DNA of 64,000 bases. Origin: Paenibacillus sp. JZ16 (lineage in GTDB: Bacteria > Bacillota > Bacilli > Paenibacillales > Paenibacillaceae). Positions 1 to 64,000 of the stretch are shown here, one piece after another. The position numbers and the translations under genes are program-made. The notes under the pieces are model-generated. The model ran no database searches and was not told the origin of the DNA. It was given only the letters and a program-made list of their open reading frames with translations. Numbering within the stretch: the stretch's first letter is position 1; each line of letters starts with the position of its first letter. The DNA lies in NCBI RefSeq assembly GCF_015326965.1, contig NZ_CP017659.1:6523001-6587000 (forward strand), written 5' to 3'.

Positions 1-53
1 TTCTGGAGCTTGTAGAGGAAGAGGAGCCTGACGGGACGGAGGTGAAGTCGTAG
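1..53 (+). CDS. sbcD: SbcD nuclease subunit, C-terminal end only (partial)
   Basis: An open frame enters from the left edge and stops at TAG 51-53, giving an acidic tail (LELVEEEEPDGTEVKS). The stop is directly followed by the ATG of sbcC, the spacing expected of translationally coupled sbcD-sbcC. SbcD is the Mn-dependent nuclease partner of SbcC. Identity rests on position only, since no catalytic motif lies inside the window. Confidence 0.7.
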   Translation, partial: LELVEEEEPDGTEVKS

Positions 54-3000
54 ATGAAACCGATCTTGTTGAAATTATCCGGACTGCAGAGTTATCGAGA
101 ACCGCAGGAGATTGATTTTGAGACGTTGTGCGAAACCGGACTCTTCGGTATTTTCGGACCGACGGGAAGCGGGAAATCCACACTGCTGGATGCTATTACT
201 TTAGCCATGTACGGAAAGGTGGAGCGTGCGGTTAACGGAACCCAGGGCATCATGAACCATTCGGAGGACAGCTTGTCCGTCTCTTTTACGTTTGAGTTGT
301 CCTCCGCTGCCGGACTGGAGCGATACCGGGTAGAGCGCCGATTCAAACGGGTCAATGAGCTCTCCATCAGCAATACAGTGAGTCGGTTTATCCAAGTTAC
401 CCCCGATGGGGACCAGGTGATGGCGGATAAACTGGCCGAAGTCACCCGCTGCGTAGAAGAGAAAATCGGACTTAAAATGGATGATTTCACCCGTGCGGTC
501 GTTCTTCCTCAAGGTAAGTTTGCTGAATTCCTCTCCCTGAAGGGGAGTGAGCGTCGGCAGATGCTTCAGCGGCTGTTTCATTTGGAACGGTACGGAGACC
601 AGCTTGCGATCAAGCTCAGCCGCCGCGTGAAGGATACAGAGGGTTCGCTGAAATCCGTCGAAGCTGAACAGCAAGGGCTGGGCAGTGCAGGCAAAGAAGC
701 TCTGGCGGAAGCGACTACGGTGCTGGAAGAAGCCAAGAAACACGCGGCGTCATCCCGGAATCTTCTCCAGGCCGCCATCGAAGCCCATGAAGCTATGGGG
801 AAAATCCGTGAGTTGGATATGGAAAAACGGCGGCTCCAAGGGAAGCTGGATGAACTTGCCCTTCATGAGGAAGAGATGAAGCAGTTGGAACGACGGCTTG
901 AGCTGACAGGGGCGGCAGCCGCAGTTCTTCCTGCGCTGGAAGCTTGGCGCGAATCCGGCAAGGTCTGGGATCATCGGAGGCAGATTGCCGAAGGACTCAC
1001 CGCGCAAGCCGCATCCGCTCAGAACGCGGCCGAGCAAGCCGTCAAGGCGGATGAAGCTGCCCAGGCAGCTCTTCGGGCCGAGGAGCCGAAGCTGGTGCTT
1101 CGGGAGCAGCAGCTGGAGCAGGCTGTTTTATTGCAGCGGGAACGTGATGGATTACGCGAAGAACTGATTAGGCTGGATGCACAGCGAGTGGACGCACGCA
1201 AAGAGCTTGATGGAGTAACTGCCCAACTGCAGAAGGAGCAGGTACTGCTCGAACGGGGGCAAAAGCGGCAGGAGGAGCTGCAGACCAAGCTGAAAGGGCT
1301 TGAGATCCGCTCTGGTGAGCGTCAAGCGCTTCATATGGCGATGCAGAAGGTCCAAGCCCTTGAGTCGGCCGGCAGACGGAAGCAAAAGGCTGAGCTCGAG
1401 TTAAAATCGCAGGAGAGCAAGCTGAAGGAGCAAGAAGCAAGCCTTATTGCCCTGCAGAAGCAGGAGCAAGAATTGCAGCGGCACTACATACAGCTCTCCG
1501 TGCAAGCTGACAGCTTGCAGCGTGATGCAGCCGAAGCCTCGTCGTTTGCCGACCGGATGGCGGCCGCGGCAGCTCAGGTAAACCAGGCGATGAGCGACTC
1601 GCTTCGCAACAAGCAGCTTCATGCGCTGTCCCTTTCGCTCGCCGCCGAGCTTCGGGAAGGAGCTCCTTGTCCGGTTTGCGGAAGTGAACATCATCCTCAT
1701 CCTGCTGCCTCATCAGGGCACCCTGAAGATCATCTTGATGAGGCCATGAATCAGCTGGCACAGATCACTCATCAGATCCAGGAGGCCAGATTAACCCTGC
1801 GGGGGCAGCTTAACGAAGCGGAGGCGCTGGCAAGCCAAACGCGTTCGCAGATTGAGCCGTATGCAGATGACGAGCTGCTTGCCGTCAAACTAGCCGGGCA
1901 GGAGCAACAAGGATGGATGGAGGCAGCAGTGTCAACGATACCAGCCGCTGATCAACCGTACGATGTAGAAAAGCTGGCTTCAGACACGGCATGGCTCATA
2001 AAAGCAGCCGCAACCCAGGCTGCAGCCATCGGGCAATGCCGTACGGAAGCCTCCAAGGTACAGCAGAGCCTCTTCACATGCCAGCAGGAGCTTATGAAAC
2101 AGAGCGCTGCGCTTGAGAATGGTCAAATGACTTGGAACCAACTTCGGGATCAGCTGGCAGGACTGGAAGCTGAAGCTGAAGGCATTTTAACCTCCTGGCA
2201 GGAAGTCAAGCCGGATTTTTCTCTGGAGGAGGCAGCCGGCCGTTTTCAGCTCATGCAAGAGAAGGATGCGGAAGCCGAGTCCATAAAGGAAGGGCTGGAG
2301 CGCAGCGTTCCATTTATTGAGGAGAAGAAGCAGGCCGTCCTTCGCTTGGAGCAGCAGCTTCGTGAGCTGGAGAAGCTGCTGATTCAATGGGATGCTCAGC
2401 GTGAGGGAAAGGCGGATGGACTGAAGGATAAGGAAGAGCGTCTCCGGGCATGGATCGGCGACCGGTCGGCTGAAGAGCTGCTCGGAGAATGCCGGTCCAG
2501 AATGACCCTGCTGAAGGAAGCTGCTGAACAAGCCAGAAGCGAGTGCAGGAAGGCAGAAGAAAAGGCTCAGCATGCAGCCAAGGAAGCGGCTCTTGCAGAA
2601 CAGGCTGAGAGGTCTGCGCAGGAGCAGCACCAAGCTGCCAAGCTTGCCTGGGAGAACCAGCTGGCAGCCTCACCGTTCGCTACGGAGCTTGCCGTCCTGG
2701 AAGCCTGTCTAAGTGCGGAAGAAAGTGAACGATGCGCACAGTTAGTGAAAGCCCATCGGGAAGGACAGCGGGAATGGACGCTGAGGCTTCGCGACGTCGA
2801 GCAGAAGCTTGGTGCGAGCCCTTTTCATGAAGAGGAGTGGCAACGGTGCACAGCCGAGCTTCAGGCGGCCCGTACAGCCGATGAGGAGGCCCTTCAGGCG
2901 AGAGCCCGAGCCGAGCGTGACTTGGAGGACCTGAACAAACGTCACATCCGGTTTATGGAATTGGAAGAGCAGCGTCTTAACCTTCAACGAGAGAGCGAGC

Positions 3001-3503
3001 GCTTGTCCAAATTGCAGTCCTGCTTGCGTGGAAACGCATTTGTTGAATATATTGCGGAAGAACAGCTGATGCAGGTGAGTCAGTCGGCTTCCCAGCGTCT
3101 TCGTTATTTAACCAAGCAGCGCTATTCGCTTGAGGTGGATTCCGGTGGAGGCTTCGTCATTCGGGACGATGCCAACGGCGGCGTCCGGCGTCCGGTATCC
3201 ACGTTATCGGGCGGCGAGACATTTCTGACCTCATTGGCCTTGGCTTTGGCACTCTCGGCACAGATTCAGCTGCGCGGGCAATATCCGCTGCAGTTCTTTT
3301 TCCTCGACGAAGGGTTCGGCACGCTGGATCCGGAGCTGCTGGAAACGGTCATCACCGCGCTTGAGCGGCTCCATACCGATAAGCTGACCGTTGGCATCAT
3401 CAGTCATGTGCCCGAGCTTCGGGCGCGTCTGCCGCGGAAGCTGGTCGTACGGCCGGCGGAGCAAGCGGGAGCCGGATCGCAGCTTGCGATCGAATCGATG
3501 TAG
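54..3503 (+). CDS. sbcC: SbcC, ATPase subunit of the SbcCD DNA repair nuclease
   Basis: This 1149-residue protein is a Rad50-type SMC-like ATPase that, with SbcD, opens hairpins and trims protein-blocked DNA ends. It has an N-terminal Walker A (GPTGSGKS, about residues 35-42), long Ala/Glu/Gln/Leu-rich coiled coils, a central zinc hook (CPVC, about residue 539), and a C-terminal ABC signature (LSGGETF, about 1051) followed by Walker B (FFFLDEGFGTLDPE). Length and domain order are normal for the family. The ATG abuts the stop of the upstream sbcD remnant, so the two are co-translated. No terminator is obvious right after the stop; the next element is a Crp/Fnr-like box. Confidence 0.97.
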   Translation: MKPILLKLSGLQSYREPQEIDFETLCETGLFGIFGPTGSGKSTLLDAITLAMYGKVERAVNGTQGIMNHSEDSLSVSFTFELSSAAGLERYRVERRFKRVNELSISNTVSRFIQVTPDGDQVMADKLAEVTRCVEEKIGLKMDDFTRAVVLPQGKFAEFLSLKGSERRQMLQRLFHLERYGDQLAIKLSRRVKDTEGSLKSVEAEQQGLGSAGKEALAEATTVLEEAKKHAASSRNLLQAAIEAHEAMGKIRELDMEKRRLQGKLDELALHEEEMKQLERRLELTGAAAAVLPALEAWRESGKVWDHRRQIAEGLTAQAASAQNAAEQAVKADEAAQAALRAEEPKLVLREQQLEQAVLLQRERDGLREELIRLDAQRVDARKELDGVTAQLQKEQVLLERGQKRQEELQTKLKGLEIRSGERQALHMAMQKVQALESAGRRKQKAELELKSQESKLKEQEASLIALQKQEQELQRHYIQLSVQADSLQRDAAEASSFADRMAAAAAQVNQAMSDSLRNKQLHALSLSLAAELREGAPCPVCGSEHHPHPAASSGHPEDHLDEAMNQLAQITHQIQEARLTLRGQLNEAEALASQTRSQIEPYADDELLAVKLAGQEQQGWMEAAVSTIPAADQPYDVEKLASDTAWLIKAAATQAAAIGQCRTEASKVQQSLFTCQQELMKQSAALENGQMTWNQLRDQLAGLEAEAEGILTSWQEVKPDFSLEEAAGRFQLMQEKDAEAESIKEGLERSVPFIEEKKQAVLRLEQQLRELEKLLIQWDAQREGKADGLKDKEERLRAWIGDRSAEELLGECRSRMTLLKEAAEQARSECRKAEEKAQHAAKEAALAEQAERSAQEQHQAAKLAWENQLAASPFATELAVLEACLSAEESERCAQLVKAHREGQREWTLRLRDVEQKLGASPFHEEEWQRCTAELQAARTADEEALQARARAERDLEDLNKRHIRFMELEEQRLNLQRESERLSKLQSCLRGNAFVEYIAEEQLMQVSQSASQRLRYLTKQRYSLEVDSGGGFVIRDDANGGVRRPVSTLSGGETFLTSLALALALSAQIQLRGQYPLQFFFLDEGFGTLDPELLETVITALERLHTDKLTVGIISHVPELRARLPRKLVVRPAEQAGAGSQLAIESM

Positions 3504-3512
3504 CACGGTTGA

Positions 3513-3555
3513 TGTGATCTACATCACGGAAACAGCTACATGGCGCTGTTATAGT
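3513..3555 (+). promoter_or_regulatory. Crp/Fnr-type box with class II promoter spacing
   Basis: TGTGA-N6-TCACG (3513-3528) is one base from the Crp/Fnr palindrome TGTGA-N6-TCACA. A TATAGT -10 hexamer lies at 3550-3555 with no good -35. With a start near 3562 the palindrome centre (3520.5) falls at -41.5, the usual class II activator position. Which Crp/Fnr-family member binds cannot be told from the sequence. Confidence 0.5.
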
Positions 3556-3561
3556 ACAGAT

Positions 3562-3690
3562 AAGCCGACATAGTTAAGAAGCACCGGGCAGGCGCTTGAT
3601 CATGAGAGATTCCAATCTTTTCTCTTGCTCTCGTGATGAAGCGCCTCCTTACTGGACAGCTGCGTTCCAGTGGTGCTTCTCTTTTTTTGT
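3562..3690 (+). ncRNA. Candidate structured small RNA with intrinsic terminator
   Basis: A three-way junction can be drawn by hand. P1 pairs 3577-3585 with 3672-3680 (AGAAGCACC/GGTGCTTCT). P2 is a 19-bp stem, 3590-3608 with 3628-3646, with one G-G mismatch and one G-U pair. P3 pairs 3651-3656 with 3666-3671 (ACTGGA/TCCAGT). Seven T residues (3682-3688) follow P1, as in an intrinsic terminator. It sits between sbcC and the HIT gene and ends before the HIT ribosome binding site, so it looks like a separate transcript of about 125 nt. I do not recognise it as a known riboswitch, T-box or 6S RNA. An ATG at 3596 would read through the structure into the HIT gene, but that extension resembles no HIT N-terminus. 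Confidence 0.5.
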
Positions 3691-3775
3691 GTATGCCTTA
3701 ATGTCATCTCATTGGACGCACTGCCTAATTTCTTATATGATAAAAGCATGTAAACGTATGAAAGGGGTAACCGTG

Positions 3776-4135
3776 ATGGATTGTCTTTTTTGTAAAATCG
3801 TAGAAGGGGAGCTTCCTTCCACGAAAGTACTCGAGAATGATAAGGTGCTTGTATTTCAAAACATTAACCCGGAGGCGCCGGTTCATGTTCTGATTATTCC
3901 CAAGAAGCATATCGCATCCATGAACGATATTCAGGATGAAGATTTGCTGCTGATTGGCGAGATGCACAAAGCGGCGAAAGAAGCCGCTGCCAAGCTGGGC
4001 ATTGCGGAAAGCGGTTATCGGTTAATTAACAACTGCGGACCTGATGGGGAACAATCGGTGTTTCATGTGCACTATCATCTGATGGGCGGTCGCCGTTTAG
4101 GCGCTTTAACAGGCATTTCGCCCGCGCATACATAA
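3776..4135 (+). CDS. HIT family (histidine triad) nucleotide-binding protein
   Basis: This 119-residue protein has the family N-terminus (MDCLFCKIVEGELPS) and the active-site triad HVHYH followed by LMGGR near the C-terminus. HIT/HINT proteins are small dimeric purine nucleoside phosphoramidase or AMP-lysine hydrolases; the cellular substrate here is unknown. ATG 3776 is chosen because AAAGGGG (3761-3767) lies at the right distance and homologues begin here. A longer in-frame reading from 3596 runs through an RNA-like structure and is rejected. The gene stands alone and is followed by a GC-rich hairpin. Confidence 0.93.
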   Translation: MDCLFCKIVEGELPSTKVLENDKVLVFQNINPEAPVHVLIIPKKHIASMNDIQDEDLLLIGEMHKAAKEAAAKLGIAESGYRLINNCGPDGEQSVFHVHYHLMGGRRLGALTGISPAHT

Positions 4136-4162
4136 CATCAGGCCAATGAAGAAATAGATCAG

Positions 4163-4194
4163 CCTCGCAGCGGAACGTCGCTGCGGGGTTGTTC
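4163..4194 (+). terminator. Probable terminator after the HIT gene
   Basis: CCTCGCAGCG (4163-4172) pairs with CGCTGCGGGG (4179-4188), followed by a short T-containing tail. The U tract is weak, so termination may be inefficient. Confidence 0.5.
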
Positions 4195-4230
4195 CAATTC
4201 CTGAGACTATTGTAAAATAGACGCCTAAGG

Positions 4231-4260
4231 TTGACACCTTATTTCCGTTTGCCCTATAAT
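4231..4260 (+). promoter_or_regulatory. SigA-type promoter of rpsU-yqeY
   Basis: TTGACA (4231-4236) and TATAAT (4255-4260) are both perfect consensus hexamers, separated by 18 bases. They lie about 60 bases before the rpsU start. Confidence 0.85.
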
Positions 4261-4319
4261 GAAGTTTGATGAACCGTGTTAATGCTCTTGGACGGTCTGG
4301 TCGGAGGGAGGGAAAACTG

Positions 4320-4493
4320 GTGTCTGAAACTAAAGTTCGCAAAAACGAGACAATTGATGCTGCACTTCGTCGCTTCAAGCGTTCCATTGCTAAAGATGGC
4401 GTATTGGCTGAAGTGAAGAAACGCAAGCATTATGAAAAGCCAAGCGTAAAGCGCAAGAAAAAGTCCGAGGCTGCTCGTAAGAGAAAGTTTTAG
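4320..4493 (+). CDS. rpsU: Ribosomal protein bS21
   Basis: This 57-residue, highly basic protein ([19 protein letters not shown]...RKRKF) is the small-subunit protein S21, which sits near the anti-Shine-Dalgarno region of 16S rRNA. The start is GTG 4320, set by a strong GGAGGGAGGG (4303-4312); an in-frame ATG at 4266 would add 18 residues not found in S21 and would precede the ribosome binding site. A consensus promoter lies just upstream and yqeY follows 16 bases downstream, as in B. subtilis. Confidence 0.97.
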
Positions 4494-4509
4494 GAGGATC
4501 TGAACTAGC

Positions 4510-4950
4510 ATGAATCTTAGCGAACGATTGAACGAAGATATGAAGCAAGCGATGAAGAGTAAGGACAAGTTCAAACTCTCAACGATTCGAATGGTTCGTT
4601 CGACGATAAAAAATCTTGAAATAGATTTGAAACGAAGTTTGGATGACAACGAAGTGCTTGATATTTTTAGTCGTGAAATCAAACAGCGCAAAGATGCCCT
4701 CCAAGAATTTGAAAAAGCGGGACGCGACGATCTTGCCGCCGATGCAAAAGCAGAAATTGAGCTCCTAAGCGCCTACCTCCCGGAACAGCTTACTGAAGAA
4801 GAAATTAAAGTCATTGTACAGCAGACCATCCAGGAAACCGGTGCTTCTTCAAAAGCCGAGATGGGTAAAGTAATGAGCGCTCTCATGCCGAAAGTTAAAG
4901 GGCGTGCAGATGGAAAGCTTGTCAATCAAGTTGTTCAACAATTTCTGTAA
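4510..4950 (+). CDS. yqeY: GatB/YqeY domain protein
   Basis: This 146-residue protein matches the YqeY family (MNLSERLNEDMKQAMKSKDK..., ...EMGKVMSALMPKVKGRADG near the end). The fold resembles the tRNA-binding tail domain of the amidotransferase subunit GatB, but no reaction is established for the free-standing protein. A TAGGAGG ribosome binding site overlaps the rpsU stop region. It is the second gene of the rpsU-yqeY unit, which ends at a strong terminator. Confidence 0.93.
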   Translation: MNLSERLNEDMKQAMKSKDKFKLSTIRMVRSTIKNLEIDLKRSLDDNEVLDIFSREIKQRKDALQEFEKAGRDDLAADAKAEIELLSAYLPEQLTEEEIKVIVQQTIQETGASSKAEMGKVMSALMPKVKGRADGKLVNQVVQQFL

Positions 4951-4962
4951 CAACATAAGTGA

Positions 4963-5000
4963 AACACCCCTTGTTTTCTCAAGGGGTGTTTTTTCTTTTT
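4963..5000 (+). terminator. Intrinsic terminator of rpsU-yqeY
   Basis: AACACCCCTTG (4963-4973) pairs perfectly with CAAGGGGTGTT (4980-4990) around a six-base loop, and a T-rich tract follows. Confidence 0.92.
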
Positions 5001-5065
5001 ATCTGGGGGATGTATTCATGAACCGCCTCTTTGCGATGGTTTTTTCTAAGGATGGGCATACTTTT

Positions 5066-5091
5066 TGAAACGAAATCGTTTCTGATTCGTA
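5066..5091 (+). promoter_or_regulatory. SigW-type ECF promoter of yqeZ-floA
   Basis: TGAAAC (5066-5071), a 16-base spacer and CGTA (5088-5091) match the B. subtilis SigW consensus exactly. The B. subtilis yqeZ-floA(yqfA)-yqfB operon is a known SigW target, so an ECF factor equivalent to SigW probably drives the orthologous genes here. The site also shows that the in-frame ATG at 5031 cannot be the yqeZ start. Confidence 0.8.
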
Positions 5092-5210
5092 GTAACTACC
5101 ATATGAGGGCAGATAGATACATATGCTTATGCAAAAGGCAGGTCGCTGAACCCGTTTTGTCGAAGTATAGGGGTACAGATGGCTTAATACGTCGAAAAGG
5201 AGGGGAACAG

Positions 5211-6572
5211 ATGAGCAGACCGTTATGGATCCGCAAATTCCTGACATTCACGGCAGCCGTCGTTATGATGCTGATATCGATCGGTATGTATGTAGGTCCG
5301 ATGAAATCCGCGGTGGCTGCTAACATCGGATCGGTGTATGTCATTCCGGTCAAGCAGCAGATCGAGCGCGGCTTAACCAGCTTCATGGAGCGTGGATTTA
5401 AGGAAGCCGAGAAGATGGGGGCCGGACTGATCATCCTGGAAATTGATACGCCGGGAGGCCTGGTCGACCAAGCGGGTAAAATTGCATCCTTGATGAAGGC
5501 CAGCGATATTCCGATTGTGGCTTACATCACGGGTGATGCCGCATCTGCTGGGAGTTACATTGCGCTGAACGCAGACAAGATTGCCATGGCGGAAGGCACC
5601 ATGATTGGCGCGGCTTATATGGTGGATGCCAGGGGGAATCCGATCGAGGATGCCAAGATGGTTTCCTGGTGGAAAACAAGCATGGCGAGTGCCGCTGAAG
5701 CTTCAGGTCGAAATCCGGAGATTGCCAAGGGGATGGCTGATCTCAAGATGAAGATTGATCTACCTGACATCGGATTGACAAAGCAACCCGGGGAGATCAT
5801 ATCGTTGACGCATGATGAAGCGCTGAAGACGGGTTATGCGGATACGATTGCGAACAGCACAGAAGAAGTCATCACGTGGATGGACTACTCCACGCAGGAC
5901 ATATTTCGGATGGAGCAGACCTTCTCAGAGAAGCTGGCTACCTTCCTCACGCATCCCGGTGTCATGGCGCTCCTGCTCTTCATCGGTATTGCAGGTGTCA
6001 TTATCGAAGTGATAGTTCCGGGTTTTGGTGTGCCGGGAATTTTAGGGGTGACCGCATTTGTGCTGTATTTCTTCGGTAACCAGGTCGCAGGATTTGCCGG
6101 TTGGGAGAACTGGCTGCTGTTTGTGATCGGTATCGTGATGCTGGCGATGGAGCTGTTTGTGCCAAGCTTCGGGATACTGGGCATCATAGGATCAGCCAGC
6201 TTGATTGCCGGCGTTGTTATGGCGGCCTACAGCACGTCTCATGTGGCTCTATCCCTAGGTATTGGGGCGGCTTGTGCTCTGGTGGCTATCATCGTGGTCG
6301 CTCTCGTATTTAAGGAACGGGGAATATGGCGGAAGTTCATACTCAGTGACAGCTTATCGAAGGAGCAGGGGTATGTTCCGAATGAAGACCGGGATGTACT
6401 TATCGGTCTGGTCGGCACATCGATCACGCCGCTGCGACCGGCTGGAACGATGGAGCTTGAGGGACGACGCCTTGATGTAGTTACCCTTGGAGGTTTTATC
6501 GATTCCGGTCGTCCGGTCCGTGTCATCAAGACGGACGGCACCAGAATTGTCGTAGAGGAAGAAAAAGGGTGA
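5211..6572 (+). CDS. yqeZ: NfeD family membrane serine protease-like protein YqeZ
   Basis: This 453-residue protein is a long NfeD/ClpP-class membrane protein that works with flotillin at the cell membrane. It has an N-terminal signal segment (ending near AVAA), a ClpP/SppA-like domain with the likely nucleophile serine in GDAASAGSYIAL, several C-terminal membrane helices, and a C-terminal OB-fold NfeD domain (GLVGTSITPLRPAG...). ATG 5211 is preceded by AAAGGAGGGG (5196-5205). It lies directly behind a SigW-type promoter and upstream of floA. The operon in relatives protects against membrane-active peptides such as sublancin, which is family knowledge rather than something shown here. Confidence 0.92.
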   Translation: MSRPLWIRKFLTFTAAVVMMLISIGMYVGPMKSAVAANIGSVYVIPVKQQIERGLTSFMERGFKEAEKMGAGLIILEIDTPGGLVDQAGKIASLMKASDIPIVAYITGDAASAGSYIALNADKIAMAEGTMIGAAYMVDARGNPIEDAKMVSWWKTSMASAAEASGRNPEIAKGMADLKMKIDLPDIGLTKQPGEIISLTHDEALKTGYADTIANSTEEVITWMDYSTQDIFRMEQTFSEKLATFLTHPGVMALLLFIGIAGVIIEVIVPGFGVPGILGVTAFVLYFFGNQVAGFAGWENWLLFVIGIVMLAMELFVPSFGILGIIGSASLIAGVVMAAYSTSHVALSLGIGAACALVAIIVVALVFKERGIWRKFILSDSLSKEQGYVPNEDRDVLIGLVGTSITPLRPAGTMELEGRRLDVVTLGGFIDSGRPVRVIKTDGTRIVVEEEKG

Positions 6573-6666
6573 ACCTCGTCACAGAATTGTGTAGTATTAA
6601 AAGGGCTAATGTTTAAGCGTTCAAGTGAGAAGCGTAAATATTTTAAAAATGGAGGGTGAAGTAAAT

Positions 6667-7668
6667 ATGGATGGTTCTTTGATACCAGTACTACTAATCG
6701 GGGTTGTCGCGATCATTGTGCTAAGCGTGTTTTTCAGTTTCTTTCCGTTAATGCTCTGGATCTCGGCGATCGCTTCCGGCGTTCGCATCGGGATTATTAC
6801 GTTGGTGGCCATGCGACTGCGGCGCGTAACGCCGAGCCGGATCGTGAATCCGCTCATCAAGGCGACAAAAGCAGGTCTAGGCCTGAATATTAACCAACTC
6901 GAGAGTCACTATCTCGCTGGCGGTAACGTTGACCGGGTGGTTAATGCCTTGATTGCAGCCCAGCGTGCGAATATTCCGCTCGAATTCGAAAGAGCTGCTG
7001 CGATTGACCTGGCAGGACGCGATGTTCTGCAGGCTGTTCAGATGAGCGTTAACCCGCGTGTTATCGAGACACCGGTTGTAGCAGCTGTTGCTAGAGACGG
7101 TATTGAAGTGAAGGTTAAGGCTCGTGTTACCGTTCGTGCCAACATTGACCGTTTGGTCGGGGGTGCTGGCGAAGAGACGATTATTGCTCGTGTCGGCGAA
7201 GGGATCGTAACGACGGTAGGTTCCAGTAATTCGCATAAAGATGTTCTTGAAAATCCGGATCTGATTTCGAGAACGGTTTTGTCCAAGGGACTCGACGCGG
7301 GAACAGCATTTGAAATTCTGTCCATCGATATCGCGGACGTGGATGTAGGCAAAAACATCGGCGCGTACTTGCAGACCGAACAGGCGGAAGCCGATAAGCG
7401 TATTGCCCAGGCGAAGGCGGAAGAACGCCGCGCGATGGCGGTAGCCCAAGAGCAAGAGATGAAGGCTCGCGTCGTAGAGATGAGAGCACGCGTTGTGGAA
7501 TCGGAATCCCAAGTTCCGCTGGCTATGGCTGAAGCGCTTCGCAGCGGCCAATTGGGCGTGATGGATTATATGAACCTGAAGAATATCGAAGCCGACACGC
7601 AGATGAGGGGTTCCTTCGGTAAGATGGGTGAGAATAATGACAATTCCGGAGACAACAAAACCAAGTAA
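6667..7668 (+). CDS. floA: Flotillin-like protein FloA
   Basis: This 333-residue protein is a bacterial flotillin that forms membrane microdomain assemblies. It has an N-terminal hydrophobic hairpin-like segment ([19 protein letters not shown]), a SPFH domain ([26 protein letters not shown]...), and a C-terminal Glu/Ala-rich coiled coil ([23 protein letters not shown]). Start ATG 6667 is set by GGAGGG (6651-6656) and agrees with B. subtilis FloA (331 residues). It follows yqeZ in the same direction and precedes a small membrane protein, as in the B. subtilis yqeZ-yqfA-yqfB operon. Confidence 0.95.
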
Positions 7669-7686
7669 CGATGAGGTGAGCCTATA

Positions 7687-8256
7687 GTGAGCTGGTTAAT
7701 CGAAAATTTTTACATTGTAGCTGTTATAGGCTTCTTCATCATCTCCGCCCTCGGAAGACGCGGGAAGAACCCTGAGGAGGGGAAGAATCCCCGTATGCCG
7801 TCCTTCGGCGGCGAAGGGGACCGTCCTGCAAGACCGGGGCAGCAGCGGCCTGAAGCAAGACGGGTACAGACGACTCCGCAAGTCTCCCGTCCGGCACCTG
7901 TTCAGGAAAGCACCCGGATCGAGCGGATGGATGAAGAAGAAATGGATACCGGCAACGGATACTCTCTTGAACATCAAGAGATTGACCGAGCCAGACGTGA
8001 GGAAGAGATGAGGTCTCGACCTGACAGCATAGATCATAGACTCGAGATGATGGAGAAGGATTTGAACCGAATTCACTCGAATTTGAACCGGATGACCATC
8101 GCATTGCCAGAAACGGTTGTCGAAAGCCGGGATGAAGATCATGAACAGTCCAGGGGCAGTGGATCGTTTCTTGCAGAGCAAGCTCGAAACGGCATTGTTT
8201 GGGCCGAAATTCTGGGAACTCCGCGTGCCAAGCGCCCCATGAATCCTCGTCGTTAA
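7687..8256 (+). CDS. Hypothetical single-pass membrane protein in the floA operon (yqfB position)
   Basis: This 189-residue protein starts at GTG 7687 with GAGGTGAG just upstream. It has one N-terminal membrane segment (LIENFYIVAVIGFFIISAL) followed by a long, charged, probably disordered cytoplasmic part rich in Arg, Glu, Pro and Met, with a short predicted coil (DHRLEMMEKDLNRIHSNLNRM). It occupies the place of B. subtilis yqfB, but I cannot say it is homologous. Spacing to floA (18 bases) suggests co-transcription and a membrane role with YqeZ and FloA. No catalytic motif is visible. Confidence 0.75.
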   Translation: MSWLIENFYIVAVIGFFIISALGRRGKNPEEGKNPRMPSFGGEGDRPARPGQQRPEARRVQTTPQVSRPAPVQESTRIERMDEEEMDTGNGYSLEHQEIDRARREEEMRSRPDSIDHRLEMMEKDLNRIHSNLNRMTIALPETVVESRDEDHEQSRGSGSFLAEQARNGIVWAEILGTPRAKRPMNPRR

Positions 8257-8341
8257 TTTGGCGGATTCTTAAGGGACATTCGACCCGATAACTTGAATAA
8301 GATATGCGTAAAAATACAATTCATAGATTCATAGAAGCGGG

Positions 8342-8384
8342 AGACCGCCTTGTCGGATTTTTTTGACGGGGCGGTCTTTTTACT
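8342..8384 (+). terminator. Intrinsic terminator after the yqeZ-floA operon
   Basis: AGACCGCC (8342-8349) pairs with GGCGGTCT (8370-8377), followed by a T tract. It separates the stress operon from the yqfC-yqfD group. Confidence 0.85.
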
Positions 8385-8391
8385 TTTGATC

Positions 8392-8420
8392 TCATAAAAC
8401 GGCTTTCTGGGGCATAAGGT
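8392..8420 (+). promoter_or_regulatory. Candidate SigE-type sporulation promoter of yqfC-yqfD
   Basis: TCATAAA (8392-8398) and GCATAAGGT (8412-8420) resemble the SigE elements (-35 near ATATT, -10 CATACANT), with 14 bases between ATAAA and CATAAGGT. yqfC and yqfD are mother-cell sporulation genes in B. subtilis, which makes such a promoter expected. The -10 match is imperfect. Confidence 0.4.
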
Positions 8421-8450
8421 GTACAGTACAGGAAGGGGGAAAGTCTCCAT

Positions 8451-8744
8451 ATGTCCCGCATCAGCCGCAAGCTGCAGAAATGGACCCAAGAAATGCTTGA
8501 TTTGCCACAGGACCTGTTATTTGATTTGCCGCGGTTGACCCTGATTGGCAATAAAGAGCTGCATATCGAAAATCATCGCGGAGTCCGGCATTTTTCCGAG
8601 GAACGACTTGTGTTGTCTTTAACGCAGGGGTCTTTGGAGATTTCGGGGACCGGACTTGCGATTCAGGCTATTCAAAGCCATGAAGTGACCATCATTGGCA
8701 CCATTCATCATATTCAATACATAGGAACGGGGGAGAAACCGTGA
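8451..8744 (+). CDS. yqfC: Sporulation protein YqfC
   Basis: This 97-residue protein matches YqfC/YabP-type sporulation proteins (LDLPQDLLFDLPRLTLIGNKELHIENHRG). These small beta-rich proteins are made in the mother cell and are needed for efficient spore formation; no enzymatic role is known. The ATG follows AGGAAGGGGGAAAG. Its TGA stop overlaps the GTG start of yqfD (GTGA), indicating coupled translation. A candidate SigE promoter lies just upstream. Confidence 0.9.
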   Translation: MSRISRKLQKWTQEMLDLPQDLLFDLPRLTLIGNKELHIENHRGVRHFSEERLVLSLTQGSLEISGTGLAIQAIQSHEVTIIGTIHHIQYIGTGEKP

Positions 8745-9934
8745 AAATTCCGACGATGATCCATCTTCGAGGGTATTTGAAGCTCGCTGTTCGCGGTGAG
8801 CATGTGGAAGCATTCATCAATTCATTGGCGGAGGCGGGGATTCCAGTTTGGGATGTAACACCGACAGGGGCCTACTCAGCAGAGCTTAAGCTGCTGCTGA
8901 AGGATTTCAAAGGGCTCCGTCCACTGTTAAAACGGACAGGCTGCCGTACGCGGATCAAGGGGCGTTACGGATACCCCTTCAAAGCTCGCCGCCTGTTGAA
9001 ACGCAAAGCGTTTGTTATCGGCATTGTTGCGTTTTTTATGATCCTGCTCACGCTTTCCTCGATGGTGTGGAACGTGGAAGTCGAGGGGAATGAAACCATC
9101 GCTTCGGAAGATGTGCTTGATGCGGCCAAGTTGGAAGGCATTTATCCGTTTCAGTGGATATTCAAGCTGCAATCGATGGACAAGCTGTCCGGAAATATGA
9201 CCGCCCGCCTCCCGGGAACTTCATGGGTAGGGGTGGAACGCAACGGGACGCGCATTCGCATCCAGATCGTAGAGGCGGCCGTACCGGAGAAACCGCCGCT
9301 CCAGAGCCCGAGGCATCTAATCAGTACGCAGGACGCTGTGATCACCCATATTTACGCCGAGAAGGGGGTCCCTAAAGTAGGGATTAACAGCCGGGTGAAG
9401 AAAGGCGACATTCTGATTTCCGGTGTCCTTGGGGACGAGGAAAATTCGGAACGAATTGTAGCCAAAGGGGAAGTAAAAGGCCTTGTATGGCATGAATACG
9501 ATATCGAAATCCCATTGGTGAAGACCCATAAGGTGTATACGGGGGAAGGTAAGAAGCGTTCGTATATCGTATTTGGCGATCGGGCCGTCCAGCTGTGGGG
9601 CTACGGGGATATTCCGTTTTCACAGCAGGAGACCTTGACCTTCTATGATCCGCTTACGTGGAGGACGCGCGTGCTTCCGCTGGGCTGGATGACGGAAAAA
9701 ATCATGGAGGTTACCGAGGTGCAGCGGACCATAAGCGAGGATGAAGCGAAAAAAGAGGGAATCGAGGGGGCACGCCGGGATATTTTGGCGAAATATGGGA
9801 CCGATTCAAGATTTGTAAGCCAAAAAATTTTGCATGATAAGAAAGAGAATGGTAAAGTTTATATGAAAGTGCTTTTTGAGGTGGAAGAGACCATCGCGAA
9901 AGAACTTCCCATAGTATACGATCAAGGAGAATGA
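8741..9934 (+). CDS. yqfD: Sporulation protein YqfD
   Basis: This 397-residue protein is the YqfD family sporulation membrane protein. An N-terminal cytoplasmic part (about residues 1-90) is followed by one membrane helix (FVIGIVAFFMILLTLSSMVW) and a large extracytoplasmic domain. The start is GTG 8741, overlapping the yqfC stop by four bases. The role in mother-cell sporulation is known only genetically in B. subtilis. phoH follows after a few bases, but probably also has its own vegetative expression. Confidence 0.92.
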   Translation: MKIPTMIHLRGYLKLAVRGEHVEAFINSLAEAGIPVWDVTPTGAYSAELKLLLKDFKGLRPLLKRTGCRTRIKGRYGYPFKARRLLKRKAFVIGIVAFFMILLTLSSMVWNVEVEGNETIASEDVLDAAKLEGIYPFQWIFKLQSMDKLSGNMTARLPGTSWVGVERNGTRIRIQIVEAAVPEKPPLQSPRHLISTQDAVITHIYAEKGVPKVGINSRVKKGDILISGVLGDEENSERIVAKGEVKGLVWHEYDIEIPLVKTHKVYTGEGKKRSYIVFGDRAVQLWGYGDIPFSQQETLTFYDPLTWRTRVLPLGWMTEKIMEVTEVQRTISEDEAKKEGIEGARRDILAKYGTDSRFVSQKILHDKKENGKVYMKVLFEVEETIAKELPIVYDQGE

Positions 9935-9940
9935 GGCTAT

Positions 9941-10912
9941 TTGTCACAGCAAACGACCAGCATTCAAATTTTACTTCAAAGCGCGTCAGAAGGTCTGTCG
10001 TTATTCGGACCACAAGATACATTTCTGAAATTAATCGAAAAAGAAATTCCTGCGACGATAGATTCACGGGAAGCGGTCATCACGATTCGTGGGCAACATC
10101 GGAATGTGGAGAGTCTTCAGCAGCTGTTTGAAGTGCTGCTCCAGCTTGTGCGCAACGGCTACATTTTGACCGAGCGTGATATCCTTTATGCTGTAGAACT
10201 CGCCAAGGATCTGAGAGCTGATCAATTGCTGGATCTGTACAAGGGCGAAATTACGACAACCTTCAAGGGCAAGCCTATTCGTGTAAAAACCATCGGTCAG
10301 AAGCACTATGTGACCACCATCAAAAAGCGGGATGTTGTATTCGGTATCGGTCCTGCCGGAACAGGGAAAACCTACTTGGCTGTCGTTCTGGCTGTTGCCG
10401 CGCTGAAGGAAGGATCCGTCAAAAGGATCATTCTGACAAGGCCGGCAGTAGAGGCTGGAGAGAGCCTGGGCTTCCTGCCGGGTGATCTGCAGGAGAAGGT
10501 TGATCCTTACCTCAGACCATTGTACGATGCCTTATACGATGTTATGGGCCCGGATCAAACGGCCAAGGCGCTGGAGCGTGGATTGATTGAAATTGCGCCG
10601 CTTGCTTACATGCGCGGGCGGACGCTGGATGATTCATTTATTATTTTGGACGAAGCACAGAACACCACGCCGGAACAGATGAAGATGTTTCTGACACGGC
10701 TTGGATTCGGCTCGAAGATGGTCATAACCGGGGACGTGACCCAGATTGACCTGCCGCGGGGCAAGAAATCAGGACTTATCGAAGCTAAAACGATATTAAG
10801 CGGAATTGAGGAAGTCGGATTCGTCTATTTTGCCGAACAGGATGTTGTACGTCACTCTTTAGTACAAAAAATCATCGTCGCTTATGATAAAGCAGCAGAA
10901 AACCAAGATTAA
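9941..10912 (+). CDS. phoH: PhoH-like ATPase (YqfE/YbeZ type)
   Basis: This 323-residue protein has a small N-terminal domain and a PhoH P-loop domain with Walker A GPAGTGKT (about residues 137-144) and Walker B FIILDEAQNTT. PhoH/YbeZ proteins are nucleotide-dependent enzymes tied to RNA metabolism and usually encoded beside ybeY, as here. The likely start is TTG 9941, with AGGAGAATGAGG just before it. It is one of two PhoH paralogues in the window; the other (41159-42490) also carries a PIN nuclease domain. Confidence 0.93.
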   Translation: MSQQTTSIQILLQSASEGLSLFGPQDTFLKLIEKEIPATIDSREAVITIRGQHRNVESLQQLFEVLLQLVRNGYILTERDILYAVELAKDLRADQLLDLYKGEITTTFKGKPIRVKTIGQKHYVTTIKKRDVVFGIGPAGTGKTYLAVVLAVAALKEGSVKRIILTRPAVEAGESLGFLPGDLQEKVDPYLRPLYDALYDVMGPDQTAKALERGLIEIAPLAYMRGRTLDDSFIILDEAQNTTPEQMKMFLTRLGFGSKMVITGDVTQIDLPRGKKSGLIEAKTILSGIEEVGFVYFAEQDVVRHSLVQKIIVAYDKAAENQD

Positions 10913-10926
10913 AGGGGATTGTCGCA

Positions 10927-13227
10927 ATGGCCTCCAAAGAACCATCGACGGACAAGTCCATATGGGGTAAAAACAGCGGATGGAAATATAGCGTGGCAAC
11001 ACGCTATATTCTGTTTTTGCTGCTTGCTTTACTCTTTTATATCAGTCTAGCATCCAAGCTTTTGCCGGAACGCTATGACATACAGGTCAATACGAAAAGC
11101 GAAAAGAACATCGTAGCGCCCGTGCAGATTGAGGATAGCAAGGCAACGCTTAAGGCACAGGAGGCGGCAGCGGAGAACGTCCAGCCGATTTACCCTCTCG
11201 TTCCTCTGCGGAATGACGTCCTGGTCACGCAAATCCTTGACCGCATTGAACGTTTGAATCAGGACGTCGATATCAGCTCTGGCGAAAAGGTCGAAATTTA
11301 TCGTAATGAAATTCCGAGGATGGCTCGAGAATTCGTGCAAAACTTCGTGTCGGCCAACAGCACGAATGAAGCTTATTCCAAAGAGCTGCTTCAGGAAATG
11401 CAGCGGGTCATCGAAGAACAAACCTATCGGATCCCCGAGGAAACGTTCATTAAGATACCGAGGCTGAATTCGGAAGATATTATTCAAATGAAGCCTGTAG
11501 CTCGCGAGATTGTATCCAGGCTGATGCTGAACGAAATCGTGGATGCCGATACGGCCCGTACCCGCGTGGCGGAACGAGTGAACACAAGCTCGTTGAATGA
11601 TCGGACCGCCAGGGAAGTCGTTCAGGAATTGGCAAGTTTAACGATAACGGCCAATAAATTCTATGACGAGGTTGCCACCAAGAATGCAAAGGTTGAGGCC
11701 CGGGAGAATACTCCGCCCGTATTTATCAAACAAGGGGATATCCTCGTGGCGAAGGGTCAGCTTATCACGCCGGAGCTGTACGAGCTGCTTGGCAAAAATG
11801 GTCTGCTGAAGGACGACATTAACTACTGGCCGGAGCTGGGAGTTCTTCTCCTGTCTGTCCTGCTGTCGCTGGGCATACTGACTTTCATAAGACAGTCGGA
11901 ACCTGGCAAATTTAAATACAACAACTCGCAGCTGTTAATGCTGGTCCTGGTGTATGTGATCACGCTGATTCCGATGCATTTGACCGCATTTCTGCAAAGC
12001 GATTCCCAGATGTACGTTGGATATCTTGCGCCTGTTGCGATTGGCGCGATTCTGGTTACCCTGCTGCTGGAAACCTCGCTTGCCTATTTCAGCGTCATCA
12101 TTTTCAGCATCATGGCAAGCGTCATATTGAATGTCCAAGGCGAATTGTTTGACTTCAAATTCGGGTTATTCGCAGCCGTGACTTCCTGCGTGGCGATCTT
12201 CTCGATTCACCGCGCGAGCCAGCGGTCGACGATGCTGAAGGGCGGCATTATGGCTTCTCTCTTTGGCGCATTGATCGTGTTTATCATGCTGCTGCTCAAT
12301 AACGATACGTGGACCACGAGTGAAACGCTGTATTCGATCGGTTTTGCGATTGCGGGCGGATTGCTAACGGCCATCCTGGTCATCGGATTAATGCCGTTCT
12401 TCGAAGTCACCTTCGGTATTTTGTCGGCACTGAAGCTGGTGGAATTATCGAACCCGAACCATCCGCTGCTCCGCAAACTGTTGACGGAGACGCCGGGCAC
12501 TTATCATCACAGTGTCATGGTCGGAAACTTGTCCGAAGCGGCGGCGGAAGCGATTGGCGCCAACGGACTGCTGTGCCGCGTCGGATCCTACTATCATGAT
12601 ATTGGAAAAACCAAGCGTCCGATCTATTTTATCGAGAATCAGAACAATATGGAGAACCCGCATGACTCCATTGAACCGAAGCTGAGCAAATCCATTATCG
12701 TTGCACACGCAAGGGATGGCGTGGAAATGCTCAAGGAGTACAAGCTGCCTAAACCGATACGAGATATCGCAGAGCAGCATCATGGCACAACGTTTTTACA
12801 CTATTTTTATCATAAAGCGGTTCGCCAGGCGGAGGAGCAGAGCATAGAACTGGATTTCACCGAAGATGATTTCCGTTATCCAGGGCCGAAGGCTCAATCC
12901 AAGGAATCCGCGATTGTCGGCATAGCCGACAGCGTGGAAGCGGCTGTTCGTTCATTGCGTAAACCGACGGTGGAACAGGTTGAATCGATGATCGAGAAGA
13001 TCATCAAAGGCCGCCTGGATGACCACCAGTTTAATGATTGCGATTTAACGATGAAGGAACTGGACATTATCGCCAAGACGTTAAAGGAAACGGTGATGGG
13101 GATTTTCCATTCCCGGATCGAGTATCCTGAGGATGTGAAGCGTCCCAAGCCGACAGCGCCAAATGGTGATAACCCGACCGCTTCCGAGACATCGGCAACG
13201 AGTGAGGAACAGAGAAGGAGCGTATAA
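10927..13227 (+). CDS. pgpH: Cyclic-di-AMP phosphodiesterase PgpH (7TM receptor with HD domain)
   Basis: This 766-residue protein has one N-terminal membrane helix, a large extracellular 7TMR-HDED domain, seven membrane helices (about residues 300-500), and a cytoplasmic HD phosphohydrolase domain with HHSVMVGNLS and the metal-binding YYHDIGK. PgpH hydrolyses the second messenger c-di-AMP to pApA, which affects potassium and cell-wall homeostasis. It lies 14 bases after phoH and three bases before ybeY, as in B. subtilis (yqfF). The tail after about residue 740 is low-complexity. Confidence 0.94.
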   Translation: MASKEPSTDKSIWGKNSGWKYSVATRYILFLLLALLFYISLASKLLPERYDIQVNTKSEKNIVAPVQIEDSKATLKAQEAAAENVQPIYPLVPLRNDVLVTQILDRIERLNQDVDISSGEKVEIYRNEIPRMAREFVQNFVSANSTNEAYSKELLQEMQRVIEEQTYRIPEETFIKIPRLNSEDIIQMKPVAREIVSRLMLNEIVDADTARTRVAERVNTSSLNDRTAREVVQELASLTITANKFYDEVATKNAKVEARENTPPVFIKQGDILVAKGQLITPELYELLGKNGLLKDDINYWPELGVLLLSVLLSLGILTFIRQSEPGKFKYNNSQLLMLVLVYVITLIPMHLTAFLQSDSQMYVGYLAPVAIGAILVTLLLETSLAYFSVIIFSIMASVILNVQGELFDFKFGLFAAVTSCVAIFSIHRASQRSTMLKGGIMASLFGALIVFIMLLLNNDTWTTSETLYSIGFAIAGGLLTAILVIGLMPFFEVTFGILSALKLVELSNPNHPLLRKLLTETPGTYHHSVMVGNLSEAAAEAIGANGLLCRVGSYYHDIGKTKRPIYFIENQNNMENPHDSIEPKLSKSIIVAHARDGVEMLKEYKLPKPIRDIAEQHHGTTFLHYFYHKAVRQAEEQSIELDFTEDDFRYPGPKAQSKESAIVGIADSVEAAVRSLRKPTVEQVESMIEKIIKGRLDDHQFNDCDLTMKELDIIAKTLKETVMGIFHSRIEYPEDVKRPKPTAPNGDNPTASETSATSEEQRRSV

Positions 13228-13229
13228 GA

Positions 13230-13727
13230 ATGAGCCTGCAGCTGGCATGGAATAATGAACAAGAGGATTTTCAGATTAGCGAGGATTTGATCGCCTTGCT
13301 TGAAGTGATTCTTCAGAAGGCCGGAGAGGCTGAAGGCGTTACCGACGGCGAGGTTGATCTGACTTTCGTCGATGATAAACAGATCCATGAATTGAACCGG
13401 GAGTACCGGGGAATCGATCGTCCGACCGACGTCCTCTCCTTTGCGATGAATGAGATTACGAACGATGAGCTCGAGATCATTTATGAGCTTGAAGAAGGAG
13501 AAGAACTGGAGAGCGTGCCGGATGTTCTGGGTGATATCATTATCTCGGTCCCTCGGGCGAAGCTGCAAAGCGAAGAATACGGTCATTCCTTGGAACGGGA
13601 ACTCGGTTTTCTGTTTGTTCACGGATTTCTGCATTTGCTCGGATATGATCATCAGGATGAGGCGAGCGAAGCGGAAATGATGGGCAAGCAGGAGGCTGTA
13701 CTTGCAGAAGTAGGATTGACAAGATAG
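13230..13727 (+). CDS. ybeY: Endoribonuclease / rRNA maturation factor YbeY
   Basis: This 165-residue protein has the zinc motif HGFLHLLGYDH near its C-terminus and the family motif REYRGIDRPTDVLSF. YbeY takes part in 16S rRNA 3' end maturation and ribosome quality control in bacteria. It overlaps the dgkA start by one base and follows pgpH by two bases. An acidic insertion (ELEEGEELESVPDV) precedes the conserved LGDIIIS segment, which is common in Firmicutes. Confidence 0.95.
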   Translation: MSLQLAWNNEQEDFQISEDLIALLEVILQKAGEAEGVTDGEVDLTFVDDKQIHELNREYRGIDRPTDVLSFAMNEITNDELEIIYELEEGEELESVPDVLGDIIISVPRAKLQSEEYGHSLERELGFLFVHGFLHLLGYDHQDEASEAEMMGKQEAVLAEVGLTR

Positions 13728-14110
13728 TGAAGCCGCACAGACAATCGTTATACAGGGCATTTGGGTGCGCGATCCGCGGCATCTTGACGGCTGTACAAAC
13801 GGAACGCAATATGAAAATCCACATTGCTGCTGCCTTGATTGTATTCATCGCAGCAGCTTTGCTGCAATTGGACCGAATGAGCTGGTTGTTTTTGGTATTG
13901 GCGATTGCCCTCGTATTTATCGCGGAGCTGGTGAATACTGCGGTAGAGGCCATTATCGATCTGATCTCGCCAGAAGAACATGTTTTAGCTCGGGTGGCTA
14001 AGGACACAGCAGCCGGTGCAGCGTTAGTTGCAGCGGTGTTTGCCGTCGTAATTGGTATTCTGGTCTTCTATGAACCGGTATGGGAATGGATACAATCAAT
14101 GACAAGTTGA
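13727..14110 (+). CDS. dgkA: Undecaprenol/diacylglycerol kinase
   Basis: This 127-residue membrane protein belongs to the small DagK family, with an amphipathic N-terminus (AIRGILTAVQTERNMKIH), three membrane helices and the signature ELVNTAVEAIIDL followed by AKDTAAGA. In Bacillales this enzyme phosphorylates undecaprenol, feeding the lipid carrier used for cell wall synthesis. It starts at GTG 13727, overlapping the ybeY stop by one base. Confidence 0.93.
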   Translation: MKPHRQSLYRAFGCAIRGILTAVQTERNMKIHIAAALIVFIAAALLQLDRMSWLFLVLAIALVFIAELVNTAVEAIIDLISPEEHVLARVAKDTAAGAALVAAVFAVVIGILVFYEPVWEWIQSMTS

Positions 14111-14129
14111 ACATTAGGAGGAACTGGAT

Positions 14130-14537
14130 ATGGATGCAGGATTGTTAATGCAGGAAGCGATTAAAGCACGTACGCGCGCTTACATACCCTATTCAACATT
14201 TGGTGTAGGGGCGGCTCTGCTCGATTCGCGCGGAGAGGTACATCTTGGGTGTAATGTTGAGAATGCCGCATACGGTCCTACCAATTGCGCTGAACGCACG
14301 GCATTGTTCCGTGCGATTGCCGATGGTCATGAAGCAGGGAGCTTCCAGGCGATTGCCATCGTTGCCGATACAGATGGCCCGTGCACGCCGTGTGGGGTAT
14401 GCCGGCAAGTGCTGGTGGAGCTGTGCAAACCCGATATGAAGGTGATCATGGGGAATATGAAGGGTGACATCAAGGAAACGACCGTCAGTGAACTGCTGCC
14501 GGGCGCGTTTGGTCCTTGGGATTTAAACAAACAGTAA
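14130..14537 (+). CDS. cdd: Cytidine deaminase
   Basis: This 135-residue protein carries the zinc and catalytic motifs of homotetrameric cytidine deaminases: CNVENAAYGPTNCAERTA (Cys ligand and catalytic Glu) and PCTPCGVCRQV (two Cys ligands). It converts cytidine or deoxycytidine to uridine forms in pyrimidine salvage. TTAGGAGGAACTGG precedes the ATG. The order dgkA-cdd-era matches B. subtilis. Confidence 0.96.
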   Translation: MDAGLLMQEAIKARTRAYIPYSTFGVGAALLDSRGEVHLGCNVENAAYGPTNCAERTALFRAIADGHEAGSFQAIAIVADTDGPCTPCGVCRQVLVELCKPDMKVIMGNMKGDIKETTVSELLPGAFGPWDLNKQ

Positions 14538-14611
14538 GTTTGCAATTGAACAGGATCGAACCAAGGTTTCAGAAACAACATGTAGATACAGGACAGTAGC
14601 GGAGGAATGGT

Positions 14612-15514
14612 ATGCAAAAAAAACAATTTAAGTCCGGGTTTGTGGCTATTATCGGTAGACCGAATGTAGGGAAATCAACGCTGATGAACCAGGTGATCGG
14701 TCAAAAGATTGCCATCATGTCGGACAAACCGCAAACAACAAGAAATAAAATTCATGGCGTTTATACGACCAACGAATCCCAAGTGGTTTTTCTGGATACA
14801 CCGGGCATTCATAAACGTCAATCCAAGCTTGGGGATTACATGAACCAGACCGCTTTAAGCACGCTGGGTGAGGTTGAAGCCGCGTTGTTTCTGGTAGACG
14901 CTTCCGAGGGCATCGGCGGGGGAGACCGTTACATCGCCGAGCAGCTGCAGAAGATCAAGACTCCGATCATCCTGGTCATGAACAAAATCGATAAGATTGA
15001 GCCGCCCGCTCTGCTCCCACTGATTGAGCAGTATCGGAAGCTGCATGATTTTGCAGAGATCGTCCCGATTTCCGCCAAGCTCGGCAACAATGTCGACACG
15101 CTTCTTGAACAAATTCAGAAGTACTTGCCTCCAGGCCCGCAGTATTATCCTGAAGACCAAGTGACGGATCATCCGGAGCAGTTCGTGTGCGCAGAGCTGA
15201 TTCGCGAGAAAATTTTGCACATGACAAGAGAGGAAGTTCCTCACTCCATTGCGGTTACGATTGAGGATATGCGGGTGGAGGAGAACGGAACCGTATATAT
15301 TTCAGCCGTGATTTTTGTGGAACGCGACTCCCAAAAGGGTATCATTATCGGCAAGCAGGGTGCTCTGTTAAAAGAGGTTGGCAGACAAGCCCGTCAGGAC
15401 ATTCAAAGACTGCTCGGGTCCAAGATTTTCTTGGAGCTCTGGGTTAAAGTTAAAAAAGATTGGCGTAACCAAGAACGCGTTCTTCGCGATCTCGGATTTC
15501 ACCGCGGGGAATAA
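14612..15514 (+). CDS. era: GTPase Era
   Basis: This 300-residue protein has the GTPase motifs G1 [10 protein letters not shown]3 DTPGIH and G4 NKID, and a C-terminal KH RNA-binding domain with the loop [15 protein letters not shown]. Era binds the 3' end of 16S rRNA and assists 30S subunit assembly, in line with ybeY three genes upstream. The ATG at 14612 follows AGCGGAGGAATGGT. Length is normal. Confidence 0.97.
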
Positions 15515-15652
15515 TAGAGCCGCTGTGCAAATTCGAGGCAAATCATACACGGCAGTCGCCTGCCAACAATTGCATTTCATAAATCTGCTCTAGGCGCACA
15601 TCCTAATTTTCGTAGATGCGAAACGCCATTTCCGAAGAGAGGATGAATACGA

Positions 15653-15793
15653 ATGCGAGATTTTTCGTGGAAGTATTTTGCGATGACTGGAGATGTCGAT
15701 GCGTATTTGCTGTATAAGGAAACCGAGGGTGAGTCGGTTCTTACAGCTGCATCCGTTGAAGATGAGGCGGCCCCGCATGAAGAAGACGAGTAA
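15653..15793 (+). CDS. yqzL: YqzL-like small protein
   Basis: This 46-residue ORF encodes MRDFSWKYFAMTGDVDAYLL followed by an acidic tail. The pattern (aromatic start, F-x-x-TG-x-V-x-x-YLL-x-K) is that of YqzL, a tiny conserved Firmicute protein encoded between era and recO, exactly this position. Function is unknown. GAGAGGATGAATACGA precedes the ATG. It is too short to appear in most ORF scans. Confidence 0.8.
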   Translation: MRDFSWKYFAMTGDVDAYLLYKETEGESVLTAASVEDEAAPHEEDE

Positions 15794-15829
15794 TCATTGG
15801 TTGTTCCAGGAATGGTTGGGGGAAAGCGC

Positions 15830-16585
15830 ATGCTATATCGGGCGGAAGGGATCGTCATCCGCAGCATGGACTACGGTGAAGGGAACAAAATCATTACACT
15901 TTGCACCAAAGAATCGGGCAAGGTAGGCGTGCTGGTCAGAGGAGCCAAGAAGGTGAAAAGCCGTCATGCTGCTCTGACGCAGCTGTTTACTTATGGAGAA
16001 TATGTGTTCTTCCGGAATGGTACCGGGCTCGGCAATTTGAACGCCGGTGAGATTATGGAATCTCACCACGGGCTCAGGGAGGATCTTATCAAAGCCGCCT
16101 ATGCTTCTTATGCCTGCGAGCTCTTGGATCGGGTGCTGCAGGATGAGGAGACGGGCGCTTTTTGGTTTCATCAGCTCAAAGCTTGCCTGGAAGCCCTTCA
16201 GGAGGATAAGGATCCCCAAATTATCATCAATCTGTATGAGATGAAAATTTTGCAAGCGGCAGGGTACGGGCCGGAGCTGGATGTTTGCATTTCATGCAAT
16301 CAATCCAGAAAAGACGAGGATATGCTGGTGAGTCCCCGCCTTGGCGGCGTCCTGTGCCGTTACTGCAAACATCTGGATCCGCCGGCAATGGCGATCTCGC
16401 CCAGAACGCTGAAGCTGCTGCGCCTGTTTGGACGGCTGGATTTAAGACGGTTGGGCAATGTGGATGTGAAGGACGAAACGAAGGCCGAGCTCAAAAAGGT
16501 TATGCGAGCTTTGATGGATATGCAGCTTGGGCTGCGTTTGAAATCGCAAAATTTTTTGGATCAAATGGACAAGTATGATATTTGA
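15830..16585 (+). CDS. recO: DNA repair protein RecO
   Basis: This 251-residue protein starts MLYRAEGIVIRSMDYGEGNK, the OB-fold N-terminus typical of RecO, and carries a zinc-binding CISC...CRYC pair in the C-terminal half. RecO loads RecA onto SSB-coated single-stranded DNA with RecR. The start is ATG 15830, with GGGGGAAAG just upstream; a TTG at 15797 would add 11 residues that do not resemble the family. The stop overlaps the -35 of the glycine T-box promoter. Confidence 0.95.
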   Translation: MLYRAEGIVIRSMDYGEGNKIITLCTKESGKVGVLVRGAKKVKSRHAALTQLFTYGEYVFFRNGTGLGNLNAGEIMESHHGLREDLIKAAYASYACELLDRVLQDEETGAFWFHQLKACLEALQEDKDPQIIINLYEMKILQAAGYGPELDVCISCNQSRKDEDMLVSPRLGGVLCRYCKHLDPPAMAISPRTLKLLRLFGRLDLRRLGNVDVKDETKAELKKVMRALMDMQLGLRLKSQNFLDQMDKYDI

Positions 16586-16610
16586 CGTAAGATATAGAAT
16601 GAGGTATTAT
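16582..16610 (+). promoter_or_regulatory. SigA-type promoter of the glyQS T-box transcript
   Basis: TTGACG (16582-16587), a 17-base spacer and TATTAT (16605-16610). The -35 overlaps the recO stop codon. The start site would lie near 16617, directly before the T-box leader. Confidence 0.7.
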
Positions 16611-16616
16611 ATTTAT

Positions 16617-16890
16617 CAGTTTATTAGTTTTTTGAATACTGACATGCATTGAACGGGAAAGTAGTGAATAGTCGATCCGTGAAAGCGAGCCGGGGGTGGT
16701 GGAAGCCTGGTAGGAGATATTCATGAACAGGGCACCCGGGAGCATGATGAAACGATAAAGTGGGCTTTGCTGATCGCTGAAGACTAAGATTATGTCTGCG
16801 ACGCAGCAGGGCCAAGTAGGGTGGAACCGCGGGAAGCTACAGCTCTCGTCCCTATGTCTGTACAACAGGCGTAGGGCGAGAGCTTTTTGT
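16617..16890 (+). promoter_or_regulatory. Glycine T-box riboswitch (leader of glyQS)
   Basis: The leader contains the conserved T-box AGGGTGGAACCGCG (16818-16831), which pairs with the CCA end of uncharged tRNA. A likely specifier GGC (16731-16733), in the context ACAGGGCACC, would match tRNA-Gly(GCC). A terminator hairpin pairs 16841-16854 with 16872-16884 around one bulged T, followed by a T run. Uncharged tRNA-Gly should stabilise the antiterminator and turn on glyQ and glyS. The specifier was picked by eye from the usual position and the downstream genes. Confidence 0.92.
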
Positions 16891-16954
16891 TGTACAGAGA
16901 ATCGATAGGCATGGTGGAATGAATTTGAAAAAGAATGTAAAGGAGCTAAAAATC

Positions 16955-17842
16955 ATGAATTTCCAGCAGATGATTTTGACGCTGCAGCAATTTTGGGCGG
17001 AACAGAATTGTATCATCGTGCAGCCGTACGACACGGAAAAGGGTGCAGGTACAATGAATCCGATGACGTATTTGCGTTCGATCGGACCCGAGCCCTGGAA
17101 TGTGGCTTATGTGGAGCCTTCCCGTCGCCCGGCTGACGGCCGTTATGGAGAGAATCCGAACCGTCTGTATCAGCATCACCAATTTCAGGTCATTTTGAAA
17201 CCTTCACCGGACAATATTCAAGAGCTGTATTTGGAGAGCTTGAAGCGTCTTGGCATCAATCCGCTCGATCATGACATCCGTTTTGTTGAGGACAATTGGG
17301 AAGCGCCGACACTTGGTGCATGGGGCCTTGGCTGGGAAGTTTGGCTGGATGGTATGGAAATTACGCAGTTTACGTACTTCCAGCAGGTTGGCGGCATCGA
17401 CGCAAGTCCAGTCGCTGTAGAGATTACCTATGGTATGGAGCGGCTTGCATCCTATATCCAGGATAAAGAGAATGTGTTTGATCTGGAATGGGTAGACGGC
17501 ATCACCTATGGAGATGTATTCCATCAGCCGGAATTCGAGCATTCAAAATACACTTTTGAAGTGTCCGACGTTAAAATGCTGTTTACGCTGTTTAACATGT
17601 ATGAAGAAGAAGCGAATAAAGCGATGAACCAAAATTTAGTATTCCCGGCGTACGACTACGTACTAAAATGCTCGCACACGTTTAACCTGCTGGATGCCAG
17701 AGGCGCGATCAGCGTAACGGAGAGAACGGGATACATTATGCGCGTGCGAAACCTGGCTCGTCAGGTTGCAGCCACGTATTTGGAAGAGCGCGAGAAGCTG
17801 GGCTTCCCGCTGATTAAGAAAGGGGGCGCAGACCATGTCTAA
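16955..17842 (+). CDS. glyQ: Glycyl-tRNA synthetase alpha subunit
   Basis: This 295-residue protein is the catalytic alpha chain of the bacterial alpha2beta2 glycyl-tRNA synthetase ([19 protein letters not shown]..., [19 protein letters not shown]). It charges tRNA-Gly together with GlyS. ATG 16955 follows AAAGGAGC; an upstream in-frame ATG at 16919 would add 12 residues not seen in the family. Transcription is set by the glycine T-box. It overlaps glyS by eight bases. Confidence 0.97.
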
Positions 17843-19910
17843 GGATTTATTGTTTGAAATCGGTCTGGAAGAAGTCCCGGCGAGATTTCTGCGCGCCGCG
17901 ATGGAACAGCTTCAGGACAAATTGGTCAAATGGCTGGATGCTTCCAGAATCGGGCATGGAGAAGTAACGGCATATGCTACGCCGCGCCGCTTGGCGGTAT
18001 GGGTACAGAACGTTGCGGATAAACAAGAAGACGTCAGCGAGGAAGTGAAGGGGCCTTCCCGCAAGATCGCGTTGGATGATAGCGGACAGTGGAGCAAGGC
18101 AGCGCTTGGTTTTGCAAAAAGCCAGGGCGTTGATCCTGAGAGTTTTACCTTTAAGGAGCTCGGCGGGGTAGAGTATATCTATGTGACGAAAAACAGCGTC
18201 GGGGTGGATACGAAGTCGATCCTGCCTGAAGGACTACTTGGCATTTTGACTTCGATGACCTTCCCGAAAAATATGCGCTGGGGCGCGCACGAATTTAAAT
18301 TCGTTCGTCCGATTAAGTGGATGGTCGCTCTGCTCGGCAGTGAGACCATAGATCTGGAAATTACGGGCGTGAAAGCTGGGAACGTGACCCGTGGACATCG
18401 TTTCCTTGGCGGAGAGGCCGTTATTCCTGAGGCATCGGCTTATCGCGACGTATTGCGCGAACAGCATGTCATCGTGGACGTGAATGAACGCCAAGAGATG
18501 ATTGTGTCGCAGATCCAGGCATTGGCCCAAGAGAAAGATTGGAATATCGCCATCAAGGACGATTTGCTTGAAGAGGTATTATTCCTTGTAGAGACGCCAA
18601 CCGTGCTGTACGGATCATTCGACTCCTCATTCCTCCATATTCCGCAGGAAGTATTGATTACTTCCATGCGTGAGCATCAACGGTACTTCCCTGTGCTGGA
18701 TAAGCAAGGACAATTGCTTCCGTTCTTTGTCACGGTGCGCAGCGGGGACAGCCGTTCCCTGGACGTTATCGCTAGAGGGAATGAGAAGGTGCTGCGAGCC
18801 CGTTTGTCGGACGCGAAATTCTTCTATGAGGAAGATCAGAAGCTTCAGATCAAAGACGCCCTATCGAAGCTGGAGAGCATCGTGTTCCATGAGGAACTGG
18901 GGACCATCGGCGATAAAGTCCGCAGAATCCGCCGGATTTCCGATCAGTTGTCCGCGAAGCTTAGCATTTCGGCTGACGAAGCAGATTCCGTGAGTCGTGC
19001 GGCCGATATTTGCAAATTCGATCTGGTGACCCAGATGGTTTACGAATTCCCTGAACTGCAGGGTGTAATGGGTGAGGATTACGCAAGAAAAGCCGGTGAG
19101 AAGGAGCAGGTGGCCAAAGCGGTGTTTGAGCATTACCAGCCTCGCTTCGCCGGTGACGCGGTGCCTTCCACCTCGGTCGGATCCATCGTGAGCATTGCGG
19201 ATAAAATCGACACGATCGTGGGCTGCTTCTCCATCGGCATCATTCCGACAGGCTCCCAGGACCCTTACGCGCTGCGCCGTCAGGCGGCGGGCATCGTTCA
19301 GATTATCCTGGAGCACAAACTCCCGGTAACGTTATCGGATGTCTTCGGTGTGGCCCTGGAGGTTCACGAGAACATTCGCGTATTGAAACGCTCGACGGAC
19401 GAAATCCGTAAGGACCTTAAAGAATTCTTCGGACTTCGCGTGAAGAAGCTTCTGTCCGAAGATCAGCGTTATGATGTGGTGGATGCCGTAATTACTGCAG
19501 GATTTGATCATGTGGTGTCGGTTGTATCCCGCGGTCATGCGCTGATGGATGCTGTCGATCATGTCCAAGACTTCAAAACGACGGTAGAATCCTTCAACCG
19601 GGTTAGCAATTTGGCTGCCAAGGCCGGCAAGGCTGCTGTCAATCCTGAATTGTTTACGGAAACGGAAGAAGGCAAGCTGTACGAAGCTTGGAACGCGATT
19701 CGCGACGATTATCATGCTGCGCTGCAAGTTGCTGACGGCGAACGTTCATTGTCCTTGCTGGGTGGACTCAAAGAACCGATTACCGGATTCTTCGACTCCG
19801 TAATGGTCATGGCAGAGGATGAAGCGGTTCGGGCCAATCGTCTCGCACTGCTCTCCGGTATCGATGGAGATTTGAAGCGATACGCCGATTTCACGAAATT
19901 GGTGTGGTAG
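17835..19910 (+). CDS. glyS: Glycyl-tRNA synthetase beta subunit
   Basis: This 691-residue protein is the beta chain, which supplies tRNA recognition, with family motifs EEVPARF near the N-terminus, TPRRLAV and FVRPIKWM in the body, and a C-terminal DALR-like anticodon-binding region. Length is normal. It overlaps glyQ by eight bases and shares its T-box control. In B. subtilis ccpN and yqfL follow glyS; here a 330-base non-coding stretch follows instead. Confidence 0.97.
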
Positions 19911-19912
19911 TA

Positions 19913-19942
19913 GTGACAGCATGATTTTACTAATGGTATAAT
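19913..19942 (+). promoter_or_regulatory. Orphan SigA-type promoter after glyS
   Basis: GTGACA (19913-19918), an 18-base spacer and TATAAT (19937-19942). It points into a gap of about 300 bases holding a hairpin and a dispersed repeat before yaiI, so it may drive yaiI with a long leader or a small RNA. Confidence 0.55.
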
Positions 19943-19951
19943 GCATTGTTC

Positions 19952-19997
19952 AGTGAAAGCGACAGCCCGCGGTTATGCACGGGATGGCGCTTTCGCT
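19952..19997 (+). other. Hairpin in the glyS-yaiI gap
   Basis: AGTGAAAGCG (19952-19961) pairs with CGCTTTCGCT (19988-19997), with one T-G pair; CCCG (19966-19969) can pair with CGGG (19980-19983) inside. No T tract follows, so it is not a standard terminator. It lies right at the predicted 5' end of the transcript from the orphan promoter. Confidence 0.5.
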
Positions 19998-20044
19998 ATG
20001 AACGGCCTGAATCAAGCAAGTGCTGGGTCATTGTTTATTTGAAG

Positions 20045-20153
20045 AGATAAGAAGGTATAAGCTTCAGAGGCTTACCATCCTTATCTCGCAAGAAAAACTT
20101 CCGCTATACGCGGTCTGTCTTCTGTGAAAGTACGACGATAGACGTTTTTCTTA
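20045..20153 (+). repeat. Dispersed two-hairpin repeat, copy A
   Basis: A 109-base element with two inverted repeats. The first hairpin is bounded by AGATAAG and CTTATCT (20045-20086). The second is bounded by AAGAAAAAC (20090-20098) and GTTTTTCTT (20144-20152), with an inner GTCTGTC/GATAGAC stem. A similar element lies at 26521-26622, sharing CGCAAGAAAAAC, CGCGGTCTGTCTTCTG and CGATAGACGTTTTTCTT. The first-hairpin stems differ in sequence but keep pairing in both copies. Confidence 0.75.
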
Positions 20154-20242
20154 GAAGAAGGATTTTAATCTGCCAAAGACGTATATAATAATATACAGCG
20201 TAAAGATGAATCCAAGATTAACGATAAGAGCCGGTGATGCGA

Positions 20243-20716
20243 ATGAACGAAAGCAACTCCATTTCGATTGTGGTTGACGGTGATGCATGTCCAGTCAAGA
20301 AGGAAATCGCAGAGACAGCTCGTACATTTCGTGTGCCGGTACTGCTTGTTTCTTCCTATGATCATCTGCAGCAGGCAGAAGAAGGGGTTACGACGGTCCA
20401 GGTGGATCGGAGTGATCAAAGTGCGGACCTATACATCGCTAACCACATATCCAGGGGGGATATCGTGGTAACGCAGGATTATGGACTGGCTGCACTTGCG
20501 CTTGCCAAATCATGCCATGTGATATCCTTTCGTGGTCGTATTTTCCATAATGCGGATATCGATTTCATGCTGGATTCCCGTCACCATCTGGCTAAGGCGA
20601 GGAAGCAAGGAAAGTATGGCAAAGGGCCCAAAAAGCTGCTTGACGAAGACCGGAGTTTTTTTCAACATAAACTGACAAAACTTTTGCATGAATTGCAGGA
20701 GAATGTCCACCCGTAG
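20243..20716 (+). CDS. yaiI: YaiI/YqxD family protein (UPF0178, DUF188)
   Basis: This protein of about 157 residues has the family motif VVDGDACPVK near the start and DYGLAALAL and RGRIFHNADID further on. The fold resembles PIN-type nucleases, with conserved acidic residues (DGDACP), but no activity is established. Three in-frame starts are close together (GTG 20234, ATG 20237, ATG 20243); 20243 is chosen because GGTGA lies five bases upstream. It precedes dnaG as in B. subtilis (yqxD). Confidence 0.9.
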   Translation: MNESNSISIVVDGDACPVKKEIAETARTFRVPVLLVSSYDHLQQAEEGVTTVQVDRSDQSADLYIANHISRGDIVVTQDYGLAALALAKSCHVISFRGRIFHNADIDFMLDSRHHLAKARKQGKYGKGPKKLLDEDRSFFQHKLTKLLHELQENVHP

Positions 20717-20757
20717 CGAATACTATTTACGTGCCAAAAGAGATGAAGGTGGTTTGG

Positions 20758-22575
20758 ATGAGTACCGGACAAGGTAATATTCCGGATGATGTCATTGAGG
20801 AAGTACTGGCCAAGAGCGATATTGTGGACACGGTCAGCAAATACGTGCATCTTACCAAACAGGGGAAATACCTGAAGGGCTTGTGCCCGTTTCACTCAGA
20901 GAAGACTCCTTCCTTTACGGTTACACCGGAACGCCAAATCTTTTACTGCTATGGTTGCGGTAAGGGCGGAAACGCCATTAAATTTAGAATGGAAATCGAA
21001 GGATTTTCTTTTCCCGAAGCCGTAAAGACAATGGCAGAAGAGAATGATATCTCGTTGCCGGAAGGTCAAGGAGTTCCCGTAATTCCTCGTAATCCGGAAA
21101 AAGAACGTTTGCTTGAAGCCTATGAGCTTAGCGCCAAGCTGTACCATTTCCTGCTTAAGAACACGGAGCATGGTACGGAAGCCATGAAGTATTTACGATC
21201 CCGCGGAATGAGCGACAAAATGATTGACCAGTTCCAAATCGGTTATGCTCCTGATCGTTGGGACACGCTTGTACAATTCCTGACGAAGCGATCCTTTGAC
21301 TTGAAAGAGATGGAAAAGGGCGGTTTATTATCCGCAAGAAATGAACAGGAAGGCTATCTCGACCGTTTTCGCGGACGCATCATGTTTCCGATACATGACC
21401 GCAGCGGCAAGGTCATCGCGTTTGCTGGCAGAATACTGGGGGACGGTCAACCGAAGTACCTGAATTCCCCGGAGACACTTCTATTTAATAAGAGCCGCAC
21501 ACTGTACAACCTGCACCAGGCCAAAACATCCATACGCAAATTGCGTCAAGTTCTGTTATTCGAAGGTTACGGCGATGTGATTTCGTCATGGGAAGCAGGA
21601 CTACAGAATGGTGTGGCAACCATGGGAACCTCTCTAACGGAAAACCAAGTGGCAATCATGAAATCGGTGGCTGAAGAAGTTGTTGTTGTCTATGACGGTG
21701 ATAAAGCCGGCATGGCTGCTGCGTTAAAAGTCATTCCAATGCTGGAAGGCGTTGGTCTCAGAGTACGAATCGCTTTGGTGAACGAAGGAATGGACCCGGA
21801 TGATTATATCCGCAAATTCGGTGCCGAGCGTTTCAGGCATGTAGTAGAAACAGCTGTTTCAACAACAAAATTTAAACTTATATATCTGAAGAAAAACCAT
21901 ATACTGCTAGAAGAAGATGGTAAGATTGCGTACGCCAAAGAGGCATTGCCCATTATCGCCGTACTGAATTCCTCGACTGAACGAGAAGTTTACTTGAGGG
22001 AGTTGTCCTCCGAGCTTCATCTTTCCTACGAGAGTCTTAAGCAGGATTGCAATCTGCTTCGGCAATCGATGCAAAAAAAGATGGGCGATGGGGATAATAA
22101 GGAAAAAAGGTGGAATAATGGTAGGCATAAAAAAGGGCGCCAGCCCGCCCCGGTACTTCTGCCTGCTTACCATGCTGCAGAGCGGCGGCTGCTGTCGCTG
22201 ATGCTGCAGGATGCGGAGGCCGCGCGATACGTTGGCGATCGCCTGGGAGAAGCGTTTAATATTGAGGATCATGCGGCAATTGCTGCTTATCTATATGCTT
22301 TTTACGCACAGGGTAAATCTCCGGATATCAGCCGTTTCATGTCATCGCTCCACGACGATCGTTTGGAAATGACGGTCAGCTCGATCATGATGATGGAAGC
22401 ACCAGCCGAGTGGAATGTTCAAGTGCTCGATGATTGCATACGTGAGGTGCTGAAATTTCCGCAGCAGAGAGAGATCGACCAGAAAAAAGAAGAGATGATT
22501 AAAGCGGAGCGCTCAGGAGATTTTTTGCGAGCCGCACAAATTGCAAGTGAGATTATCGCCCTAGAAAGACAATGA
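20758..22575 (+). CDS. dnaG: DNA primase
   Basis: This 605-residue protein makes RNA primers for replication. It has an N-terminal CHC2 zinc finger (LCPFHSEKTPSF...YCYGCG), a TOPRIM catalytic core (LLFEGYGDVIS and VVYDGDKAG), and a C-terminal helicase-binding domain. ATG 20758 follows AAGGTGG; a GTG at 20731 would add nine residues and overlaps the intergenic region after yaiI. It forms the macromolecular synthesis pair dnaG-sigA. Confidence 0.96.
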   Translation: MSTGQGNIPDDVIEEVLAKSDIVDTVSKYVHLTKQGKYLKGLCPFHSEKTPSFTVTPERQIFYCYGCGKGGNAIKFRMEIEGFSFPEAVKTMAEENDISLPEGQGVPVIPRNPEKERLLEAYELSAKLYHFLLKNTEHGTEAMKYLRSRGMSDKMIDQFQIGYAPDRWDTLVQFLTKRSFDLKEMEKGGLLSARNEQEGYLDRFRGRIMFPIHDRSGKVIAFAGRILGDGQPKYLNSPETLLFNKSRTLYNLHQAKTSIRKLRQVLLFEGYGDVISSWEAGLQNGVATMGTSLTENQVAIMKSVAEEVVVVYDGDKAGMAAALKVIPMLEGVGLRVRIALVNEGMDPDDYIRKFGAERFRHVVETAVSTTKFKLIYLKKNHILLEEDGKIAYAKEALPIIAVLNSSTEREVYLRELSSELHLSYESLKQDCNLLRQSMQKKMGDGDNKEKRWNNGRHKKGRQPAPVLLPAYHAAERRLLSLMLQDAEAARYVGDRLGEAFNIEDHAAIAAYLYAFYAQGKSPDISRFMSSLHDDRLEMTVSSIMMMEAPAEWNVQVLDDCIREVLKFPQQREIDQKKEEMIKAERSGDFLRAAQIASEIIALERQ

Positions 22576-22614
22576 GGCCCCGCGCATTGCTGTTTCTAGG
22601 GAGGAGGGAGTCGA

Positions 22615-23748
22615 ATGATGGCGAATGATCAGCATACTGAACTAGAAACGGAATTTACGCTGGATCAAGTCAAGGATCAGTTGATTGAACAGGGTAAAAA
22701 GAGATCCGTATTGAGCTATAAAGATATTATGGAGAAATTATCGCCATTTGATCAGGATACGGAGCAGATGGAAGAGTTCTATGAGCAGCTGGCCGACCTG
22801 GGTATCGATGTAGTTAATGAGAATGATGAAGAGGGTACTCACCGGCAAGCGGGAGATTCCGAATCCCATGATAATGAGGATTTTGGGTTTGACGACGATC
22901 TTTCGCTGCCTCCTGGGATCAAGATTAACGACCCGGTACGGATGTACTTGAAGGAAATTGGCCGGGTTCCGCTGTTGTCAGCAGATGATGAGATTGAACT
23001 TGCCAACCGGATTGAACAGGGAGATGAGGAAGCCAAGCGCCGTCTGGCTGAAGCCAACCTGCGTCTCGTTGTAAGTATCGCGAAGCGTTACGTCGGACGA
23101 GGAATGCTGTTCCTGGATTTGATTCAGGAGGGCAACATGGGCTTGATCAAAGCCGTGGAGAAGTTCGATTACAAAAAGGGTTTCAAATTCAGTACGTATG
23201 CGACTTGGTGGATTCGCCAAGCGATCACGCGCGCTATTGCTGACCAGGCCCGTACCATCCGAATTCCCGTGCATATGGTCGAGACCATCAACAAACTGAT
23301 TCGTGTATCCAGACAGCTTCTGCAGGAGCTCGGACGTGAGCCTTCGCCGGAGGAAATTGCTGCCGAGATGGAACTCAGTGTTGAGAAAGTCCGGGAGATT
23401 ATGAAAATCGCCCAGGAGCCGGTTTCGCTGGAAACGCCGATCGGTGAAGAAGATGATTCCCACCTCGGAGATTTCATCGAGGATCAGGAAGCACTCGCTC
23501 CTGCTGACGCAGCAGCTTACGAGCTTCTGAAGGAACAGCTCGAAGATGTGCTGGATACGCTGACAGAGCGCGAGGAGAATGTGCTTCGTCTTCGTTTCGG
23601 ACTCGATGATGGCCGCACCAGAACACTGGAAGAGGTCGGCAAAGTGTTCGGTGTTACCCGCGAACGGATTCGACAGATTGAAGCGAAAGCGCTCCGTAAG
23701 CTTCGTCACCCGAGCCGCAGCAAACGGTTAAAGGATTTCCTCGAATAG
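22615..23748 (+). CDS. sigA: Housekeeping RNA polymerase sigma factor SigA (RpoD)
   Basis: This 377-residue protein is the primary sigma factor. An acidic region 1.1 is followed by region 1.2 ([21 protein letters not shown]), region 2 ([17 protein letters not shown] for -10 recognition) and region 4 ([20 protein letters not shown] for -35 recognition). GGGAGGAGGGAG precedes the ATG. It lies 40 bases after dnaG and is followed by a strong terminator. Several consensus -35/-10 promoters in this window would be its targets. Confidence 0.97.
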
Positions 23749-23758
23749 CTTAATCCAC

Positions 23759-23794
23759 GGACCTTCTGCAGTAACGGCAGCAGGTCCTTTTTTT
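23759..23794 (+). terminator. Intrinsic terminator after sigA
   Basis: GGACCT (23759-23764) and CTGC pair with GCAG and AGGTCC (23777-23787), followed by seven T residues. The 220 bases from here to trmK hold no gene I can support; B. subtilis has cccA in this place. Confidence 0.9.
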
Positions 23795-24014
23795 CGAATT
23801 TATGCATGGCATGTATGAGTTTCTTGGTTATGGAATTTCTTCCTGCATTTGTTTTATTGGTCTTTATTTTAGCTCTTTTCCAGACCCATTGCAAATGAAC
23901 AGGCACGACGTTTTTCAACCGGATTTACCGGTTTGCAGTTTGGTATCGTCTCTGTTAGGGTAAGGTATAGATCGTGATTTGGACGAAAATATGGAATGGT
24001 AAGGTGTATCGACC

Positions 24015-24773
24015 GTGAAATTATCAAGAAGATTAACGAAAATACTGGAGAAGATTCCACGCGGCAGCCGACTTGCTGATATCGGTTCCGACCATGCACT
24101 GCTGCCTGTGGCTGCCGTAGAGAGCGGAGCAGCCATTCAAGCGATCGCCGGTGAGGTCAATCCCGGCCCTTATGATGCTGCCGTCAAGCAGGTCATCGAA
24201 TCAGGGATGACTGAGGTCATCAGCGTGCGAAGAGGAGACGGTTTGAACGTACTCTCAGCCGGTGAGGCCGACGTTATTACGATTGCCGGTATGGGTGGCA
24301 GCTTGATTGCAGCGATTTTGGACCGCGGCATCGATAAGCTGACAGGCGTCCGCAGGCTGGTCCTGCAGCCGAATGTGGGAGAAGATATCTTGCGCAAGTG
24401 GCTGTACTCCCATGGCTGGGTGCTGATTGAGGAATGGATCCTGGAGGAAGACGGCAAAATTTACGAAGTGCTGGTCGCCGAGCCTTCGCATACAACAGAC
24501 CTGACGAATGAGCAGGTTTACAAGGATAGAGCGATTGGGGGCGGTCTCCGATTATCTACGGACTGGCTTTTCCGTATGGGACCTTGGCTCACGCAGTCCC
24601 CGAATCCGGTTTTCTATGATAAATGGAAATCGGAGATAGAGAAGATGGAGTATATTCTTCTATCGCTTTCGCGTTCAGATCTCACCACGGCAGCCGACAA
24701 GGCGAGTGAGATTCGTTCGGATATCGAGTTTATTCAGGAGGTGCTGGCATGCTTGCCAAAGGACAAACCGTAA
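24015..24773 (+). CDS. trmK: tRNA (adenine-N1) methyltransferase TrmK
   Basis: This 252-residue protein has a Rossmann SAM-binding motif (GSRLADIGSDHALLPVAAVE) and the family segment ITIAGMGGSLI. TrmK makes m1A at position 22 of tRNAs in Gram-positive bacteria. The start is GTG 24015 with a weak AAGGTG upstream. It overlaps yqfO by 25 bases, as in B. subtilis (yqfN-yqfO). Confidence 0.94.
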   Translation: MKLSRRLTKILEKIPRGSRLADIGSDHALLPVAAVESGAAIQAIAGEVNPGPYDAAVKQVIESGMTEVISVRRGDGLNVLSAGEADVITIAGMGGSLIAAILDRGIDKLTGVRRLVLQPNVGEDILRKWLYSHGWVLIEEWILEEDGKIYEVLVAEPSHTTDLTNEQVYKDRAIGGGLRLSTDWLFRMGPWLTQSPNPVFYDKWKSEIEKMEYILLSLSRSDLTTAADKASEIRSDIEFIQEVLACLPKDKP

Positions 24774-25864
24774 TTCAATATATGGAGCAATTGGCCCCGA
24801 AGCACGTGGCCGAACCCGATGACCGGATCGGACTCCAGCTTGGAACATTGCAAAAGGACATTCGCACCGTGCTGATTGCTTTGGATGTCAATGATGAAGT
24901 GGTGGATGAAGCCATTGAGATTGGGGCTGATCTGATTATCGCGCATCATGCGATTATATACCGTCCGCTGAAGCAGCTGCAGACGGATACACCGATGGGC
25001 AAGGTGTATGAAAAGCTGATCAAACACGATATCGCGGTATATATAAGTCATACCAATCTCGATGTAACCGAAGGCGGAATGAACGATTGGATGGCGGAGG
25101 CCTTGGGAATCGAGAATACGTCGCCTATCCATGACATGCATAATGAACAGTTATCCAAGCTGGTGGTATTTGTGCCGAAGAGTCATCATCAAGAGGTGCT
25201 CGATGCTGTGCTCGGCGCCGGTGCAGGCTGGATCGGAAATTACAGCCACTGCAGCTTTAACATTGAGGGTTTTGGCACCTATGTTCCGCGAGAAGGCAGC
25301 AACCCATTTCTAGGTCAGGAAGGCAAGATGGAACGTGCTAATGAGGTTCGGATCGAGACAATTGTTCCTCATGCCATCCGCAACAAAGTGATCCAGGCGA
25401 TGCTGAAGGCGCATCCTTATGAAGAGGTTGCGTATGATCTGTATGCCATGGACCTTAAAGGGAGATCCCTTGGTCTTGGCCGGGTTGGTAAGCTAAAAGA
25501 GCCTATGACGTTGGCTGAGCTGGTAGACGTGGTCAAAGAAAAGCTGGAGGTTCCACATGTTCGTGTTGTAGGAGAGCTCGACCGCACCATCCGCAAGGCG
25601 GCCGTCATCGGGGGATCCGGAGGACGCTACATGATGAAGGCACTGTTCCGTGGAGCGGATGTGCTGGTAACCGGAGATGTCGATTATCATACGGCACAGG
25701 ATGCGCTCGCAGCAGGACTTACCATCATTGATCCGGGTCATAATGCCGAGAAGATTATGAAGGTCAAGGTCGCCGAGTGGATGGAACAGAAACTGCAGGA
25801 ACATAAGTATGAAACCCGAGTTGTTGCTTCCCGCATCAATACGGAGCCATTCCAGTTCGTGTAA
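24749..25864 (+). CDS. yqfO: NIF3/YqfO family dinuclear metal protein (GTP cyclohydrolase I type 2-like)
   Basis: This 371-residue protein has NIF3 metal-binding motifs: HHAIIYRPLK, SHTNLDV and, after an inserted domain of about 100 residues (YVPREGSNPF..., PII/CutA-like), PGHNAEKIMK. The annotation GTP cyclohydrolase type 2 is widespread but the cellular reaction is not settled. GGAGGTGCTGGC precedes ATG 24749, which lies inside trmK. Confidence 0.93.
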   Translation: MLAKGQTVIQYMEQLAPKHVAEPDDRIGLQLGTLQKDIRTVLIALDVNDEVVDEAIEIGADLIIAHHAIIYRPLKQLQTDTPMGKVYEKLIKHDIAVYISHTNLDVTEGGMNDWMAEALGIENTSPIHDMHNEQLSKLVVFVPKSHHQEVLDAVLGAGAGWIGNYSHCSFNIEGFGTYVPREGSNPFLGQEGKMERANEVRIETIVPHAIRNKVIQAMLKAHPYEEVAYDLYAMDLKGRSLGLGRVGKLKEPMTLAELVDVVKEKLEVPHVRVVGELDRTIRKAAVIGGSGGRYMMKALFRGADVLVTGDVDYHTAQDALAAGLTIIDPGHNAEKIMKVKVAEWMEQKLQEHKYETRVVASRINTEPFQFV

Positions 25865-25971
25865 GGAACAGAAATGTAAGGCAAGGAAAAGAGGCCTCAT
25901 TCTGACACCGCCTGGCCTATAGGGTTCGGCCAAGCTGGGAAATTAATCAACTATTGTTAATGTTTAATGGG

Positions 25972-26000
25972 TTGTGTACCGCTTCAAATCACTGTATAAT
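25972..26000 (+). promoter_or_regulatory. Promoter of rnpB
   Basis: TTGTGT (25972-25977), a 17-base spacer and a perfect TATAAT (25995-26000). The RNA would begin about 10-15 bases later, in agreement with the P1 helix of RNase P RNA. Confidence 0.75.
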
Positions 26001-26013
26001 ATGAATGTTGTCC

Positions 26014-26419
26014 GGAAAGTTTGACAGACAATCGCTGGCGGCTCTAAGCCGCGAGAGGAAAGTCCGGGCTCCATAGGGCAGGGTGCTGGATAACGTCCAG
26101 TCAGCGCGAGTTGAAGGATAGTGCCACAGAAATGGACCGCCGATGGCCGCCTTAGGGTGGCACAGGCAAGGATGGAACCGAGGTGTAAGAGACCCCGAGG
26201 AACGCTGGTGACTTCGTTCCTGGTAAACCCCACCTGGAGCAAGACCTAATGGGACGCAGTCTCTTTCGAGGAGACAGCCTTAGCCCGAGGCGCGTCCGGG
26301 TTGGTCGCTTGAGTCGATTAGTAATGATCGGCCTAGATAGATGATTGTCGCTCATGGTGGCAGGGTAGTTCCCGTTATGACCACGAAGAGCACAGAACCC
26401 GGCTTACGGAAAGCTTTCC
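26014..26419 (+). ncRNA. rnpB: RNase P RNA, class A architecture
   Basis: The conserved 5' core GAGGAAAGTCCGGGCTCCAT (26053-26072) continues into AGGGCAGGGTGCTGG, and the conserved 3' elements include AGATGAAT-like AGATAGATGATTG and ACAGAACCCGGCTTACGG. P1 pairs GGAAAGTTT (26014-26022) with AAGCTTTCC (26411-26419). The order of these elements, including GCCGATGGCC and GGTAAACCCCACC, follows the E. coli-type (class A) RNA, not the class B form of B. subtilis. It is the catalytic RNA that trims tRNA 5' ends. Confidence 0.95.
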
Positions 26420-26460
26420 CAACTGAACAACATATTGCTTTACTAATACCGCTATGGTAC

Positions 26461-26517
26461 AAACGCGTATTTTCTTTGGACTCCTCGTGAGGGGTCTACA
26501 GGAAATGCGCGTTTTTT
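26461..26517 (+). terminator. Intrinsic terminator of rnpB
   Basis: AACGCGTATTT (26462-26472) pairs with AAATGCGCGTT (26503-26513), one G-U pair, with an inner GGACTCCTC/GAGGGGTCT hairpin and a run of T residues after it. Confidence 0.88.
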
Positions 26518-26520
26518 CAT

Positions 26521-26622
26521 GATATCAGAAGTTATAAACTTCGAAGCTTGGGTCTACCTGATATCGCAAGAAAAACCCGCGGTCTGTCTTCTGAGAAAAG
26601 TACGTCGATAGACGTTTTTCTT
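26521..26622 (+). repeat. Dispersed two-hairpin repeat, copy B
   Basis: The second copy of the element at 20045-20153. The first hairpin is bounded by GATATCAG (26521-26528) and CTGATATC (26558-26565). The second is bounded by AAGAAAAAC (26568-26576) and GTTTTTCTT (26614-26622), with GTCTGTC/GATAGAC inside and about nine bases fewer than copy A. It begins four bases after the T run of the rnpB terminator and ends before the coat gene. Confidence 0.75.
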
Positions 26623-26734
26623 TAGGTTTCGCGAAAATATTGGGAGATCATGTGTCCTGTACGGATAATCGTCCATACCAAATAGCCCTTGGGATAATAA
26701 GCTATAATCATCAACGGAAAGGAGATGCAAAAAC

Positions 26735-27013
26735 ATGTCTTGTCATAAAGAAAATCCATGTCCTCCTGTGTCACCGATTGTGTGCGAGCCGATCGTTGTC
26801 GTTAGAGACCATTATGTACCGCAAATCGTACCCGTGATTCATCCGATTAAAGTGGTGGATAAGATTCACTGCGTACCTGTAGAAAAACATATATACACGT
26901 ACAGCGAAGAAGAAGTCGTGAGCGACAATGCAGGCTATGGTGGAGTTACGGTCTCCGGTAAGCGTTCGAAGAAAGCTGCAGTACGTACTAGCCGTTCCCG
27001 CCGGAAGAAATAA
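26735..27013 (+). CDS. CotD-like spore coat protein
   Basis: This 92-residue protein starts MSCHKENPCPPVSPIVCEPI and is rich in His, Pro, Val and Cys, with PQIVPVIHPIKVVDKIHCVPV, the repeated P-x-I-H-P pattern seen in CotD coat proteins. The tail is strongly basic (RSKKAAVRTSRSRRKK). It is probably an inner coat structural protein made in the mother cell. GAAAGGAGATGC precedes the ATG. A SigK-type -10 (AATAAGCTA near 26696) is possible but poor. It is transcribed towards the convergent protease gene. Confidence 0.75.
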   Translation: MSCHKENPCPPVSPIVCEPIVVVRDHYVPQIVPVIHPIKVVDKIHCVPVEKHIYTYSEEEVVSDNAGYGGVTVSGKRSKKAAVRTSRSRRKK

Positions 27014-27039
27014 ATGTAAGTGCTCTTGCCTCCGATAGG

Positions 27040-27083
27040 AATAAAGCAGCTAACGCGATCGAGGCGGAAGCTGCTTTATTTCG
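27040..27083 (+). terminator. Terminator between the coat gene and the convergent protease gene
   Basis: AATAAAGCAGCT (27040-27051) pairs perfectly with AGCTGCTTTATT (27069-27080). The T-rich side favours the plus strand, but the stem could also slow transcription of the minus-strand gene. Confidence 0.8.
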
Positions 27084-27089
27084 TGTATT

Positions 27090-29015
27090 TTATTCGTTGG
27101 AGCCGTTTAATTTGCGAAGTTCCTGCTCCAGATTCTGAAGCGTTTGACCCGGCCACATTTGAAGAGGGACATCGGGTGCTCCAACTGCTTTCAAGGATTG
27201 GAAAATATCAATCTGACCATGACCGTAATATTTATCTTTTCCTTTATCGCCAAGATCGACCGTTTGGTTTATCATGACGTCCATGACTTCCTGATTGGTC
27301 AGATCAGGGTTAAGGGAACGAATGAGACCCGCCATGGCGGCTGCATGAGGGCTGGCCATGGAGGTTCCGGATAAAGCCGCATATTGATTCCCTGGAAACG
27401 TGCTTGCAATATTGGTCCCGGGAGCAACCACATCGATATAATCGCCGTAGTTCGAGTATTCTGCCCGCTTCTGATTGGAATCCGTTGCGGCGACAGCCAG
27501 CACTTCCGGATAGGCGGCAGGATAACCAGGGCGCTCCGTGTTGTCATTGCCTGAGGCAGCAACAAGAACAACGTCGCGATCATAAGCATATTTCACGGCA
27601 TCGTGCAGGAACTGGGAGTCCGCATAGTTGCCAAGACTCATATTGATCACCTTGGCTCCGTGATCCGTGGCCCAAATTATGCCTTCTGCGACGGCATAGG
27701 TTGTTCCTGAGCCGGATCCGTCTAGTGCTTTGACCGGCATGATTTTGTTATACCAGCTTACCCCGGCAACACCTTCACCGTTGTTGACCAGGGCACCGAT
27801 GATCCCGGCTACATGCGTCCCGTGCCCCACATCATCCAGCGGCTGTTTGTCCTTCTCGACGATGTTGTATCCTTCCACCAACTGTCCATCCAAATCGGAA
27901 TGCTGAAGATCCACACCAGTGTCAATTACGGCGATGATGACATCTTCACTGCCTTTGGACAGATCCCAGCCCCGGTTCGTTTCAATGACGGGCAGATTCC
28001 ACTGATATTGAGAAAACAGCAAATCATTCGGGATATTGACCTGCTCATTCGCTCCATCCGGCAAGAAATCCGAGTTTATTCTGGATTGAAGGGGGCGATC
28101 ATTGGTTAAATAAATGTAGTGAGGCTCGGTATACTTCGTTTTCCATTTCTGCTCGAAATAGGAGCGAAGTTTATGGTAATCCTTATCTTTGGAACGAAAA
28201 ACATAGGCATAGCCAAGTTTCCTCGGAGTGTCACATGATATCTCCTTAGAGATGTTGAGGAGCTGCTGCTTAGACGGCTCATTTTGAAAGGACACCACAA
28301 TTTCATTTTCGTAAAAGTGACTGGCTTTTTCATTATCGTGTCCCGTTTTGACGGTAATATCGGAGAGGGTATCCGCATGAATGGATTCGACCTTGAATTT
28401 ACCTTCCTTCGGGTAAGGTATTAAGCGAAGATTCCGCTTCTGGTGATTGCTTACTTCATGCAGTACGCCTTGATTAACCAAAGCGGCGGCGCCATATTTG
28501 CCATCCTTGGACGGCTCGGCAACAACAAAATAAGGCTGCCCCGCGACATTGAACTTGGGTGAATCGTAAGATTCTCCCCGTTTCAGCTTTTGCTGTGCCA
28601 TTTGGAAATGATGAGTGATCAGATTCTTATCTTTTTTGTTCAGTTTGGGAAGCAGACCCTGTACATCCGTCATTTTGTTTTGCTTGAGGTTATACCACCG
28701 TACTTGCTGAAAATGCTTGTGCAGCTTTTGTTCTTTTTGCGTATAGGCTTTTATTTGACCCGAACTGCGCAAAGCGTTATTGTTCAGCATTTTGCGCAGG
28801 TGACCTTTAGCATCAAGACGGTTGAGTTGATCCGTCGCATGGAGATCGCTTTGCATGGTAAAGTGTTTAGCCTTGTTCTCCTGCTGGGGCCTTAAAGGCT
28901 GTGTTGGTTCAGCCGTGGGAGCCGGCTGTTTTGAACCGGGGATGAACAGTAAGATCAGAAGCGCGCCAATAACTGACGCTGCACCTAAGATGCTCCACAG
29001 GGTACGAGATTTCAC
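27090..29015 (-). CDS. Membrane-anchored or secreted S8 family serine protease (subtilase)
   Basis: This protein of about 641 residues has an N-terminal membrane or signal segment (WSILGAASVIGALLILLFIP), a region of about 330 residues of unknown fold that may act as a propeptide, and a C-terminal subtilisin domain. The triad is visible: Asp in AVIDTGVD (about 365), His in GHGTHVAG (about 398) and Ser in SGTSMASPHAA (about 552). The start is GTG 29015, with AGGAGG immediately upstream; ATG 29036 would put that site inside the gene. No operon partner. The substrate cannot be told from sequence. Confidence 0.92.
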   Translation of the reverse strand: MKSRTLWSILGAASVIGALLILLFIPGSKQPAPTAEPTQPLRPQQENKAKHFTMQSDLHATDQLNRLDAKGHLRKMLNNNALRSSGQIKAYTQKEQKLHKHFQQVRWYNLKQNKMTDVQGLLPKLNKKDKNLITHHFQMAQQKLKRGESYDSPKFNVAGQPYFVVAEPSKDGKYGAAALVNQGVLHEVSNHQKRNLRLIPYPKEGKFKVESIHADTLSDITVKTGHDNEKASHFYENEIVVSFQNEPSKQQLLNISKEISCDTPRKLGYAYVFRSKDKDYHKLRSYFEQKWKTKYTEPHYIYLTNDRPLQSRINSDFLPDGANEQVNIPNDLLFSQYQWNLPVIETNRGWDLSKGSEDVIIAVIDTGVDLQHSDLDGQLVEGYNIVEKDKQPLDDVGHGTHVAGIIGALVNNGEGVAGVSWYNKIMPVKALDGSGSGTTYAVAEGIIWATDHGAKVINMSLGNYADSQFLHDAVKYAYDRDVVLVAASGNDNTERPGYPAAYPEVLAVAATDSNQKRAEYSNYGDYIDVVAPGTNIASTFPGNQYAALSGTSMASPHAAAMAGLIRSLNPDLTNQEVMDVMINQTVDLGDKGKDKYYGHGQIDIFQSLKAVGAPDVPLQMWPGQTLQNLEQELRKLNGSNE

Positions 29016-29227
29016 AAGTTTTCCTCCTCGCCGCATTCATGATTGAAGTAGTCTTAGCGTGGGGAGAGTGAATCCTTTTTATGCGTTCCATATCATGAGT
29101 AAAACGGATGGGAAGGCGCAAAATGAAAAGCACTAAAAATAACCTTGTAAGTGTATTCATGATAGGGATTTCGTTATCCCAAAATTTGTGTTAGGATAGT
29201 ACATATTATAACGACCGCCAGGCTATA

Positions 29228-29242
29228 TGACCTGTAGGGTCA
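29228..29242. promoter_or_regulatory. Operator-like inverted repeat before ypuI
   Basis: TGACC-N5-GGTCA is a perfect palindrome 26 bases before the ypuI start, in the divergent region between the protease and ypuI. It may be a protein binding site, but short palindromes also occur by chance. Confidence 0.3.
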
Positions 29243-29268
29243 CGACCATTTAAGGGGGATCTATCGTA

Positions 29269-29775
29269 ATGCCAGCAGACAATCTTCAGAATTTATGCTC
29301 GGAGTCCAGAGAAAAGTTGAAATCTGCTATTTCGATTATGGAAACGTTTTTGAATGAACATGCTTTATCTCAATTGGTAACGGAACAGGACGAGGAAACC
29401 GTTCATTTTTACAAAGGATTTCTGTCGGATGTTCGCCATTTGCTTGTGTTTTCTGAAGTTTCCTATGAGAAGCTGGGTGTTGTACAGCGTCGCCCTAATT
29501 TTGATATCGATTTTGCCGAGAAGGCTTTGTATAATTTGTATCACCGCTGTGTCAACAGCTTCTTCTATCCCAAAAATGAAAGTTATTCCGAAGATGGTCG
29601 TTACGCCTATACCGGACAGGATGCGATTCGTTTCCGGAAAAAGCCGGTTCGTCCTGCCCGTGATGTCATTATGAACATTACCAAGATTTATGAGGAGCTC
29701 CGCGATGATCTTGCTTACTACGAAAGCGACTATTTGACGGAACGCCGTATGCAATCAGAGAAAAGACACGCATAG
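29269..29775 (+). CDS. ypuI: YpuI family protein (DUF3907)
   Basis: This 168-residue soluble protein matches YpuI of B. subtilis in size and in segments such as VTEQDEETVHFYKGFLSDVRHLL and SFFYPKNESYSEDGRYAYTGQDAIRF. It is mainly helical, with no membrane segment and no catalytic motif. Function is unknown. GGGGGATCTATCGTA precedes the ATG. It is a single gene closed by a terminator. Confidence 0.8.
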   Translation: MPADNLQNLCSESREKLKSAISIMETFLNEHALSQLVTEQDEETVHFYKGFLSDVRHLLVFSEVSYEKLGVVQRRPNFDIDFAEKALYNLYHRCVNSFFYPKNESYSEDGRYAYTGQDAIRFRKKPVRPARDVIMNITKIYEELRDDLAYYESDYLTERRMQSEKRHA

Positions 29776-29792
29776 CATATTAAGGAACATTC

Positions 29793-29824
29793 AAGAGATG
29801 CCAACCATTGGCATCTCTTTTTGC
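29793..29824 (+). terminator. Intrinsic terminator after ypuI
   Basis: AAGAGATGCCA pairs with TGGCATCTCTT around a five-base loop, followed by T residues. Confidence 0.9.
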
Positions 29825-29911
29825 GTTTCGCCGCTTAGGCACCAACTGACAATCGTTCTTGTGCATACCGGCAGTAAACTAAGGAAAAAATGTTGACGAG
29901 GTGATGCTAAA

Positions 29912-30136
29912 ATGGCCAACGAAGCCAAACCATTAGTGAAGTGCAGTGTCAGCAATTGCCATTACTGGGGAGAACAAAACTTATGTCATGCCGAGATGAT
30001 CATGATTGAAATTGACCGTCATGCGAATGTAAAACTCAATGAAGAGTATGGAGCAGAGCCCTATGTAGACGACCATCAGGATGTTGCTGACAAGTCTTCC
30101 GAGACCTGCTGTTTGACCTTTAAGCCGAAGGGCTGA
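29912..30136 (+). CDS. DUF1540 domain protein
   Basis: This 74-residue protein has the DUF1540 cysteine pattern VKCSVSNCHYWGEQNLCHAEMI and a second cysteine pair near the end (SSETCCLTF). The spaced Cys residues suggest a small metal-binding domain. Relatives are found in spore-forming Firmicutes, and no function is known. It is a monocistronic gene with GACGAGGTGATGC before the ATG. Confidence 0.85.
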   Translation: MANEAKPLVKCSVSNCHYWGEQNLCHAEMIMIEIDRHANVKLNEEYGAEPYVDDHQDVADKSSETCCLTFKPKG

Positions 30137-30205
30137 CGGGAAATAAGCCGGATAAAGTCCGGGTGCCGGGCACTTTAGGATGATGGAAATGGAGGAAGCT
30201 AGTTT

Positions 30206-30568
30206 ATGGATAAAAAACATCGCAAGCATAAAATGAAGGTTGTAGAAGGCAAGCGAAACCGGATAGACTTCCCGCGCAAAGATCACCGTGAAGAATATGC
30301 AGCCGAGGTGGCTCCCCCTGTGGATGCTTCGGCACGAAGAGTGGACGAGGATAAGGCAGACGTCTCTACCGGTCGTACCGTCGGATATGTGGGCTTGGTA
30401 TTAGGCATCGCCTCCTTGTTCATGTGGTCGGTAATCCTGGGACCCATCGCTGCGGTTGTTGGATATTACGCCTACAGCAAAGGCAGCAAAACGACAGGCG
30501 CCTGGTCGATCGGACTCGGCATATTGGCAACGCTCAGTTATTTTATCTTGATTCCTTTCAGTAGATAA
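30206..30568 (+). CDS. Small two-helix membrane protein (DUF4190-like)
   Basis: This 120-residue protein has a basic N-terminal half (MDKKHRKHKMKVVEGKRNR...) followed by two membrane helices (VGYVGLVLGIASLFMWSVILGPIAAVVGYYAY; SIGLGILATLSYFILIPF). The paired helices with a central GPIA-x-VVGYYAY-x-KG segment resemble DUF4190/DUF308-type proteins. Function is unknown. GGAGGAAGCTAGTTT precedes the ATG. A strong terminator follows. Confidence 0.75.
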   Translation: MDKKHRKHKMKVVEGKRNRIDFPRKDHREEYAAEVAPPVDASARRVDEDKADVSTGRTVGYVGLVLGIASLFMWSVILGPIAAVVGYYAYSKGSKTTGAWSIGLGILATLSYFILIPFSR

Positions 30569-30593
30569 TTCATTTAATTATGGTGAACATAGG

Positions 30594-30629
30594 GCGAATC
30601 AACCAGAACGGTTGATTCGCTTATTTTTT
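30594..30629 (+). terminator. Intrinsic terminator
   Basis: GCGAATCAACC (30594-30604) pairs with GGTTGATTCGC (30610-30620), followed by a run of T residues. Confidence 0.9.
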
Positions 30630-30715
30630 TGCCGAATAGGTATAGCAGATTGTTCCAGTTCCATGATAAAATAAAGGACAAGTTTGAAATTTCGCTGCAG
30701 AAAGTGAGTTAAACG

Positions 30716-31402
30716 ATGCAAATAGATCCGATATCATGGAAGCAAATGACAGATATACCACAGATGAATACGAATTCCACCGAGTCGGCAACCGGATTTG
30801 TCAATGTGCTAAGCAGCCTGCTTACCGAAGATTCCACCTCCAAGCCGGTCGAACGTTCGATTACACAGCTTGCGCCTGGCGTAACCTTTAAGGATGGGCT
30901 GTTATGGCAGCAGCTAGGAGCTGTAGATGAATCTGCTTCGTCTTTACCAATGGAGGGGGTCGTCCATGACACAGGAGCAACAAAGCCAACGACCTTTGAG
31001 GATTTAATTACGGCGGCCGGGGAACGCTATGGCGTGCCGGTATCGCTGATCAAAGCGGTCATCGATGCGGAATCTTCCTTTAATCCAAACGCGGTGTCCT
31101 CTGCAGGCGCCAAGGGGCTGATGCAGCTGATGGATGGCACAGCAAGGGGACTTGGGGTAAGCAACCCTTTTGATCCGGCTCAGAATATCGAAGGTGGTAC
31201 TAAATATCTGTCCAATCTGATTCAGCGGTTTGGCGGAGAAATGGCTATGGTACTTGCAGCGTATAATGCAGGTCCAACCCGTATCGCGAATTTGGGTGTA
31301 TCCAGTGATGAAGAGCTGATGTCCGTTGCTCATGAATTACCCGAGGAAACCCAAGCATACATCGGTAAAGTCATGAATGCACAATCAAAATACATGTTAT
31401 AA
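30716..31402 (+). CDS. Lytic transglycosylase (SLT domain)
   Basis: This 228-residue protein has a non-conserved N-terminal half and a C-terminal SLT domain: YGVPVSLIKAVIDAESSFNPNAVS with the catalytic Glu, then GLMQLMDGTARGLGV and MVLAAYNAGPTRI. The enzyme cleaves peptidoglycan glycan strands with 1,6-anhydro ring formation. The N-terminus has no obvious signal peptide, so export is uncertain; similar B. subtilis proteins (YjbJ type) also have atypical N-termini. It is a single gene, followed by a two-part terminator. Confidence 0.9.
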   Translation: MQIDPISWKQMTDIPQMNTNSTESATGFVNVLSSLLTEDSTSKPVERSITQLAPGVTFKDGLLWQQLGAVDESASSLPMEGVVHDTGATKPTTFEDLITAAGERYGVPVSLIKAVIDAESSFNPNAVSSAGAKGLMQLMDGTARGLGVSNPFDPAQNIEGGTKYLSNLIQRFGGEMAMVLAAYNAGPTRIANLGVSSDEELMSVAHELPEETQAYIGKVMNAQSKYML

Positions 31403-31434
31403 ACCCGCACGGGGATAAATAGGAAGATGATAGA

Positions 31435-31500
31435 AGATCAAACGATACATGCCGCTTTCCGATCTAAAGATGGAGTGCGGCTTTACCGTTTGGTCTTTTT
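31435..31500 (+). terminator. Nested terminator hairpin
   Basis: AGATCAAACG (31435-31444) pairs with CGTTTGGTCT (31487-31496) with one G-U, enclosing a smaller ATGCCGC/GTGCGGC stem. T residues follow. Confidence 0.7.
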
Positions 31501-31571
31501 GTGTAAATATAAAGGTCTGGAATAATAAGTTTTACAACGTGCGATGCGTATGATGGAAAGGGGAAATTACC

Positions 31572-32732
31572 TTGATATATTGGGATCACGCTGCTACGAC
31601 CCCTCCCTATGATGAAGTAGTGGACACGTTGGCAGAAGTCATGAAAATGCATTATGCGAATCCGTCAGCACTTCATCGTTCAGGCGAGGCTGCCGCTAAA
31701 CTGTTGAAAAAGGCAAGAGAGGTATGTGCAGCCGCGCTGGACGTTCAGCCGACGGAGATCGTATTCACTTCCGGGGCAACTGAAGGCAATAACATGGCGA
31801 TTAAAGGGGCTGCAATGCAGTACAGCAGCCGTGGCCGGCACATCATCACGACGGGAACAGAGCATCCTTCCGTATATGAAAGCTGCAAGCAATTGGAAAC
31901 GCTTGGATGGGAAGTGACTTATCTACCGGTAGATGCCGCCGGCGTGGTGGATCTGGCTGCCTTGACGGAAGCTGTGCGCAAAGATACCGTGCTCGTCAGC
32001 ATCATGCATGTCAATAATGAGACCGGGGCCGTCCAGCCGCTGACTGAAGTGGGTCGTATCGTTAAGGAGCGAAATTCACGAACGCTGCTGCATATCGATG
32101 GGGTACAGGGATTTGGCAAATTGCCGGTGACACTCTCCCAGTGGCAGGCCGACTTATACAGCCTGTCTGCCCATAAATTCAACGGTCCGAGAGGAATGGG
32201 CGTGCTATATATTAAGCAAGGCGTGCAATTGTTCCCGCTGGTATCGGGCGGATCGCAGGAGAATGGACACCGGGCAGGAACGGAGAATGTTGCCGGAGCG
32301 GTAGCGATGTCGAAGGCCATGCGATTATCCAGAGAACGCCAGCCCGAGTTTTATGCAAGGATGACGGAAATAAGAGAACTTCTGGTTCAGGGCATCCGCA
32401 AAATCCCGGGATTGGTGTTAAACAGCAACGAACAAAATGCGCCTCATATCATTCATTTTTCGTATCCGGGACTAAAACCCGAGGTGATGGTCCATGCTCT
32501 GGAAGAGATGGGCATGCTCGTCTCAACCAAATCCGCTTGCTCCTCTAAATTAAGCGAGCCCAGCCGGGTCCTGTTAGCGATGGGGAAGGACATGGACGTT
32601 GCTTCCTCCGGAATTCGCATCAGTCTCGGCAAAGAGCATCAGCTCGGCGATGCAGCGCGGCTTGTCGAAGTCTTGGCAAAAGTTTGCGGGAACCTGCGTC
32701 CCGTTATAGAAAGAGAGGGTAACCGGAGATGA
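31572..32732 (+). CDS. nifZ: Cysteine desulfurase (NifS/IscS family, NifZ type)
   Basis: This 386-residue PLP enzyme removes sulfur from cysteine. Visible features are the fold-type I start (IYWDHAATTPPYDEVV), the PLP lysine in SLSAHKFNGPRG, and the mobile-loop Cys in STKSACSSKLSEPS. The start is TTG 31572, with GAAAGGGG about ten bases upstream. It overlaps thiI by four bases. In B. subtilis the paired NifZ-ThiI makes 4-thiouridine in tRNA, so this copy probably serves ThiI rather than Fe-S assembly. Confidence 0.92.
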   Translation: MIYWDHAATTPPYDEVVDTLAEVMKMHYANPSALHRSGEAAAKLLKKAREVCAAALDVQPTEIVFTSGATEGNNMAIKGAAMQYSSRGRHIITTGTEHPSVYESCKQLETLGWEVTYLPVDAAGVVDLAALTEAVRKDTVLVSIMHVNNETGAVQPLTEVGRIVKERNSRTLLHIDGVQGFGKLPVTLSQWQADLYSLSAHKFNGPRGMGVLYIKQGVQLFPLVSGGSQENGHRAGTENVAGAVAMSKAMRLSRERQPEFYARMTEIRELLVQGIRKIPGLVLNSNEQNAPHIIHFSYPGLKPEVMVHALEEMGMLVSTKSACSSKLSEPSRVLLAMGKDMDVASSGIRISLGKEHQLGDAARLVEVLAKVCGNLRPVIEREGNRR

Positions 32733-33966
32733 CCTACGATAAACTGCTGCTTCGCTTTGGCGAATTTACTCTAAAAGGCAAAAACCGCAACCGATTCGAG
32801 AGATCGGTCTTGAATCATATTCGAAGCGTGCTCAAACCGTTTCCTGGAGCGAAAATCGTTAAGGAATACGGCCGTTTGTACGTCGAGCTTAACGGAGAAT
32901 CTCCCGAGGCCTTGATCCATGTCCTTAAAAAAGTATTTGGCCTTGTATCCATCAGTCCAGTTCGTGTATGTCCTTCCGAGCTTGACCGTATTATCGAAAC
33001 CGCGATTGACTTTGTGGGACAGAAGGAACTGGCTGACCCGTCGACCTTCAAAGTCAATGCGAGAAGGGTGTGGAAACAATTTCCTCATTCCTCGCAAGAG
33101 ATGAATCATTTAGTCGGATCGCCCTTGCTGCGAACCTATCCACAGCTTAAAGTAAAGGTAAAGCAGCCCGATATGGAGCTTCGTGTGGAAATTCGGGAGA
33201 ACGAGACGTATCTGTACTATGAAGTGATTCCCGGCGCCGGCGGATATCCGATTGGTACGAATGGGAAGGCCATGCTGCTTCTATCGGGGGGATCGACAGT
33301 CCTGTAGCGGGCTGGTCAGCCATGCGCAGAGGACTTGAAATTGAGTGCGTACACTTCTACAGTTTTCCCTACACCAGCCAACTTGCGAAGGAAAAGGTAA
33401 TGGAGTTAACAAGGCTGTTATCGGGCTACACCGGGAAAATCAAGCTGCACCTCGTTCCTTTCACGGATGTACAGACTTCGTTTGTCGGCATCGGCCAGGA
33501 TAATCTGATCATTACGTTTATGCGCAGAGCGATGCTGCGGATTGCTTCCTCGCTTGCTGAGCGGGAAGGGGCATTGGCGATCGTGACGGGTGACAGTCTC
33601 GGACAAGTTGCCAGTCAGACGCTGCCCAGCATGAATGTGATCGGCAGAGCCACCGAGCTGCCGCTGCTGCGGCCGCTCGTTATGATGGATAAGAACGATA
33701 TCATCAACACTGCAATGGACATTGGTACATTCGAGACATCGATATTGCCGTATGAGGATTGCTGTACGCTGTTTGTGCCTAAATCGCCCACCACCAATCC
33801 GAATTTGAAGATCATCGAGAAGGTGGAGGCTTCCATTCCCGAGCTGCCTGCACGGATTCAAGCAGCCATTGAAGGTACGGAGACGGTGGTTATTACCCCG
33901 GACAGTAACATCGGTGAGCTTGAAGAAAAGCATGCGGAGCCCGTCGTAAACGAAGACTGGTTCTAA
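32729..33966 (+). pseudogene. thiI: ThiI tRNA 4-thiouridine synthetase, interrupted by a one-base frameshift
   Basis: The reading frame is in two parts: 32729-33307 (192 residues; ferredoxin-like and THUMP domains) and a downstream frame to 33966 (FYSFPYTSQLAKEKV...). The break lies in the PP-loop: a run of six G (33296-33301) gives SGGSTVL-stop, whereas seven G, or a -1 slip, gives SGGIDSPVAGWSAM, the expected ATP-binding motif. Both parts are otherwise well conserved and the total of about 412 residues is full length. ThiI adenylates U8 of tRNA and transfers sulfur from the upstream desulfurase. The break may be a sequencing error, a recent mutation or a slippage site. Confidence 0.93.
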
Positions 33967-34031
33967 TCGAGTATCAAGCGAAGGTAACAAGGGTTGAGTA
34001 AACCGGACGAGTGTGCGCAGGTTTAAACATA

Positions 34032-34079
34032 AACAACACCCCAAAGCTTCTTAGAAAGCCTTGGGGTGTTGTTTTTTTT
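34032..34079. terminator. Bidirectional terminator between thiI and the minus-strand TerC gene
   Basis: AACAACACCCCAA (34032-34044) pairs perfectly with TTGGGGTGTTGTT (34061-34073), with T residues on the plus side and A residues before the 5' arm. Confidence 0.88.
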
Positions 34080-34099
34080 GTATGCGTATGGACTTTTAA

Positions 34100-34801
34100 T
34101 TATGACTGGCTGGATGACTGACGGCGTCCGGCAGATCTTTTTTTCAGATGTCCTGCAGTCAGCACACCGACAATGATGGCAGCAATGAAGAGATATTTAA
34201 TAATCTGGTGCGCTTCGAAATATCCCATAAAATGCTTCTCTTCGGTAATCATGGAGGACGCCGTGTACGCAAGTACCGCAGAACCTACATAGATAATCCA
34301 TGGGAAACGGTTGATCAGTTTGATAAACAGCGTGCTGCCCCATACCACGATAGGTACGCTGATGAGCAGGCCCAGCGTTACAAGGATCATATTGTGTTTC
34401 GCAGCGCCGGCAACGGCAATGACATTGTCCAGGCCCATAGCGGCATCCGCTACAATGATCGTACGAATAGCAGCGCCAAGGCTTTTCCCGGCTTTGATAT
34501 TGCCATGGTCATTATTGTCGTCGGTCATCAGCTTGTAGGCAATGCCAATCAGGAGCACGCCTCCCACAAGCAGTAACCAAGGAATGTTAAGCAGCCAGAC
34601 AACGAGGATGGTGGCAATGATGCGAAGAATAACAGCTCCGGCCGTGCCGTAGATAATTGCTTTTTTCTGGGTTTCCTTCGGAAGATTGCGTGCTGCAAGA
34701 CCGATCACAATGGCATTGTCCCCGGCCAAGATCAGATCCAAAAATACAATGTTGATTAATGCAAGAAAAAATTCAGCGGCTGTGGTTTCCATGAATGTCA
34801 C
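34100..34801 (-). CDS. TerC family integral membrane protein
   Basis: This 233-residue protein has about seven membrane helices and the TerC signature LDLILAGDNAIVIGLAARNLP, with a second conserved acidic site in AADAAMGLDNVIAVAGAAKHN. TerC-family proteins are linked to metal (Mn2+) export and metalation of secreted enzymes. It is divergent from a second TerC gene at 34924. A good promoter lies upstream (34844-34872). A basic, Ser-rich tail (RRQSSSQS) ends the protein. No yybP-ykoY riboswitch is visible in the short leader. Confidence 0.92.
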   Translation of the reverse strand: MTFMETTAAEFFLALINIVFLDLILAGDNAIVIGLAARNLPKETQKKAIIYGTAGAVILRIIATILVVWLLNIPWLLLVGGVLLIGIAYKLMTDDNNDHGNIKAGKSLGAAIRTIIVADAAMGLDNVIAVAGAAKHNMILVTLGLLISVPIVVWGSTLFIKLINRFPWIIYVGSAVLAYTASSMITEEKHFMGYFEAHQIIKYLFIAAIIVGVLTAGHLKKRSAGRRQSSSQS

Positions 34802-34843
34802 TCCTCTTAGAATACGGTCCCACCATTAAACAAAAGTGGATTT

Positions 34844-34872
34844 ATTATAGGCCTATTTTTCCCGATGTGCAA
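34844..34872 (-). promoter_or_regulatory. SigA-type promoter of the minus-strand TerC gene
   Basis: On the minus strand TTGCAC (34872-34867), a 17-base spacer and TATAAT (34849-34844), about 43 bases before the start codon. Confidence 0.75.
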
Positions 34873-34923
34873 GCATAGCCTGGACAATTTCCACATATGT
34901 GTAAAGTGGGGGGTGTTGTTTTA

Positions 34924-35583
34924 GTGGAGACGATTTTTTTGTTGGGACAGATATTGATGATCAATCTTGTACTCAGTGGCGACAATGCGCTGGTCATCGC
35001 GATGGCCAGCAAAGACCTTCCCGAAATACACCGCAGACGGGCGGTCTGGATCGGGACCGCAGGGGCTGTTCTCTTACGGTGTATTCTGACTTTTTTGGCG
35101 GTTTTGCTGCTGAAAATTCCATTTTTACAGGCTGGCGGCGCCTTATTGTTGATCTGGATCGCAGTCAAACTCATGATGCAGAAGGAGCATGACCATGCAA
35201 ACTTGGCCAAAGCTTCAACGATATGGGCTGCAGTCAATACGATATTGATTGCCGATTTCGTGATGAGCCTGGATAATGTCTTGGCCATTGCAGGGCTTGC
35301 AAAAGGCGATCTCGCCTTGATTGTCATCGGAATATTATTAAGCATTCCCATCGTTGTATGGGGAAGCGGGATGATCGCAAGCCTGCTTCACAAGTTTCCC
35401 GTGCTGCTTTACATAGGTGCCGGTATTCTAGCTTTTACAGCAGGCGAAATGCTCATACAGGATTCCCGCGTAGGGCTGCTTCTGGCTTACTGGATGCCTT
35501 ATGCCCACAATCTGCTGCCGATTGTCATTGCAGGTGCCGTCGTTCTCATAGGCGGATTACAGACGGTGAGACGGCCCTTGTAA
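34924..35583 (+). CDS. yjbE: TerC family integral membrane protein (YjbE type)
   Basis: This protein of about 219 residues has seven predicted helices with the signature VLSGDNALVIAMASKDLP and a second acidic motif ADFVMSLDNVLAIAGLAKGD. The start is taken as GTG 34924, with GGGGGGTG at 34907-34914; an ATG at 34897 would add nine residues. It is close in size to B. subtilis YjbE, which has been tied to Mn2+ export and metalation of exoenzymes. It is divergent from the other TerC gene, from which it clearly differs in sequence. Confidence 0.88.
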   Translation: METIFLLGQILMINLVLSGDNALVIAMASKDLPEIHRRRAVWIGTAGAVLLRCILTFLAVLLLKIPFLQAGGALLLIWIAVKLMMQKEHDHANLAKASTIWAAVNTILIADFVMSLDNVLAIAGLAKGDLALIVIGILLSIPIVVWGSGMIASLLHKFPVLLYIGAGILAFTAGEMLIQDSRVGLLLAYWMPYAHNLLPIVIAGAVVLIGGLQTVRRPL

Positions 35584-35632
35584 CGGGAGTCTATTTTAAC
35601 AACCCTTTGGCGGCATATGAGGAAAGCATAGG

Positions 35633-35669
35633 AAAAATGGATGATTGCTCGTGCAGTCGTCCATTTTTT
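35633..35669 (+). terminator. Intrinsic terminator after yjbE
   Basis: AAAAATGGA (35633-35641) pairs with TCCATTTTT (35660-35668), with an inner GATTGC/GCAGTC stem. Confidence 0.8.
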
Positions 35670-35828
35670 GTTGGGTCAATACAGGTATATGGGACGGGGA
35701 AAGGATATTTCAAGTGGAACAAGCTCGGGATATGGTTTTTTTTGTCGGTTTGGGCTAAAATTAACGTAACAGCTTTTTTTAGAAACCGCTATTTTTGGTG
35801 ATACATATATTGAAGAGAGGGTGATCAA

Positions 35829-36341
35829 ATGTCCTCCAGAAAAGATTTGGCGCTGGGTATTTTCATCGTTGTTGCTGGAGTCGTTATTTTGCTCGGCAAG
35901 CTTGGTGTATTTGGATTTTTGGGAAGAACGTTATGGCCGCTCGTCCTGCTGCTGCCGGGTATTTTTTTGCATATCATGTTTTTTGGTCGCCGTGCCACTG
36001 CCGCGGTTCTGATTCCGGGCGGTATTCTGACGGTATATGGCCTTCTGTTCTTCATATGTATTATTGGGGGATGGGGACTGATGGCTTCATTATGGCCTGT
36101 GTTAATTCTCGGCGTGGCTGTCGGCTTGTATGAATATTATCTGTACGAGAGCCCGCGACCAGGCGCTGCGCTGCCGGTTGCGCTTGGACTGACAGTGCTT
36201 TCTGTTTTGATTTTCTTCTTCACCTGGCTTGAGACTGGAGCGTTCTACATTATTGCCCTGATCCTGATTGCAGCGGGCGTTTGGATGATCTTCGGGCGCA
36301 ATCGTTCCGGGCGCAATAATAAATGGAGCAGAGGCTGGTAA
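35829..36341 (+). CDS. Membrane protein with LiaF/LiaI-like transmembrane region
   Basis: This 170-residue protein consists mostly of about five hydrophobic helices (ALGIFIVVAGVVILLGKLGVFGFLG...LWPLVLLLPGIFLHIMFF) and a basic Asn/Arg-rich tail. The first part, with a W-P-L-V-L-L-L-P-G motif, resembles the transmembrane half of LiaF-type and DUF5668 proteins, but no C-terminal LiaF domain is present. GAGAGGGTGATCAA precedes the ATG. It stands alone; function is unknown. Confidence 0.75.
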   Translation: MSSRKDLALGIFIVVAGVVILLGKLGVFGFLGRTLWPLVLLLPGIFLHIMFFGRRATAAVLIPGGILTVYGLLFFICIIGGWGLMASLWPVLILGVAVGLYEYYLYESPRPGAALPVALGLTVLSVLIFFFTWLETGAFYIIALILIAAGVWMIFGRNRSGRNNKWSRGW

Positions 36342-36382
36342 TTGGTAAGAGGTAAAAGTTGCTGGAAGTTTTCTGAAAAGAC

Positions 36383-36410
36383 TTGATTTTCCCGCTCGTT
36401 TACCTATATT
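36383..36410 (+). promoter_or_regulatory. Candidate SigA-type promoter of typA
   Basis: TTGATT (36383-36388), 16 bases, TATATT (36405-36410). A small hairpin (AAGCGTCGG / CCGGCGCTT, about 36425-36452) follows in the leader. Confidence 0.5.
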
Positions 36411-36493
36411 ATAGGATGTATGTTGAAGCGTCGGCATGTCGTCCGGCGCTTTCTTTGTGGCTCATTCGAACAGAAGGGATTTGAGATATATTT

Positions 36494-38335
36494 ATGCAAT
36501 CAAGAGATCAGATTCGCAACATTGCCATTATTGCTCACGTTGACCATGGCAAAACAACACTTGTAGACCAACTGCTGCAGCAGTCCGGTATTTTCCGGGA
36601 GCATGAGACGCTGCAGGAACGCGCGATGGATTCCAATGATTTGGAGCGCGAACGCGGAATTACCATCCTAGCCAAGAATACGGCTATTACGTATAAAGAT
36701 TTCTTGATTAACATCGTGGATACACCTGGACACGCCGATTTCGGTGGTGAAGTTGAGCGTATTATGAAAATGGTTGACGGCGTTCTGCTCGTTGTTGACG
36801 CTTATGAAGGATGTATGCCTCAGACCAAGTTTGTGTTAGGTAAAGCTCTTGCACATAACTTGACTCCAATCGTCGTTGTGAACAAGATTGACCGTCCGGC
36901 CGCCCGCCCAGCTGAAGTGATCGATGAAGTGCTGGATCTGTTCATTGAGCTTGGTGCGAATGACGACCAATTGGACTTCCCCGTTGTATATGCATCTGCC
37001 TTAAACGGTACTTCCAGTATGGATCCCGAGAAGCAAGATGATAACATGCTTGCTCTTTACGAGACCATTATTGACCATATCCCTTCCCCTACAGAGAAAG
37101 TGGACGAGCCTCTCCAGTTCCTCGTTACCTTGATGGATTACAATGAATATCTTGGACGTATCGCCGTCGGACGCGTGAACCGCGGTGTTATTAAGCAAGG
37201 CCAACCGGTTACCGTTATGCTTCGTGACGGCTCGACCAAGAATGCTCGTATCGAGAAGCTGTTCGGCTTCCAGGGATTGAAGCGGATCGAGGTTGCCGAA
37301 GCAGGCGCAGGCGACATCGTGGCGATTGCAGGGATCAAAGACATTAACATCGGAGAGACCATTGCAGATCCACAGCATCCGGAGGCATTGCCTGTCCTTA
37401 AAATTGATGAACCAACCCTGCAAATGACGTTCCTTGTTAACAACAGTCCTTTTGCCGGACGCGAAGGCAAATGGGTAACATCCCGTAAGCTGCGTGACCG
37501 TCTCTTTAAAGAACTGGAAACGGACGTAAGTTTGCGAGTGGATGAGACGGACAGCCCTGATGCTTATATCGTATCGGGACGCGGTGAGCTTCACCTCAGT
37601 ATTTTGATTGAGAATATGCGCCGTGAAGGTTATGAGCTTCAAGTTTCCAAGCCTGAAGTTATCGTAAGAGAAATTGATGGCGTCAAAATGGAGCCGATCG
37701 AACGTTTGATGATCGATGTACCAGAAGAAAGCATGGGCTCCGTTATGGAAAGCCTTGGAACACGCAAGGCAGAAATGGTGAACATGGTGAATAACGGAAA
37801 TGGCCAAGTGCGTCTGGAATTCTTGATTCCTGCTCGCGGACTTATCGGTTACCGCACCCATTTCCTGACCCTCACACGCGGTTATGGCATCATGAACCAC
37901 GCATTCGACAGCTACGGTCCGCTTATCGGCGGTCAAGTGGGTGGACGTCACCAAGGTGTGCTGGTTTCCACGGAGAACGGATCTTCAACGTTCTATGGCA
38001 TGATGTCGGTCGAAGATCGCGGTACCCTGTTCCTGGAACCGGGGACTGAGATTTATGAAGGTATGATCGTCGGGGAGCATACCCGCGATAACGATATCGT
38101 CGTTAATATTTGTAAAGAGAAGCAATTGACCAACGTTCGTTCGGCAACGAAGGATGACACGGTTAAATTGAAAACACCGGTTATTTTCTCACTGGAGCAG
38201 GCCCTTGAATACTTGAACGACGACGAGTATTGCGAGATTACGCCGAAGTCCGTTCGTCTTCGCAAGAAGATTTTGAACAAGAGTGAGCGCGAACGTGCAG
38301 AAAAACATCGTAAAATGGCGCAAGCAAATCTATAA
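36494..38335 (+). CDS. typA: Ribosome-associated GTPase TypA/BipA
   Basis: This 613-residue translational GTPase has G1 AHVDHGKTT, the switch region RERGITI, G3 [14 protein letters not shown] and G4 [10 protein letters not shown], followed by EF-G-like domains and the BipA-specific C-terminal domain ([19 protein letters not shown]). BipA assists 50S assembly and growth at low temperature or stress. It is followed 39 bases later by ylaH, as in B. subtilis (ylaG-ylaH). Confidence 0.97.
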
Positions 38336-38374
38336 TAGATAGAGATCGACTTGTCCAAAAGGAGTGAACCTATC

Positions 38375-38668
38375 ATGCAAGAATGGTTTGCCTCGCACCC
38401 ACTCATCTCTTATATCGTGATTTTTGTGCTGATCACCTACGTTTACAACAAGGTATTCCGGGTGAAGCAGAAGCTCCCTCTGTTGAAGGAGATTCTCCTG
38501 TATATCTTGATGGCCTTGGGTTCGGCGATACTGCTTGTGTTTCAGATTGATAAGCTGCCGATTATCCAGTGCTTGTTAGTAGCAGTGGCATTGATGCTGA
38601 TGGTGCGTATTCGATATTTTGTTGAAGATCGTCAGAAGAAGAAGGCTCAGACCGAACCAAAATCATAA
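38375..38668 (+). CDS. ylaH: YlaH-like membrane protein
   Basis: This 97-residue protein has three hydrophobic segments (ISYIVIFVLITYVYNKVF; LLYILMALGSAILLVFQI; QCLLVAVALMLMVRI) and a basic tail. It matches the YlaH-like family in size and place behind typA. Function is unknown. ATG 38375 follows AAAAGGAGTGA; an upstream TTG at 38351 is in frame but precedes the ribosome binding site. Confidence 0.88.
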   Translation: MQEWFASHPLISYIVIFVLITYVYNKVFRVKQKLPLLKEILLYILMALGSAILLVFQIDKLPIIQCLLVAVALMLMVRIRYFVEDRQKKKAQTEPKS

Positions 38669-38710
38669 GTTGATGTAGATTTTTATAAAAAGTGCCTGTA
38701 TTTTGAATCC

Positions 38711-38740
38711 GGCAACTTTTTGTCAATCCCCTTCGTTTAT
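38711..38740 (+). promoter_or_regulatory. Candidate ECF-type promoter of the LCP gene
   Basis: GGCAACTTTT (38711-38720) and CGTTTAT (38734-38740), with 17 bases between AAC and CGT, resemble ECF promoters with an AAC -35 and CGT -10. LCP genes are commonly under ECF control in Bacillales. The -35 is not the SigW consensus. Confidence 0.4.
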
Positions 38741-38761
38741 AAGAGAGAGAAGTTAACCAAG

Positions 38762-38800
38762 GTCCGGTAAATGCTTCGTAAGTTGAAGCGTTTATCGGAC
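38762..38800 (+). other. 16-bp leader hairpin before the LCP gene
   Basis: Bases 38762-38777 pair with 38785-38800 without a gap; the two non-Watson-Crick positions are both G-U pairs, which suggests selection on RNA rather than DNA. No T tract follows. It ends 35 bases before the LCP start codon. Confidence 0.7.
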
Positions 38801-38835
38801 ATTCATCTAATTTGAATGAAATCAGGTGTTATGAT

Positions 38836-39942
38836 ATGAATCCTACTCATACCAATCTCCCTCCGAGAGCCAAAAGTGGGGGGAAGGGCAAGAAACAGCC
38901 AGTTCCAAAAAAGAAAAAAAGCGCATGGAAATCATTTTTTAAACTCATTCTTATCGTCTTGTTAATTGCAGTTCTGGCTGCAGCAGGTTATGCCGGATAT
39001 TTGTACATCAAGGGCAATGAGATCATTGAAAAAAGCGGGATCGACAAACCAGTAGCTCCAGGGCAATCCGCTAAGGAAAAACCGATAACGGTGCTTCTCC
39101 TGGGAACGGATCATCGCCCGGAAACAGGGACTTACTTGACGGATGTGGTCATGGTCGCTACCATGCATCCGGAAACCAATACGTCGACGCTGGTTTCTCT
39201 GCCGCGGGATACGCTCATTGAACTCGATGGATATAAAGCGACGAAGCTGAACGCTTATTACCCAAGGTTTAAAGCGGCTTACAATGCTGCGGAGAAAAAG
39301 GAACCCGGCAGCGGCATTCCGGCTGAAGAAGAAATGAAAGTCATGATGAGCAAGTATCTTGGCGTTAATATCGACTATGTAACGGTTATCGATTTCCAGG
39401 GATTCCGTGATGTGGTGGATACCTTTGGCGGCGTAGATGTCAACGTTCAATACAATATGTGTTACCGCGATACTGCAGACGGGACCGACATTAACCTTAC
39501 GGTGGGTCCTCAGAAGCTGGATGGCAAGAAGGCGCTGGATTATGTTCGTTACCGTAAATCCAGTGACAGATGTTCGCCAAGAACGAAGGAGTCGAGCGAT
39601 TTTGAGCGTAATGCCCGCCAAAGCGAAGTATTGCATTCCCTGCTCGATAAGATGAAATCGCTCGGAGGCGTTGCGAAGGTGGGCAATGCTCTGGATGCGG
39701 TCAGCGATAACATGACCACCGATTTCGAGCAGGAGCAGATCCGGAATTTGATTGCGACTTATTATGATATCGGAAAAGATGATGTGAAATTCATGCCGGT
39801 TACAGGCAATTGGAAGAGCCCTTATGTATATATAAGCAGCAGCGAGCTGGATGCAGCCAGACAAGCGCTGCAAGACGAGCTTGCCGGCAAGCATAACGCT
39901 GGCGAGCAGGGGACAGAAGCGGATTCTGCAACAACTCCGTGA
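38836..39942 (+). CDS. LytR-CpsA-Psr (LCP) family glycopolymer transferase
   Basis: This protein of about 368 residues has a Lys-rich cytoplasmic N-terminus (GGKGKKQPVPKKKKS), one membrane helix (LILIVLLIAVLAAAGYAGYLY) and an extracellular LCP domain: LLLGTDHRPETGTYLTDVVMVAT, the Arg-containing SLPRDT and KALDYVRYRKSSD. LCP enzymes attach teichoic acid-like or other glycopolymers to peptidoglycan. ATG 38836 follows AGGTGTTATGAT; an ATG at 38812 would add eight residues. A structured leader and possible ECF promoter precede it. Confidence 0.93.
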   Translation: MNPTHTNLPPRAKSGGKGKKQPVPKKKKSAWKSFFKLILIVLLIAVLAAAGYAGYLYIKGNEIIEKSGIDKPVAPGQSAKEKPITVLLLGTDHRPETGTYLTDVVMVATMHPETNTSTLVSLPRDTLIELDGYKATKLNAYYPRFKAAYNAAEKKEPGSGIPAEEEMKVMMSKYLGVNIDYVTVIDFQGFRDVVDTFGGVDVNVQYNMCYRDTADGTDINLTVGPQKLDGKKALDYVRYRKSSDRCSPRTKESSDFERNARQSEVLHSLLDKMKSLGGVAKVGNALDAVSDNMTTDFEQEQIRNLIATYYDIGKDDVKFMPVTGNWKSPYVYISSSELDAARQALQDELAGKHNAGEQGTEADSATTP

Positions 39943-39945
39943 CAA

Positions 39946-39975
39946 TTGAAGGCAAGTTTTATTGTATGCTATAAT
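39946..39975 (+). promoter_or_regulatory. SigA-type promoter of the small ORF at 40018
   Basis: TTGAAG (39946-39951), 18 bases, perfect TATAAT (39970-39975). The -35 begins four bases after the LCP stop. Confidence 0.65.
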
Positions 39976-40017
39976 ACAATGTATCAGATGGAGATCATTG
40001 TACAGGAGGCCGAAGGC

Positions 40018-40299
40018 ATGTCCTACCTTATGATGCATACGACACACCCATTGATCTGTACTCGGCAGACGGATTACCCTGCCCATGGATTTGTGGTAGC
40101 AGATTCCATGTGGGGATGGGAGCCTTTCAAATGTCATCCTTCTGATTCCATGTCTTCTCAGGCGTGTTCATTCGACATGGGTGTCAATTCCACACCGAAC
40201 AGGCTGCAAAACTCTGAATATGATACGGGTCACGACGCCTCTGGCGAAGCAGAAATGCTCGCTAAAGGCGTTGTTATGACCTTAAAAAAAGCCCAGTGA
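40018..40299 (+). CDS. Hypothetical small protein
   Basis: This 93-residue ORF begins MSYLMMHTTHPLICTRQTD with AGGAGG at a good distance (near 40004) and its own promoter 40 bases upstream. The product is soluble, with several His, Cys, Asp and Trp residues (HPLICTRQTDYPAHGF; DSMWGWEPFKCHPSDS). I do not recognise a family. Its stop lies inside the terminator stem that ends the transcript, which fits a real, tightly bounded gene. A longer in-frame reading from 39946 is rejected. Confidence 0.6.
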   Translation: MSYLMMHTTHPLICTRQTDYPAHGFVVADSMWGWEPFKCHPSDSMSSQACSFDMGVNSTPNRLQNSEYDTGHDASGEAEMLAKGVVMTLKKAQ

Positions 40300-40318
40300 G
40301 CTTCACTGGGCTTTTTTG
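40284..40318 (+). terminator. Intrinsic terminator overlapping the end of the small ORF
   Basis: GCCCAGTGA (40291-40299) pairs with TCACTGGGC (40303-40311), flanked by A and T runs, so it could act in both directions. Confidence 0.92.
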
Positions 40319-40378
40319 TATGAAATTTGGAGACAGGTGACGGACAAACTCGGGTTATGACAGGATTTGTCTTCTTGC

Positions 40379-41041
40379 CTATTTATTACGGTTCGGGTTG
40401 GCTGGTGCATTACCCCGATTATTCGGATTTACCGTTTGTGCACCGTTATCTTGTGCATTACGATCACGAGGTGTTACATCTTTAGGCAGCTGAGGAATGA
40501 TGCGGCCTACGATGTCAGCGAGTTCACTGGCAAGTCCTGAAACCGGATTTCCCTCCTGAATATGCCGGCCAAGATCGGCAATCCGGTTTGTAACGTCTAA
40601 ATCAGCCGTAACAAGTGCATTGGCACCTGCCGGATCGGATTGAAGGGCTTCCGCGACTGTGTATTTAATGGTTCCGACTTCTGCCCGATCTAAATTTCCA
40701 TCTACATTAAGTCCAACAACAGCCGTATTTCCCATTACAACACAGTTTGCGTTTTTAACGCCGGGCACACTCTCTGCCAGTGATTTTAGGTGATTTGCGG
40801 TTGTAGCGTCAACTTGTCCGTTGTTATCATTTGCGTTGCCAACCTGTCCCGTATTCGTGTTATCCGGAGTCCAGCCGTCTACATTATTAGTGGTATAACC
40901 TCTGTTTTCATTCATATTCTGAACATTGTTAGCAGTGGTTCCATTGGTTTGATTACGAGGAGAGGGTGATGCATTGTTATTGGCGGTCCCGCAGCCTGCG
41001 AGCAACAACACCGCTAGCATGATGGATAGAGCAGCTCTCAT
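40379..41041 (-). CDS. ylaJ: YhcN/YlaJ family sporulation lipoprotein
   Basis: This 220-residue protein has a lipoprotein signal (MLAVLLLAGCG; lipobox Cys near residue 17), a long Asn/Thr-rich linker and a YhcN/YlaJ domain (VPGVKNANCVVMGNTAVVGLNVD...VTADLDVTNRIADLG). The family is made during sporulation and linked to spore germination. AAAGGA precedes the ATG on the minus strand. It is divergent from ylaK, its neighbour in B. subtilis as well. Confidence 0.9.
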   Translation of the reverse strand: MRAALSIMLAVLLLAGCGTANNNASPSPRNQTNGTTANNVQNMNENRGYTTNNVDGWTPDNTNTGQVGNANDNNGQVDATTANHLKSLAESVPGVKNANCVVMGNTAVVGLNVDGNLDRAEVGTIKYTVAEALQSDPAGANALVTADLDVTNRIADLGRHIQEGNPVSGLASELADIVGRIIPQLPKDVTPRDRNAQDNGAQTVNPNNRGNAPANPNRNK

Positions 41042-41158
41042 GGATTGATCTGTCCTTTCGTAGTAGAGTTCGCTAAATTACACCAGTCGCTACGCTTATT
41101 ATGTCCGGGACGGAAAGGTTTATGTGTGTACCTGATGAAGAAGCAGTGGAGGGATAAG

Positions 41159-42490
41159 ATGAAAAAAATATTTGTGCTGGATACGAACGTATTGCTTCAT
41201 GATCCTCAGTCGATCTATGCATTCGAGGAGCATGAAGTCATCATTCCTGCGGTGGTTCTTGAAGAAATTGATTCGAAGAAGCGTAACGCGGATGAAATTG
41301 GCCGAAATGCCCGCACGGTCTCCCGATTGCTCGATGGGCTAAGAGAACAAGGTCATCTTCATGACGGAGTTCTTCTGGAGAACGGCGGGACGTTGAAGGT
41401 TGAGCTGAATCATCGCAGCTTCGTCAAGGTACAGGAGTTATTTAGCGAAGCATCCAACGACAACCGAATTTTGGCTGTCGCGTTAAATTATAAATTGGAG
41501 GAGGAGCCGAAGGAGGACGGAAGACCCGTCGTTCTGGTCAGCAAGGATGTGCTTGTTCGAATTAAAGCGGATGTCCTCGGACTCACGACCCAGGATTATT
41601 TATCGGACCGTACAGCCGATCCAAGTGAATTGTATCCTGGATTCTCTACCTTAAAGGTACATCCTTCGGTGATCGATGAATTCTACAGCTATCGTTATTT
41701 GCCGATTAAACCTCTTCAATTGTCTTATCCGCTTTATCCTCATGAATTTGTTATTCTGAAGGATGAGATGGGGACTGGAAAGTCAGCTCTCCTTCATGTG
41801 AATGAGGATGCAACCAGATTGGAGCCGCTCCATTTAAGCAACGAACCTGTATGGGGCATCAGCGCCCGCAACGCCCAACAGCGTATGGCGATTGAGCTTC
41901 TTCTAAACGACGATATTCCGCTAGTCACCATTACCGGGAAAGCCGGAACGGGAAAAACCTTGTTGGCATTGGCAGCAGGCCTATCCAAGGTGGAGGATGA
42001 GCATAAATACAAAAAACTGCTCATTGCGCGTCCGGTCGTTCCGATGGGGAAGGATATCGGTTATTTGCCTGGCGAAAAAGAAGAGAAACTAAGACCATGG
42101 ATGCAGCCGATATATGACAATCTGGAATATTTGTTCGACACCAAGAAATCGGGTGATATCGATAAAATATTGATGGGGCTCGGCAGCATCCAGGTGGAAG
42201 CACTGACTTATATCCGGGGCCGCTCGATACCAGGCCAGTTCATCATTGTGGATGAAGCCCAAAACTTATCCCGTCATGAAGTCAAAACGATTGTTTCCCG
42301 GGCGGGAGAAGGAAGTAAGGTGATCCTCATGGGAGATCCGGAGCAGATTGATCATCCCTACCTGGATGCTGTGAGTAATGGGTTGACCTATGTGGTTGAA
42401 CGATTCAAGCAAGAAAATCTGAGCGGGCATATTACGTTGACTAAAGGGGAACGCTCCAAGCTGGCTCAGCTGGCTGCCGACTTGTTATAA
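41159..42490 (+). CDS. ylaK: PIN-PhoH protein YlaK
   Basis: This 443-residue protein joins an N-terminal PIN nuclease domain (IFVLDTNVLLHDPQSIY, with acidic residues EEID and DNRILAVAL) to a C-terminal PhoH ATPase (Walker A GKAGTGKT, Walker B FIIVDEAQN). PhoH2-type proteins are predicted RNA helicase-nucleases. ATG 41159 follows GTGGAGGGATA; the longer frame from 41045 adds 38 residues overlapping the divergent promoter region. Length equals B. subtilis YlaK. The other PhoH in the window lacks PIN. Confidence 0.94.
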   Translation: MKKIFVLDTNVLLHDPQSIYAFEEHEVIIPAVVLEEIDSKKRNADEIGRNARTVSRLLDGLREQGHLHDGVLLENGGTLKVELNHRSFVKVQELFSEASNDNRILAVALNYKLEEEPKEDGRPVVLVSKDVLVRIKADVLGLTTQDYLSDRTADPSELYPGFSTLKVHPSVIDEFYSYRYLPIKPLQLSYPLYPHEFVILKDEMGTGKSALLHVNEDATRLEPLHLSNEPVWGISARNAQQRMAIELLLNDDIPLVTITGKAGTGKTLLALAAGLSKVEDEHKYKKLLIARPVVPMGKDIGYLPGEKEEKLRPWMQPIYDNLEYLFDTKKSGDIDKILMGLGSIQVEALTYIRGRSIPGQFIIVDEAQNLSRHEVKTIVSRAGEGSKVILMGDPEQIDHPYLDAVSNGLTYVVERFKQENLSGHITLTKGERSKLAQLAADLL

Positions 42491-42536
42491 CCTTATATTT
42501 CCCGAGAAATGATTCCTTAAAATAACTTGTAGGTTT

Positions 42537-42570
42537 AAGACTGTTCCAGATTCATAGGACAGTCTTTTTT
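42537..42570 (+). terminator. Intrinsic terminator after ylaK
   Basis: AAGACTGT (42537-42544) pairs with ACAGTCTT (42559-42566), with TCC/GGA extending the stem inward and T residues after. Confidence 0.88.
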
Positions 42571-42687
42571 CCTTCCCATCGTAACTAGTAAAATCTGGAC
42601 TGAATAATTAACAAAAAAGATAGGACAAGAGTACTAGAAGTTTGGTAAAATAAGGGCATGCGACTATTGAAGGAGTGAAGATGGGAT

Positions 42688-43941
42688 ATGAAGCAGAAGA
42701 AATATTGGTTCTTATTTGCCATTTTACTGTTGTCTTTATCCAGTTTATCTCCCAGCTTTGACTTCACTCATCACACTAGACGGGAGCCCCCGGGGGATGA
42801 GCCTAATCCTCCGCAGCAAAGACCGGAAGTACCGGAGACCGATATGGGTCCGATCAAGGTCGGTGTTCAGGTAAAGCCGGATGAACTGAGACAACTAAAA
42901 GCTCTTAATGAGCGTTTTATGGAAGAGACCGGTGCTGAGGTTGAAATCTTGCCCCTGGAAACGAGTGAAACAAGCAAAGAGTCGTTTCTGCTCGAGATGT
43001 CCCTTGGTGAAGGACCTGATATTGTATTAACGGATTCACACTTTATTAAAGCGCTTGCAATGAGTGGATGCCTACTGCCTGTTGATGCTTCTCAGAGCAC
43101 GCTGCCGGGTGAAGACATCTTGAATGGCCTTCTGCCACCGCTGCAGTGGAACGGGTATCAATGGGGAATGCCGTTTGATATAGACCCCTATATTATGACC
43201 TGGCAGACCAAGGGGAAGGACGGCGAACCTTTTAAAATGCCACAGAGCCGTCAGGCATGGCAGGAAAATTCGGAGCTGCATAAAGTAAGTCCTATCCTCT
43301 TATTTGATTCGAATGATCCTTACGCTTTCGGTGCGGCGGTTCATTTGCTCGAAGGTGATCCCTCCAAGCCGGATCAAGAGGTTCTTCATATGCTGATTCG
43401 CAATCAGGGAAGATGGGAAGAATCAGAGCAAGGCGCCATGGAAGCAGAGGTTAATGACCAAGCGTTGACCACCACCGCTAAGACGGAAGCAGCCGTGGTC
43501 ATCAGGCCGTATTCGAGCTTATCAGATCAAGATGACAACGGAATGTCGCTTGCATTGGCAATGGGGAAGGCCCGTCTGGATACGCCGGTTGTCCGAACCC
43601 GAAGTTTTGCTGTAGCCGCACACACGGAATCATCGACACTTGCCATGAAATGGATTACGTATATGACCGGCAAAGAGATGCAGCGTGAATGGAGCAAAGC
43701 GGCGGGAACGCTCCCCGTTATTTCGGAGCTGTATGTCACGGGTACAAACCTAAGTGATCGGGGCATTTGGCAAAAGGCGGCCGTTCCAGCCCAGGTGCTG
43801 CTCTCCAGGAATGAGCCGGCTGCTTTGGATTTTGGGGAGTCGGAAGATTTCCAAACGTATAGCGAAGCAGCCAATCGACTGCTGCTTGGCGAAATCACGA
43901 TAGAAGAATATATGAAAATGTACACGCCTGCTCAACCATAA
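42688..43941 (+). CDS. Extracellular solute-binding protein (family 1-like), orphan
   Basis: This 417-residue protein has a signal segment (YWFLFAILLLSLSSLSPSF) and a MalE-like binding fold: IKVGVQVKPDELRQLKALNERFMEETGAEVEIL, EGPDIVLTDSHF, MPFDIDPYIMTW. No lipobox Cys follows the signal, so it may be a membrane-anchored or free protein rather than a lipoprotein. No permease or ATPase gene is adjacent. The family usually binds sugars, but this ligand is unknown. GGAGTGAAGATGGGAT precedes the ATG. Confidence 0.83.
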   Translation: MKQKKYWFLFAILLLSLSSLSPSFDFTHHTRREPPGDEPNPPQQRPEVPETDMGPIKVGVQVKPDELRQLKALNERFMEETGAEVEILPLETSETSKESFLLEMSLGEGPDIVLTDSHFIKALAMSGCLLPVDASQSTLPGEDILNGLLPPLQWNGYQWGMPFDIDPYIMTWQTKGKDGEPFKMPQSRQAWQENSELHKVSPILLFDSNDPYAFGAAVHLLEGDPSKPDQEVLHMLIRNQGRWEESEQGAMEAEVNDQALTTTAKTEAAVVIRPYSSLSDQDDNGMSLALAMGKARLDTPVVRTRSFAVAAHTESSTLAMKWITYMTGKEMQREWSKAAGTLPVISELYVTGTNLSDRGIWQKAAVPAQVLLSRNEPAALDFGESEDFQTYSEAANRLLLGEITIEEYMKMYTPAQP

Positions 43942-43944
43942 AAG

Positions 43945-44029
43945 AAAAAGCTGCCCAAGCGTGAACTGCACCCCCATTGTTAGACATATCTAACAGTTGG
44001 AGGTGCAGTTCAGCGAAGGGCAGCTTTTT
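43945..44029. terminator. Very long bidirectional hairpin between two convergent genes
   Basis: Three paired blocks form one hairpin of about 33 bp: AAAAAGCTGCCC/GGGCAGCTTTTT (43945-43956 / 44018-44029), TGAACTGCACC/GGTGCAGTTCA (43962-43972 / 44002-44012) and TGTTAGA/TCTAACA (43978-43984 / 43989-43995). A and T runs at both ends allow termination in both directions. Confidence 0.85.
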
Positions 44030-44030
44030 T

Positions 44031-45143
44031 CTATAAATCCAGCTCCATTTTGACCACTAATCTTTGATCTTGGCTGGATACCTGCGTTGCTTTTAAGAAA
44101 GACACCAGCTGCTTGGGATAAAAGTTCATGTCGAATTCTTCCTGCAGCGCTTTGCGCGTGGTGTCAGGCAATTCCAGCCGATTGAACACAAGTTTGTCGA
44201 CTTGGAACATGATGGCATTCTCCGGTTCGTTAATCACGGTGTATTTTCCTTCAATCAGAAGCGAGAGATTTCCGCTCTCACCCGAAGCAATTACTTTTCC
44301 ATCGTCAAAATGGAAAGCAAAGCTGTTAAAGATTTCATCTTCAGATCTTAAAAATGCGTTGAGATCATCCTCATGGATATCGATGGTGTACTCCTTGCCG
44401 TTTGTTTTCAACATATTCTTGCTTCCCTGAACAAATTGCGGCAAATTCTCCATGGCGCTGGCTAAAGCCTGGAAGTGACGCTTTACCTCATACAGGCCCA
44501 CGTTCTCCCAATAAAGGGTGAACTCCTCAATCAATTTCTTCATGGCATCCGGGTTGCCGCTGGCTGTCAGTGCTCCGTCAACCTGCTGTTCAAGCGCCAC
44601 CACCCGTTCACGCTGCTTGACAAGGCTGTCCTTTACATCGACGAGCTGAGAAGCATTGCGTGCGGCTTCAGCCTGGGCGGAGGCAAGGGAGCGGTACTGA
44701 AGGTTATATTCCGCAAGTGTATCCCGATCATTTTGAATAATCATATCGTAAAAGTCCATGATCCGGAAAAAACCGGCTAAGTCTTTTGCAGACAACAGCA
44801 TGAAGAATAAGTTATCCCGCTCACCCATGTAATATGACCGAAGGACGGCAGCCGCCCGATCTCGCCGGTCTTCGATTCGCAAGCCCATATCCTGAATTTT
44901 AATTTGCAGTTCGCTCTGGAGCTGCTGCAATTCGGCGATACGTTTGGTTATCCGTTCGATTTCATGATCGATCTCCACAATGGAGAGGCTGTCCTCCAGA
45001 AGTTTGCGCGCCTCTTCCGAATCAGGCATAACCGGGCTTGCATCCTGCTCGGAATATACGGAAGCGGGAGCTCCTATGAAGCAGAACAACAGGGTTATAC
45101 ACAGCATGACCGGGAGGAGAGGTTGTTTTATTCGTACATTCAA
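44031..45143 (-). CDS. Secreted coiled-coil protein with PcsB/CwlO-like N-terminal region
   Basis: This 370-residue protein has a signal peptide (LLPVMLCITLLFCFIGAPASVYS), a coiled-coil region of about 170 residues (HEIERITKRIAELQQLQSELQIKIQDMGLRIEDR..., split here as IERITKRIAELQQL and beyond) resembling the N-terminal part of PcsB and CwlO, and a C-terminal domain of unknown type (TIDIHEDDLNAFLRSEDEI...). No NlpC/P60, CHAP or peptidase M23 domain is present, so it is not a hydrolase by itself. It could regulate a cell wall hydrolase. Identity beyond that is not clear. Confidence 0.7.
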   Translation of the reverse strand: MNVRIKQPLLPVMLCITLLFCFIGAPASVYSEQDASPVMPDSEEARKLLEDSLSIVEIDHEIERITKRIAELQQLQSELQIKIQDMGLRIEDRRDRAAAVLRSYYMGERDNLFFMLLSAKDLAGFFRIMDFYDMIIQNDRDTLAEYNLQYRSLASAQAEAARNASQLVDVKDSLVKQRERVVALEQQVDGALTASGNPDAMKKLIEEFTLYWENVGLYEVKRHFQALASAMENLPQFVQGSKNMLKTNGKEYTIDIHEDDLNAFLRSEDEIFNSFAFHFDDGKVIASGESGNLSLLIEGKYTVINEPENAIMFQVDKLVFNRLELPDTTRKALQEEFDMNFYPKQLVSFLKATQVSSQDQRLVVKMELDL

Positions 45144-45253
45144 ACGGGAGTCCTCCTTGAATGGTTGTTAGTCGAAAGGAATCCAACCGCTGTTTGTCCC
45201 TTCATTTTAACCAATATATGACGTATACGACTCAATTATCAACCTTTGGGCAT

Positions 45254-45294
45254 TAAAAAAGCGATCCGGCAGCTAAAGCACCTGATCGCTCTTT
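45254..45294 (-). terminator. Intrinsic terminator of the minus-strand DUF2626 gene
   Basis: On the minus strand AGCGATC pairs with GATCGCT (45284-45290 / 45260-45266), followed by six T residues. Confidence 0.8.
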
Positions 45295-45398
45295 TAAGTA
45301 CTCTCATTCTCTAATCGCAAGGAAAATCCACCAGCGTGCCCCAGTTTGTCCAGGTTGAGCGCAGGCGGATCACAAACATCGCTTGCATGGTTTACCTA

Positions 45399-45635
45399 TT
45401 AGAGTGGTTTGCCCATAATGAAGACCGTCCAATAGCTAAAGCCTGTGAAGGTCACGATCATATAAGCCCAGAAGAGAAGAATATAGGTTCTCTCCGTGAA
45501 TTTCAAATATCCCAGGATCACGAAAAATGCAGTCTGCAGGAAGAAAAGCAGTGCCATTTCAATATGATCTCCGGCAAAGGCCATCAACCCGATAGTCAGG
45601 GTGAAAAAGCCAAGGACTCGAAACATCCGTGCCAC
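45399..45635 (-). CDS. DUF2626 family membrane protein (YqgY-like)
   Basis: This protein of about 78 residues has three hydrophobic segments and the DUF2626 pattern RMFRVLGFFTLTIGLMAFAG and FLKFTER-like YLKFTERTYILLFWAY. The start is taken as GTG 45635, with GAGGAGG six bases upstream; a longer in-frame ATG (45683) would add 16 residues and include that site. Function is unknown. It has its own good promoter and terminator. Confidence 0.85.
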   Translation of the reverse strand: MARMFRVLGFFTLTIGLMAFAGDHIEMALLFFLQTAFFVILGYLKFTERTYILLFWAYMIVTFTGFSYWTVFIMGKPL

Positions 45636-45681
45636 GATTATATCCTCCTCTCGTATGTACGCACATAATGCTGCTATGAAC

Positions 45682-45710
45682 ATTATAGCGTTATGGGAAA
45701 AACGTGTAAA
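45682..45710 (-). promoter_or_regulatory. SigA-type promoter of the DUF2626 gene
   Basis: On the minus strand TTTACA (45710-45705), a 17-base spacer and TATAAT (45687-45682), about 46 bases before the start codon. The remaining 260 bases up to the regulator gene at 45977 show no other gene. Confidence 0.8.
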
Positions 45711-45976
45711 CGCCTAACTCAAGAAAACCCTTTATTTTTTATTATTAACCAGAAGCAGGACGTTGAATTCGTGAATAATTTGGACGAATCTTCCCTTTTG
45801 CCTTCGTAAGAGTATGATCTGTAATCAAAATGGAAATACATTTTAGTATCAAATAGATTCTATGAACTCTATGAGAGGCATAGAAATGAATTAAGCAGTT
45901 TTTATACCCTATTCAGCAGCCGATTTACGGTATTGAAGACGGTTATTTTAGGATGTCGTTAGGAGGGTTTTATGGT

Positions 45977-46627
45977 ATGTCAGCAGTGAGACAGGATGCA
46001 TGGAGTGCAGAGGACGACCTAATATTGGCGGAGGTGACCCTTCGTCATATTCGTGAGGGCAGCACCCAATTGGCTGCCTTTGAGGAAGTGGGAGAAAGAA
46101 TCGGCCGGACATCGGCGGCTTGTGGATTTCGTTGGAACAGCTGCGTTCGCAAGAAATATGAGGATGCTATCAGCTTGGCGAAATCTCAGCGTCAAAAGAG
46201 AAGTTATTATAAAAAACAGCCTTCGGTAAGCGGACCGCAGGTTGCCGGTTTGGCTGCTCCGGAACTGGAGCACGATGTCTATAAGAATGATGGTGCAAGC
46301 GAAGAAACACTGTCCATCGATGCCGTTATCCGTTTCCTTCGTCAGTGGAAGGGCGGGCTTCAGGAAAGTTCACGTCAGTATAAATTGCTTGAGAAGAACT
46401 TGCGTGAAAAAGAGGAAGAGCTTTCAAGACTCCGCAGTGAGAATCAAAGGTTATTGAAGGAAGTCAGCGAAGTGAAAACGGACTATCATGTGGTCAATGA
46501 CGATTATAAGGCACTGATTCAGATTATGGATCGGGCACGCAGACTTGCTTTCTTAAATGAAGAAGACGAGGAACTTAAGACACGCTTTAAAATGGACGCA
46601 AATGGTAACCTAGAACGAATTGAATAG
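45977..46627 (+). CDS. RsfA/GerR family sporulation transcription factor
   Basis: This 216-residue protein starts MSAVRQDAWSAEDDLILAE, a Myb/SANT-like helix-turn-helix domain typical of RsfA-family regulators, with a second helical part (AACGFRWNSCVRKKYEDAI) and a coiled coil (LLEKNLREKEEELSRLRSEN). ATG 45977 follows AGGAGG (45961-45966). In B. subtilis the related GerR is encoded just before panE, as here, so it is likely the GerR equivalent, active in the mother cell. Target genes cannot be read from the sequence. Confidence 0.87.
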   Translation: MSAVRQDAWSAEDDLILAEVTLRHIREGSTQLAAFEEVGERIGRTSAACGFRWNSCVRKKYEDAISLAKSQRQKRSYYKKQPSVSGPQVAGLAAPELEHDVYKNDGASEETLSIDAVIRFLRQWKGGLQESSRQYKLLEKNLREKEEELSRLRSENQRLLKEVSEVKTDYHVVNDDYKALIQIMDRARRLAFLNEEDEELKTRFKMDANGNLERIE

Positions 46628-46766
46628 GTAAAGATTAGCTTGCTCCAGCCGTAACCCGCATTAGTGCATTTCATGCGCTTGGCGGGTTATTTGTGCGTAT
46701 AGGAGATTATTCTGATATATACTAGGACTAGTACTTTGTGGTTGATTACAATAATGGGGGATTATC

Positions 46767-47723
46767 ATGAATATCCATATTATCGGAGCCGGCTCATTGG
46801 GGCTGTTATATGCGGGAAAACTTGCGGATTCAGGCTGCCGTGTCACGCTATGGTGTCGAAGCGAGGAGCAGGCGGACAAGCTTCGGGCTTCCGGCATAAC
46901 CATCGAGGAGCCGGGCAGGCACCAGGTCGTTGACGCCCATGCTTTCTCGGTCAGCTCATGGTCATCCTTTGCCGAGTCGGGTGGCGGGGCCGATGCGGAT
47001 TATCTTTTCCTCATGCTGAAGCAGCAAGGGATCGAAGAGATGGCAACGGAGATGCTGGCTCCATTTGGGCAAGATCACCGCAGACTCCTATGTTTTCAGA
47101 ACGGTACAGGCCATTTGGAGCGGCTTCAGGACCTGCTGCCGATGTGGACGCTCTACGCCGCCATTACGACGGAAGGGGCCAAGCGTACAAGCAGCGTCTC
47201 CGTTTTGCACGCCGGTCACGGAACGACGACAATCGGCAAAATGAAACCTGCCGGGAGCTCATTAGATGCCTTCTCTCAGGATGATCATGAAATTAAGCTT
47301 GTTAAACAGCTGAATAGAGCAGGATTTGAAGCTTTTTTGTCGAATGAAATGGATGAGATGATTAATCGTAAACTGCTGATCAACGCGGTCATTAATCCTT
47401 TGACAGCATTGTGGCGGATTCCTAATGGAGAGCTGTTAACTTCCCCAGAACGAGTCAGGCTTATGGAGCAGTTATATAATGAAGGGATCGCCGTATATGA
47501 AGCGGCTGGAATTCCTTATGGAAGCGGGCTTTGGGAATGGATCCTATCCGTCTGCCAATCGACTTCAGGTAACACGTCTTCCATGCTTAAGGATGTAATG
47601 GACGGCAGAACGACGGAGGTTGCCTGGATTAACGGTAGCATTGTCCGTTTGGGTCAAAAATATGGCATTTCTGTGCCAAAACACGAGCTGATCACACAGC
47701 TCATCGAGGGGATGAATACATAG
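46767..47723 (+). CDS. panE: 2-dehydropantoate 2-reductase
   Basis: This 318-residue protein has an N-terminal NADPH-binding motif (IHIIGAGSLGLLYAGKLADSG) and conserved segments LMLKQQ, FQNGTGHLERL, and KLLINAVINPLTAL with the catalytic-domain Lys. It reduces ketopantoate to pantoate in vitamin B5 and CoA synthesis. ATG 46767 follows TGGGGGATTATC. The protein shows the family layout, though paralogues of this family can have other substrates. Confidence 0.9.
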   Translation: MNIHIIGAGSLGLLYAGKLADSGCRVTLWCRSEEQADKLRASGITIEEPGRHQVVDAHAFSVSSWSSFAESGGGADADYLFLMLKQQGIEEMATEMLAPFGQDHRRLLCFQNGTGHLERLQDLLPMWTLYAAITTEGAKRTSSVSVLHAGHGTTTIGKMKPAGSSLDAFSQDDHEIKLVKQLNRAGFEAFLSNEMDEMINRKLLINAVINPLTALWRIPNGELLTSPERVRLMEQLYNEGIAVYEAAGIPYGSGLWEWILSVCQSTSGNTSSMLKDVMDGRTTEVAWINGSIVRLGQKYGISVPKHELITQLIEGMNT

Positions 47724-47735
47724 GGGGTCTTTAGC

Positions 47736-48122
47736 ATGGGTTTTTTGCAGGGGCTGTTTCACACATTAAGTCTTTTTCCGTTCATTCCGTTTTTACTGGT
47801 GTATTTCATTGTCTTGCAAAGAAATAAAAATCGAAAGCAAGCGCTGGAGCTGGCCATGGATGTAACCACATTTTTCATGCTGTTTTCCGTCTCCGCCTTG
47901 TTTAATAATACATTCCAGTCCAAATTCGGGTTCTATCTCATTCTCCTCATGCTGCTCATTGCAGCGGGGCTGATCGGCAGTGCGCAGAACCGCTGGAAAG
48001 GCAAGGTTAACGGTAAGAGGCTGCTGCGCGCCGTGTGGCGTCTGGGTTTTGTCAGCATGAGTTTTGGTTATATAGTTTTTACATTTTTTGGTCTCCTCTC
48101 CTACATAATTAAGATGATGTAA
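47736..48122 (+). CDS. DUF3397 family membrane protein
   Basis: This 128-residue protein has four hydrophobic helices (FPFIPFLLVYFIVLQ; MDVTTFFMLFSVSALFNN; FYLILLMLLIAAGLIG; FGYIVFTFFGLLSYII) separated by a Lys/Arg-rich loop, the pattern of DUF3397. It follows panE by 12 bases and is probably co-transcribed. Function is unknown. A terminator closes the unit. Confidence 0.82.
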   Translation: MGFLQGLFHTLSLFPFIPFLLVYFIVLQRNKNRKQALELAMDVTTFFMLFSVSALFNNTFQSKFGFYLILLMLLIAAGLIGSAQNRWKGKVNGKRLLRAVWRLGFVSMSFGYIVFTFFGLLSYIIKMM

Positions 48123-48152
48123 GTACAATCTAATAACTAGTATTATATGATA

Positions 48153-48187
48153 AATCTGTTTGATCTCTGGGTCAGGCAGATTTTTCA
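48153..48187 (+). terminator. Intrinsic terminator after the panE unit
   Basis: AATCTGTTTGA (48153-48163) pairs with TCAGGCAGATT (48172-48182), with two G-U pairs, and T residues follow. Confidence 0.75.
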
Positions 48188-48271
48188 ATTTATTGATTTC
48201 TGGATTTTTTTGACCACTGGTTGTATAATCGATAAGCATATACCTAAAATCTATGAGGGGGATACCGCAAG

Positions 48272-49933
48272 ATGAAGAAACAAAAGAAATTACTGCTTCT
48301 CATGACGCTAATTCTTGCTTTCAGCTCGGTTTTGGCAGCGTGTGGAGCTGACAAGAACGAAGGCGCTAATAACGGCGGAACGGCGGACAAGCCTAAAGAG
48401 CAAGTCTTCCGTATGAACCTTGCTTCCGACCCTCCTACATTGGATCCGGGCTTGGCTCAGGATAACACGTCGAATACGGTAATCAGTGCTGTATTTGAAG
48501 GTTTGGTTCGGAAGGGTGCAGATGGCTCTGAAGAGCCTGGCGTAGCCGAAAAATGGGATATTTCTGAAGATGGATTGAAATATGTCTTCACCCTTCGCAA
48601 AGATGCCAAATGGAGTAACGGCGATTCAGTAACAGCCAAAGATTTTGAGTATGCATGGAAACGCGTACTTGATCCGAACTTTACTCCTGCATCACCATAT
48701 GCGTATCAGCTCTATTACATCAAAAACGCTGAAGCTTACAATCTTGGAGAGATCAAAGACGCCAATGAAGTCGGCGTAAAAGCAACCGATGACTATACGC
48801 TCGAAGTTACGCTGGCAAACCCAACGCCATACTTCCTCAGCTTGATGTCATTCCAAACCTACTTCCCGATTCACAGCTCTGTTGAAGGTAATGCTTCTTG
48901 GGCAACGAAACCGGAAACATTGATCGGTAATGGTCCGTTCAAAGTTTCACAAATGACCAAAGGTCAAAAGATCGAGCTTGTGAAGAACGACCAATATTGG
49001 GACAAGGATGGAATCAAACTTGAAAAAGTTCAAATGAGTATCGTGAACAGCTCGGCAACTGAACTTTCAAGCTATCGTAACGATGAATTGGATTATGCAG
49101 GACATCCAACAGGAAACATTCCGACGGATCAGCTCAATGCGATCAAGAAGGAATTGGGCGATGAACTGATGATCAAAGGGATTTCATCAACGTATTTCTA
49201 TATCTTTAACACAACAGAAGAACCATTTGACAACGTGAACATCCGGAAAGCATTTGCCATGGCGATTGATCGTCAGGCGATCGTAGAGAAAATCACGCAA
49301 GGTGGACAACTTCCTGCACACGGTTTTGTTCCTCCTGGTATCAAAGGTGAGTCCGACGAGTACCGTAAAGAGGTGCCGGATACTTACTTCGATGAAAATC
49401 TTGAAGAAGCTAAGAAACTGCTCGAGCAAGGTATGAAGGAAAAAGGCTATACCACATTGCCGGAAGTTACTCTGATCCATAACTCCGATGACAACCACAA
49501 GAAAATTGCGCTTGCTATCGCAGATATGTGGAAGAATAACCTCGGTGTTACTGTGAAGGTACAAAACCAAGAGTGGGGCGTATTCCTGAAGAACCGTACG
49601 GATTTGAACTATCAAGTTGCCCGTTCCGGTTGGGGAGCAGATTATAACGACCCGATGACTTATATCGATATGTGGACATCCAACGGTGGTAACAACGATA
49701 CGGGCTTCAAAAACGAAGAATATGACAAACTTGTGAAGGATGCTTATGCAACTAGCGATAACGCTAAACGCATGGAGCTGATGTCCAAAGCTGAGAAAAT
49801 TCTCGTTGAAGAAAACCAAGTTGTAATGCCGATCTACTATTACTCCAGCGTGTCCCTGGTTAAACCATGGGTGAAGAATCTGCATCTGGATTATAAGGGT
49901 GATATCGATTTCACACGTGCATATATTGAGTAG
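48272..49933 (+). CDS. oppA: Oligopeptide ABC transporter, substrate-binding lipoprotein
   Basis: This 553-residue protein has a lipobox signal (SSVLAACG, Cys at residue 24) and the SBP family 5 pattern (FRMNLASDPPTLDPGLAQDNTS; NVNIRKAFAMAIDRQAIV; NYQVARSGWGADYNDP). It captures oligopeptides outside the membrane and passes them to OppBC. GAGGGGGATACC precedes the ATG. The gene heads a complete opp set; a hairpin terminator after it should reduce expression of the membrane parts relative to the binding protein. Confidence 0.94.
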   Translation: MKKQKKLLLLMTLILAFSSVLAACGADKNEGANNGGTADKPKEQVFRMNLASDPPTLDPGLAQDNTSNTVISAVFEGLVRKGADGSEEPGVAEKWDISEDGLKYVFTLRKDAKWSNGDSVTAKDFEYAWKRVLDPNFTPASPYAYQLYYIKNAEAYNLGEIKDANEVGVKATDDYTLEVTLANPTPYFLSLMSFQTYFPIHSSVEGNASWATKPETLIGNGPFKVSQMTKGQKIELVKNDQYWDKDGIKLEKVQMSIVNSSATELSSYRNDELDYAGHPTGNIPTDQLNAIKKELGDELMIKGISSTYFYIFNTTEEPFDNVNIRKAFAMAIDRQAIVEKITQGGQLPAHGFVPPGIKGESDEYRKEVPDTYFDENLEEAKKLLEQGMKEKGYTTLPEVTLIHNSDDNHKKIALAIADMWKNNLGVTVKVQNQEWGVFLKNRTDLNYQVARSGWGADYNDPMTYIDMWTSNGGNNDTGFKNEEYDKLVKDAYATSDNAKRMELMSKAEKILVEENQVVMPIYYYSSVSLVKPWVKNLHLDYKGDIDFTRAYIE

Positions 49934-49967
49934 TCTTTTGTAAAACCATTTATAAAAGGTTACGGTT

Positions 49968-50017
49968 CGGGATATATATGTGGGGCATTTAAACCTCATA
50001 TATATCCCGATTTTTTT
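49968..50017 (+). terminator. Attenuating terminator between oppA and oppB
   Basis: CGGGATATATATG (49968-49980) pairs perfectly with CATATATATCCCG (49997-50009), followed by seven T residues. It probably gives partial read-through into oppBCDF, or oppBCDF has its own promoter. Confidence 0.85.
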
Positions 50018-50142
50018 GTATGAGCGCAAGGTTTCCAAATCTTGTGTCCGTTGGTGAAAGTTAAGGGATGCCAGTTCCGTTCTAGAATAATACAATTATA
50101 TAGACGGCTTGGTTTAGAACAACTGATCAGGAGGCTAGCGAA

Positions 50143-51075
50143 ATGCTGAGGTATGTGGCGAGTAAGTTTTTTTATATGCTTGTATCGTTGTTCATACTGA
50201 TCTCAGCCACTTTTTTTCTTATGAAAGCCATACCGGGCGATCCGTTTATGGGAGAGAAAAAGCCATCGCCTGAAATTTTGGCGAGGCTGATGGAGCAGTA
50301 TGATTTAGATAAACCGGTATTTCAGCAATATACGAAATACTTGGGCAATATCGTTCAAGGTGACTTTGGTTTGTCTATGAAGAAACAGGGACAGTCCGTC
50401 ACGGATATTATTGTTGACACATTTGGCCCTTCACTCCGGTTGGGTCTTATCGCGATCGTAGTATCCGTTATCGTGGGTGTCCTGCTAGGGATGCTTGCAG
50501 CTCTGTATCACCGCAAGCTGATTGACAACATCGCCATGATCATCTCGGTTCTCGGCATCGCAGTACCGAGTTTCGTGCTTGCGTCATTGTTGCAATACGT
50601 TCTCGCAGAGAAAGCGGGCATTTTCAATGTTATGGGCTTTGAAGGACCACTCGACTACGTGCTCCCTGTTATGGCCCTGTCAGCTCAACCGATTGCGTTT
50701 ATCGCACGATTAACGCGATCCAGCATGCTGGAAGTGCTGCATTCGGATTATATCAAGACGGCGAAGGCCAAGGGTCTCAACTGGTTCGCCATTATGTTCC
50801 GTCACGTCATCCGTAACGGCATCTTGCCAGTCGTAACGTACGTCGGGCCAATGACAGCGAACATCATTACCGGTTCGGTCGTTATTGAACAGATCTTCGG
50901 CATTGGCGGCATTGGCAAACAGTTTGTTGAAAGTATCACAAACCGCGATTATACAGTCATTATGGGAATTACCATATTCTACGGCATCTTGCTGATGCTG
51001 GCGCGTTTCGTTACAGATATCGTATATGTATTTGTGGATCCACGCATTAAATTGACCGGCGGAAAGGAGAGGTAG
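50143..51075 (+). CDS. oppB: Oligopeptide ABC transporter permease OppB
   Basis: This 310-residue protein has six membrane helices, an N-terminal FFLMKAIPGDPF segment and the EAA-type cytoplasmic loop (DYIKTAKAKGLNWFAIMFRHVIRNG) that contacts the ATPases. It forms the channel with OppC. AGGAGGCTAGCGAA precedes the ATG. It lies two bases before oppC. Confidence 0.95.
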   Translation: MLRYVASKFFYMLVSLFILISATFFLMKAIPGDPFMGEKKPSPEILARLMEQYDLDKPVFQQYTKYLGNIVQGDFGLSMKKQGQSVTDIIVDTFGPSLRLGLIAIVVSVIVGVLLGMLAALYHRKLIDNIAMIISVLGIAVPSFVLASLLQYVLAEKAGIFNVMGFEGPLDYVLPVMALSAQPIAFIARLTRSSMLEVLHSDYIKTAKAKGLNWFAIMFRHVIRNGILPVVTYVGPMTANIITGSVVIEQIFGIGGIGKQFVESITNRDYTVIMGITIFYGILLMLARFVTDIVYVFVDPRIKLTGGKER

Positions 51076-51077
51076 AC

Positions 51078-52028
51078 ATGGAGAAAGAACAAAGTATGCC
51101 TCATCCTGCGGCACTAAACTTAAAGCCTGAAGATTTTCAGAAAATTGGTCCTGATGAGAAACAATCCGAGGTAATACAGCGTGAAAGTTTGTCCTCCTGG
51201 AGAGATTCCTGGGAAAGATTGCGCAAGAACAAGCTTGCTATGACGGGCTTGGTTATTATGATCCTGATTGTCATCATGGCCATTATCGGCCCGATGATCT
51301 CGAACTATGATTATGAAACGAATGATTTGATGAATACGAATATGCCGCCTTCATCAGAACATTGGTTTGGAACCGACGATCTGGGCCGCGACGTTTTTGT
51401 TCGTACCTGGATGGGAGCTCGGATATCCTTGACCGTTGGTCTTGCAGCTGCTGCGATTGACTTGATGATTGGTGTAATATATGGCGGCATCATGGGTTAT
51501 TTCGGTGGCCGTGTCGATGAGTTCATGAATAAGTTTGCAGAAATTTTGTATTCCATTCCGTATCTGCTCGTTACGATTTTGCTGCTGGTTGTATTCGAAC
51601 CAAGTTTAGGAACGATCATACTCGCCTTAACCATCACCGGGTGGATTAACATGTCCTGGATTGTGCGGGGCGAGATTATGCAGCTGAAGAGCAGAGAATA
51701 TGTCCTCGCCTCACGTTCGATGGGAGCTGGAACCGCGCGCCTGTTGTTCCGGCATTTGATTCCGAATGCGATGGGTCCGATTATCGTTACCTTGACCCTG
51801 TCGGTTCCAAGCGCGATCTTTGCCGAGGCATTCCTGAGCTTCCTGGGTCTTGGAGTTCAAGCACCGGTTGCTTCATGGGGCTCCATGATTAATGATGCCC
51901 TGTCCGGATGGATGTACTATCCATGGCGGATGTTGTTCCCTGCTCTATTTATCAGCTTGACGATGTTAGCATTTAACATTTTCGGTGATGGATTGCGTGA
52001 TGCGCTTGATCCGAAATTGAAAAAATAG
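51078..52028 (+). CDS. oppC: Oligopeptide ABC transporter permease OppC
   Basis: This 316-residue protein has the OppC N-terminal cytoplasmic segment (SSWRDSWERLRKNKLAMTGLV), six membrane helices, the segment HWFGTDDLGRDVFVRTWMGARISL and the EAA loop (REYVLASRSMGAGTARLLFRHLIPN). It pairs with OppB. AAAGGAGAGGTAGAC precedes the ATG. Confidence 0.95.
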   Translation: MEKEQSMPHPAALNLKPEDFQKIGPDEKQSEVIQRESLSSWRDSWERLRKNKLAMTGLVIMILIVIMAIIGPMISNYDYETNDLMNTNMPPSSEHWFGTDDLGRDVFVRTWMGARISLTVGLAAAAIDLMIGVIYGGIMGYFGGRVDEFMNKFAEILYSIPYLLVTILLLVVFEPSLGTIILALTITGWINMSWIVRGEIMQLKSREYVLASRSMGAGTARLLFRHLIPNAMGPIIVTLTLSVPSAIFAEAFLSFLGLGVQAPVASWGSMINDALSGWMYYPWRMLFPALFISLTMLAFNIFGDGLRDALDPKLKK

Positions 52029-52041
52029 GAGGTGGGAAGGT

Positions 52042-53037
52042 ATGGAACCGATCTTGCAGGTAAAGGACCTCAACGTATCGTTTCGTGTTCGCGGCGGTGA
52101 AGTAAAGGCAGTCCGCGGCATGAATTTTGAAGTCGGCAAGGGGGAGACGGTTGCCATCGTCGGTGAGTCCGGAAGCGGTAAAAGTGTTACCGCCCAGACC
52201 ATTATGCGATTGATTCCGTCCCCGCCCTCAGAAATAAAAAAGGGTGAGGTCATTTTCCAAGGACAAGACCTTCTCAAAAAAACGAATAAACAAATGGAAG
52301 CGATTCGCGGCAAGGATATTGGAATGATCTTTCAGGATCCGATGACATCGCTGAATCCGACCATTAGAATAGGCAAACAAATCACAGAGGTGCTGATCAA
52401 GCACCAGGGAATGTCTTTCGCCGAAGCCAAAAAACACGCTATAGAAATGCTGAAGCTGGTGGGCATCAAAAATGCGGAGGAGCGCTTCAATCAGTATCCG
52501 CATGAGTTCTCCGGCGGTATGCGTCAGCGTGCAATGATCGCCATTGCGCTTGCATGTAAGCCGACCCTGCTGATTGCGGACGAACCGACAACGGCACTCG
52601 ACGTGACCATTCAGGCACAGATTATGGACGTTATGAAGGAAATGCAGGAACGTTTGGGCACATCGATCATTCTGATCACGCATGACCTCGGCGTTGTTGC
52701 CGGCATGTGTGACCGTGTCATCGTCATGTATGCAGGTGAAGTGGTGGAAACGGGAACGAAATGGGAGATTTTTAAAAATCCGCAGCATCCTTACACCAAA
52801 GGGTTGCTTCGTTCCATGCCGCGTCTGGATCAGAAGAAAGACGAACCGCTCATTCCGATTATCGGAACACCGCCGGATCTGATTAAACCACCTGTAGGCT
52901 GTCCGTTCGCTGCTCGCTGTGACGAAGCTATGCGAATTTGTGAACGGGTGGATCCAGGCGCAACGGAATTCAGCGACACGCACACGGCGCGCTGCTGGAA
53001 TCTGCATCCGATGGCGAAGGAGGCCCAAGGTTCATGA
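52042..53037 (+). CDS. oppD: Oligopeptide ABC transporter ATP-binding protein OppD
   Basis: This 331-residue ATPase has Walker A GESGSGKS, signature FSGGMRQR and Walker [14 protein letters not shown], and the C-terminal OppD extension with four spaced Cys ([21 protein letters not shown]...ARCW), which in this family binds an Fe-S cluster. It powers OppBC with OppF. It overlaps oppF by four bases. Confidence 0.96.
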
Positions 53038-53972
53038 AGGATAACCACTTGATTGAGGTAAAAGGCCTGAAGAAGTATTTTAACGTGGGCAAAGGCCAGG
53101 TTCTTAAAGCGGTTGACGATCTGAATTTCTTTATTCGTGAAGGCGAAACGCTTGGTATGGTGGGAGAGTCGGGTTGCGGTAAATCCACTGCAGGACGGAC
53201 GATTCTCCGCCTTTATGAGCCTACGGCCGGCAGCGTTAATTTTAACGGAACGGATATTTACAAGCTGTCTCCGGGCAAAATGAAGGCGATGCGCCGCGAT
53301 ATGCAGATGATCTTCCAGGATCCGTATGCCTCGCTGAACCCAAGATTCACAGTGTCGGATATTATCGGGGAAGCTCTGGATATTCACGGTATGGCCGGCA
53401 GCCGCGCCGAACGCAAGAAGCGGATTGAGGAGCTGCTGGATATGGTCGGCTTGAATAGTGACCACTCGACGCGCTACCCTCATGAATTCTCGGGCGGTCA
53501 GCGTCAACGGATCGGGATTGCCCGTGCTCTCGCGGTGAACCCTAAATTTATCATCTGTGATGAGCCGATCTCGGCGCTCGACGTTTCGATTCAGGCGCAG
53601 GTTGTTAACCTGCTTAAAGATTTGCAGGACCGACTTGGCCTGACCTATCTCTTCATTGCGCATGACCTGTCCATGGTTAAGCATATCAGTGACCGGGTAG
53701 CGGTTATGTATTTGGGTAAAATGGTGGAGCTGGCAGACAGTGAAGAGCTGTATGCAAATCCGATCCATCCATATACCAAAACCTTGTTGTCCGCGATTCC
53801 GATTCCGGATCCGGAAATTGAGGCAAACAAAAAGCGGCTCAAGCTGGAAGACGATATGCAGGGGCCGATTTCAGCTGCCAAAGGCGAAGACGGAACGGTT
53901 CAACTGGACGTGAAGGATTCGGAATTGGTTGAAGTGTCCAAAGGACACTGGGTTGCAAAAGCCTACGCTTGA
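53034..53972 (+). CDS. oppF: Oligopeptide ABC transporter ATP-binding protein OppF
   Basis: This 312-residue ATPase has Walker A GESGCGKS, signature FSGGQRQR, Walker [13 protein letters not shown] and the OppF-type tail ([20 protein letters not shown]). The ATG overlaps the TGA of oppD (ATGA). It is the last gene of the transporter and is followed by a strong terminator. Confidence 0.96.
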
Positions 53973-54005
53973 ATAAACGGACCTCAGTATGAGGAAGCAG
54001 CTTCA

Positions 54006-54044
54006 AGAATAGCCGCTGGCATCGTGCCGGCGGCTTATTCTTTT
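54006..54044 (+). terminator. Intrinsic terminator of the opp operon
   Basis: AGAATAGCCGCTGGCA pairs with TGCCGGCGGCTTATTCT (imperfect at one position), and T residues follow. Confidence 0.85.
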
Positions 54045-54160
54045 CCTTTGACGCAGAATGCCAACATTCGGTACAATCAAGAAAGGCAAAATAATATAGA
54101 AGAAATTAAATTTAAGCACAATCTAGATTTGGTTGCGACGTAGAATAGGAGGCATACCTC

Positions 54161-55792
54161 ATGAATATCGTTCCGGAACCATTATCCCTCGCTTCGCGTC
54201 TCGCTCAGGATTATATTCATCATTTCGACCGGGTAAGCGGGTTCTACGGTGAAGATTACCGCGGCGAGCACAGCTTTGCAGAGCGGGTACAATGGCTGGA
54301 TCTTTCTGAAGACAAGCGAATTCAGCGTAAAGCGTTGGCGGATTGTCTTCGGACGTACAATAAGAAACACAATGATCATCCCGCTGTACATAAATCACTC
54401 CAACTTCTGGAGCGGCCAGGAACGGTTACGATGGTTGGTGGACAACAAAGCGGTTTGTTCACTGGACCTCTGCTTGTCATATATAAAGCAATTACCGTTA
54501 TTCAAGCGGCCCGCGAGGCGGAAGAGCGCTTGAAACGTCCTGTCGTGCCTGTGTTTTGGATCGCCGGGGAGGATCATGATTGGGATGAAGTGAATCATAC
54601 GTACTTCCTGAATCAGGATCTGCAGCTTTCCAAGATCAAGCTTGATGCCAAGGAGGGACTCAGGACGTCAGTTAGTTATACTGACGTTGCTGAGGAAGAT
54701 TGGAATTCGATGCTGGCAGAGCTTCAGACTCAATTGGCAGACAGCGAATATAAGGCAGATCTGCTGAAGATGGCGAGGGAATCGCTGAACGGTTCGGCCG
54801 GGCTCAGCGAGGCATTCGCTAAACTGATCAGCTATCTGTTCGGCAAATATGGGCTGATACTCCTGGATTCGGCAGACCCGGGACTTCGGGCGTTGGAAAT
54901 ACCCATATTCGAATCATTGATTACCCGCAACGAACAAATGGGACTTTCGTACCAGCAGGCTGCGAGGGATATCGCGGGTCAGGGTTATGAAGTCCAGGCT
55001 GATGTATCCGAGAATGGGGCTAACTTGTTCTACTTGCATGAAGGCAGACGCTTGTTGCTTTACCGAGAAGGACATGTATTCTCAGACCGGAAAGGCATCG
55101 TTTCGCTGACGGAAGATGAACTGCTTCGGGATTTGCATCAGCACCCTGAACGCTTCAGCAACAATGTGTTGACCCGTCCAATCATGCAGGATTCACTGCT
55201 GCCCGTGCTCGGGACGATACTCGGTCCAGGCGAGATTTCCTATTGGGCGATTACGCGTTATGCATTCTCCGACTTGGGTTTGCAGATGCCGCTGATCATC
55301 CCAAGAATGTCATTCTCCATCGTAGATGGAACTGTCCATAAGCTGATGGAGAAATACGGATTGTCCTTCGAGGATGTCCAGCTTCACTTGTCTGAGAAGC
55401 GTGAGGCTTGGCTTGCCAGCAAGGACGAGCTGAATTTGGAAGCACGATTCAGTCAAACCCGGGAACAATTTGAAGCATTATATCAGCCTTTAATAGAAGA
55501 TCTTGGCAAAATGCAAAGTGGACTGTTAAAATTAGGTCTAACCAATAAAGATAAAATATTGGAGCAGATGGATTACCTGTTAAGTAAATCCCGGAATGCC
55601 TTGGAACAGCAGCATGAGGCCGCACTGGCACAGTGGAAGCGCATTGAACAGACGTTGTTGCCGGAAGGGAAACCTCAGGAGAGGGTATACAATATCCTGG
55701 AATACATGAATCGTTATGGATTGAATCTGGTGGATCGCCTGATGGAAATCCCATACGCTGCTTCGGGCATTCACAGGGTCGTTTACGTATAA
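54161..55792 (+). CDS. bshC: Bacillithiol biosynthesis cysteine ligase BshC
   Basis: This 543-residue protein matches BshC: a Rossmann-like N-terminal core (VTMVGGQQSGLFTGPLLVIYKAI; PVFWIAGEDHDWDEVNHTY) and a coiled-coil C-terminal part. BshC joins cysteine to GlcN-malate in the last step of bacillithiol synthesis. AGGAGGCATACCTC precedes the ATG. Its location near mraZ is as in B. subtilis (yllA), but here ahcY separates them. Confidence 0.94.
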   Translation: MNIVPEPLSLASRLAQDYIHHFDRVSGFYGEDYRGEHSFAERVQWLDLSEDKRIQRKALADCLRTYNKKHNDHPAVHKSLQLLERPGTVTMVGGQQSGLFTGPLLVIYKAITVIQAAREAEERLKRPVVPVFWIAGEDHDWDEVNHTYFLNQDLQLSKIKLDAKEGLRTSVSYTDVAEEDWNSMLAELQTQLADSEYKADLLKMARESLNGSAGLSEAFAKLISYLFGKYGLILLDSADPGLRALEIPIFESLITRNEQMGLSYQQAARDIAGQGYEVQADVSENGANLFYLHEGRRLLLYREGHVFSDRKGIVSLTEDELLRDLHQHPERFSNNVLTRPIMQDSLLPVLGTILGPGEISYWAITRYAFSDLGLQMPLIIPRMSFSIVDGTVHKLMEKYGLSFEDVQLHLSEKREAWLASKDELNLEARFSQTREQFEALYQPLIEDLGKMQSGLLKLGLTNKDKILEQMDYLLSKSRNALEQQHEAALAQWKRIEQTLLPEGKPQERVYNILEYMNRYGLNLVDRLMEIPYAASGIHRVVYV

Positions 55793-55832
55793 CGATCAGG
55801 AATTCAAACATCAGATCATAGGAGGCCGTTAA

Positions 55833-57101
55833 ATGAGCTCATCATCCATACAAACCAGCAATATTACCGACTTGAAACTGGCACCGGAAGGTCATTTGAA
55901 AATTGATTGGGTGAAGGCGCATATGCCGGTATTGAACCGGGTGCGTGAACAATTCGAGAAAGAACAGCCATTCAAAGGGTTGAAAGTCGCTATCTCCTTG
56001 CATCTGGAAGCCAAGACCGCTTATCTGGCGAAAGTCATTCAGGCCGGCGGAGCTGAAGTGACGATTACGGGAAGTAATCCGCTGTCAACTCAAGATGATG
56101 TATGTGCCGCATTGGTAGAAGACGGAATCACGGTGTTTGCCAAGTATAACCCGGATCCTAAGGAATACAAGCAGCATCTCATTTCAACACTGGAGACCAG
56201 ACCGGATCTGATCATCGACGATGGCGGGGATCTCGTTACGATCCTGCACTCCGAGCGTACCGATCTGCTTGAAGGAATTCGGGGCGGAGCGGAAGAGACA
56301 ACGACAGGCATCCTGCGCCTGAAATCTTTGGAGAAAGAAGGCTCTCTGAAGTTTCCGATGGTTGCCGTGAATGATGCATACTGCAAATACTTGTTTGATA
56401 ACCGTTACGGTACCGGACAATCGGTTTGGGACGGAATTAACCGGACGACCAACCTGGTGGTTGCAGGCAAGACGGTTGTTGTCGTAGGGTATGGCTGGTG
56501 CGGCAAGGGCGTGGCTATGCGTGCCAAAGGTCTTGGTGCCAACGTTATTGTGACCGAGATTGATGCGATTAAGGCCGTTGAGGCTTATATGGACGGCTTC
56601 CGCGTCATGCCAATGCGCGAAGCGGCCAAATTGGGAGACTTCTTTGTAACCGTCACGGGTAACCGCGATGTCATCAGCGGGGAAGACTTTGATGTCATGA
56701 AGGACGGTGCCATTTTATCCAATGCCGGTCACTTCGATGTGGAAGTCAATAAACCGGATTTGTCAGAACGGTCTCAATCGGTTCGGACGGTTCGGCGCAA
56801 TATCGAAGAATATCACCTGAAAGATGGCCGTAAGATTTATTTGCTTGCCGATGGCCGTTTGGTGAATCTGGCGGCAGGTGACGGACATCCGGCGGAAATT
56901 ATGGATATGACGTTTGCGCTCCAGGCACTGTCGCTCAAACATGTGAATGATCACTACAAGAACATCGGTAACCGCGTTGTAAATGTTCCTTACGAATTGG
57001 ATGAACAGGTTGCCTTGTATAAACTGGAAAGTCTAGGTATTACAATCGACAGCCTGAGCGCTGAGCAGAAGTCTTACTTGGACAGCTGGGCTCAGCACTA
57101 A
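55833..57101 (+). CDS. ahcY: Adenosylhomocysteinase
   Basis: This 422-residue NAD-dependent enzyme splits S-adenosylhomocysteine to homocysteine and adenosine. Visible features are HLEAKTAYLAKVI, the NAD-binding VVVVGYGWCGKGVAMRAKG, NDAYCKYLFDNRYGTGQS and HFDVEV. The protein is of the short class lacking the insert of about 40 residues found in many proteobacterial and eukaryotic forms. It sits between bshC and mraZ, where B. subtilis has no such gene (it uses the MtnN/LuxS route). AGGAGGCCGTTAA precedes the ATG. Confidence 0.94.
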   Translation: MSSSSIQTSNITDLKLAPEGHLKIDWVKAHMPVLNRVREQFEKEQPFKGLKVAISLHLEAKTAYLAKVIQAGGAEVTITGSNPLSTQDDVCAALVEDGITVFAKYNPDPKEYKQHLISTLETRPDLIIDDGGDLVTILHSERTDLLEGIRGGAEETTTGILRLKSLEKEGSLKFPMVAVNDAYCKYLFDNRYGTGQSVWDGINRTTNLVVAGKTVVVVGYGWCGKGVAMRAKGLGANVIVTEIDAIKAVEAYMDGFRVMPMREAAKLGDFFVTVTGNRDVISGEDFDVMKDGAILSNAGHFDVEVNKPDLSERSQSVRTVRRNIEEYHLKDGRKIYLLADGRLVNLAAGDGHPAEIMDMTFALQALSLKHVNDHYKNIGNRVVNVPYELDEQVALYKLESLGITIDSLSAEQKSYLDSWAQH

Positions 57102-57127
57102 ACAGCAGCAGCTTTAGATCATTTGCA

Positions 57128-57169
57128 AACCTCCTTTCCATCCCCATGCGGGATGAAAGGAGGTTTTTT
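57128..57169 (+). terminator. Intrinsic terminator after ahcY
   Basis: AACCTCCTTT pairs with AAAGGAGGTT and ATCC with GGAT across a CCATGC loop; T residues follow. It separates ahcY from the division cluster. Confidence 0.92.
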
Positions 57170-57223
57170 GTGCGAATGTTCTGAGAGAAAGTTCCAAAAA
57201 AACAAATGCTCGATAGAAGGTAT

Positions 57224-57280
57224 TTGATTCTTGACGCCGAATCTATTATCCTAAAGTGGTGGAAAGTGGTGCAAAGTGGG
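57224..57280 (+). promoter_or_regulatory. mraZ promoter region with a triple MraZ-type box
   Basis: Three direct repeats, AAAGTGGT (57253), AAAGTGGT (57263) and AAAGTGGG (57273), are spaced exactly 10 bases apart, so they lie on one face of the helix. This matches the repeated GTGG-type boxes bound by MraZ in other bacteria. A possible promoter, TTGATT (57224-57229)-N17-TATCCT (57247-57252), lies just upstream, so bound MraZ would cover the start site. Confidence 0.75.
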
Positions 57281-57308
57281 GAATCGGGGTTAAGGGGTGG
57301 AGTGCCTG

Positions 57309-57746
57309 ATGTTCATGGGGGAGTTTCAACATAGCATCGACGATAAGGGGAGAATCATTATCCCTGCTAAGTTTCGCGACCTCCTGGGCACCTCGTTTAT
57401 CGTAACCCGCGGATTGGACAATTGCCTCTTTGTATACCCCAAAGATGAATGGGCCATCATGGAACAGAAGCTCAAATCCCTGCCGCTCATGAAGTCGGAT
57501 GCACGCGCATTCACCCGGTTTTTTTTCTCCGGGGCGACGGAATGTGAATGGGATAAACAGGGAAGGGTAAATTTGCCGGGCAATTTGCGCGAGTTCGCCA
57601 AGCTCGAGAAGGAATGCGTCGTCATCGGCGTATCGAGCCGAGTGGAGATCTGGAGCAAGGAGCAGTGGCAGAATTACTATCAGCAGTCGGAGGAAGCATT
57701 CAATGACATTGCTGAGAAGCTGGTAGATTTTGATTTTGATTTATAA
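57309..57746 (+). CDS. mraZ: Transcriptional regulator MraZ
   Basis: This 145-residue protein consists of two AbrB/SpoVT-like repeats ([21 protein letters not shown] and [20 protein letters not shown]). MraZ forms a ring-like oligomer and represses its own division and cell-wall operon. ATG 57309 is set by GGGGTGGAGTGCC; a further ATG at 57297 lies upstream. Triple AAAGTGG repeats before the gene are its likely binding site. Confidence 0.95.
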
Positions 57747-57822
57747 CCAGCTAGGAACATCGTATTGAAATGGACAAGTTACACTTAAAATCATGAATGA
57801 GACACAATGGAGGGCTGCAGCT

Positions 57823-58776
57823 TTGTTCCATCACATCACAGTGCTTAAGCAAGAAGCGACAGAAGGGCTGCGCATCAAACCAGACGGTATATATGTTGAC
57901 TGTACGCTCGGGGGAGCAGGGCACAGCTCGCTGATTGCTTCCCAACTAAGTTCGAATGGTCGGTTAATCGCATTGGATCAGGACGATTGGGCTTTGAATA
58001 ACGCCCGGGAAGTCATGAAGCCGTATGTGGACCGGATCACGCTCGTCAAAACCAATTTTCGTGATTTGGAGGAAGTGCTCCGTAACGAAGTGGAGGTTGA
58101 CGAGAACGGGCAGCCGCAAGTTGACGGTATACTGTTCGATTTGGGCGTATCTTCTCCGCAGTTCGATGAAGGGGAGAGAGGGTTTAGTTACAATCATGAT
58201 GCCCCGCTGGATATGCGGATGGATCAATCCGCCGAGCTTACCGCAGCCAAGATTGTAAACGAATGGCCGGAACAGGAAATTGCGCGAATATTGTATGAAT
58301 ACGGTGAAGAGAAATTTTCAAGGCGGATTGCCAAGGTCATTGTTGAAAGAAGGGCACAGAGCCCTATTCAGACAACCGGCGAGCTTGTCGAGATGATTAA
58401 GGAAGGGATTCCGGCCGCAGCTCGTAGAACAGGCGGCCACCCGGCCAAACGAAGCTTTCAAGCGTTTCGTATAGCGGTAAATGATGAGCTTGGCGCATTC
58501 AAAGACGCGCTTCACCAAGCAGTGCGATGTCTTGCACCGGGAGGAAGAGTGTCGGTCATCACGTTTCACTCGCTCGAAGACCGGATATGCAAACAGATTT
58601 TTAACAGTTACATTCCCAAGTGTACATGCCCTCCAGATTTTCCGATGTGTGTATGCGGAGGTGGCCAAGGTGAGCTGAAGTTGGTGAACCGTAAACCGCT
58701 TATCCCCTCTGCGGAGGAGATTGAGAGTAATCCAAGGGCGCGTTCGGCGAAGCTGCGGATTGCGGAGAAACTGTAG
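57823..58776 (+). CDS. rsmH: 16S rRNA (cytosine1402-N4) methyltransferase RsmH (MraW)
   Basis: This 317-residue SAM enzyme methylates C1402 of 16S rRNA. Features are [18 protein letters not shown] (SAM motif), [21 protein letters not shown], and the insertion domain through RISEVI-like [17 protein letters not shown]. The start is TTG 57823 ([12 protein letters not shown]), as in B. subtilis (MFQHKTVL), with GGAGG ten bases upstream; ATG 57793 would add ten residues. A zinc-like [12 protein letters not shown] segment lies near the C-terminus. Confidence 0.95.
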
Positions 58777-58809
58777 AAACATAAAATCCCTGAAGAAGGA
58801 GAATCAGCC

Positions 58810-59223
58810 ATGGCTTACACGCGCGGCAATTTAGCCGTACAGGAGAGACAGAAGGAAACGCAGCAGTCCGCTTATCTCGAGAAGACAAAAGTCGTCAAAC
58901 GTCGTTCCCAGCTTCCGCAAAAAGAAAAGCTGTTGTATTTGTTATCCGTGGTATTTGTGGTTGCCGTCATGGGCGTCATTGGCATGAGTCATGTTCATTC
59001 CTATGACTTGAACCGGCAGATCCAGTCGACGGAAAATAAGACACTCGAAGCTAAACGAAATATCAATCAGCTTCAGGTTGAGAAGCAAACACTGGAGACG
59101 CAAATATTGGACAAGGCGAAAGAGCTGGGCTATGTCCCTATTGATGACAATAATACGATCCATCTATCACCGGTCTCGGGGTCATCCGAGACACAGAATT
59201 CGGACTCGGGACAAAATGATTGA
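58810..59223 (+). CDS. ftsL: Cell division protein FtsL
   Basis: This 137-residue protein has a basic N-terminus, one membrane helix (LLYLLSVVFVVAVMGVIGMSH), a leucine-zipper-like extracellular coiled coil (LNRQIQSTENKTLEAKRNINQLQVEK) and a Ser/Asp-rich tail. FtsL joins DivIC and PBP2B in the divisome. It lies between rsmH and the pbpB gene, as in other Firmicutes. AGAAGGAGAATCAGCC precedes the ATG. Confidence 0.92.
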   Translation: MAYTRGNLAVQERQKETQQSAYLEKTKVVKRRSQLPQKEKLLYLLSVVFVVAVMGVIGMSHVHSYDLNRQIQSTENKTLEAKRNINQLQVEKQTLETQILDKAKELGYVPIDDNNTIHLSPVSGSSETQNSDSGQND

Positions 59224-59241
59224 AGTGTGAGGTTTTGACCG

Positions 59242-61512
59242 ATGATAAAAAAAATTAAACTGCGTACCGTGCTAATAGGGGGATGTATAACCCTCTTTTT
59301 TGCTTTATTGATTGGTCGGGTGTTTTGGCTGCAGGTGATCGATAACGACTTCTGGAAGGAACAAGCTTTATCGAAATGGTCGCGTAAACAGGATCTTCCA
59401 GCCACGCGAGGAACGATCACGGATCGGGACGGCGATATTCTTGCCATGGATGCGCCTGCCTTTACAGTTATTGTGAATCCTGCGGTCATTCAGGCTAATG
59501 GCATGGAGAATGAGGTCGTAAAAGGACTGCATGAGATTCTCGACAAGGATGAGGACGAACTCCGTGAACTGGTTAAAGCTAAAGACGATAAGGGCGAATA
59601 CCTCAAGGGCCGCGAAGTCCGCAGCGAGGGATGGAAGATTGACCAGGAGAAGATGGAAGAGGTTAAAGCGTTTAGTGAAAGCTTGAATAAAAAATTAAAG
59701 GCAACCGGTAAAGTTCCCGATTCGGGCATCGGCTTTCAGCGAGAGTCAAAACGATTTTATCCACAAAAGACAGTGGCTGCACATATCTTGGGATATACCG
59801 ATCACCAGGGCAAGGGTATCGGGGGCATTGAGCAATTTTATGACGACAAGCTGAAGGGAACCGATGGATTCGCTTCTTACAAGAGTGATAAGAAAGGGGT
59901 CAAGCTCCCGAGTGAAGACGATTTATACCAGCCTGCAATAAATGGGAATAATTTAGTACTGACGACAGACGATACAATCCAGTATTATATCGAGGAAGCG
60001 ATGCGCGACACGTATAACCAATATAAACCAATCAGTATGACGGTCATCGCAGCGGATCCGAACACGATGGAAATACTGGGAATGGCCAATATGCCGACTT
60101 TTGATCCCAATACATATTCGAAATGGAATCAAAAGAATTTTATCAATCATGCCGTGCGGTCCATCTATGAGCCGGGATCAACTTTCAAAATTGTTACGCT
60201 TGCCAGCGCAGTGCAGGAAAAGCTGTTTAGCCCGGGTGCGATTTATCAATCCGGATCCATAAGAGCGGGTGGAAGAACCCACCGGGACATTAACAGCGTA
60301 GGCTGGGGCCCTATTACCTACCTCGAAGGCGTGAAAAGGTCGAGTAACGTGGCATTTGTAAAATTGGGTTACGAAATGCTCGGCAAGGAACGATTTACCA
60401 ACTATATTCGGGATTTTGGGTTTACGCAGAAAACGGAAATTGATCTTCCGGGGGAGATTCTCGGTACCTTAAATATGACTTATGACTCCGATATTTCAAC
60501 CATGACCTACGGATACGCCGTATCCGTAACGCCTATTCAACAGATTGCGGCCATTTCAGCCGTTGCCAACGGAGGCAAGCTCATGCAGCCTCATATGGTC
60601 AAGCAGATCGAGGACCCCAACACGGGCAAGGTTGAGAAAATCGAACCGAAAGTCGTGCGCCAGGTCATATCTCCTGAGGCCGCAAGAGAGACAGGGACTT
60701 ACCTTGAGCAAGTTGTAGCTGACCAGGTAAATGGTACAGGAAGGCTTGCATATATCGACGGCTACCGGGTTGCGGGCAAAACCGGTACCGCTATAAAATC
60801 CGGCGGCGGATATAAAGACCGTACGAAACAAGTCGTTTCATTCATCGGGTACGCTCCCGTCGAGAATCCGAAGATAGCCGTGCTGGTCATTATCGATGAA
60901 CCTAACGTTGAAAAGGGCGGCGGTACGTTGGCGGCGCCTATATTTAAAGAGATCGTATCCAAGACATTGAATTATTGGGGCGTTCCCAAATCGAATGTAA
61001 AGCAGGATAAAGAAAAAACGAATTCAGTAACATCGCTGAAGGATTCCCTGAAAGCACCGGATTTTACGGGGTTGAAGCTGAGTGACGTAAAAGCCAAGCT
61101 GTTGAAGGATGGCGTGGCGTTTGAGACCTTGGGCAACGGAAATACGGTGAAGGAGCAATACCCGCCTGCCAATGCGATCATTAGTGCAGGACAACGGATT
61201 TATCTTCTTACAGAGGATAGTCCAACGATGAAAATCCCGAATTTAGAGGGTGAATCGCTTAGGGACGCCATGGAAGTGCTCACCTTGATGAAAGTAAAGG
61301 TTAATGTTCAGGGTGAAGGCTACGTTGTTTCGCAATTGGAAGCCAAGGAGAATGGCCAGCGAATCGTGCAGTTAACGCTGAAATCGGCTCAAGAGTTAAT
61401 CACGGGAAGCAGCGGCTCTGATGAAACATCATCCGATGGCAGCGAGGAATCCAGTGGTGATGAATCCAACGATGAGGAAACAGAAGCAACAGGCAAGACC
61501 GAAGGGGAATAG
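59242..61512 (+). CDS. pbpB: Septal penicillin-binding protein 2B with PASTA domains
   Basis: This 756-residue class B PBP is the division transpeptidase. It has an N-terminal membrane anchor (TVLIGGCITLFFALLIGRVFW), a dimerisation domain and a transpeptidase domain with SxxK motif STFK (Ser near residue 313), SSN and KTGTA, then two C-terminal PASTA repeats (APDFTGLKLSDVKAKLL; IPNLEGESLRDAMEVL) and a long acidic Ser/Glu tail. TGA-TTGAAGTG spacing puts it 18 bases after ftsL. SpoVD, its sporulation relative, follows. Confidence 0.94.
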   Translation: MIKKIKLRTVLIGGCITLFFALLIGRVFWLQVIDNDFWKEQALSKWSRKQDLPATRGTITDRDGDILAMDAPAFTVIVNPAVIQANGMENEVVKGLHEILDKDEDELRELVKAKDDKGEYLKGREVRSEGWKIDQEKMEEVKAFSESLNKKLKATGKVPDSGIGFQRESKRFYPQKTVAAHILGYTDHQGKGIGGIEQFYDDKLKGTDGFASYKSDKKGVKLPSEDDLYQPAINGNNLVLTTDDTIQYYIEEAMRDTYNQYKPISMTVIAADPNTMEILGMANMPTFDPNTYSKWNQKNFINHAVRSIYEPGSTFKIVTLASAVQEKLFSPGAIYQSGSIRAGGRTHRDINSVGWGPITYLEGVKRSSNVAFVKLGYEMLGKERFTNYIRDFGFTQKTEIDLPGEILGTLNMTYDSDISTMTYGYAVSVTPIQQIAAISAVANGGKLMQPHMVKQIEDPNTGKVEKIEPKVVRQVISPEAARETGTYLEQVVADQVNGTGRLAYIDGYRVAGKTGTAIKSGGGYKDRTKQVVSFIGYAPVENPKIAVLVIIDEPNVEKGGGTLAAPIFKEIVSKTLNYWGVPKSNVKQDKEKTNSVTSLKDSLKAPDFTGLKLSDVKAKLLKDGVAFETLGNGNTVKEQYPPANAIISAGQRIYLLTEDSPTMKIPNLEGESLRDAMEVLTLMKVKVNVQGEGYVVSQLEAKENGQRIVQLTLKSAQELITGSSGSDETSSDGSEESSGDESNDEETEATGKTEGE

Positions 61513-61527
61513 CTTGTTCTAACCCGG

Positions 61528-61582
61528 GTTTGTCCCGAATACTCATGTGAAGAACGCATATCATGAGCTTTCGGGTTCAAAC
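61528..61582. other. Long imperfect inverted repeat between pbpB and spoVD, with a SigE-like promoter
   Basis: GTTTG (61528-61532), CCCGAA (61534-61539) and CTCATG (61542-61547) pair with CATGAG (61562-61567), TTCGGG (61570-61575) and CAAAC (61578-61582), with small internal loops. No T tract follows, so it is not a standard terminator. A SigE-like GAATACT (61537-61543)-N13-CATATCAT (61557-61564) is embedded in it. SpoVD is mother-cell specific in B. subtilis. Confidence 0.55.
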
Positions 61583-61598
61583 AGGGAGGGAAGCTTAG

Positions 61599-63542
61599 GT
61601 GAAAGTATCCAAGGTATCGCAGCGGAGAAGGCTGCTCTGGAGCCTGCTGCTGCTGCTCTTGCTGTTCTCAGCACTGATTATCAGACTGGCTTATGTGCAG
61701 ATTGGGAAAGGCGCGGAGCTGTCGGCGAAGGCGGAGGATCTCTGGCGCCGCGACATTCCGTTTGCGGCACAGCGTGGTGAAATTTTGGATCGTAACGGAA
61801 CCGCATTGGTTACGAATATAACGACACCGACCATTTGGGCGATTCCTGTACAAATCAAAGATCCGGACCATACAGCCGAGACGTTGTCCGGGCTGATCAG
61901 CATGGACAAAGCCGATATCAAGAAAATCATTACGAAACGTTCGAGATTGGAACGGATAAATCCCGGTGGACGAAAAATTACGATGGAGCTGGCTCAGGAA
62001 ATTCGTGATTTGAAGCTGCCGGGTATCGTTGTTGCTGAGGATAACAAACGGTATTATCCCTATGGCGATCTCGCAGCCCATATTTTGGGGTTCACGGGAG
62101 CCTACAGCCAGGGACTCACCGGGCTGGAAGCCATGCATGACGACAAGCTGAAGGGCTTCGAAGGCGGAATATCCTATCTGTCCGATGCGGGCGGAAGAAT
62201 CATGCCGGGCTCCTCGGAGAAATACGTAGAGCCCCGCGACGGTCTGAATCTGGAGCTGACGATCGATAAATCGATTCAGTCCATAATGGAGCGGGAGCTT
62301 GATCAAGCGATGGTGAAGTATCAGGCGAATGGGGCTTGGTCGATCGCCATGAATCCCAAGACAGGCGAGATTTTGGCAATGGCCAGCAGGCCAGGGTATT
62401 CTCCTGCCAATTACCAGGAGTTTTCAGCCGAGACGTACAACCGCAACCTGCCGATCTGGATGACCTATGAACCAGGATCGACATTCAAGATTATTACGCT
62501 TGCCGCTGCCCTTGAAGAGGACAAGGTTGACCTGAAGAACGACCACTTCTTTGACAGTGGGGCGGTAGAGGTCGGTGGAGCGAGACTGCGCTGCTGGAAA
62601 AAAGGCGGCCATGGCAGTCAGACCTTCATGGAGGTTGTTCAGAACTCCTGCAACCCGGGCTTCGTCGCGTTAGGTCAGAAGCTGGGCAAGGAAAGCCTGT
62701 TTCAGTATATCCGCGATTTTGGCTTCGGGGCAAAGACGGGCATCGATTTGAATGGGGAAGAGAATGGGATCCTGTTCAAACTCGACAATGTCGGTCCTGT
62801 TGAGCTGGCGACAACGGCATTTGGGCAAGGGGTATCGGTTACGCCGATCCAGCAGGTTGCTGCAGTGTCTGCCGCCATTAACGGCGGCAAATTGTTTAAG
62901 CCGCATGTGGCCAAGGCGTGGGTCAATCCAGAAACGGGAGAGACGGTCGAGGAAATCAAGCCGGAGCTTGTCAGACAAGTGATCTCGGAGGAAACATCCA
63001 AGCAAGTCCGCGAGGCACTCGAGAGCGTCGTTGCTAAGGGGACCGGGCGCCCTGCCTTCATCGACGGCTATCGAGTCGGAGGGAAGACGGGAACCGCCCA
63101 GAAGGTTATTAACGGCCGGTACTCATCGACCGAGCATATCGTATCGTTCATCGGATTCGCGCCTGCCGATGATCCTGAAATTGTGGTGTACACGGCGGTA
63201 GATAATCCGAAGGGCATTCAATTCGGTGGCGTCGTGGCTGCTCCGATCGTGCAGAATATCCTGGAGGATGCGCTGCATTATATGAATGTTCCGCCGCGTA
63301 AAGACCAGCTTGCCCGTGAATACAAGTATGGTGAGACACCAACCGTGACTGTACCGAACCTGGTCGGAGCTACGGTTCAGGATCTGTATGAGGATCTGAA
63401 TATGAATTTCATGCTGGCCAAGTCCGGGACCGGCAACACAGTGATTTCCCAGGCGCCGAAGCCGGGAAGTCGGGTAGAGCGAGGGTCTACCATTCGGATC
63501 TATATGGGTGAAGACCCCGAGGGAACCAAGCACGAACATTAA
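61599..63542 (+). CDS. spoVD: Stage V sporulation protein D, cortex transpeptidase
   Basis: This 647-residue class B PBP has a membrane anchor (LLWSLLLLLLLFSALIIRLAY), a transpeptidase domain with STFK (Ser near residue 294), SCN in QNSCNPGF and KTGTA, and one C-terminal PASTA domain (TVPNLVGATVQDLYEDL). SpoVD builds the spore cortex with SpoVE. The start is GTG 61599, with GGGAGGGA about 10 bases upstream. It is shorter than PBP2B and lacks its second PASTA and acidic tail, which fits SpoVD. Confidence 0.94.
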   Translation: MKVSKVSQRRRLLWSLLLLLLLFSALIIRLAYVQIGKGAELSAKAEDLWRRDIPFAAQRGEILDRNGTALVTNITTPTIWAIPVQIKDPDHTAETLSGLISMDKADIKKIITKRSRLERINPGGRKITMELAQEIRDLKLPGIVVAEDNKRYYPYGDLAAHILGFTGAYSQGLTGLEAMHDDKLKGFEGGISYLSDAGGRIMPGSSEKYVEPRDGLNLELTIDKSIQSIMERELDQAMVKYQANGAWSIAMNPKTGEILAMASRPGYSPANYQEFSAETYNRNLPIWMTYEPGSTFKIITLAAALEEDKVDLKNDHFFDSGAVEVGGARLRCWKKGGHGSQTFMEVVQNSCNPGFVALGQKLGKESLFQYIRDFGFGAKTGIDLNGEENGILFKLDNVGPVELATTAFGQGVSVTPIQQVAAVSAAINGGKLFKPHVAKAWVNPETGETVEEIKPELVRQVISEETSKQVREALESVVAKGTGRPAFIDGYRVGGKTGTAQKVINGRYSSTEHIVSFIGFAPADDPEIVVYTAVDNPKGIQFGGVVAAPIVQNILEDALHYMNVPPRKDQLAREYKYGETPTVTVPNLVGATVQDLYEDLNMNFMLAKSGTGNTVISQAPKPGSRVERGSTIRIYMGEDPEGTKHEH

Positions 63543-63602
63543 GGCATCATCCGATTCGGGAGCGAGGGCGGATGATGCAGATATATAGAGAGAGGGATAA
63601 CA

Positions 63603-64000
63603 ATGAAATTGAAGCAATTATCATCCGTATTGGCGGCTGCTGTTATCGAAGGATCCGGAGAAGTTGAAATCACGGGGATTGAAACAGACTCAAGACAAGT
63701 GAAAGCGGGGGATTTGTTCATTTGTCTGCCGGGCCATACGGTAGATGGACACCAGTTTGCTGCCCAGGCCGCTGACCAAGGCGCTGCGGCATTGGTTGTT
63801 GAGCGAAAGCTTGAGGTCGACCTTCCGCAAGTCATCGTGAGGGACAGCCGCTTTGCGATGGCGGGTTTGGCGAACGCCTTTTATAATCAGCCGAGCTCCC
63901 GCATGAAGATGATTGGCGTAACCGGAACGAACGGCAAGACTACGACAACGTATTTGATCGAGACGATCATGAATGATTACGGTTTGAAGACCGGATTGAT
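63603..64000 (+). CDS. murE: UDP-MurNAc-tripeptide synthetase MurE (partial, runs off the window)
   Basis: The first 132 codons are present, starting MKLKQLSSVLAAAVIEGSGE, with the conserved N-terminal segments GIETDSRQVKAGDLFICLPG and the Mur-ligase ATP loop GVTGTNGKTTTTYLIETI. MurE adds the third amino acid (meso-diaminopimelate in most Bacillales) to UDP-MurNAc-dipeptide. AGAGAGGGATAACA precedes the ATG. It follows spoVD as in B. subtilis. The substrate-selective part lies outside the window. Confidence 0.93.
   Translation, partial: MKLKQLSSVLAAAVIEGSGEVEITGIETDSRQVKAGDLFICLPGHTVDGHQFAAQAADQGAAALVVERKLEVDLPQVIVRDSRFAMAGLANAFYNQPSSRMKMIGVTGTNGKTTTTYLIETIMNDYGLKTGL

Follow-up and report, generated by a model that had tools for sequence, protein, structure and literature searches.

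The window, by which we mean the whole stretch of 64000 nucleotides of Paenibacillus sp. JZ16 that was analysed, lies on a contig of 7.42 Mb and carries an intergenic stretch (3504–3690) between the stop codon of sbcC (54–3503) and a HIT gene (3776–4135). Both genes are on the forward strand and serve as context only, the HIT gene lying outside the RNA unit described here and encoding a protein identical with the HIT protein of Paenibacillus lautus NBRC 15380. The features of the intergenic stretch, all on the forward strand, begin with a Crp/Fnr-type (Fnr) box, TGTGA-N6-TCACG (TGTGATCTACATCACG, 3513–3528, centre 3520.5), followed by a promoter spacer (3529–3546), an extended −10 element in which TGT precedes TATAGT (3547–3555, TATAGT itself at 3550–3555) and the bases ACAG (3556–3559). 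A start at A3562 places the centre of the box at −41.5, and from this base a small RNA of 127 nt (3562–3688) is predicted. Its leader AAGCCGACAU (3562–3571) is unpaired and is a candidate seed according to the fold, the alignment and the per-base conservation. The leader is followed by the 5′ strand of an outer stem, P1 (3577–3585), a hairpin P2 (3586–3649, with 3586–3608 pairing with 3628–3649 around a loop at 3609–3627), a hairpin P3 (3651–3671), the 3′ strand of P1, which is the terminator stem (3672–3680), and a terminator run of seven T residues (3682–3688), read directly in the sequence, which ends 87 bases before the HIT start codon. P1 was assigned from the fold and from counts of pair changes, P2 from the fold with covariation in other clades, and P3 from the fold. 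The initial annotation had described a TGTGA-N6-TCACG box centred 41.5 bases before a start predicted from a separate TATAGT, and seven T residues behind a three-way junction, and all of these elements were found in place, with TGT in front of the −10 in addition; its P1 of 9 bp also stands, whereas P2 and P3, given there as 19 and 6 bp, came to 21 bp (with two mismatched or bulged positions) and 7 bp. The RNA gene is present in a single copy in its own genome, and we accordingly rejected a repeated element as an explanation of the locus.

Homologous loci were collected in two ways. Searching 100 genomes of the genus at the DNA level, with a query containing the box, supplied 74 of the loci used; in most of the matches the box, the −10 and the 5′ end survive and the middle does not. 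Another 53 loci, 40 of them chosen among the listed places, came from a covariance model built on the RNA only, with no promoter bases in it. The inspected set is therefore 127 loci from 127 genomes, out of 220 genomes in which the RNA was detected, the other 93 not having been inspected singly. Upstream of the RNA, sbcC was matched in 123 of the 127 loci, and the four without a match in the stretch fetched all belong to genus g3.

On its own, the box is weak evidence and is not striking against chance, as the window has a single exact copy, and six matches with at most one mismatch compared with 3.4 expected. A distance of −41.5 in one sequence likewise depends on which start is picked, and the start was taken from the −10. 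Conservation lifts the box above chance, because GTGA and TCAC lie exactly at −41.5 in all 127 of the inspected loci, with 75 different N6 spacers between them; for this count, which is free of any filter on the position of the box, the anchors were TGTTAT..TACAG and the CCGA.A that follows it, and the start was again set by the −10. Loss of the box in close relatives had been named as a finding that would speak against the initial annotation; the box is kept throughout this set. For a per-base table we kept 140 loci by requiring the box at −41.5, which gave 115 distinct sequences. In these, each of the eight GTGA/TCAC bases carries 2 bits of information, compared with 0.04–0.5 for the N6 spacer, 0.02–0.3 for the ten bases upstream of the box and 0.6 for base −49, the first of TGTGA. 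Such fixed half-sites around a variable spacer are the mark of a protein-binding site that is under selection at a constant position.

The promoter has the layout of the class II Crp/Fnr kind, with the box at −41.5, a nearly invariant −10 element (TGTTATANT) and a CAGATA-like −35 to −30 region that holds no consensus −35. TGTTAT (−15 to −10), T−7 and ACAG (−6 to −3) are each present in 115/115 distinct sequences, and within the spacer GA.ACA (−33 to −28) and CA (−23 and −22) are nearly invariant among the same sequences. Together with CTGT, the ACAG gives CTGT-TATAGT-ACAG in the window, and its counterpart CTGT-TATAAT-ACAG is an inverted repeat. To our knowledge, neither GA.ACA nor ACAG is needed by any Fnr promoter, and the near-invariance of promoter bases outside the box and the −10 suggests a second regulator that may read them. 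By eye, a palindrome, CTGTATC-T-GATACAG, was also seen 3′ of the RNA terminator at five loci (L150, L151, L152, L153 and L154), and its half GATACAG is the consensus of the RNA promoter from −33 to −27.

The RNA itself is predicted to be structured. The fold of 3562–3692 has an energy of −56.4 kcal/mol (z −5.8), and none of 200 shuffled sequences was as good; single folds of 16 RNAs all gave z values between −1.8 and −10, the weakest being L026 (−1.8) and L033 (−2.7). An outer stem P1 of 7–13 pairs against the U-run could be folded in all 127 RNAs, where up to three T-runs per locus were tried and the first with at least six outer pairs was taken, every locus having one. A three-way junction was found in 119 RNAs and a four-way junction in eight, with RNA lengths of 109–160 nt; seven of the four-way junctions, which have an extra hairpin, are in genus g9 (L185, L186, L190, L191, L196, L197 and L198, 135–160 nt) and one is in g17. 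The initial annotation had proposed to look for compensatory changes in homologous regions, and these exceed what shuffling produces. When 35 RNAs were aligned by sequence only, 98.2% of cells were paired, compared with 41–56% when the 3′ partners were slid, and changes on both sides were seen in seven pairs and 32 cells, compared with shuffle means of 2.9 and 7.4. For P1, in 43 RNAs that include its own clade, four pairs had changes on both sides compared with a shuffled mean of 1.0, including an A-U to G-C change in 21 sequences; further pair types in P1 of these 43 RNAs were not above shuffles, 117 of 500 of which reached the observed number. From these counts we left out model alignment A3 (142 matches, 96 loci), which contains opposite-strand matches, and in alignment A2 the row of L115 is without its first 10 nt.

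What the aligned clades have in common is the single-stranded 5′ end, P1 and the U-run. The sequence of P2 and P3 is replaced in some clades, the JZ16 clade among them, in which P2 still folds, and a part of P2, CGGCGGACGUAUG, is kept in most alignment rows and lost in that clade. Averaged over the seed, the probability of being unpaired has a median of 0.99 and reaches 0.8 or more in 112 of the 127 RNAs, falling below 0.5 in one (L244). In 24 of the 127 loci, the seed is one base nearer to the promoter or one to two bases further from it, and we therefore regard it as a unit that is kept in its own right. Of the features expected of a trans-acting, base-pairing sRNA, its own promoter, a terminator and a conserved exposed seed are present here at the level of sequence.

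The distribution of the RNA was examined in 394 genomes of the family. The promoter-seed pattern TGTTAT-NN-TACAG-N1-5-CCGACA was found in 210 of these, with one match each and in 6 of 19 genera, and reversed-pattern controls gave no matches in the same genomes; the RNA covariance model found 202, and the union of model and pattern came to 220 by hand tally. By genus, the RNA was detected in 90/100 genomes of g1, 36/40 of g3, 67/75 of g5, 18/19 of g9, 8/16 of g17 and 1/22 of g15. P. polymyxa is among the carriers (locus L050). In a sample of 392 genomes from the order, 175 were positive with the model, from 5 of 49 genera, and every listed match is in the Paenibacillaceae. Both model searches were run under stricter filters, with which weak relatives may be missed. 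The interpretation given in the initial annotation, which spoke of a new Paenibacillus regulator, is supported, with the refinement that the RNA extends beyond one genus.

We then considered the regulator. Perfect TGTGA-N6-TCACA sites number 14 in the JZ16 genome (L269–L282), compared with two for a reversed control pattern. When ten proteins behind such boxes were scanned, moaA, hcp, hmp and nirB scored above the NCBIfam cut-off, and an NADH-oxidase-like protein, cytochrome bd subunit I (cydA), acetaldehyde/alcohol dehydrogenase (adhE) and formate acetyltransferase (pflB) scored below it, three of these last four being cut short by the end of the locus; for the other two no NCBIfam name was obtained. 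One box faces an AraC-type and an HMA-type frame, as read by eye, and fnr, divergent from the dehydrogenase, follows a site of a fifth kind. Around three of the 14 boxes, neither strand has an ORF within 320 bases. The 14 boxes outline an anaerobic regulon of moaA, cydA, hcp, hmp, nirB, adhE, pflB, fnr and others. Of the 12 orientations examined, 6 have their best −10-like hexamer starting 29.5 bases away from the box centre, the same distance as at the RNA gene. Two proteins of the same genome (L250 and L251) end in ICHCEDCPREICRM and ICHCELCPNEICRI respectively, a C-terminal cysteine cluster CHCExCPxEICR which we take to be that of the Bacillus-type Fnr, and both carry the helix RESVNR; two Fnr paralogues with such a cluster in one genome are located at G000:C1:4892444 and G000:C1:6857335. 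Because the same box precedes anaerobic genes and the genome encodes two Fnr-type proteins, oxygen is the likely signal for the RNA. The initial annotation had left the choice between oxygen and carbon, and of the two oxygen acting through Fnr fits better, carbon less well, as it is anaerobic genes that share the box. A close Fnr homologue (E≤1e-105) was present in 217 of the 220 RNA-positive genomes by hand tally, the exceptions being G044 (72% complete), G257 and G322, and in 26 of the 174 genomes without detected RNA; this co-occurrence is confounded by kinship and is supportive only. In Paenibacillus sp. WLY78, nitrogen-fixing conditions raise the level of the fnr transcript 6.84-fold (PMC4774088).

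Taken together, the locus is probably the gene of an Fnr-activated, self-terminated sRNA that is controlled by oxygen and acts through its unpaired 5′ end AAGCCGACAU. Sequence comparison shows the box with its spacing, the promoter, the structure, a terminator-like end, the conservation, the single copy and the anaerobic genes that share the box; Fnr as the activator, anaerobic expression, pairing of the 5′ end with targets, and which targets these are and in which sense they are regulated, are inferred. Under anoxia, the iron–sulphur regulator Fnr would bind TGTGA-N6-TCAC, centred at −41.5, and would act as a class II activator that brings RNA polymerase to an extended −10 promoter that has no consensus −35. 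The transcript of approximately 127 nt would begin at A3562, with AAGCCGACAU single-stranded and the remainder folded into the three-way junction, and P1 with the seven U residues would double as the terminator. The free 5′ end would then pair with mRNAs and, under anoxia, reduce their expression (an increase being less likely), and the junction would protect the RNA. Other sRNAs are known to use seeds at a free 5′ end for antisense action.

Two alternatives concern how such an RNA is switched on and how it works. It is unlikely that the RNA binds a protein, as a sponge or scaffold, rather than pairing with mRNA through its 5′ end, although this would agree with the retention of CGGCGGACGUAUG in most rows and with our target searches, which used exact 7- or 10-mers only. 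In six genomes, the 10-mer complementary to the seed, ATGTCGGCTT, gave 117 matches, six of which are the RNA genes, compared with 103 for a reversed-pattern control, so that there was no enrichment; none was seen either for AGGAG-N1-20-TGTCGGC, in which the complement of the seed lies near a Shine–Dalgarno sequence (151 compared with 170 for the control, in the same number of genomes). No start-region site recurred between genomes among 70 of the 117 loci. By eye, the few start-region matches comprise an ABC permease, a mobA-like gene and others, and one match common to G000 and G081 lies in a histidine-kinase coding motif. Against a protein-binding role, however, what all aligned clades share besides P1 and the U-run is precisely the single-stranded 5′ end, and the conserved P2 sequence is lost in the JZ16 clade. 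The RNA could also be switched on by another activator of the Crp/Fnr family, for example of CRP-, ArcR- or haem-type, with a signal other than oxygen as such, since the box alone cannot tell Crp-like proteins apart and two further Crp-like proteins (L249 and L256) have recognition helices of the RE-V-R type by eye. We consider this quite unlikely, given that the perfect boxes of the genome mark anaerobic genes, fnr included, and that all but three of the RNA-positive genomes hold a close Fnr.

The other two alternatives deny that the locus is an independent RNA gene. The RNA and HIT are on the same strand, and the 87 bases from T-run to start codon would suit a cis-acting leader or attenuator of HIT, but HIT is preceded by its own promoter-like site (3713–3741), the neighbour that is kept is sbcC upstream, and, in the loci in which both could be located, the distance from the RNA locus to HIT ranges from approximately 200 to 3899 bases with no loss of box, RNA or terminator. 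On this variable distance we rejected a HIT leader, which we regard as very unlikely. That the RNA encodes a small protein is scarcely credible: an ATG is often found in P2 and some rows can be read by eye as an open frame of approximately 19 codons, but the lengths between the arms of P2 are split 33, 19 and 16 over the three frames (68 of the 127 loci, those with matchable arms), and none of the 127 RNAs, of which 11 were counted short, has a Shine–Dalgarno-preceded ORF of at least eight codons ending inside it. A coding RNA was rejected on these two grounds.

An Fnr-activated sRNA thus remains our preferred reading, and we compared it with known systems. Rfam, searched over the whole window at the gathering score, gave only RNase P (class A, 26016–26421) and no family at the RNA site; at a relaxed threshold, 3400–3800 gave three unrelated weak matches (E 0.22–2.4). 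The Rfam library includes a model of FnrS, and Fnr-activated small RNAs are known from Proteobacteria. FnrS of E. coli and Salmonella is a small RNA under FNR control with anaerobic expression (PMC8139620), as is predicted here, and represses more than 30 mRNAs according to the same source. In contrast with this likeness, the Paenibacillus RNA comes from another phylum and gave no match to FnrS, the comparison having been made by covariance model; on the best reading it is analogous in design to enterobacterial FnrS and unrelated to it. Likewise, NarS, PcrZ and other anaerobic sRNAs of Proteobacteria are linked to FNR-type regulators, but NarS is cut from the 3′ UTR of narK, and the control of PcrZ by FnrL may be indirect (PMC8139620); none of these sRNAs had an Rfam match at the site.

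Among Firmicutes, RoxS/RsaE of Bacillus and Staphylococcus is similar in being a redox-linked sRNA. RoxS is under the control of ResDE and NO (PMC4409812, PMC8139620) and has conserved C-rich regions (PMC4409812). The RsaE model (RF01820), run under stricter Infernal filters, matched none of 61 genomes of the genus, which is the type genus of its family, that of JZ16 included, whereas the Bacillus subtilis positive control was matched; as RoxS gave no match in these 61 genomes, the Paenibacillus RNA may fill its place. Genes of the Bacillus-type Fnr regulon are narK, fnr and nar. The box is the same, as is its spacing to the −10-like hexamer at six sites of the JZ16 genome, but protein genes lie behind it there and a predicted RNA gene lies behind it here. 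A table of nitrate-respiration sRNAs in the covered part of one review has FnrS and NarS under FNR in enterobacteria, with RoxS under ResDE as its sole Firmicute entry (PMC8139620). We found no prior description of this RNA in the literature covered, which includes parts of PMC5670726, PMC4774088, PMC8139620 and PMC4409812. PMC5670726 reports 27 intergenic small RNAs in P. riograndensis, and our RNA may already have been detected there as an unnamed transcript.

If the preferred reading is true, the wiring of Fnr to an sRNA would have arisen separately in the Paenibacillaceae (220 of the 394 sampled genomes), and the anaerobic response of this group, which has nitrogen fixers among its members (PMC4774088), would gain a further layer. 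A bolder version, which we put forward tentatively and think possible rather than probable, is that the RNA might be a Firmicute equivalent of FnrS that evolved independently and replaces RoxS in the Paenibacillaceae, with a 10 nt 5′-terminal seed mounted on a terminator-closed multiway junction, and with double gating by Fnr and by a second regulator that would read GA.ACA and CTGT-TATAAT-ACAG. The seed, the promoter and the segment to delete are delimited well enough to be tested directly. Elsewhere in the window, a strong terminator-like hairpin lies at 4961–4992 and was reported on both strands.
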